From a virus: a stretch of 22,001 bases of DNA. The number at the start of each line of letters is the position of its first letter. The stretch's first letter is position 1. Location: IMG/VR virus record IMGVR_UViG_3300028377_000062, positions 1 through 22,001 of that record. One strand, given 5' to 3'. Of this stretch, positions 1 through 22,001 are shown piece after piece. The notes under the pieces were generated by a model that was not told the DNA's origin, made no database searches, and worked only from the letters and a program-made list of their open reading frames with translations. The position numbers and the translations under genes were made by a program.

Positions 1-90
1 AGCGTTTACCGTGAGACCTTCCTCATTCTCGTAGCCCCAGCCTTCGTAAGTGTCGATTGATCCGGTTTTTTCATTCATGTAAGTTTTCAT
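1..90 (-). CDS. Small phage protein, N-terminal part only (runs off the window)
   Basis: The first 30 codons of a leftward gene are present; the rest lies outside the window. The product starts MKTYMNEKTGSIDTY and is polar with several acidic and Tyr/Trp residues. The start is supported by a GGAGAG ribosome binding site six to seven bases upstream. It is the first gene behind the near-consensus promoter at 132-160, so it probably begins a separately controlled transcript. I do not recognise the family and cannot assign a function. Confidence 0.6.
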   Translation of the reverse strand, partial: MKTYMNEKTGSIDTYEGWGYENEEGLTVNA

Positions 91-131
91 GTCGCTCTCC
101 TTGTTTGGGTTTGTCCCTCACTGTTAATTAG

Positions 132-160
132 AGTATAACCCCATAGGGTTTAGGTGTCAA
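132..160 (-). promoter_or_regulatory. Strong sigma70-type promoter with dyad in the spacer
   Basis: Read on the minus strand, TTGACA (155-160, perfect -35) is followed by exactly 17 bases and TATACT (132-137, 5/6 match to -10). The spacer contains an inverted repeat AACCC-N4-GGGTT (137-150) directly against the -10 element, a typical place for a repressor operator. The start codon of the downstream gene is about 40 bases away at 90. That the dyad binds a phage regulator is inference. Confidence 0.75.
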
Positions 161-360
161 CAAGAAAACAACATTATTTTATGGTCACTTTTTTTCTCCG
201 CGCTTTCTCGACACTCATTGCCTCCTTGCGCCTTGCGCCGTTCGCGTTCTACTCGTTTGTTGTGACGTTCGATCATTTCTTGCGGGTCATCGACCGCAGC
301 ATTATCCTTGACGGCTTCTTCGATGTCTCTGCAATAGTACGGACTGCAAATATCAGTCAT
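157..360 (-). CDS. Small hypothetical protein, 67 aa, basic/acidic charged
   Basis: The product starts MTDICSPYYCRDIEEAV. The start at 360 is preferred over an upstream in-frame ATG (399) because a GAGGAAAGG ribosome binding site lies just before it. The ATG also overlaps the stop of the preceding 50-residue gene (shared ATGACTGA), which is classic translational coupling. The centre is rich in Glu, Arg and Lys (an EMIERHNKRVERERRKAQ helix) and there are two Cys pairs near the N-terminus. It is the last gene of the replication operon before the next promoter, which overlaps its 3' end. Function unknown. Confidence 0.6.
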   Translation of the reverse strand: MTDICSPYYCRDIEEAVKDNAAVDDPQEMIERHNKRVERERRKAQGGNECRESAEKKSDHKIMLFSC

Positions 361-505
361 TTTTCCTTTCCTCCTCATCCCTCTCTTGCATGTAATGCTC
401 ATGTTCTTGTTGCTGCTGGTGTTCTAGCTCCTGGTAATATCGTTCTTCGTCTTGTAGCGCCTGCTGATACTCCTCATCTGACTCATAATCAATTCTTTCA
501 ATCAT
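353..505 (-). CDS. Small Gln/Glu-rich protein, 50 aa
   Basis: This gene begins two bases after the DnaB stop codon. An AAGGAGG ribosome binding site inside the last DnaB codons precedes the ATG at 505. The 50-residue product is almost entirely Glu, Gln, Asp, His, Arg and Tyr (for example QELEHQQQQEHEHYMQERDE) and should form one charged helix. Its stop overlaps the start of the next gene by eight bases. It is easily missed because it is short. No family recognised; tight coupling to the helicase gene suggests it is translated with it. Confidence 0.6.
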   Translation of the reverse strand: MIERIDYESDEEYQQALQDEERYYQELEHQQQQEHEHYMQERDEEERKND

Positions 506-506
506 G

Positions 507-2792
507 TCATGCCTCCTTGTGTGCCTGCTCAAATGATTGATACCTTCCTGTCCAGTACATATCCATCCGGCCTAGCGGTCCATCTTTCTGTTTGGCAATC
601 GTTAAATCTGCCATATTAAAATGACTTTCTCCGCAGTCTTTGTTGGTGGCTTTGCATTTCTCGCAGTTTGCCGCGGCACGATATGGAAACAAAATTAAAT
701 CAGCGTCCTGTTCAATTTGTCCTGACTCCCTTAAATGCTCTACTTGCGCTCTGTCTCCAGCCCCTTGCCGTGAGAGTTGAGCAAGAGCAATAACCGGGGC
801 AACCTCTTTTGCTAGTGATTTAAGCTGTCTTGAAATCAGAGAGACCTCCTGAAACCTGCTTTCTGCCTTTGCCGTCATAAGTTGCAGATAGTCAATTACA
901 ATGAAATCAAGTCCGTATTTGATTTTGTGACGTCTGCATCGTTGTTTGAGCTTGGCAACAGATATTGCCGGGGTGTCGTCAATGAAGATTCCAGACTCTT
1001 GCATTTTTGCCGCGGTGTCCGTTATTTCATAAAAGTCTTTAGACTCAAACTTTCCATTCTTGAATTTGTTTAAATCAATCCGTGTTTGTTGGGAAAAGAA
1101 TCGGTCAGTTATGGACTGCTTTGATGTTTCAAGAGATGCAAAATAAACCCTGGCCTTTGATCGTTGCGCTATGTTCAAAGCAAAGGCGGTGTTGTGTGTT
1201 GATATGTAATCATTTGTCAGGTATAGGCTCCTGTCGTGCGAAACTGATATGCACTGGCACTCTTCATTCCCGCACGGTTCGATTGATTCTATGTTTAGTA
1301 ACCGCTGTTTTTTGTCGCTTTGCACCCTCTTCTTTTTATGTGGTATCGTTACAAAATCGGCGTAACCCTTAAAGCTTATATATATACAATAACTCCTCTT
1401 TCCTTTTTCCTTTTTCCCTTTATATTTGTACGTCGGGATTCTGCTTGTCATTGAAGCATATGCACCCAAAGATCTAGCAAGAGTCTGGAAATCAATTGCC
1501 ATCTGCTCGCTAGATGTCGAGTAAGTCATGGACCCGTGTTTTTCTACCGTGCCGTCTGTGTCAATCATTCCCCGCATAAGTTCCAACCTAGACTCTTTTG
1601 ATGCTGATAGATATTGAGCCGGTATGAATTTTTCGTGAGACCTCTTACCAAACAACCCAAACCTTTGAATTGCATCCAGCACACTGTTTGGCTTACCTTT
1701 GTCCGTCCTTATCCTATACGTTATTTTTTGATCTAGGCTCAACGTACACCCACGGAGAAGCGGTTTTATTTTCTCAAGAATATGTTCGTGAGATGTTGTT
1801 ATTTTTACAGAACCACCAGAGAACCCTCCATCACCAAGCAACACTCCAATCAGGTACGGATGCAGCAAAAGATCATTGTCTTTCCCGAAGTCGGCTGAGT
1901 GGTTAGGTATTGAAAGCCTTTTTTTATATCTACTGGTTTCTAGTTTTTCAATTATTTGTGCCGTTGTTAGAATCCTTGGACACGACCAGTCTCTATACAT
2001 GACCTCCCATTGATGCTCAAGGCCAGCGTCTACACATCTTCCGTCACTAAATGTTACCCTATAGATATCTTTTTTCCCTTGAGGGAACACACCTGTGACC
2101 TTTGATTTTTTTCCGTCTATTGATGCTACTTTGTCACCAATCATGATGTCTCCATTTTTTTTAAAGGTTCCATCAGACAATAACACGTTTGAATCCAAAG
2201 TCAATTCTTTTCCCATGCTTGGCCGTCCGGCTAAAACAATTAACTGCTCTTTACATATCCCCCCTGTTTTATAGTCAAGCCAATCATAACCGTATGAGAT
2301 ACCGGCAAGTCCTCTGCCTCGCCTGTATCTCTCCTCATAAGTTTTCATTGACGACCTGGCCATGTCTCCCAAAGAAACCGCCTTACTGTCGCTTGCAAAC
2401 CTGAACAACGTAGCCTCGACCATTTCCATGGCATCTTCTTCACCGGCACACTCTTGGAGTTTCTGACCCAACTTCCTAATGGTTCTCTTTGCCGATGAAC
2501 TTTTGACTGCCTTGACATAATAGGCAATATTTGCAGCGGTAGGAACGTAATCAAGCAGCCCTGCCAGGTAAGAAGATCCACCGCACAACTCGAGGCCACC
2601 GCGCTCTTTCGCTTTGATCGTCAACGTCACCAAGTCAATTGGGGAGTCTGCTTCGGAAAGTTGTTGAATGAATGTCCATATATGCTGATGAGCAACATTA
2701 GCAAAGTCTGCCGCAGTTAATTCGGCTTCGTAATATGCGGCGTTATCCAAAAGGACTGCACCGATGACAGATTTTTCAGCTTCTAAGCTCAT
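507..2792 (-). CDS. dnaB: Replicative DNA helicase DnaB, interrupted by an intein
   Basis: The precursor has 761 residues. Residues 1-195 hold the DnaB N-terminal domain and the start of the RecA-like domain up to the P-loop GRPSMGK (189-195). Residues 196-534 are an intein, and 535-761 resume with T-AFALN and complete GRPSMGKT. Spliced length would be 422 residues, normal for a phage DnaB. Walker B is FIVIDYLQL (Asp634), followed by QLSRQG and the arginine-containing helicase tail IAKQKDGPLG. A C-x2-C-x6-C-x3-H cluster (710-724) sits in the last domain. It unwinds DNA at the phage fork as a hexamer. The start overlaps the initiator gene stop (ATGA), so the two are co-translated. Without splicing the P-loop is broken, so activity should require the intein to leave. 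Confidence 0.95.
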   Translation of the reverse strand: MSLEAEKSVIGAVLLDNAAYYEAELTAADFANVAHQHIWTFIQQLSEADSPIDLVTLTIKAKERGGLELCGGSSYLAGLLDYVPTAANIAYYVKAVKSSSAKRTIRKLGQKLQECAGEEDAMEMVEATLFRFASDSKAVSLGDMARSSMKTYEERYRRGRGLAGISYGYDWLDYKTGGICKEQLIVLAGRPSMGKELTLDSNVLLSDGTFKKNGDIMIGDKVASIDGKKSKVTGVFPQGKKDIYRVTFSDGRCVDAGLEHQWEVMYRDWSCPRILTTAQIIEKLETSRYKKRLSIPNHSADFGKDNDLLLHPYLIGVLLGDGGFSGGSVKITTSHEHILEKIKPLLRGCTLSLDQKITYRIRTDKGKPNSVLDAIQRFGLFGKRSHEKFIPAQYLSASKESRLELMRGMIDTDGTVEKHGSMTYSTSSEQMAIDFQTLARSLGAYASMTSRIPTYKYKGKKEKGKRSYCIYISFKGYADFVTIPHKKKRVQSDKKQRLLNIESIEPCGNEECQCISVSHDRSLYLTNDYISTHNTAFALNIAQRSKARVYFASLETSKQSITDRFFSQQTRIDLNKFKNGKFESKDFYEITDTAAKMQESGIFIDDTPAISVAKLKQRCRRHKIKYGLDFIVIDYLQLMTAKAESRFQEVSLISRQLKSLAKEVAPVIALAQLSRQGAGDRAQVEHLRESGQIEQDADLILFPYRAAANCEKCKATNKDCGESHFNMADLTIAKQKDGPLGRMDMYWTGRYQSFEQAHKEA
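1191..2207 (-). other. Class 3-type intein with LAGLIDADG homing endonuclease in the DnaB P-loop
   Basis: The 339-residue intein runs from Glu196 to Asn534 of the precursor. Block A is recognisable (LTLDSNVLLSDGT), but position 1 is Glu, not Cys/Ser/Ala. Block B reads GRCVDAGLEHQW, with His260 (B:10) and Trp262 (B:12). Block F is ECQCISVS, with Cys514 at the place of F:4. The C-terminus is STHN followed by Thr535. Trp262, Cys514 and Thr532 match the Trp-Cys-Thr signature of class 3 inteins, where the block F Cys attacks the N-terminal splice bond. The endonuclease motifs are LIGVLLGDGG (Asp321) and LMRGMIDTDG (Asp413), both with the catalytic Asp. By eye the segment is more AT-rich than the flanking helicase codons, as expected of a mobile insertion. 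Splicing activity is inferred. Confidence 0.9.
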
Positions 2793-3445
2793 AATGGTGG
2801 CCCCGTGTATGCTTCCATTTTTTTACGATTAGATTCTCGTTCTTCGGTTTTAGTATCCTTTGGGATTTTCTCGGAAGCACGCCGCATCCAGTCCATTAAA
2901 TTCAAGTTCAGATCCATAACCGGTTTGGATGTCTCACGCTTGGTTTTCCACTTCTCGAGCTCAAACTCATAGACAGTTTCCACGCCAGGTAAGAGCCTTA
3001 TGATTTTGTCTTTCATCATCAAGGAAGCTTCTTCGTGCTTGTCTTTCTTTTCATTCTTTTCATTCTTGTTTGTGGTCGTTTGTTGGTCGCTTGTTGGTCG
3101 TTTGTTGGCAGTCTGTTGGTCGTTTTTGTTTTCCTTGATTTGATATTTGTTGTAATTACATATAGTTACAACGGTAAATCTGTTGGTCGATTTGCTGGTC
3201 GTTTCTCCTGTTTTTTTTAGATTTGCTAGAGATGTCCTTACTTGCCTTTCGGTTAAACCTGTTGCTTTTGCGATAGACTTTCTTCCCGTTATTAGCTGTC
3301 CCCTCTTCACGACATTACCCTGCCAAGCCCCATCCGCATGATTTGCAGAAAGTAGTAAATACATAAAAACGGAAAAAGTCTTTTGATCTGTAAACCACTC
3401 CCACTCTATTAGTTTCCTGTGAAGTTTTATGAAACCGTTGTCCAT
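2789..3445 (-). CDS. Phage replication initiator, DnaD/O-like winged-helix protein, 218 aa
   Basis: The chosen start is MDNGFIKLHRKLIEWEWF at 3445, overlapping the previous stop (TAATG) and preceded by GGAG; a longer in-frame version from 3484 only reads back through the upstream gene. The N-terminal 90 residues are the helix-turn-helix domain of phage replication proteins (KRGQLITGRKSIAKATGLTE, then RQVRTSLANLKKTG). A charged low-complexity linker rich in Lys, Asn, Gln and Thr follows, then a C-terminal helical part (VYEFELEKWKTK to the end) that could contact DnaB. It sits directly upstream of dnaB with a 4-base overlap, the usual initiator-loader plus helicase pair. The linker DNA carries an iteron-like array, so the origin may lie inside the gene, as in lambda O. 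The exact family (DnaD-like versus O-like) is uncertain. Confidence 0.75.
   Translation of the reverse strand: MDNGFIKLHRKLIEWEWFTDQKTFSVFMYLLLSANHADGAWQGNVVKRGQLITGRKSIAKATGLTERQVRTSLANLKKTGETTSKSTNRFTVVTICNYNKYQIKENKNDQQTANKRPTSDQQTTTNKNEKNEKKDKHEEASLMMKDKIIRLLPGVETVYEFELEKWKTKRETSKPVMDLNLNLMDWMRRASEKIPKDTKTEERESNRKKMEAYTGPPL
3071..3201 (-). repeat. Iteron-like repeats, candidate replication origin
   Basis: Plus-strand TGTTGGTCG or a close variant begins at 3071 (TGTGGTCG), 3081, 3092, 3103 (TGTTGGCAG), 3114, 3181 and 3193 (TGCTGGTCG). The four starts from 3081 to 3114 are spaced exactly 11 bp apart, about one helical turn. Because 11 is not a multiple of three, the repeats are read in changing frames, so DNA rather than protein repetition seems to be conserved. 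An AT-rich stretch (3122-3180) separates the two groups. The array lies in the linker of the initiator gene, the same arrangement as the lambda origin inside O. Origin function is inference. Confidence 0.6.
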
Positions 3446-3642
3446 TACAACTGCTCCATCGTCCCGTCTGGGTGACAGAGGCAAAGGACAAGAGGCTTGT
3501 CTGTATACTCTTGTATGTATGCTGAGCGGTCTTTAATTTTAGCCAGCGCGTGGGCTGATTCGATCGCCAGTGCGAGAGTTAAATATTTCTTGCGGGGAAT
3601 GTTGCGGTTTGTCAGAAAGACAGTGTAGAAAGGTGGTTGCAT
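3445..3642 (-). CDS. Small hypothetical phage protein, 65 aa
   Basis: The start is MQPPFYTVFLTNRN at 3642, with GGAG six bases upstream; a longer version would need a TTG inside the ribosome binding site. The product looks like a small alpha/beta protein (AIESAHALAKIKDRSAYIQ, then LCLCHPDGTMEQL). It is the first gene behind the promoter at 3782-3809 and its stop overlaps the start of the replication initiator. Small proteins of this kind are common ahead of replication genes in phages, but I do not recognise this one. No catalytic motif is visible. Confidence 0.65.
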   Translation of the reverse strand: MQPPFYTVFLTNRNIPRKKYLTLALAIESAHALAKIKDRSAYIQEYTDKPLVLCLCHPDGTMEQL

Positions 3643-3662
3643 TATAGTCTCCAAAAAAGTTA

Positions 3663-3707
3663 AGCCAGATGCCCCAGGATGATAACGGCATCCATGGAAC
3701 TCTGGCT
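3663..3707 (-). promoter_or_regulatory. Structured 5' leader hairpin before the replication genes
   Basis: Arms AGCCAGA (3663-3669) and TCTGGCT (3701-3707) can pair over seven bases, and inside them GATGCC (3668-3673) can pair with GGCATC (3687-3692), partly as an alternative. This is in the roughly 130-base untranslated leader between the promoter at 3782-3809 and the start at 3642. No U-tract follows, so it does not look like an intrinsic terminator. A role in mRNA stability or translational control is possible but unproven. Confidence 0.4.
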
Positions 3708-3781
3708 AGACTGGTTCTAAAAACTATTTACAAGTGACGCGCCCCGTTATGGCCTGATCACTCTATGTTTAAGACACCTTC

Positions 3782-3809
3782 AGTATACTTGTTGTGCGGT
3801 GGAAGTCAA
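3782..3809 (-). promoter_or_regulatory. Sigma70-type promoter for the replication operon
   Basis: On the minus strand, TTGACT (3804-3809) and TATACT (3782-3787) are separated by 16 bases, each one mismatch from consensus. The -35 element overlaps the stop codon of the upstream HTH-like gene. The promoter points at the 65-residue protein, the replication initiator and dnaB. The -10 sits in a small palindrome (AGTATACT) that could be part of an operator. Confidence 0.65.
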
Positions 3810-4051
3810 GACTTTGTGCTAAACTTCCAAAGATAGTTGTGAAAGCCATTATCCCCAATTCTAAAACCGTCAGGCTTTATATTAACAAACATCTCCGCAT
3901 GTCTGACAAGCCGGTATGCCTGTCTATTTGTTATGTGGTATCTGTTCATTAGGCACCGCATAGTAAAAGCTTTCCCATTAAAGTGGAGAATAAAATCGAT
4001 CCCTTTTTGTACACCAGAAAGCGTATTTTCCCTATTCCAACTTGTTCCCAT
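3806..4051 (-). CDS. Small HTH-like DNA-binding protein, 81 aa
   Basis: The start MGTSWNRENTLSG at 4051 is chosen because GGAGG lies five bases upstream; the ATG at 4063 would sit before that site. The middle (FTMRCLMNRYHITNRQAYR and the following LVRHAEMF) reads as a helix-turn-helix, with a sharp turn at HITNRQ. The C-terminus (FRIGDNGFHNYLWKFSTKS) resembles a wing. It lies between the DNA methyltransferase and the second early promoter, whose -35 overlaps its stop codon, so autoregulation or control of the replication operon is conceivable. The exact family is not recognised. Confidence 0.6.
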   Translation of the reverse strand: MGTSWNRENTLSGVQKGIDFILHFNGKAFTMRCLMNRYHITNRQAYRLVRHAEMFVNIKPDGFRIGDNGFHNYLWKFSTKS

Positions 4052-4090
4052 TGCTACCTCCATTATTGATAGCTCTCAAGCTCTCTGCTG

Positions 4091-4735
4091 TTAAAAAAGT
4101 CTTAGTTGCTTCTGGGCTTCTTCGACACGTCGGCAACCAGCATCAAAATAGTCCTCATCAATTTCATAACAGGTGATTTTAAAGCCCATATTCAGGCAAG
4201 CTATCACGCTACTCATTGAGCCGCCGTGGGTGTCTAGGATGTGGTCGCCTTCCTTTGCATAATTCTTTAATAGCCATGTGTAGAGGTTGACTGGTTTCTG
4301 TGTTGGGTGGATCTTTCCGGAGTAATCTCGCCTCGCTAACGGGTCATAAGAAAATATCTTTACATTCGCGTCAAATGAAGTCCATGCAAGCTCCGCTTCT
4401 GCATATGTGCGGCCCTTAAACCCTGCCCCTTTATCCCACACAATGAAACAGCGTGAAGGTGGCAAAGTAAAATAGTTCCCACCCCATACAACCTGGTTAC
4501 TGCTCTTTTTTAAGAGGAGGTCAAAATATGATTTTGGTGTCGGCTTACTGTCCCAACTCTTTTTTGCTAGGTTATTGTCACCTTTGTACCCGACGTTCCC
4601 GCCGTCCATACCTATCCCGTAGCAAGGGTCAACGATAGCAAGGTCAAACTGATTCTCCGTCATCTCGGCCATTGCCTCTTCACAGCAACCGCAGATTAGA
4701 GTCGCATCCCCTATCACTTCTTTTCTTATTGCCAT
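4091..4735 (-). CDS. Phage DNA adenine-type methyltransferase (beta class)
   Basis: The 214-residue protein has the motif order of beta-class N6-adenine/N4-cytosine methyltransferases. The catalytic motif IV comes first (IVDPCYGIGMDGG, Asp36-Tyr39), then a variable region, then HPTQKP (143-148), and last the AdoMet-binding motif I region (ILDTHGGSMSSVIAC, Asp168). Motif IV is DPCY instead of the usual DPPY, and motif I has THGGS for the common PFxGSG, so both are diverged. It probably methylates phage DNA, either to evade host restriction or to time gene expression. No restriction partner is adjacent. The start overlaps the end of ninG by ten bases. Target sequence cannot be read from the protein. 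Confidence 0.88.
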   Translation of the reverse strand: MAIRKEVIGDATLICGCCEEAMAEMTENQFDLAIVDPCYGIGMDGGNVGYKGDNNLAKKSWDSKPTPKSYFDLLLKKSSNQVVWGGNYFTLPPSRCFIVWDKGAGFKGRTYAEAELAWTSFDANVKIFSYDPLARRDYSGKIHPTQKPVNLYTWLLKNYAKEGDHILDTHGGSMSSVIACLNMGFKITCYEIDEDYFDAGCRRVEEAQKQLRLF

Positions 4736-5304
4736 GACGTAAGCTTTCTGCTGTTCTCTGCTACCATGCGGTTGACTATCTCAAGATACTTCTTTTTGAT
4801 CGCAACGTAATCTGATACTTGATATTTAATCGGTTCGTGTGGGCCTTCCAGCCATTCGACTTTATCAACGCCGATCTTCTTCACCAGTGCAATCCGATAT
4901 TCTCCGATGTTTCCAGACAACTCCAGGTTACACCGCTTGTTACATTGTTTATTGGTATTGAATTCGTTGAACGCGAGGGCTGACACGGCCCCTCTTGAAC
5001 GATAGTGGCCAGCGCAATAGACAACATCCTTTGTTGTCCCGCAACTGATACAGGGCAATTTAGCGTCCCGAAGCCGTATGAACTGATTAAAGTATTTCTG
5101 CGCCAGGTTCTTCTGTGTTTTTTTGTCGTTAAGCTTGAACTCAGCCCGGTCGCGCGCAAGATCTTTCGCGGCCTTTTTGGCCTTTTTTTGTTTGTCGTAT
5201 GCGATAGAGCAAAAAGTCGAACAACACGTCTGCAAAGAGTTCCAGGGTTGAAATTTATTCCCGCACGCTCTGCATTTTTTCGGCTTGAGTGGTTTAATTT
5301 TCAT
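4726..5304 (-). CDS. ninG: NinG/Rap-like recombination protein
   Basis: The start MKIKPLKPKKCRACGNKF at 5304 is supported by GGGAGGATGTA just upstream; the ATG at 5382 reads back through that site. The 192-residue length matches the lambda NinG family (about 200). Visible are an N-terminal zinc-finger-like Cys set (C11-x2-C14, C27/C28, C32), a Lys/Arg-rich helical middle, C85-x2-C88, the family motif AGHYRSRGA (98-106), and Cys121/Cys125. NinG/Rap is a DNA-junction endonuclease that acts with phage recombination functions on Holliday junctions and D-loops. The gene lies downstream of the ERF and exonuclease genes in the same direction, consistent with one recombination module. Confidence 0.9.
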   Translation of the reverse strand: MKIKPLKPKKCRACGNKFQPWNSLQTCCSTFCSIAYDKQKKAKKAAKDLARDRAEFKLNDKKTQKNLAQKYFNQFIRLRDAKLPCISCGTTKDVVYCAGHYRSRGAVSALAFNEFNTNKQCNKRCNLELSGNIGEYRIALVKKIGVDKVEWLEGPHEPIKYQVSDYVAIKKKYLEIVNRMVAENSRKLTSWQ

Positions 5305-5333
5305 TACATCCTCCCTACTGGTTAAGGCCAGTG

Positions 5334-5669
5334 TTAAACAAGCGTCATTTCTGCACGTCTCGTTGATTGTGAAGTTCTCCATATATCTGTGCGCGTCTGT
5401 AAGCCCTTGTAGGCCATCTTTAATGACTCAGCCTTCACCGTTGCATCAAAGTAGTCTGACAGCCATTTGTCGTATTCTGGTGACGCATAGGCTTCTCGCT
5501 CTTGACCGGCTGCCGACTTCACGCCTTTAACTTCTTCGGCCTTTCTCATCTGCAACGCAATAATGGCTTTCTTCTTTTCTTTTAAATGCTCAAGGGTCGC
5601 AATAGCCTCTGGCAGTTCGGAACGGATCTTTTCAAGTTCCTCTGCGTAAAACTTTGAAGGGTCAGTCAT
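5334..5669 (-). CDS. Coiled-coil hypothetical phage protein, 111 aa
   Basis: The product is mostly helical: an N-terminal helix (MTDPSKFYAEELEKIRSELP), a coiled-coil stretch with Leu/Ile heptads around residues 20-45, and a second helix around 60-90. Its ATG overlaps the stop of the Cys-rich 52-residue gene (ATGA), indicating translational coupling. It lies between the recombination genes and ninG. No catalytic motif is visible and I do not recognise the family; a structural or accessory role in recombination is only suggested by position. Confidence 0.65.
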   Translation of the reverse strand: MTDPSKFYAEELEKIRSELPEAIATLEHLKEKKKAIIALQMRKAEEVKGVKSAAGQEREAYASPEYDKWLSDYFDATVKAESLKMAYKGLQTRTDIWRTSQSTRRAEMTLV

Positions 5670-5824
5670 ACCGCAAACTCACAGCCGACGCAGTCCTTGC
5701 GTAGCTTCGTCTGTAGGCACAAAATACATTTTTCTTTTCTGTTGGCCTCGTGCATGTACTGCCTTTCCATCACCCTGTCGTATTTGTATGATTCCATAAT
5801 TTGTGTGAGATCTGGCTGCTTCAT
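5666..5824 (-). CDS. Small Cys-rich (zinc-ribbon-like) protein, 52 aa
   Basis: This short gene has GAGGAG six bases before the ATG at 5824, and its stop overlaps the next gene's start (ATGA). The product begins MKQPDLTQIMESYKYDRV and ends with two CxxC pairs, EKCILC and DCVGC, spaced like a zinc ribbon. Such small zinc-binding proteins are frequent in phage recombination and replication blocks. Function unknown, but the coupling, ribosome binding site and paired cysteines make it a convincing gene. Confidence 0.65.
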   Translation of the reverse strand: MKQPDLTQIMESYKYDRVMERQYMHEANRKEKCILCLQTKLRKDCVGCEFAV

Positions 5825-5848
5825 GGGTTACTCCTCAAACTGCTAGTT

Positions 5849-5871
5849 GCCCCGGTCACGATGACCGGGGC
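5849..5871 (-). terminator. Strong perfect hairpin without a U-tract
   Basis: GCCCCGGTCA (5849-5858) pairs perfectly with TGACCGGGGC (5862-5871) around a CGA loop. It lies in the 98-base gap after the long coiled-coil gene. No T run follows on the minus strand, so intrinsic termination is doubtful; it may be an attenuator, an RNase processing or mRNA-stabilising stem, or the structural half of a Rho-dependent site. Confidence 0.45.
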
Positions 5872-5922
5872 GTAGCCTCCCGACTCAATCTAATGCTTGC
5901 GTTGTCAGTTGGCTGTGACTAT

Positions 5923-6849
5923 TTAATAAGTGATTGAGACGCCTTTAACTTTACCGGCGGCGATAGCGTCAACAACTTTTCGTGCGTCCTGTTCAGAGAT
6001 TACATTAGACAGAGAAACAACAATCTGGTTGTGAACTCGGTTGACAATCCGCTTGTTCTCTTCGCGCTTCAGTTTCTCTGCCAATTCTTGCGCTGCAACG
6101 GCTTCATTCCGTTTACGCTCATCGTTCTTGGCCTTAATGACCGCCGCCGCAATGCGCTCCTCTTCGTCTTTCTTGCGCTGGATTTCTGCGAGTCGCTCAC
6201 GTTCAATGCGGTCGGCCTCGGCTTGGGCATCAATAGCCGCTTGCTCAATTTTGCGCTTCTCATCTTCAATCGCTTGCAACCGGTCGGACTCGGCCTTTTC
6301 TGCTAAACGGATGCGCTCGTTTTCAGCGTCGGCAAGTTTCTGTTTCTCGGCTTCGATTGCTGCTTCCCTCGCCGCCATTTCCTGTTCTTTGCGTTCCAGC
6401 TCTGCCTGCCGTTTTTCTTGATCACGGGCCTGGTCATAGATGCCGTTGAGATAATGGGCTTCGGCCTCATCCAGGATCTTTTTAGCCGCAATATTTTCCA
6501 GCTCCTTGATCCGTTCCTGCTCGGCTTCGTACTCACTGAGAGGTTGACGGGCTTCGTCGCGGAGTGCAGCACAACGCTCCGAAATATCTTTTTTGACCGT
6601 GTTGACTGACTTGACCAGTGCCTTTGCCTCTTCGGTCAGCGTATCGGCTGCGCGTTCCATCGCGGCTTTCGCTTTGGACACTTTACCGGAGAGGGACGCA
6701 ATCTCTTTACGCCCCTTGTCGGTTGACGTGTCCGGCTTGAAGTTCCTGACCTCTGCCGTGATTGCTTCCATGATCGGCTCAACACCGCCCTTGGTGTAAA
6801 TGTCAACGGCCCTCATTGATTCAATTTTTGCCAAGTCAAAAGTTTTCAT
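5923..6849 (-). CDS. Long coiled-coil phage protein, 308 aa
   Basis: The N-terminal 110 residues (MKTFDLAKIESMRAVDIYTK onwards) form a mixed domain found in many phage proteins of this position. A long charged helix fills residues 115-260, rich in Glu, Lys, Arg and Ala (for example RKEQEMAAREAAIEAEK), and superficially resembles TolA. The last 45 residues (RIVNRVHNQIVVSLSNVISE) are compact again. It overlaps the exonuclease gene by four bases (ATGA), so it belongs with the ERF and YqaJ genes, and may be an accessory of phage recombination. Automatic annotation may call it TolA-like; I think that reflects only coiled-coil composition. The domain family is not certain. Confidence 0.75.
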   Translation of the reverse strand: MKTFDLAKIESMRAVDIYTKGGVEPIMEAITAEVRNFKPDTSTDKGRKEIASLSGKVSKAKAAMERAADTLTEEAKALVKSVNTVKKDISERCAALRDEARQPLSEYEAEQERIKELENIAAKKILDEAEAHYLNGIYDQARDQEKRQAELERKEQEMAAREAAIEAEKQKLADAENERIRLAEKAESDRLQAIEDEKRKIEQAAIDAQAEADRIERERLAEIQRKKDEEERIAAAVIKAKNDERKRNEAVAAQELAEKLKREENKRIVNRVHNQIVVSLSNVISEQDARKVVDAIAAGKVKGVSITY

Positions 6850-7487
6850 AGTTCCATCTCCTCAAGTTCTTTCACTAAATTAGCAACCTCAATTAAAAAC
6901 ATATTAGCCGCCGTCTGCATTACATCGATTAAAGCCTCGTCACGCCACACTCGCACAATAAATGATTGCAGTCGCTGCGGCATACGAGGGTCAAAGCTCA
7001 TAAAATCGCACCACAATCTGCCGGAACATGCCATTTGCCACTGCACCTGTTTTACATATTCAGACGGCACAGCCTTGGCGCGGAGATACTCAATATGCGT
7101 TGCTGTGTTCGGACACTTTATCTCGACCAGTCCCTCCTCGCCGCACAATCCATCAGGAGACATGCCAGCATGATCTATAAACGGATGATCGACAAAACCG
7201 ACCTGCACCACCTGAACGTCATTGATGAATCCGTAGGCAGCCCGAGCAAGAGGTTCGTTGTCCGTACCCCATTGCATGGCCCCGTTGCTGTAGGTTTCTG
7301 CAGTCAATCCGGTCAGTCGCTCAACGGCCAATTTTGCCATGAGGTTTTTGCTACCCGCACTCTGACCGCCGCTGCGCCCTTTGGACATAATATCAGTTAG
7401 ACTTGTGGCCCCGATTTTCCCGCGCTTGCAATCAAACCATTCCGGCTCGCCCTGGATAACGTCCGTGTAAATAGTTCCGTGTTTCAT
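6846..7487 (-). CDS. YqaJ-type (lambda Exo-like) recombination exonuclease
   Basis: The 213-residue protein fits the YqaJ viral recombinase family, PD-(D/E)xK fold. Visible are the early QGEPEWFDCKRGKIGATSLT segment, Glu78 in GTDNEPLARAAY, the catalytic core GMSPDGL then GLVEIKCP (Asp112, Glu122, Lys124), and the QVQWQMACSG helix (147-156). It would degrade one strand of double-stranded DNA ends 5' to 3', giving single strands for the annealing protein encoded immediately upstream. The two genes overlap by four bases (ATGA), the classic exonuclease plus annealase pair. Confidence 0.92.
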   Translation of the reverse strand: MKHGTIYTDVIQGEPEWFDCKRGKIGATSLTDIMSKGRSGGQSAGSKNLMAKLAVERLTGLTAETYSNGAMQWGTDNEPLARAAYGFINDVQVVQVGFVDHPFIDHAGMSPDGLCGEEGLVEIKCPNTATHIEYLRAKAVPSEYVKQVQWQMACSGRLWCDFMSFDPRMPQRLQSFIVRVWRDEALIDVMQTAANMFLIEVANLVKELEEMEL

Positions 7488-8284
7488 TCTTTACCCCTCT
7501 TGGTTTCGATAGCCTGACACGTAAAATTGTAATGCTCTGCCGGTAAATCTTCCAAAGCCTCAATGCTCATCTTTTTAACGTTGTTGAGGTATGTAATCAG
7601 CTTTGGCACGTCTACTTTCACATCCAAGATAAGACCTTCAAGGTCGGCGAGTTGGCTTTCGGTGATAACGGGTGTTTCGTCCGTGCCCCGGCCATCGTCA
7701 TCCTGATCTTCTGCGGCTAGACCTGTAATGCCAAGGAAAGTGTACCGCTCCAGGTACGACACGGCGCTTGATATGGCCTGAATGCTGTTCTTGCCTCCTG
7801 AATCATCCTTGGCGGCCATGAGTGTAGTTTTTTGTGAGTGCCCTAGCTCGTGCGACAAGATACAGGTCACTTGCACCTGACCGTTTGGCTGGTCGAAATC
7901 CCACCGATGAGATAACCCGTGTTTAGACAGATACGGAACAACTGTCTTGACGATGGTTCCGAGACGCGCATGGTCGTATTCGGTTTTGCCTTTTGACGTC
8001 GGGAAAGATACGTGCTTGTCCTTCAGGATGGTGATCGCCTCAGACTTGAACTTGGCAACGGCTTGGTGATAAGCCTTCTTCGCTTCGTTCTCCTCCCACC
8101 TCAACTGCAAGTCAAAGAGCTGCTGCATCTGCTCAATACTGGCATTCCCTTGCTGTGCTTGCTGGATAAGGCTCATGGGCGTTATGTCTACCGCCTTGGC
8201 CTCGACCTCCACCATATCAAAGCGCTCCTTGTGTGACTTATCCTCGACCTCTTCTGCCTCATGTATTTCCTTTTTTTCTGTCAT
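7484..8284 (-). CDS. erf: ERF-family single-strand annealing protein
   Basis: The 266-residue protein matches the ERF superfamily of phage recombinases. Signature stretches are AYHQAVAKFKSE (71-82), the HARLGTIVKTVVPYLSKHGL helix (105-124), and SIQAISSAVSYLERYTFLG (167-185), ending in the acidic AAEDQDDDG. It would bind single strands and anneal complementary DNA, working with the YqaJ nuclease next door. An AAGGAGG ribosome binding site seven bases before the ATG fixes the start. The first 30 residues are an acidic, probably disordered tail; the C-terminal 65 residues form a variable helical domain. Confidence 0.92.
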   Translation of the reverse strand: MTEKKEIHEAEEVEDKSHKERFDMVEVEAKAVDITPMSLIQQAQQGNASIEQMQQLFDLQLRWEENEAKKAYHQAVAKFKSEAITILKDKHVSFPTSKGKTEYDHARLGTIVKTVVPYLSKHGLSHRWDFDQPNGQVQVTCILSHELGHSQKTTLMAAKDDSGGKNSIQAISSAVSYLERYTFLGITGLAAEDQDDDGRGTDETPVITESQLADLEGLILDVKVDVPKLITYLNNVKKMSIEALEDLPAEHYNFTCQAIETKRGKE

Positions 8285-8294
8285 GTCGCCTCCT

Positions 8295-8402
8295 TTAAAA
8301 TGGTTGGTAAGTTTTGCCGGTTTGCCGCTTGAGTTCTTCCTGAGCTTTAACGATGTCGACTTTGAGCCACAAAAATTCAGCGTCCGTCATTTCTTTTTTC
8401 AT
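8295..8402 (-). CDS. Very small helical protein, 35 aa
   Basis: The product starts MKKEMTDAEFLWLKVD and ends KTYQPF. The ATG at 8402 overlaps the stop of the Cro-like gene (ATGA), with a GGTGG-type site upstream. A longer in-frame reading from 8495 would run back through the HTH gene and is rejected. The peptide forms one amphipathic helix. No function is recognisable. Confidence 0.5.
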   Translation of the reverse strand: MKKEMTDAEFLWLKVDIVKAQEELKRQTGKTYQPF

Positions 8403-8605
8403 GTCGCCACCTTCTTGCTGGCCTGGTACTTCTGCAACAAGATCATTGCCTTGCGATAGCCCCCTTGTATCTTGGTTATCTTCCCTGTCTCCCACTTAGA
8501 CACGGATCGAGATCCGCATCCAATCTCTGCCGCGAATTCGTCCTGAGTTAAATCAAGACTTTCCCGTAACGGCTTAACCATATCCACTGTAAACTTGTTC
8601 TTCAT
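8399..8605 (-). CDS. Cro/XRE-family small DNA-binding regulator, 68 aa
   Basis: Residues 13-45 form a standard helix-turn-helix of the XRE/Cro type (PLRESLDLTQDEFAAEIGCG, then SRSVSKWETGK). Strong AGGAGG lies eight bases before the ATG at 8605. It is the first gene of the leftward early operon, and the divergent promoter region beside it is the expected target. The protein is small like Cro, with no cleavage or dimerisation domain of a CI-type repressor. It probably controls the early operons; whether it supports lysogeny cannot be judged from here. Confidence 0.85.
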   Translation of the reverse strand: MKNKFTVDMVKPLRESLDLTQDEFAAEIGCGSRSVSKWETGKITKIQGGYRKAMILLQKYQASKKVAT

Positions 8606-8629
8606 GTTGTGCCTCCTTGAGTTTTTTCT

Positions 8630-8657
8630 ATCTTATACTGTGCTAGAATTAAGTCAA
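8630..8657 (-). promoter_or_regulatory. Leftward early promoter
   Basis: On the minus strand TTGACT (8652-8657) and TAAGAT (8630-8635) are 16 bases apart, just upstream of the Cro-like gene. A TATAAG overlapping the same place offers an alternative -10 but with a poor spacing. The -35 faces away from that of the rightward promoter, 14 bases off, so one repressor site could control both. Confidence 0.55.
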
Positions 8658-8671
8658 GCATTATTATTATC

Positions 8672-8699
8672 TTGACATACTTTTTGGAGGTGCTATTCT
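8672..8699 (+). promoter_or_regulatory. Rightward early promoter
   Basis: A perfect TTGACA (8672-8677) and TATTCT (8694-8699) are separated by 16 bases. It points into the micro-protein operon that starts at 8739. The sequence GTGCTA occurs near the -10 of both divergent promoters (8640-8645 and 8690-8695), a possible operator half-site; this is inference. Confidence 0.6.
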
Positions 8700-8738
8700 G
8701 AAAACCAGAAGCAGGAATATTTAAAGACGGAGGATGAC

Positions 8739-8828
8739 ATGAAAGACAGAACAAAGGACATAATCGGCTGGCTAATTCTAACCGTAATTATTGGCGCACT
8801 GGTATGGATGGGAGGCAACGCGATATGA
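8739..8828 (+). CDS. Tiny single-span membrane protein, 29 aa
   Basis: A GGAGG sequence five bases upstream precedes the ATG at 8739. The product has a charged start (MKDRTKDII) and one hydrophobic span (GWLILTVIIGALVWMGG). The stop overlaps the next start (ATGA). It is the first gene behind the rightward early promoter. It could be an inner-membrane micro-protein such as an exclusion or anti-defence peptide, but nothing shows this directly. Confidence 0.6.
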   Translation: MKDRTKDIIGWLILTVIIGALVWMGGNAI

Positions 8829-9019
8829 TTAATTTTACTGAAACACTTGAAAACTACGTCGGCAACGGCGAAGAGGTTATGCTTGAAATGAAGGACTATT
8901 CTGAATCGGTAGTCGCAGAGCTCGAAGAGAAGATCGCCCGGCTTGACGAACTGCTACTGGAGAAACAGGACACCATCGCTAACCTAACCGCCAGGCTTAA
9001 TAACCGGCTAGGGGGATAA
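8825..9019 (+). CDS. Small acidic coiled-coil protein, 64 aa
   Basis: The start MINFTETLENYVGNG at 8825 overlaps the preceding stop, with GGGAGG upstream. Residues 20-60 (VVAELEEKIARLDELLLEKQ, then DTIANLTARL) form regular Leu/Ile heptads, so a short parallel coiled coil is expected. It resembles in style the LLKEKDAEIE modules of the larger proteins further down the operon. Function unknown. Confidence 0.65.
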   Translation: MINFTETLENYVGNGEEVMLEMKDYSESVVAELEEKIARLDELLLEKQDTIANLTARLNNRLGG

Positions 9020-9052
9020 TGTGCTAGTCGTAACGCCAAACAGGGGCAAGAA

Positions 9053-9235
9053 ATGAAAAAAAAATACCTGGAAAACGAAGCCGACGCTATATGCTCAGAA
9101 TGCAACGATAATTGCATTCCCCAGGGTATGATTGAAATTAACTCTTTTGGTTCCTGCGAGACTTGGGAAAGCCACTGCTGTGATGCGGAGGTCTTTGACA
9201 TTGACGGGGGACCTTGGAAACCTGAGTACGATTAA
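9053..9235 (+). CDS. Small Cys-rich acidic protein, 60 aa
   Basis: The product starts MKKKYLENEADAICSEC and carries C14-x2-C17-x3-C21, then Cys35 and a Cys42-Cys43 pair, with a strongly acidic C-terminus (FDIDGGPWKPEYD). The cysteine layout suggests zinc binding. A weak AGGGGC ribosome binding site precedes the ATG. It sits in the middle of the rightward micro-protein operon. I do not recognise the family. Confidence 0.65.
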   Translation: MKKKYLENEADAICSECNDNCIPQGMIEINSFGSCETWESHCCDAEVFDIDGGPWKPEYD

Positions 9236-9255
9236 CAACTAACAGGAGATAAATT

Positions 9256-9411
9256 ATGATTCCGGTAATGATTGGCAGCAAAGAGATGTTCGTGCGTGGC
9301 GAAGCCCAGCAGTGGACGCTTGGAAAGATAACGGACGCGGCTTGTGCAGCAAGTGCTACGCTCTCAACAACTACGCAGGCACTCTCAATCTATACGGCAA
9401 GCATCGTATAA
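9256..9411 (+). CDS. Doubtful small gene, 51 aa; competing reading frame looks better
   Basis: An AGGAG site seven bases before the ATG at 9256 supports this start, but the product (MIPVMIGSKEMFVRGEAQQW...) turns into a run of Ala, Ser and Thr typical of a wrong frame. A second frame over 9249-9440 has no ATG/GTG/TTG near the ribosome binding site but encodes a balanced peptide (DAWKDNGRGLCSKCYALNNY in its centre, with a CxxC). That frame ends exactly in the ATGACTGA overlap with the next gene. Possibly a lost start codon, a frameshift or programmed -1 shifting. Only one of the two frames is likely to be real. Confidence 0.35.
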   Translation: MIPVMIGSKEMFVRGEAQQWTLGKITDAACAASATLSTTTQALSIYTASIV

Positions 9412-9432
9412 AGGGTGCGACGGAGGCGAGTC

Positions 9433-9501
9433 ATGACTGAAGAGGAGATCAGGAGATATAATTATTGGTATTACTTATTTTACATTATGGGAGGTAAATG
9501 A
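9433..9501 (+). CDS. Tiny aromatic-rich peptide, 22 aa
   Basis: GGAGG lies about seven bases before the ATG at 9433. The product MTEEEIRRYNYWYYLFYIMG is dominated by Tyr, Trp and Phe after a charged start, and could insert in a membrane surface. Its stop overlaps the start region of the next micro-gene. The evidence is the site, the coupling and the position in a packed operon; no family is known to me. Confidence 0.4.
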   Translation: MTEEEIRRYNYWYYLFYIMGGK

Positions 9502-9596
9502 TGAAGAGTTTTAACTGGACATTTTTCATATTCTGGTGTGGTTATTTTGCCATACTTGGGTGGGTACTCTACGAGCTGATTATCGGCATTAATTGA
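9501..9596 (+). CDS. Tiny single-span membrane protein, 31 aa
   Basis: GGGAGG precedes two consecutive ATGs (9498 and 9501); either can start the frame. The product is one hydrophobic, aromatic span (FFIFWCGYFAILGWVLYELI) with a short polar tail. It closely resembles the 25-residue peptide at 11278-11355 in pattern (CW/WC, YFA, WV, ELY/ELI), so the two look like paralogues at either end of the operon. Confidence 0.55.
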   Translation: MKSFNWTFFIFWCGYFAILGWVLYELIIGIN

Positions 9597-9604
9597 GGGG
9601 AGAC

Positions 9605-9673
9605 ATGAAGGTAACGAGGATCATAAAAATATACTGGCGCTGCCTGATACGAGGCAGGAGGAGGAAAGTATGA
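9605..9673 (+). CDS. Tiny basic peptide, 22 aa
   Basis: GGGGAGAC precedes the ATG at 9605. The product (MKVTRIIKIYWRCLIRGRRR and KV) is short and highly basic; its stop overlaps the next start (ATGA), and its final codons contain the AGGAGGAGG ribosome binding site of the next gene. It may be a real micro-protein or mainly a coupling leader for the 94-residue gene. Confidence 0.35.
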   Translation: MKVTRIIKIYWRCLIRGRRRKV

Positions 9674-9954
9674 CATTCGAAGAGTGGAAAAACGAACACC
9701 TATGCGATGACGATGTGCAGCTTATCGACTTATGTGAAGACGCCTACCAAGCCGGTGAACGTGCCAATGAGGCTCTCCTCAAAGAGAAGGATGAGGAGAT
9801 AGCCGAACTGAAGGAAGACTACAAAGCAATTATGCGATGCGGTGTCGTTCCTGTTTCACTGTTGAATGCAGCCGAGCAGAAGGTGGTAAATTTTGAAAAA
9901 GTTCTTGAATTTTACTTAACAAATGGTCACTCAGCGATTAAGGAGGTGGAGTAA
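9670..9954 (+). CDS. Coiled-coil module protein 1, 94 aa
   Basis: A strong AGGAGGAGG site precedes the ATG. The N-terminus (MTFEEWKNEHLCDDDVQLID) is acidic, then come the module LLKEKDEEIAELKED (about 37-51), a linker and the second module NAAEQKVVNFEKVLEF (about 66-81). The same two modules recur in the next two genes at similar spacing, and the DNA is also similar (9781-9803 and 9868-9884). The stop overlaps the next ATG (TAATG). Function unknown; likely an oligomeric helical protein. Confidence 0.7.
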   Translation: MTFEEWKNEHLCDDDVQLIDLCEDAYQAGERANEALLKEKDEEIAELKEDYKAIMRCGVVPVSLLNAAEQKVVNFEKVLEFYLTNGHSAIKEVE

Positions 9955-10250
9955 TGGATAAAAGATTTACAGGAGACTACGAAAATTTCCAGCGATTCAA
10001 CGAAGAACATAAAATTACATACTGTGATTTGGAGGCCGAAGTCTGGGAGGCTGAAGAACTTCTCAAAGAGAAGGATGCGGAGATAGAGAGATTAACAGGT
10101 GTAATCGCCTTAGATTGTAAGATAATGGAAGAGTCTTCCGACAAATTAAAGGCAGCCGAGCAGAAGATAGTAGAAAAAGATATGGAGATATCCAAACTCA
10201 AAGAAGGAATATTGCTACTGCGAGAGCAGTTGACTAACCCAAGGAGATGA
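9954..10250 (+). CDS. Coiled-coil module protein 2, 98 aa
   Basis: An AAGGAGGTGG site overlaps the end of the preceding gene. The product has an N-terminal part (MDKRFTGDYENFQRFNEEHK), the module ELLKEKDAEIERL (about 36-48), a linker with a Cys, the module LKAAEQKIVEKDMEISKLKE and a Leu-rich C-terminal helix. It shares both modules with its neighbours, so the three genes look like products of tandem duplication followed by divergence of the N-termini. No enzymatic motif is present. Confidence 0.7.
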   Translation: MDKRFTGDYENFQRFNEEHKITYCDLEAEVWEAEELLKEKDAEIERLTGVIALDCKIMEESSDKLKAAEQKIVEKDMEISKLKEGILLLREQLTNPRR

Positions 10251-10254
10251 AGTG

Positions 10255-10773
10255 ATGACTCGATTTGAAGCAAAGTTAAAATGGTTTCTAAAGCTAGCTG
10301 AAGGTAGAGACTCTCATTTCACAACCGCAACCATGTCTGAACTGATCACAACTATTGCTAGCTCTTTTTGGGAAGCGGGAGAATTTGCGTCTCATACTCT
10401 CCTCGCAGAGAAGGATGCGGAGATAGAGAAATTGCGTAATAGTAAACAAAACTTGGGTGTTGCGTTAGGTAAAATGACTGTAAAATTCGCAAACAGCTTT
10501 GATCGTGCCGAAGAAGCCGAGATAAAAGAATCCACAGGTGCCTTGGAAATCATCCTGCTTAAAAACAAACTTCAAGCAGCTGAGCAGAAGGTAGCAGCCA
10601 TGCAAGCGGTGCTGGATGCGGCTAAGGTAATAGCAAAATGGATGGAGTTTTGGCTACATGAGGATTTATGCGAGTGTGAGGATACACATTCATGTGGGAA
10701 GTTAGAGCGCAGGGCAGAGTTGTTATCTTACCACGATGCCGTTGACGCTATGGAGGTGAGTGATGAGTATTGA
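10255..10773 (+). CDS. Coiled-coil module protein 3, 172 aa
   Basis: An AGGAGA site lies upstream; GTG at 10252 or ATG at 10255 may start it, and I choose the ATG. The first 45 residues (MTRFEAKLKWFLKLAEGRDS onwards) are a unique helical domain. Then come the shared modules TLLAEKDAEIEKL and NKLQAAEQKVAAMQAVLDAA. The C-terminus has a Cys/His cluster (EDLCECEDTHSCGKLERRAE) that could bind metal. It overlaps the next gene. This is the largest product of the operon; the family is not recognised. Confidence 0.7.
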   Translation: MTRFEAKLKWFLKLAEGRDSHFTTATMSELITTIASSFWEAGEFASHTLLAEKDAEIEKLRNSKQNLGVALGKMTVKFANSFDRAEEAEIKESTGALEIILLKNKLQAAEQKVAAMQAVLDAAKVIAKWMEFWLHEDLCECEDTHSCGKLERRAELLSYHDAVDAMEVSDEY

Positions 10774-11011
10774 AAACGTTTTAGAGTTACAGCGCAAAGA
10801 AATCGACAGCCTGACCCAAGAGCTTGCCAAAATGACTGAGGATAGAGACAGTCAGCAACGAGTCTGTTGTGACCAGATGCGAGAGGTAGAGAGGCTGAAA
10901 GAAACAATCCATGACCACCAAGCGTGGCTTGTGCCTATCCAAGACGCTTACGATCCGCGAGGGAATACTTGGAAAGATATTAGAAGTACAAGAGCCATGT
11001 ATGAAGTGTGA
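10763..11011 (+). CDS. Small coiled-coil protein, 82 aa, possibly truncated by an in-frame TGA
   Basis: The start MSIENVLELQRKEIDSL at 10763 (a GTG at 10760 is also in frame) has GGAGG upstream inside the previous gene. Residues 1-55 form a coiled coil with Cys32-Cys33; the tail (IQDAYDPRGNTWKDIRSTR) is more polar. The frame stops at TGA 11009-11011. Beyond it the same frame stays open for 23 more codons with five cysteines and stops one base before the next gene, exactly where an operon neighbour should end. A nonsense mutation, readthrough or recoding is possible. Confidence 0.6.
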   Translation: MSIENVLELQRKEIDSLTQELAKMTEDRDSQQRVCCDQMREVERLKETIHDHQAWLVPIQDAYDPRGNTWKDIRSTRAMYEV

Positions 11012-11083
11012 GAAACCAGTTCCTGGGGCTCATGCGAGACGTGTAGCCTGTGTGGTGCGGCCCCGTGCGAAGGGGATTGTTGA
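11012..11083 (+). pseudogene. Cys-rich in-frame extension after the TGA of the upstream gene
   Basis: These 23 codons, in frame with the gene at 10763-11011, read ETSSWGSCETCSLCGAAPCE and GDC, then TGA. The segment has five cysteines in CxxCxxC and CxxxC spacing, unlike random sequence, and ends one base before the next start codon. It is either the severed end of a once longer protein or a readthrough extension. No convincing selenocysteine insertion hairpin is visible after the TGA. Confidence 0.45.
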
Positions 11084-11084
11084 C

Positions 11085-11276
11085 ATGAGTGAAGCATTTA
11101 ATAGGTACATAAACAGTCAGCAGGCGAAGTATGATTCTAGGTCGATCTGGGATGCTGCTATCGCTCACCAGAAAGAAGTAGATGCCGAACTTATCGGTCA
11201 CTTCGCAGATGGTGCCGATGATAACCACGTCATAACGATAGTGGAGCTCCAAGACGCTATCCGCAAGGGAGAATAA
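11085..11276 (+). CDS. Small hypothetical protein, 63 aa
   Basis: The start MSEAFNRYINSQQAKYDSRS at 11085 is preceded by AAGGGG; an in-frame ATG far upstream (10911) would overlap the previous gene by 100 bases and is rejected. The product is a helical, mixed-charge protein ending IVELQDAIRKGE. The next gene starts two bases later, with its ribosome binding site in the last codons. Function unknown. Confidence 0.6.
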   Translation: MSEAFNRYINSQQAKYDSRSIWDAAIAHQKEVDAELIGHFADGADDNHVITIVELQDAIRKGE

Positions 11277-11277
11277 A

Positions 11278-11355
11278 ATGAAAATATTTATCTGCTGGTC
11301 GCTGTATTTTGCCGTCATTGTCTGGGTTGCTTGGGAACTGTACTGCACAATTTAA
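11278..11355 (+). CDS. Tiny single-span membrane protein, 25 aa
   Basis: AAGGGAG lies seven bases before the ATG. The product MKIFICWSLYFAVIVWVAWE plus LYCTI is a single hydrophobic span, similar in layout to the 31-residue peptide at 9501-9596. It is the last gene of the rightward operon and overlaps the end of the convergent DUF1353 gene by four bases. Confidence 0.55.
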   Translation: MKIFICWSLYFAVIVWVAWELYCTI

Positions 11356-11798
11356 TAGCCAGAATATGTTGATTTAAAGCCGATCTTGTTTTTCCAGTGC
11401 GGGTATTGCACCCCTATGCCGAGAAATGCCCCGAGACGGACGCCAAGCCAGCCAACTTTTTTTGTTATCCACCAGCTTGTTACGCCGACTCGGACTTCAA
11501 ACATCTCGTCAGCAAATTTGCGCTCCTCTTTGTTTTTTGCCAACTTGCTGCGCCAGTCATGCTCACGGTTAGCTATAGGGTGTCGCCATCGCGGAAAAAT
11601 CCCTTGAAGAAACCACGGCACAGAGGATCCGTCCCACTCGTCATCGACCGGTATCGTGTCAATGGATCCGTCCATCATGATCAGTCGCCAAGATTTTGTG
11701 AGTGCTCTCCATAACGGTTTGCCTCTTACTGTCCGAAACTCCAGCTCTGCAAAACTGATAAGATCAGAACTGTTAGGGTCTTCTATTACATCTTTCAT
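11352..11798 (-). CDS. DUF1353-family phage protein, 148 aa
   Basis: The protein matches the DUF1353 pattern: an early beta-rich part, then DTIPVDDEWDGSSVPWFLQG (the conserved Pro-x-x-x-x-x-Asp-Gly-x-Ser-x-Pro stretch), RHPIANREHDWR with the His-Asp pair, KFADEMFEVRVGV, and a hydrophobic glycine-rich end. Members are common beside phage lysis and tail genes, but their role is not established. It starts ten bases after the lipoprotein gene, whose last codons provide GAGGAG, and is the last gene of the leftward late block, converging on the rightward operon. Confidence 0.85.
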   Translation of the reverse strand: MKDVIEDPNSSDLISFAELEFRTVRGKPLWRALTKSWRLIMMDGSIDTIPVDDEWDGSSVPWFLQGIFPRWRHPIANREHDWRSKLAKNKEERKFADEMFEVRVGVTSWWITKKVGWLGVRLGAFLGIGVQYPHWKNKIGFKSTYSGY

Positions 11799-11807
11799 AA
11801 ACCCCGG

Positions 11808-12257
11808 TTACTCCTCGTCAGCATATAACGACAGAAGCATACGCTGCTTAGCCAAGTGAGCCCGGACCAAAGCCACATCACATTTGTTGATAGGCAGTGG
11901 GCTTGAGAGGCCCTGAAGGTCAGGTCCGAGGATAAAGACAACAGAACCAGCGAGGTGGTTTGCGATCTTTGCTTTTGCTATAACATACAAGACGAGCTCT
12001 GCGTAGGTGGTTTCTGCTGCCACAAGCATGTCGTCAATCTGGTCGAGTACCACTTCAGCGTCATCAACTGTGTAACCTTTGACCTTATCCAACGCAATCA
12101 TGTTGATCAGCAGGAGACCTTTGTCCAGAGCCGCAGGGTCCTGTGAGTGCTCAAGGATAAAAGACGAGACACCGACACATTCAGGCGGTGGTGTAAAAGG
12201 TTTTGGTGTACAAGCGGTGAGAATTACTGCAACGAGTAGTGCGATAAAAATCTTCAT
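11808..12257 (-). CDS. Phage lipoprotein, 149 aa
   Basis: A type II signal peptide is clear: MKIFIALLVAVILTAC with the lipobox LTAC and lipidated Cys16, followed by a proline-rich linker (TPKPFTPPPEC). The mature part is helical (AALDKGLLLINMIALDKVKG, then VVLDQIDDMLVAAETT). AAGGAGATCAACC precedes the ATG. It lies downstream of the holin and endolysin genes, so a role at the envelope in lysis or superinfection exclusion is plausible. It is much longer than a typical o-spanin, and no i-spanin partner overlaps it, so I do not call it a spanin. Confidence 0.75.
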   Translation of the reverse strand: MKIFIALLVAVILTACTPKPFTPPPECVGVSSFILEHSQDPAALDKGLLLINMIALDKVKGYTVDDAEVVLDQIDDMLVAAETTYAELVLYVIAKAKIANHLAGSVVFILGPDLQGLSSPLPINKCDVALVRAHLAKQRMLLSLYADEE

Positions 12258-12288
12258 GGTTGATCTCCTTAAACGGTTAGAGTTTCAA

Positions 12289-12375
12289 TTAGTACCGGCC
12301 CCCTATGCCACCGAGCCAGTAATAATTATCAAGGTGTCCGTGGCCCTTCCATTGAGGTTGAAAGAAGCCTGCCAT
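12289..12375 (-). CDS. Tiny aromatic/Gly-rich phage protein, 28 aa
   Basis: The product MAGFFQPQWKGHGHLDNYYW plus LGGIGGRY is rich in Gly and aromatic residues. Its ATG overlaps the endolysin stop (TAATG), with GGAGG in the last endolysin codons. Short peptides of this composition recur in phage lysis regions, which supports its reality. The function is unknown. Confidence 0.55.
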   Translation of the reverse strand: MAGFFQPQWKGHGHLDNYYWLGGIGGRY

Positions 12376-12683
12376 TATCTTAAACCTCCATGAGAAAGTG
12401 AGTAATGATTCAAGTCTTTGTCGATCCGCTCTGCACCGCCGATCAGATCCCACAAATCGTGAAAGTGATTATGGTCGTCACCGTCTGCAAGATATACACC
12501 GTCCTTAAACAGGTTTAAATCGACTGCAAGCCGTGAACGGTGCGTTGACCTCGGATGGCCATACGTTACCCTATCGTCACGATAAGCGTCGCCATACGTC
12601 ACCTGATAGCCTTTAAAGCGCATGTACTCAACTAAGAGGCTGACCATTCCTGCAAATTTGTCTTGTTTGTCAACTAAACTCAT
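12375..12683 (-). CDS. Endolysin, M15-type peptidoglycan peptidase, 102 aa
   Basis: The protein is a compact M15 (VanY/L-Ala-D-Glu peptidase) domain. The zinc motif STHRSRLAVDLNLF gives His48 and Asp55 as ligands, and GGAERIDKDLNHYSL gives Asp90 and His93, matching the family's D-x-x-H at the third ligand. There is no signal peptide, so release needs the holin. The enzyme would cut the peptide side chains of murein at the end of infection. It is short for the family, with no cell-wall binding domain, as usual for Gram-negative hosts. It follows the holin-like gene by one base. Confidence 0.85.
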   Translation of the reverse strand: MSLVDKQDKFAGMVSLLVEYMRFKGYQVTYGDAYRDDRVTYGHPRSTHRSRLAVDLNLFKDGVYLADGDDHNHFHDLWDLIGGAERIDKDLNHYSLSHGGLR

Positions 12684-12684
12684 A

Positions 12685-12930
12685 TCAACCCCACAGCGCG
12701 CGTGTCACCCAAGCCGCTATAACCGTTCCACTTAGCCCAGCCGCGCCCCAGACAACACGGATGGGCGTTTTTTCGATCTTCCGGATCCGCCATTCGTGGT
12801 CATTTTTTATGGCCTCGAGCGTTTCGATCCGCTGGTTCTGAAGCCGAATATCTACCACCATATCATGGATGTCATCCACCTTACGGCCTATCCGAATAAT
12901 GTTTTCTTCTTGTGTGCAGGGTTCAGTCAT
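12685..12930 (-). CDS. Probable holin, coiled coil plus C-terminal membrane span, 81 aa
   Basis: The first 55 residues are a charged coiled coil (RIGRKVDDIHDMVVDIRLQN, then RIETLEAIKNDHEWRIRKIE), and residues 58-80 are one membrane span (VVWGAAGLSGTVIAAWVTRA). This is the layout of XhlA-like proteins, which act with holins in lysis. It is directly upstream of the endolysin, with GGAGTCC before its ATG. It could be the holin itself or a holin partner; no other candidate lies between it and the endolysin. Confidence 0.7.
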   Translation of the reverse strand: MTEPCTQEENIIRIGRKVDDIHDMVVDIRLQNQRIETLEAIKNDHEWRIRKIEKTPIRVVWGAAGLSGTVIAAWVTRALWG

Positions 12931-12952
12931 GTGTTGGACTCCGGTTATTGGT

Positions 12953-13303
12953 TTAAAACTTTACCCCGATGCTCATGTTATGCCGGACGACAACCGCTTC
13001 CACAATTATCAGCGGTACCTGAACCCACGGAATGTATTTATCCGGCAATGCCTCACAAAGTAGCAGGTTCCCGACTATGACAGTCCCGAAGTAAAGCGAC
13101 ACGGCATTCTCGCTAGGGTGCCTGCCAAGTATGGGGTTGACCTCGTGAAATGTGTCGGGATGCTCCGCTATATACAGAGTCTGCTTGTAGTCAGCAAGAA
13201 GCAGTCCGGTTGATATGGCTGGCAGTTGTGCGGTGCATCCAAACTGGAACAGCAAGGTGAAGAGCAGTAATATTTTAGCGAACCAGTGGCTGTATTTATC
13301 CAT
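12953..13303 (-). CDS. Membrane or lipoprotein-like phage protein, 116 aa
   Basis: The start MDKYSHWFAKILLLFTLLFQ at 13303 has GGTGG upstream and overlaps the preceding gene by eight bases; a longer reading from 13414 runs through that gene. The hydrophobic N-terminus ends in FQFGC (Cys23), a weak lipobox. The remainder (YIAEHPDTFHEVNPILGRHP, two further hydrophobic segments, and RHNMSIGVKF) suggests one or two membrane spans. Similar short proteins occur in phage lysis regions, but the role is not known to me. Confidence 0.65.
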   Translation of the reverse strand: MDKYSHWFAKILLLFTLLFQFGCTAQLPAISTGLLLADYKQTLYIAEHPDTFHEVNPILGRHPSENAVSLYFGTVIVGNLLLCEALPDKYIPWVQVPLIIVEAVVVRHNMSIGVKF

Positions 13304-13478
13304 TAGAACCACCGACCGCGCGCGATGTATCCAGGATAGCCAGAGCCTTCCCCTTAACGCTGCCAGGATAATACAGCGTTTCGCCCTGCGAGGCGTGGTG
13401 AGCGCGGATGGCATCGCTGTCCTGCTCGTATTGCGTGCCAGTGAATTTTCCGTTTTTAATAACTGTTAATAATTTCAT
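13296..13478 (-). CDS. Small tail-fibre-associated protein, 60 aa
   Basis: The product begins MKLLTVIKNGKFTGTQYEQD and ends LDTSRAVGGSNG. AAGGAT lies upstream of the ATG at 13478. It starts ten bases after the tail fibre stop, a place often held by fibre assembly or small tail proteins. No motif is clear. The overlap with the next gene suggests coupled translation. Confidence 0.6.
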   Translation of the reverse strand: MKLLTVIKNGKFTGTQYEQDSDAIRAHHASQGETLYYPGSVKGKALAILDTSRAVGGSNG

Positions 13479-13488
13479 TCTTTTATCC

Positions 13489-15201
13489 TTATTGGAATAT
13501 TATACCATTGTTGGTGACGGTATTTATTGCCTGAGATAGTGTGCCCGGTGTTAAGTATGCATTGATGGTTGAGCCATTGAGCGCGTAGATGCCATAGGTT
13601 CCGGCACCTGAGGCGTCTGCTGTGGTTGCATTGATGGTTGAGCCTTTGTACGCGACGAAGCCACCGGTTCCGGCATCGGAGGCGTTTGCTCCATCCGCAT
13701 TGATGGTTGAGCCATTGGACGCGTAGATGCCATTGGTTCCGGCACCTGAGGCGTCTGCTGTGGTTGCATTGATGGTTGAGCCTCTGGACGCGGAGATGCC
13801 ATAGGCTCCGGCACTGGAGGGGTTTGCTCCTTCCGCACTGATGGTTGAGCCGTTGTACGCGTAGATGCCATTGGTTCCGGCACCTGAGGCGTTTGCTCCA
13901 TCCGCATTGATGGTTGAGCCATTGAGCGCGTGGATGCCATTGGATCCGGCACCTGAGGCGTTGGCTGCGTATGCATTGATGGTTGAGCCGTTGGCCGCGT
14001 AGATGCCATTGGTTCCGGCATCATTTACTCCTCCTCCAGCAATAATGTCCGCCGAGCTTCCAGCGCCTACAGACATGATACCGTGCTTATTGCCGCCTAC
14101 GTTCGCGACATTAAACCGAAACAACTGACCAATCCGGGGGAGAACGCCGCCCTTGGAGACACCAAAAGCGGGATAAGAACCAAACCCATAATCCGCTGTA
14201 GTAAAATCAGTGGTCAGTGCGGTATGGGTAATTGTGGTTTCAGCATCCGCGCCCGTAATCGTGATCCAGCCAAGATTAAGCCCTCGAACCAGCACCTGCT
14301 CCGCCATTGTGAATCCGGCCAGCAGGTTGATCGTTGCTGTGATGCCTGCACTGTCGTAGAGCGGCTGTAGCTTGCTCAGATACTCAAGAGCCGCGTTGAT
14401 TGTCGGATAGTCTCCGCCGGTGCCGACAGTTACGGTTATATTAGCAGATTGCAGGCTGGCTTTGCCGCTTAAATCTTGATCCCCCGTATTCGTCCCGCTT
14501 AGGTTAGGGGCTGTAAATGAAGCTGAAGAGGTAAGGTTTCCGGTAGAAGATACAGAAATTCTAGCATCATAATCAGCATCTGAACCTATGTCATGGAAGT
14601 CAAGATATTTACCTATCTCGGTAACACTTACATTACCTCCCGCAAATGTCTTTATAAAATCAGAGCTATCTAAACCATCCAGTGTTCCTGCATCAATATT
14701 AAGGGCATCGATATCTGCTTTAGTTTGATCGCCCGTATTCGTTCCGCTTAGATTGGGAGCTGATATGTTGCCTGAAAACGCCTGCCCGGAGATAGCGGCC
14801 TTGGCGTCTACTTCCGCCCGCGTAGGTGCAAGCTCCCAATTCACACCGCCGTCAGTATCGGGGTCAGAACTTCCGTCACCGCCAGAATTCAACCGGTAAA
14901 TCCCGGCCAGAGTAGTGACCACTGAGCCCTCGTAATACTCCTGATTCGTATTCCATTCGGCAATTCCCCTCTGATGCAAATACGCAATCAGCTGACCGAG
15001 CGTAAACGCAAGGCCGTTAAAATCCTGTTTGGCCGGGTTTTCGTTTACGCCGACAACCCCCCAGCCGCGCAGAAAGTCTGCCGTAATGTTGGCGTCAAGC
15101 GTGTCGGACTGCGCAGTATCTCCAAAAATTGTGCGCTCAGTACTCAGCGCATCTGCAGCAAACGCTTCCATGTTTCCGCTGTATCTATCAATTTTTGCCA
15201 T
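13489..15201 (-). CDS. Tail fibre/receptor-binding protein with beta-helix repeats, 570 aa
   Basis: The N-terminal 140 residues likely attach to the baseplate (LGQLIAYLHQRGIAEWNTNQ and the following EYYEGSVV carbohydrate-binding-like stretch). The segment SAPNLSGTNTGDQ and a near copy FTAPNLSGTNTGDQ flank a shaft-like region (about residues 140-250). Residues 255-390 include a pectate-lyase-like start (VGTGGDYPTINAALEYLSKL), typical of right-handed beta-helix fibres. Residues 393-547 are seven 23-residue repeats of the type NGIYAxNGSTINAxxANASG. The gene follows the DUF2612-like gene with a TAATG overlap. It probably binds the host surface; the repeats would form coils of a beta helix. Confidence 0.85.
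   Translation of the reverse strand: MAKIDRYSGNMEAFAADALSTERTIFGDTAQSDTLDANITADFLRGWGVVGVNENPAKQDFNGLAFTLGQLIAYLHQRGIAEWNTNQEYYEGSVVTTLAGIYRLNSGGDGSSDPDTDGGVNWELAPTRAEVDAKAAISGQAFSGNISAPNLSGTNTGDQTKADIDALNIDAGTLDGLDSSDFIKTFAGGNVSVTEIGKYLDFHDIGSDADYDARISVSSTGNLTSSASFTAPNLSGTNTGDQDLSGKASLQSANITVTVGTGGDYPTINAALEYLSKLQPLYDSAGITATINLLAGFTMAEQVLVRGLNLGWITITGADAETTITHTALTTDFTTADYGFGSYPAFGVSKGGVLPRIGQLFRFNVANVGGNKHGIMSVGAGSSADIIAGGGVNDAGTNGIYAANGSTINAYAANASGAGSNGIHALNGSTINADGANASGAGTNGIYAYNGSTISAEGANPSSAGAYGISASRGSTINATTADASGAGTNGIYASNGSTINADGANASDAGTGGFVAYKGSTINATTADASGAGTYGIYALNGSTINAYLTPGTLSQAINTVTNNGIIFQ
13561..14025 (-). repeat. Seven 69-bp tandem repeats in the tail fibre gene
   Basis: The plus-strand anchor A(T/C)TGATGGTTGAGCC begins at 13561, 13630, 13699, 13768, 13837, 13906 and 13975, exactly 69 bp apart each time. 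Each unit encodes 23 residues with the core GSTINA or GSTISA. Internal sub-sequences alternate between a TTADASGAG-type and a DGANASGAG-type, giving a mosaic. Copy-number change and shuffling by recombination are expected. Confidence 0.9.
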
Positions 15202-15923
15202 TAGATCACCACCTTGTTTGCTAGCCTGCCTCCAGGCTGGTTTGTTAAGTCAAATTTATCCGCGAATGGTAAAGAGTCTACGTTGTCTGAAAAGCCGAAC
15301 GTCTCACCTGGCCCCGCTTGGATAACAACACCATACCTCACTCCTTGCGGTTTCGGCAACAAGTCAAGTCTAATTATTGCTCGCAGATTGTCAAGATTAA
15401 ACCGTGGCGACACGTAAAGCGTCAGCGTCATATCTTTTTTGTCGAGGACGTAAGCCAGACCATCAAACAGGGTGTTAATTGCCGTCTGAATCGCTAGGCC
15501 TTGTTCGTCTACAAGGTATGGACCGCCGACGTTTTTGGCAATACGGGCGCGAATAAAGAAACGGTAGGCTGTATCGTCAAGCTGCAAACTAGTATAGGCC
15601 CGTTCAAACTTATCCTGAAACGGTGCGCGGTCTGCCAGCGGAAAAAAAAGATCATCAAAGCCGCGCGCGTTTGGATTCTCATCAAAGCCAAAAGCGATTT
15701 TCGGCACTACAAACGGAACCGTTCGTTTTATGCCAACAATGCGCCCGATGATATCAAGCCGCGCGCCGGTGGCGTTATCAAGATCGAACTCATCGCTGAA
15801 TGAGTCAATCCACTCAAACGTCCTGCGCCATAATGCTGCCTTCATTTCAATCTCGGCGGCTGCCTTTGGCTTCTCCCAATATTGTTTTATCAGGAGGTTG
15901 ACGTATTCAGACTCAAAGCTCAC
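15201..15923 (-). CDS. DUF2612-like baseplate protein, 240 aa
   Basis: The start is GTG at 15923 with GGAG eight bases upstream; J's TAG overlaps it. The product starts MSFESEYVNLLIKQYWEKPK, the pattern of the DUF2612 family, and contains LDNATGARLDIIGRIVGIKR, LDDTAYRFFIRARIAKNVGG and IQTAINTLFDGL. These proteins sit after baseplate J in contractile phages and join the baseplate to the fibres. The order J, DUF2612, fibre here fits that. The exact place in the particle is inferred. Confidence 0.8.
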   Translation of the reverse strand: MSFESEYVNLLIKQYWEKPKAAAEIEMKAALWRRTFEWIDSFSDEFDLDNATGARLDIIGRIVGIKRTVPFVVPKIAFGFDENPNARGFDDLFFPLADRAPFQDKFERAYTSLQLDDTAYRFFIRARIAKNVGGPYLVDEQGLAIQTAINTLFDGLAYVLDKKDMTLTLYVSPRFNLDNLRAIIRLDLLPKPQGVRYGVVIQAGPGETFGFSDNVDSLPFADKFDLTNQPGGRLANKVVI

Positions 15924-17101
15924 TAGATAATCTCCGTCACGGTAACGTCTGCGTCGTCAAGCGTAAACTTCTCGTTTGGAGCAGATAGGACGCTTCCATC
16001 TGTCCACGATGCTCCCGCGTCTATGCTGACCTCAAGGACCGTTGGTACAAAATTATCACCGGCGTTAAACGCCAGCCGGTAGAGGTCGTTTGCCAGCAGA
16101 TTTTCTCCGATAACAAAAACCCGTTTCGCTATTTCCTGCGCGATAAGTGCTTTATCAACAGGGTCAGCTGCATCCTTTCGGGTTGCGGTCAGTCGCACCA
16201 ATACCGGCACAAAAACTGGTCTGTCAAATGTCATGTCATGCACAATGACAAACGTGGACCCGTCCGGCCGGAGTACGGATTCGTTAAATATACCAGTGAC
16301 AGAGCCGACCATCCCCTTGCCCCCGGTTTTGTTTTTCACCATCGACTCAACAATATCAGATACCGCGCCGCCCTCGACCACTACCCACAAGCTGTGCGCC
16401 GGGATGCCGTCCGCGTCTGTAATATCCGTGTCATTTTCGTAAACAGCCACATCAGTGACGTTGGGCAGGCTTGCCAAGGCCGTGAACATTCTTCCAGTGC
16501 TGGATGATTGCGGGGTTTCGAGTGATCTATTTCGGCGAACGCGCAGCTCCTGATCCGTTTCCTCATCAATACCAACTACAGCAGGATCAGTATTCGTGAC
16601 AGACAGCACCCCGATAACCACTGTCACCGGATTAACCACGGTGGCCGGGTCAGCTTCAACCGCCCCGAAGTTCTCCGCGAAAAGTGTCACGGTGGTTCCG
16701 CCTGCTAGAATAGAAATAGCGTTTAGCGTGGTCCACGACTGCCCTAAATCATCTTCGACTGCGAAATCTAATGGAAGGGTAAGCGGTCTATCAGTCGTCA
16801 CGTCAACGTCAACTTGCGAGCGAGTAGCGGGCCTGCGGGATATGCCGGATAGTTTAATAATGCTGTTGAGCGATTGCCCGAGTGCGAAATCAGGATCGCG
16901 CTGGTTGTATTCGAGTGCGCCGAAGGATTGAGCATCTAGGACAAGCTGCGTTAAAATAGCTACCCGCTGCCCGTCCGGGCTATTCGGGTCAAGGTTAATA
17001 TCCTCGCCATAAATCGCTCGATAACCAGCCGCCAGCTCATCATAAATTTCCTGAAACGTTTGAACTTGTATTCCGTCAGGTGTGAATTTTGGCAGTGTCA
17101 T
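15923..17101 (-). CDS. Baseplate assembly protein J-like, 392 aa
   Basis: The protein has the J-family architecture: an N-terminal part with FQEIYDELAAGYRAIYGEDI and NLDPNSPDGQRVAILTQLVL, a middle with SGISRRPATRSQVDVDVTTD and TDPAVVGIDEETDQELRVRR, and a C-terminal beta/alpha domain. J proteins form the wedge ring of contractile baseplates. The ATG overlaps the gp25-like stop (ATGA), with GGAG upstream. Length is normal for the family. Confidence 0.92.
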   Translation of the reverse strand: MTLPKFTPDGIQVQTFQEIYDELAAGYRAIYGEDINLDPNSPDGQRVAILTQLVLDAQSFGALEYNQRDPDFALGQSLNSIIKLSGISRRPATRSQVDVDVTTDRPLTLPLDFAVEDDLGQSWTTLNAISILAGGTTVTLFAENFGAVEADPATVVNPVTVVIGVLSVTNTDPAVVGIDEETDQELRVRRNRSLETPQSSSTGRMFTALASLPNVTDVAVYENDTDITDADGIPAHSLWVVVEGGAVSDIVESMVKNKTGGKGMVGSVTGIFNESVLRPDGSTFVIVHDMTFDRPVFVPVLVRLTATRKDAADPVDKALIAQEIAKRVFVIGENLLANDLYRLAFNAGDNFVPTVLEVSIDAGASWTDGSVLSAPNEKFTLDDADVTVTEII

Positions 17102-17457
17102 GCTGGAAGCTCCAATGTCTGAGGACTAGACGGGCCGAACACGTCTGTATATCTGATTCGGATTTTAACACCTCGACCGCTGTCCCGTCCAATGATTTTA
17201 AGCTCCTGGATAGACAGCACCCCCTCAGTCTGCATTACGGTGGATTCAATCGCACGCATTATCCGCTTTTCTGTGCCGAGATTGCCGAGGAGGTTAAGCC
17301 AATCAATACCGACCTCAGTGTCAAGATACCAGTCACCCAAAAACGACCGAAGCCGCGTGAAGATATTCTGAGCGATAGCATCAGCGTTACGTTTGTATAC
17401 GGCGCGGCCCTTGCCGAATCGCCAGTCGAAGTTTTTATCAAGCCCTGAAACTCTCAT
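17098..17457 (-). CDS. gp25-like baseplate wedge protein, 119 aa
   Basis: The protein fits the gp25/W-like wedge family: MRVSGLDKNFDWRFGKGRAV, then IAQNIFTRLRSFLGDWYLDT and EVGIDWLNLLG, ending in a beta-strand pair. It forms the inner wedge of the baseplate with J. AGGAGG lies nine bases upstream of the ATG, which overlaps the spike gene stop (TAATG). Confidence 0.88.
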   Translation of the reverse strand: MRVSGLDKNFDWRFGKGRAVYKRNADAIAQNIFTRLRSFLGDWYLDTEVGIDWLNLLGNLGTEKRIMRAIESTVMQTEGVLSIQELKIIGRDSGRGVKIRIRYTDVFGPSSPQTLELPA

Positions 17458-18074
17458 TATTGTGGCCCTCCTGTAGTCCCGCCGCTGTCGCCTGGGTGGG
17501 TGTGACTGCCGAAGTCAATACCGCCGATTGTAGCTGATGCCGCCGTGAGTTTTCCCGTGCATGTTATGTTGCCGTTAACCTGTATATCGCCAGTGATGGT
17601 TAAATTGCCAATCTGCGTAGTGTCGCCCTGGTGGGTATAATCCCCGTCCTGATTCGTGTCGCCGGTGTGCTGTATAACGCTTGGAATGGTAAGCGCCCCG
17701 GCTTTGGGATTGATGCCGACAATGGCAAAGCCGTCGCTATAATCATGCATCCTAAACTCAGCGGGGTCTTGAAAGTCTAACCCTGAATACCATCTATCAA
17801 AGCACCGCTCCGTGAGTATCAAAAGGCAGTAGTCTCCAACTGCAATCGGGTGCGCGGTATAACTCCCGCCGCCCTGCATAAAAAGAGGCGGCACTTTTGT
17901 GAATTCAGGCAAAGGGATAGACTTACCATCTACTACCCGATTAATTACCGGCTGCACGCTGATCGTCTTAGCCTGCACCCCTGTGACTTTGGCAATGGTC
18001 GCCGTGTGGAGATTAGACAGCGCCTCTCCGATTGCGGAATTAAGGATGTCGATTAGCTGGCGTTTTTCATTCAT
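17457..18074 (-). CDS. Gp138-type baseplate spike protein, 205 aa
   Basis: The start MNEKRQLIDILNSAIGEALS at 18074 overlaps the hub stop (ATGA); a longer frame from 18122 reads back into the hub gene. The N-terminal OB-like domain includes VQPVINRVVDGKSIPLPEFT and GDYCLLILTERCFDRW, as in Gp138 N-terminal domain proteins. The repeated strand segment (THQGDTTQIGNLTITGDIQV) forms a narrow beta helix, and the tail GSHTHPGDSGGTTGGPQ has the HxH typical of an iron-binding spike tip. It punctures the outer membrane when the tail contracts. Confidence 0.88.
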   Translation of the reverse strand: MNEKRQLIDILNSAIGEALSNLHTATIAKVTGVQAKTISVQPVINRVVDGKSIPLPEFTKVPPLFMQGGGSYTAHPIAVGDYCLLILTERCFDRWYSGLDFQDPAEFRMHDYSDGFAIVGINPKAGALTIPSVIQHTGDTNQDGDYTHQGDTTQIGNLTITGDIQVNGNITCTGKLTAASATIGGIDFGSHTHPGDSGGTTGGPQ

Positions 18075-18901
18075 AGCGTTTTCGCCCCAGCTGCAAGCGT
18101 CCCCGTGCATGTCTGCGTCCATGCGTCTCCGTAGTTATCACCGCTGTATGCGATTGTCTCAATGCGATATATTCCGTCAAGGTGCGGAGCTGTGGCGCTC
18201 TTGAGGCTCGCAAGCCCTCCGATTTTCACGGTGGGGTTCATCAGCGTTTCAAAAGTCACCAGTTTGCTGTCTCGGGTCGGTGTGCTGATAAGCCCGGTGG
18301 CGGCGCTTACAACCGGCTTTAGCCCGCTCGTAACCTCATTATCCTTGATGACATATAGTTGCTCGTTGTCAATGTACCACGTCTCTCCTGGGCCAACCGT
18401 GTCATCGATTAAACGGGCGCTGTTGCCGACTAAAACCTTGGGCCGGGTGAGTACGGGTCGATCTGTTATTTTTCCGGTTCCGGTGTTTGGCATATCTTCA
18501 AGCGCGGCATCTATCGCCCTGCGCCCACCCTCGACCGTGCGAGCCGTAAAGCTGTGCAGAAAGTCTTCCCCGCCGTCAAGACATTCGAGCGACGTTACCA
18601 TATCCGGGCCTTGTCGGGTGTTGCTCCCGGTGTGAATGGTGCCCTTGAATATTAGCTCGATGCGGTCCTGATAACCCACTGACAGGCCGATAGGCATCAC
18701 CTTGCGCTGCCCGGCATCTTTTACCAGAGATAGACGCTTGCTCTCGCCCAGGTTGGTGATCTGGATGTTCATTTTGTTCAGACCACCCCGAATAGATTTT
18801 GTCACTTCAAAGACAACCTGCATCGGCGGTTTGATAACCACGTTACGACCATCTACGGTAATGACTAAAACATAATTACGGCTGAATCTTGGCGTTGTCA
18901 A
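18071..18901 (-). CDS. Baseplate hub protein, 276 aa
   Basis: The product (MTTPRFSRNYVLVITVDGRN onwards) reads like the hub subunit of a small contractile baseplate: an N-terminal beta domain, RLSLVKDAGQRKVMPIGLSV and VGPGETWYIDNEQLYVIKDN in the middle, and a C-terminal LKSATAPHLDGIYRIETIAY strand pair. The start is TTG at 18901, supported by GAGGTGG at a good distance and by the TTGA overlap with the plug stop. Its position between the plug and the spike agrees with a hub that carries the spike. Confidence 0.75.
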   Translation of the reverse strand: MTTPRFSRNYVLVITVDGRNVVIKPPMQVVFEVTKSIRGGLNKMNIQITNLGESKRLSLVKDAGQRKVMPIGLSVGYQDRIELIFKGTIHTGSNTRQGPDMVTSLECLDGGEDFLHSFTARTVEGGRRAIDAALEDMPNTGTGKITDRPVLTRPKVLVGNSARLIDDTVGPGETWYIDNEQLYVIKDNEVTSGLKPVVSAATGLISTPTRDSKLVTFETLMNPTVKIGGLASLKSATAPHLDGIYRIETIAYSGDNYGDAWTQTCTGTLAAGAKTL

Positions 18902-19236
18902 AATGCCACCTCTGTTCCTCTGATCAGTTCCATCTCCCCGGCTTCGAGCATGTAAATATCACAGCGCCCGGAGCTGAAATCCTGGCGCTGGAACGGATCA
19001 ATTCCGTTTCCGCTGCGGTCAATACAGATAAAATCAAAGGGTTGATTCTGGCTGAGCATGTGCAATACTCCGAGGGACATCTTCAGGCCGTAAACCTGCT
19101 TACCGCCAAACGCCGCATCAAACATCCATATTTGAGTGCGCGGGTAAAATCGCAGCGTGAAGATGATCTCTGCCTTTTCAAACAAGATCGTGTGCCGCTG
19201 GATAGGCTCATCTGTTATGTTCTGTATTCGTCTCAT
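18898..19236 (-). CDS. Baseplate plug-like protein, 112 aa
   Basis: The ATG at 19236 overlaps the Dit-like stop (ATGA); a GTG at 19248 is less likely. The protein contains EIIFTLRFYPRTQIWMFDA, VYGLKMSLGVLHMLSQNQPF, DPFQRQDFSSGRCDIYMLEA and GEMELIRG. This resembles the small plug protein (DUF6983-like) of minimal contractile baseplates, such as cyanophage Pam3, and the place between the Dit-like and hub genes agrees. Assigned from memory of the family pattern, not from a search. Confidence 0.7.
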   Translation of the reverse strand: MRRIQNITDEPIQRHTILFEKAEIIFTLRFYPRTQIWMFDAAFGGKQVYGLKMSLGVLHMLSQNQPFDFICIDRSGNGIDPFQRQDFSSGRCDIYMLEAGEMELIRGTEVAF

Positions 19237-20081
19237 TCTGGAATCCACCCAAACAGTTGCCCCAAATTGGTAGACAAGCTCTCTTCCACTTCCTCACCTT
19301 CCTGCGTCCCTTTGTCAGTTTCCCCGTCTGTCTGCCCAGCCGTGGCAATGGCTGCGTTCTGAGCGGGCCCAGCCGTGGCAATGGCTGCGTTCTGAGCGGC
19401 GCTAGTCTTCATAGAAACAGTCTGAGCAAAACGGATCTCTTGCGCTTCGAGGGTAAAGTTAATTGCTCGGTTTTGATTGTCGCGAGTAACTTCCAGCGAG
19501 GTGATATACATATTTTCAAATGACCCCAAAGAAGAGCTTATCTTTATTCTCTTGTCAGATGCCTGCAATCCCTTCATTGCGGCAAGAAAACTCTCGATAT
19601 TGCGTGTCGTTTCTTTATCTTGGTTCCCGAGGTATTTCGCCGCACCCTGTGCCGATGAGATTAGCGCATCAGCTTTATCCATTGCGCTCGTGAAGTCATT
19701 GACCAGCCCTGAAACTCTGCTTAGCTGCGCCTGTGTTCTGGCGGGTGCATACTGCGTGATGTTTCCGATCTGCGCTTGATGTTCCTGCAATATCGCAACT
19801 GGCTCACTCGGTAGCACAAAAAGGTCAGAGACGTTCCCCTCGATGCTGAGGGTGATAGGCTCGCGAATGATGTGGTCATTGACGTGGCTGCCGTTCTCAA
19901 GATACGTGACCGGGACGGATGCGCGGCGCTTGAATTTTTCGCTTATCTGTGCAAAGGCCGTAAAGCCGCCAATGCCGACCTCTTCGCCGTCCTTGCCGTC
20001 GTTCTCAAACTGGCCGTTTATGTAGTCGCGGATGCCGCCGGTGTTTTTTGCGTAGTCTGTCAACTCTCCGATTAGCGCCAT
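19233..20081 (-). CDS. Dit-like tail protein, 282 aa
   Basis: The N-terminal half resembles Dit-like/DUF6046-like tail proteins: FKRRASVPVTYLENGSHVND, then HIIREPITLSIEGNVSD, and a long helix around residues 105-170. The second half includes ISSSLGSFENMYITSLEVTR and INFTLEAQEIRFAQTVSMKT. The C-terminus is low complexity (two copies of PAQNAAIATAG-like sequence, then an acidic GETDKGTQEGEEVEES). It starts with TAATG after the tape measure gene. Probably a ring between tail tube and baseplate. Confidence 0.7.
   Translation of the reverse strand: MALIGELTDYAKNTGGIRDYINGQFENDGKDGEEVGIGGFTAFAQISEKFKRRASVPVTYLENGSHVNDHIIREPITLSIEGNVSDLFVLPSEPVAILQEHQAQIGNITQYAPARTQAQLSRVSGLVNDFTSAMDKADALISSAQGAAKYLGNQDKETTRNIESFLAAMKGLQASDKRIKISSSLGSFENMYITSLEVTRDNQNRAINFTLEAQEIRFAQTVSMKTSAAQNAAIATAGPAQNAAIATAGQTDGETDKGTQEGEEVEESLSTNLGQLFGWIPE
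19334..19399 (-). repeat. Perfect 33-bp tandem duplication
   Basis: Bases 19334-19366 and 19367-19399 are identical. They encode an 11-residue unit (PAQNAAIATAG) repeated in frame in the C-terminus of the Dit-like protein; the first unit differs only at its joining residue. Perfect identity points to a recent slippage or recombination event. Confidence 0.9.
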
Positions 20082-21970
20082 TACATTCCCCCGCGTCTGC
20101 TTTGGGTCCGTGCGTCATCCATCTGGCGCTGTAGACCGTCGGCCGCCGCCTTTCCTGCTCTCTCTGGGTCAGACGTGCGGATCTCCATATTGACAGTCTG
20201 CTCTACTCTGCTCGATGCGCCACCGACGTTCGTCACAGCGCCGCCCGGCTGCATGGCCTGTGACTTTGGTATCATGTCTTCGCCGCCGAAAAGCCCACCG
20301 ACCCAGTTGCCCACGTCACCCGCTATATCCGCTGCGCCCGACGCCGCATCGCCTGCTCCGCCGATAAGTTTTACGGCCCAGTCCGGCAGGATATCCAGAA
20401 CCTTTTGCTTCAGCCAATCGAACACTCCCCCAAAAATACTCCTAAATGCTTCGGCCCACGAGTCGATTATTTCCATGAAGCCTTCGCCAATTTTATCAAA
20501 ACCCTCCGCAAAATTACCGGACAGAATATCCCCAATTCCTGAGAATATATCCATAAATCCTGATAAGAAACCCATGCCAAGAGTTTTCAAATCCTCGAAC
20601 AACTTTTTGAATCCGTCAATTATGCCAGTTATTACCGGCAGAATATCCCAATCGAAAAACTCCTGAAAGAAATCAGCGATTGCAGACTCGCCGCCATTAA
20701 ACGCTTTCGACAGGTCATTGACTGCCCATAATATGCCAGCCACCCCAGCAATTATCAGTGTGATCGGTGATGTTATGAGGGCAAGTGCTCCTGCAAAGAG
20801 AGCAGGGCCAACAGTAGCCGCAACGAACGCGGCACCCACAACGGCAATCAACGGCGCTATCGGTTTTAAGGCATCGAATATGATTTTTGCGCCACCCAGT
20901 ATCCCGCCGACGACCTCTTTAAAGACCGCAACAATATCCTTAAGCAGCGGCTGTATATCCCATCCGAAGAACTCCTCGAAGAAGTTTGCAATAACCGAAT
21001 CGCCGCCTCGGAAAGCTACGATCAGATCATCAAGAACGAGTGCGATAGCTAAAATCCCAGCGGCAATTAACACGGCAGGAGAAAGCACAAAACCAAGCGC
21101 TGTTGCAAAGCCGGATGTGCCGATTGTCGCTATCGCAAACGCCGCGCCAGCAGCCAAGATAAATGGCGCCAGTCTTTTGAGCGCGTCAACCAAGTCGACG
21201 ACAAACCCTACGGTTGCCTTCACGCCATCAACAATCCACTCGTTGTTTTTGGCGAGCAAATTGCTGAATCCTTCAGCCAGGTCTTCAAGCTCCGGCACAA
21301 TAGCAGCGGCAATTAGGTTTTTAAGTCCGCTCATTGCAGAATTCATCTCGGAGATGGATCCGTTATATTCTTTCAGCCCTTTTATATCTTCTGGGGATAG
21401 CGTGATACCCAGGTCACGAGCGCGCTGCTTGAGCTTCTCTGTCTCCGCGCTGGTCTGGCTGAGCATGGAAATCAGGCTGGGATCAATACCGAGCGCCTCG
21501 GCATAGCCTTGTTGCTCACTCATTGATAGGCCTAGCCGCTTAAAGCTGCTCCCCAATTCACCAAGGATTGTATCAGTGCTTTTTACGTCTCCATTTGCAT
21601 TGCGAACGCTAATACCGAGCCGGGTAAATTCCTCACTGCCCTTCTGTGCTGCTTCGCCTATCTTTGCGCCTAGCCCGCTAAGGGATGATTCGAGCGCTTG
21701 GGCGGATGACCCGGACTGCTCTGCTACGAAGGATAACTCCTGAATTGACGCGACAGCCACGCCTGTCTGTTCGCTGAGATCGAACAGAGGTTGAAGGGAC
21801 TGACTAACCCCAGACGCCCACTTAGCGACCGCAAAGGTGGCGGCGCCGAATGCTGCGCCCATCCCGCCGAGAAGCTTGATGCTTCTGCCGAGGCTGTTGT
21901 TATAGTCTATGAGAGGTTTGGTGGATCCTTGGAACGAAAATTTTGTGATCAATTCTGTAACTTCAGCCAT
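20081..21970 (-). CDS. Tail tape measure protein, 629 aa
   Basis: The protein has the tape-measure build: an N-terminal Gly/Ser-rich helical part (LIDYNNSLGRSIKLLGGMGA), a middle with long hydrophobic segments (FILAAGAAFAIATIGTSGFA and IAPLIAVVGAAFVAATVGPA) and a C-terminal Gly/Ala-rich tail. Two copies of a block appear about 104 residues apart: DDLIVAFRGGDSVIANFFEE (314-333) and NDLSKAFNGGESAIADFFQE (418-437), each followed by FFxWDI. The length predicts a short tail. GGGAGCGATA precedes the ATG, which overlaps the previous stop (TAATG). Confidence 0.88.
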   Translation of the reverse strand: MAEVTELITKFSFQGSTKPLIDYNNSLGRSIKLLGGMGAAFGAATFAVAKWASGVSQSLQPLFDLSEQTGVAVASIQELSFVAEQSGSSAQALESSLSGLGAKIGEAAQKGSEEFTRLGISVRNANGDVKSTDTILGELGSSFKRLGLSMSEQQGYAEALGIDPSLISMLSQTSAETEKLKQRARDLGITLSPEDIKGLKEYNGSISEMNSAMSGLKNLIAAAIVPELEDLAEGFSNLLAKNNEWIVDGVKATVGFVVDLVDALKRLAPFILAAGAAFAIATIGTSGFATALGFVLSPAVLIAAGILAIALVLDDLIVAFRGGDSVIANFFEEFFGWDIQPLLKDIVAVFKEVVGGILGGAKIIFDALKPIAPLIAVVGAAFVAATVGPALFAGALALITSPITLIIAGVAGILWAVNDLSKAFNGGESAIADFFQEFFDWDILPVITGIIDGFKKLFEDLKTLGMGFLSGFMDIFSGIGDILSGNFAEGFDKIGEGFMEIIDSWAEAFRSIFGGVFDWLKQKVLDILPDWAVKLIGGAGDAASGAADIAGDVGNWVGGLFGGEDMIPKSQAMQPGGAVTNVGGASSRVEQTVNMEIRTSDPERAGKAAADGLQRQMDDARTQSRRGGM

Positions 21971-22001
21971 TATCGCTCCCTTTGCGCTTGCTCCATCCGG
22001 T
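21970..22001 (-). CDS. C-terminal end of an upstream tail gene (partial)
   Basis: The last nine residues RMEQAQRER and a TAA stop overlap the tape measure start (TAATG). By position it is probably a tail assembly chaperone-like protein, as usual before the tape measure gene, but only its end is visible and the identity is not shown by sequence. Confidence 0.45.
   Translation of the reverse strand, partial: RMEQAQRER

Follow-up and report, generated by a model that had tools for sequence, protein, structure and literature searches.

Class 3 inteins are defined by the absence of a nucleophile at residue 1 and by a WCT signature at positions B:12, F:4, and G:5 (PMC3196547, PMC5050341, and PMC7891396), and their splicing pathway is established (PMC5222942). 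Among described members, M. smegmatis DnaBi1 and M. chimaera MchDnaB1 (structures 6bs8 and 6rix) compare most directly with the intein reported here, which lies on the 22,001-bp virus record IMGVR_UViG_3300028377_000062 (probably a fragment), referred to below as the window. Both are likewise class 3 inteins placed after the DnaB P-loop GK, and they share with the window intein the His65/Trp67 numbering (PMC6195587 and PMC7664689), a THN end, and a TMt of about 0.8. They are, however, mini-inteins without an endonuclease that begin with Ala1 (DnaBi1 also has Asp62 and Ser+1), whereas the window intein has Glu1, Gly62, a full LAGLIDADG domain, and Thr+1. Mycobacteriophage terminase inteins, such as Gaia TerL1-e, which has been shown to splice (PMC5050341), combine class 3 membership with LAGLIDADG, WCT, and THN as the window intein does, but Gaia TerL1-e is only 25% identical to it, pairs Ala1 with Asp at B:7, and resides in a terminase. 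In the DnaB-like protein AEW24538.1 of Escherichia phage TL-2011a (L024, JQ011316.1), the RPGMGK/T site (the slash marks the insertion point here and below), WCT, THN, and Thr+1 all recur, yet the intein is 37-39% identical to that of the window and has Ala1 with Ala at B:7. AEW24538.1, from an EHEC-associated phage, is annotated as hypothetical and bears a class 3 intein. PI-SceI (yeast VMA) has the same combination of a HINT domain with a two-motif LAGLIDADG endonuclease but is a class 1 intein with a Cys1 nucleophile and is 454 residues long compared with 339.

The window intein interrupts a dnaB-like replicative helicase gene at positions 507-2792 (minus strand, as for all features of this gene), whose 761-residue precursor matches Pfam DnaB and DnaB_C as well as TIGR00665. 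Read directly from the translation, the gene consists of a 195-residue N-extein ending in the Walker A sequence AGRPSMGK (2208-2792), a 339-residue intein corresponding to precursor residues 196-534 (1191-2207), and a C-extein of 227 residues plus stop (507-1190), which opens with Thr+1 and the second half of Walker A, TAFAL. The flanks of the insert match DnaB_N (E 1e-24) and DnaB_C (E 4e-68) in Pfam, and the joined exteins amount to 422 residues. The insert is in frame and splits Walker A exactly between Lys and Thr, reading LAGRPSMGK/ELTLDS...YISTHN/TAFALNIA. Because intein-free DnaBs from other phage contigs run straight through the same point (ARPSMGK/TTFAMN), both intein boundaries are fixed by homology and are not arbitrary. 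The insertion point, GRPSMGK/TAFAL, is that of the DnaB-b (P-loop) intein allele. The original prediction, made from the letters of the window alone, had placed a 339-residue insert at 1191-2207 with Glu first after GRPSMGK and His-Asn last before Thr, and these coordinates were reproduced exactly.

All four sequence features of class 3 were found in the insert, namely Glu1, Trp at B:12, Cys at F:4, and Thr at G:5. Residue 1 (2205-2207) is Glu, a non-nucleophile that is common to six DnaB relatives. His65 (precursor His260; 2013-2015) occupies B:10, is invariant among relatives, and is predicted to be catalytic, with Trp67 (precursor Trp262; 2007-2009) two residues past it at B:12. Cys319 (precursor Cys514; 1251-1253), which is predicted to start splicing as the nucleophile and to be the first branch point, stands 20 residues ahead of Asn339 and is followed by I-S-V. 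It is invariant at F:4 across a 12-row alignment, and an alternative placement, which the prediction had named as the outcome that would count against it, was not seen. The intein ends in Thr337-His338-Asn339 (1191-1199), of which Thr337 (precursor Thr532) supplies the T of WCT and Asn339 is predicted to cyclise, and the adjoining Thr+1 (1188-1190), the Walker A Thr of DnaB, is the predicted acceptor for the second branched intermediate. The earlier placements of Trp262 two residues beyond the block B His, of Cys514 at F:4, and of Thr532 ahead of the final His-Asn were thus all borne out, and the assignment to class 3 within the DnaB P-loop is supported by every defining feature that a sequence can test. 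As to monophyly with the other class 3 inteins, a tree of splicing domains covering 111 class 3 rows and no class 1 outgroup showed few supported forks.

Two further residues had gone unmentioned in the original prediction. The block B motif AGLEHQW puts Gly62 at B:7 (2022-2024), where M. smegmatis DnaBi1 has Asp62. A second cysteine, Cys317 (precursor Cys512), lies two residues ahead of Cys319 and was rejected as the F:4 residue on the basis of the C-I-S-V spacing and of a relative (L013) that has Ala317 yet keeps Cys319.

As the nucleophile at residue 1 is likewise absent from class 2 inteins, it could be argued that Thr+1 attacks the N-terminal junction directly and that Cys319 is incidental. 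However, the members of class 2 are orthologues of KlbA that begin with Ala1 and have Ser at G:6 (PMC4031507), whereas the window intein sits in a DnaB host, begins with Glu1, has His at G:6, and retains both a complete WCT and an invariant Cys319. A class 2-like route therefore appears exceedingly improbable, and the class 3 reading is retained in what follows.

An AlphaFold2 model built from the 12-row alignment reached a mean pLDDT of 93.4, and its best Foldseek matches were to PI-SceI, the model falling on full-length PI-SceI with an E value of 3e-18. The HINT part of the model covers the class 3 DnaB inteins 6bs8 (TMt 0.82) and 6rix (TMt 0.79) in the same search, and the architecture, as modelled, is that of a PI-SceI-like HINT domain combined with LAGLIDADG. 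A search of solved structures with the C-terminal 60 residues by themselves returned nothing relevant. The PI-SceI-like LAGLIDADG homing endonuclease domain spans intein residues of about 112-290 (1338-1874), as delimited by Pfam LAGLIDADG_3 and Hom_end, a PI-SceI profile match (E 1e-20), and Foldseek. Asp126 in motif 1 (LIGVLLGDGG; 1830-1832) aligns with LGLWIGDG of PI-SceI, and Asp218 in motif 2 (LMRGMIDTDG; 1554-1556) aligns with GLIDSDG. Both motifs are intact, in keeping with what had been proposed.

Relatives of the window intein at the same DnaB GK/T site, with Glu1, Gly62, WCT, THN, and LAGLIDADG, were found on six viral contigs (L002, L003, L013, L004, L005, and L016). Against the window, the inteins of these six are 52-70% identical and the DnaB exteins only 27-42%, a gap that points to horizontal movement of the intein. 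The clearest pair is L004 (positions 3335-5764) and the same region of L005, in which the inteins differ at 2 of 1029 nucleotides and the exteins at 65 of 1401 (4.6% for the dnaB genes), and identity decreases away from the insert, being down to about 75-85% at more than about 700 bp upstream. To judge from the alignment, this is the signature that recent homing with co-conversion would leave. Estimates of dN/dS on the endonuclease were mostly uninformative because dS was saturated between most relatives. A search with the N-extein over viral contigs did not recover a close relative of the window's phage helicase, and a search of genome contigs with the intein gave only a single weak HEN match. 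The tape measure and baseplate proteins of the window are 35-42% identical to those of small Vibrio myoviruses, such as VBM1, and no closely related phage was found.

An alternative is that the intein has decayed, keeping its signature but having lost splicing or endonuclease activity; the pseudogene Arth_1007 of Arthrobacter FB24 is such a case. Decay is documented in class 3 (PMC3196547), and the window is a lone 22-kb metagenomic virus record. Arth_1007, however, lost both Cys F:4 and His B:10, which the window intein keeps; its frame is free of stops and frameshifts, none of the relatives departs from it at a signature residue, and a dead intein within the P-loop would cost the phage its helicase. 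Decay is accordingly considered very unlikely. The original prediction had called the intein active; activity would be in line with the open frame, the invariant catalytic residues, and the recent mobility in the relative pair.

Taken together, the evidence makes it very probable that the window encodes a full-length class 3 intein, HINT plus LAGLIDADG, at the GK/T junction (P-loop, DnaB-b) of a phage replicative helicase, which would splice and home as follows. His65 and Thr337 would activate Cys319 (F:4), which would attack the Lys-Glu1 peptide bond, and the N-extein would be held on Cys319 as a thioester before its transfer to Thr+1. Asn339 would then cyclise, and an acyl shift would join the exteins to give the 422-residue helicase with an intact Walker A, GRPSMGKT; Glu1 would play no nucleophile role. 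Because Thr+1 is also the Walker A Thr, ATP binding by the unspliced helicase precursor should be impossible until splicing has taken place. The endonuclease would carry the intein gene between phage dnaB alleles, and the near-identical inteins in the diverging helicases of this DnaB clade offer a natural system for class 3 homing between phages.

The prediction had further implied that a Glu1 intein of class 3 beside a functional-looking endonuclease is rare, and this was not supported. A survey of 1701 class 3 inteins found LAGLIDADG motifs in 82.5% (PMC7891396), so that endonuclease-bearing members are common. In a tblastn search, relatives of the window intein turned up in 765 phage records, not necessarily all of class 3. 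A sample was taken from viral contigs picked by three block G patterns, and not by residue 1; requiring a clean GK-type junction, HxW in block B, and Cys in block F left 192 distinct inteins. Residue 1 among these is Ala in 118, Met in 15, Ser in 11, Glu and Leu in 10 each, Gly in 8, Cys in 6, and Asp in 5, with others making up the remainder. Glu1 is thus a recurring minority (10 of 192, about 5%), and its rarity was rejected on samples selected on block G only. Some WCT-complete class 3 inteins (L059, L063, L114, and L139, and L056, L087, L106, L126, L144, and L146) open with Cys1 or Ser1, and a potential nucleophile at residue 1 can, judging by these loci, coexist with the class 3 signature.

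The identity of residue 1 was found to be coupled to that of B:7. Among the first 111 inteins compared, all those with Glu1 had Gly at B:7 and none with Ala1 did. As this set had been partly fetched with the AGLEHQW pattern, the recount was confined to the three block G pattern samples. Gly at B:7 accompanies Ala1 in 0 of 118 inteins, Glu1 in 10 of 10, and non-Ala residues in 34 of 74, and Gly1 is paired with Asp in 8 of 8 (Fisher p 2e-17 for Ala1 versus Gly and 9e-9 for Glu1 versus Gly, over the 192 inteins). The two samples of the three that were drawn after the hypothesis had been formed each repeat the coupling (p 0.003 and 2e-7). Across 54 splicing-block positions, mutual information with residue 1 is highest at B:7 (z 19.8, with the runner-up at 6.1), and side-chain volumes at the two positions are anticorrelated (Spearman -0.65). 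The partners of Ala1 at B:7 are Cys, Asp, Ser, or Thr. Exceptions, in which Met1, Leu1, Lys1, Gln1, or Val1 is paired with a B:7 residue that is Cys, Ser, or Ala, come mostly from the Ser+1 sample, and the occasional rule-breakers with Met1, Leu1, or Val1 mean that size alone cannot be the whole story. Named phages agree by eye, with Ala1/Asp in Gaia TerL, Ser1/Asp in Napoleon13 gp211, and Asp1/Gly in Thibault TerL, the junctions of the latter two also having been placed by eye.

Such a pattern could reflect shared ancestry and not a structural constraint, if two or more old lineages had separately inherited Ala1 with a B:7 side chain and a bulky residue 1 with Gly. After correction for the tree, independent pairs run almost entirely in the expected direction (about 4 concordant and 0 discordant), but they fall short of significance (median p 0.125) because the splicing-domain tree is poorly resolved and leaves too few pairs on supported branches. 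Ancestry alone does not readily account for the far weaker ties to residue 1 of other columns with the same history (z of at most 6.1 versus 19.8), for the recurrence of the coupling in three separately drawn samples, or for the constant pairing of Gly1 with Asp. On the best, though poorly resolved, tree, Glu1 needs 11 changes and Gly at B:7 needs 29, which also speaks against a few old lineages. Ancestry as the source of the coupling is thus regarded as rather unlikely.

Structural constraint is compatible with what has been described for the N-terminal junction. In crystal structures of other class 3 inteins, Asp62 (B:7) lies near Ala1 (PMC6195587), and in AceL NrdHF the B:7 residue Ser65 is close enough to hydrogen-bond with the carbonyl of Ala1 and with the amide of the scissile bond (PMC7891396). 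PMC7891396 also reports that A1G abolishes splicing, that functional class 3 inteins may have either Gly or Asp at B:7, and that B:7 is not conserved. The side chains of residue 1 and B:7 may occupy a single small space next to the scissile bond at the N-terminal junction, and Glu1 would be accommodated in the window intein because Gly62 at B:7 leaves room for a bulky residue 1. More generally, there could be two interchangeable designs of the N-terminal junction, one with Ala1 and a B:7 side chain that supports the bond, and the other with Glu1 or another bulky residue 1 and Gly, where the side chain of residue 1 would itself fill the space and do the job of B:7. The window DnaB clade would belong to the second, and the pair would have co-evolved many times; we give this proposal about even chances. 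No mention of a link between residue 1 and B:7 was found in the passages of the class 3 literature that were covered, and the regularity is apparently previously undescribed.

The window intein is one more phage example of a well-described class, and the useful part is the rule relating residue 1 to B:7. If structural, the coupling would explain the Glu1 start and predict which residues a class 3 intein accepts at position 1. It would also give a way to test what B:7, whose role is unsettled, does during the first acyl transfer.

Several other features were noted elsewhere in the window. In the DnaD/O-like replication gene adjoining dnaB, an 11-bp unit (GTTTGTTGGTC) is repeated 5.4 times at 3068-3125; by analogy with gene O of lambdoid phages, which carries iterons, these repeats are possibly replication-origin iterons. 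A DNA methyltransferase gene (N6_N4_Mtase; PADLOC MTase_II) occupies 4091-4735 on the minus strand, and the genes searched yielded no restriction partner for it. A tail-fibre-like protein is encoded at 13489-15201 (minus strand), within which a 69-bp unit (23 residues) is repeated 6.7 times in tandem at 13558-14020, with a higher-order period of 207 bp. Finally, a perfect 33-bp direct duplication was seen at 19334-19399, within a predicted tail gene at 19233-20081.
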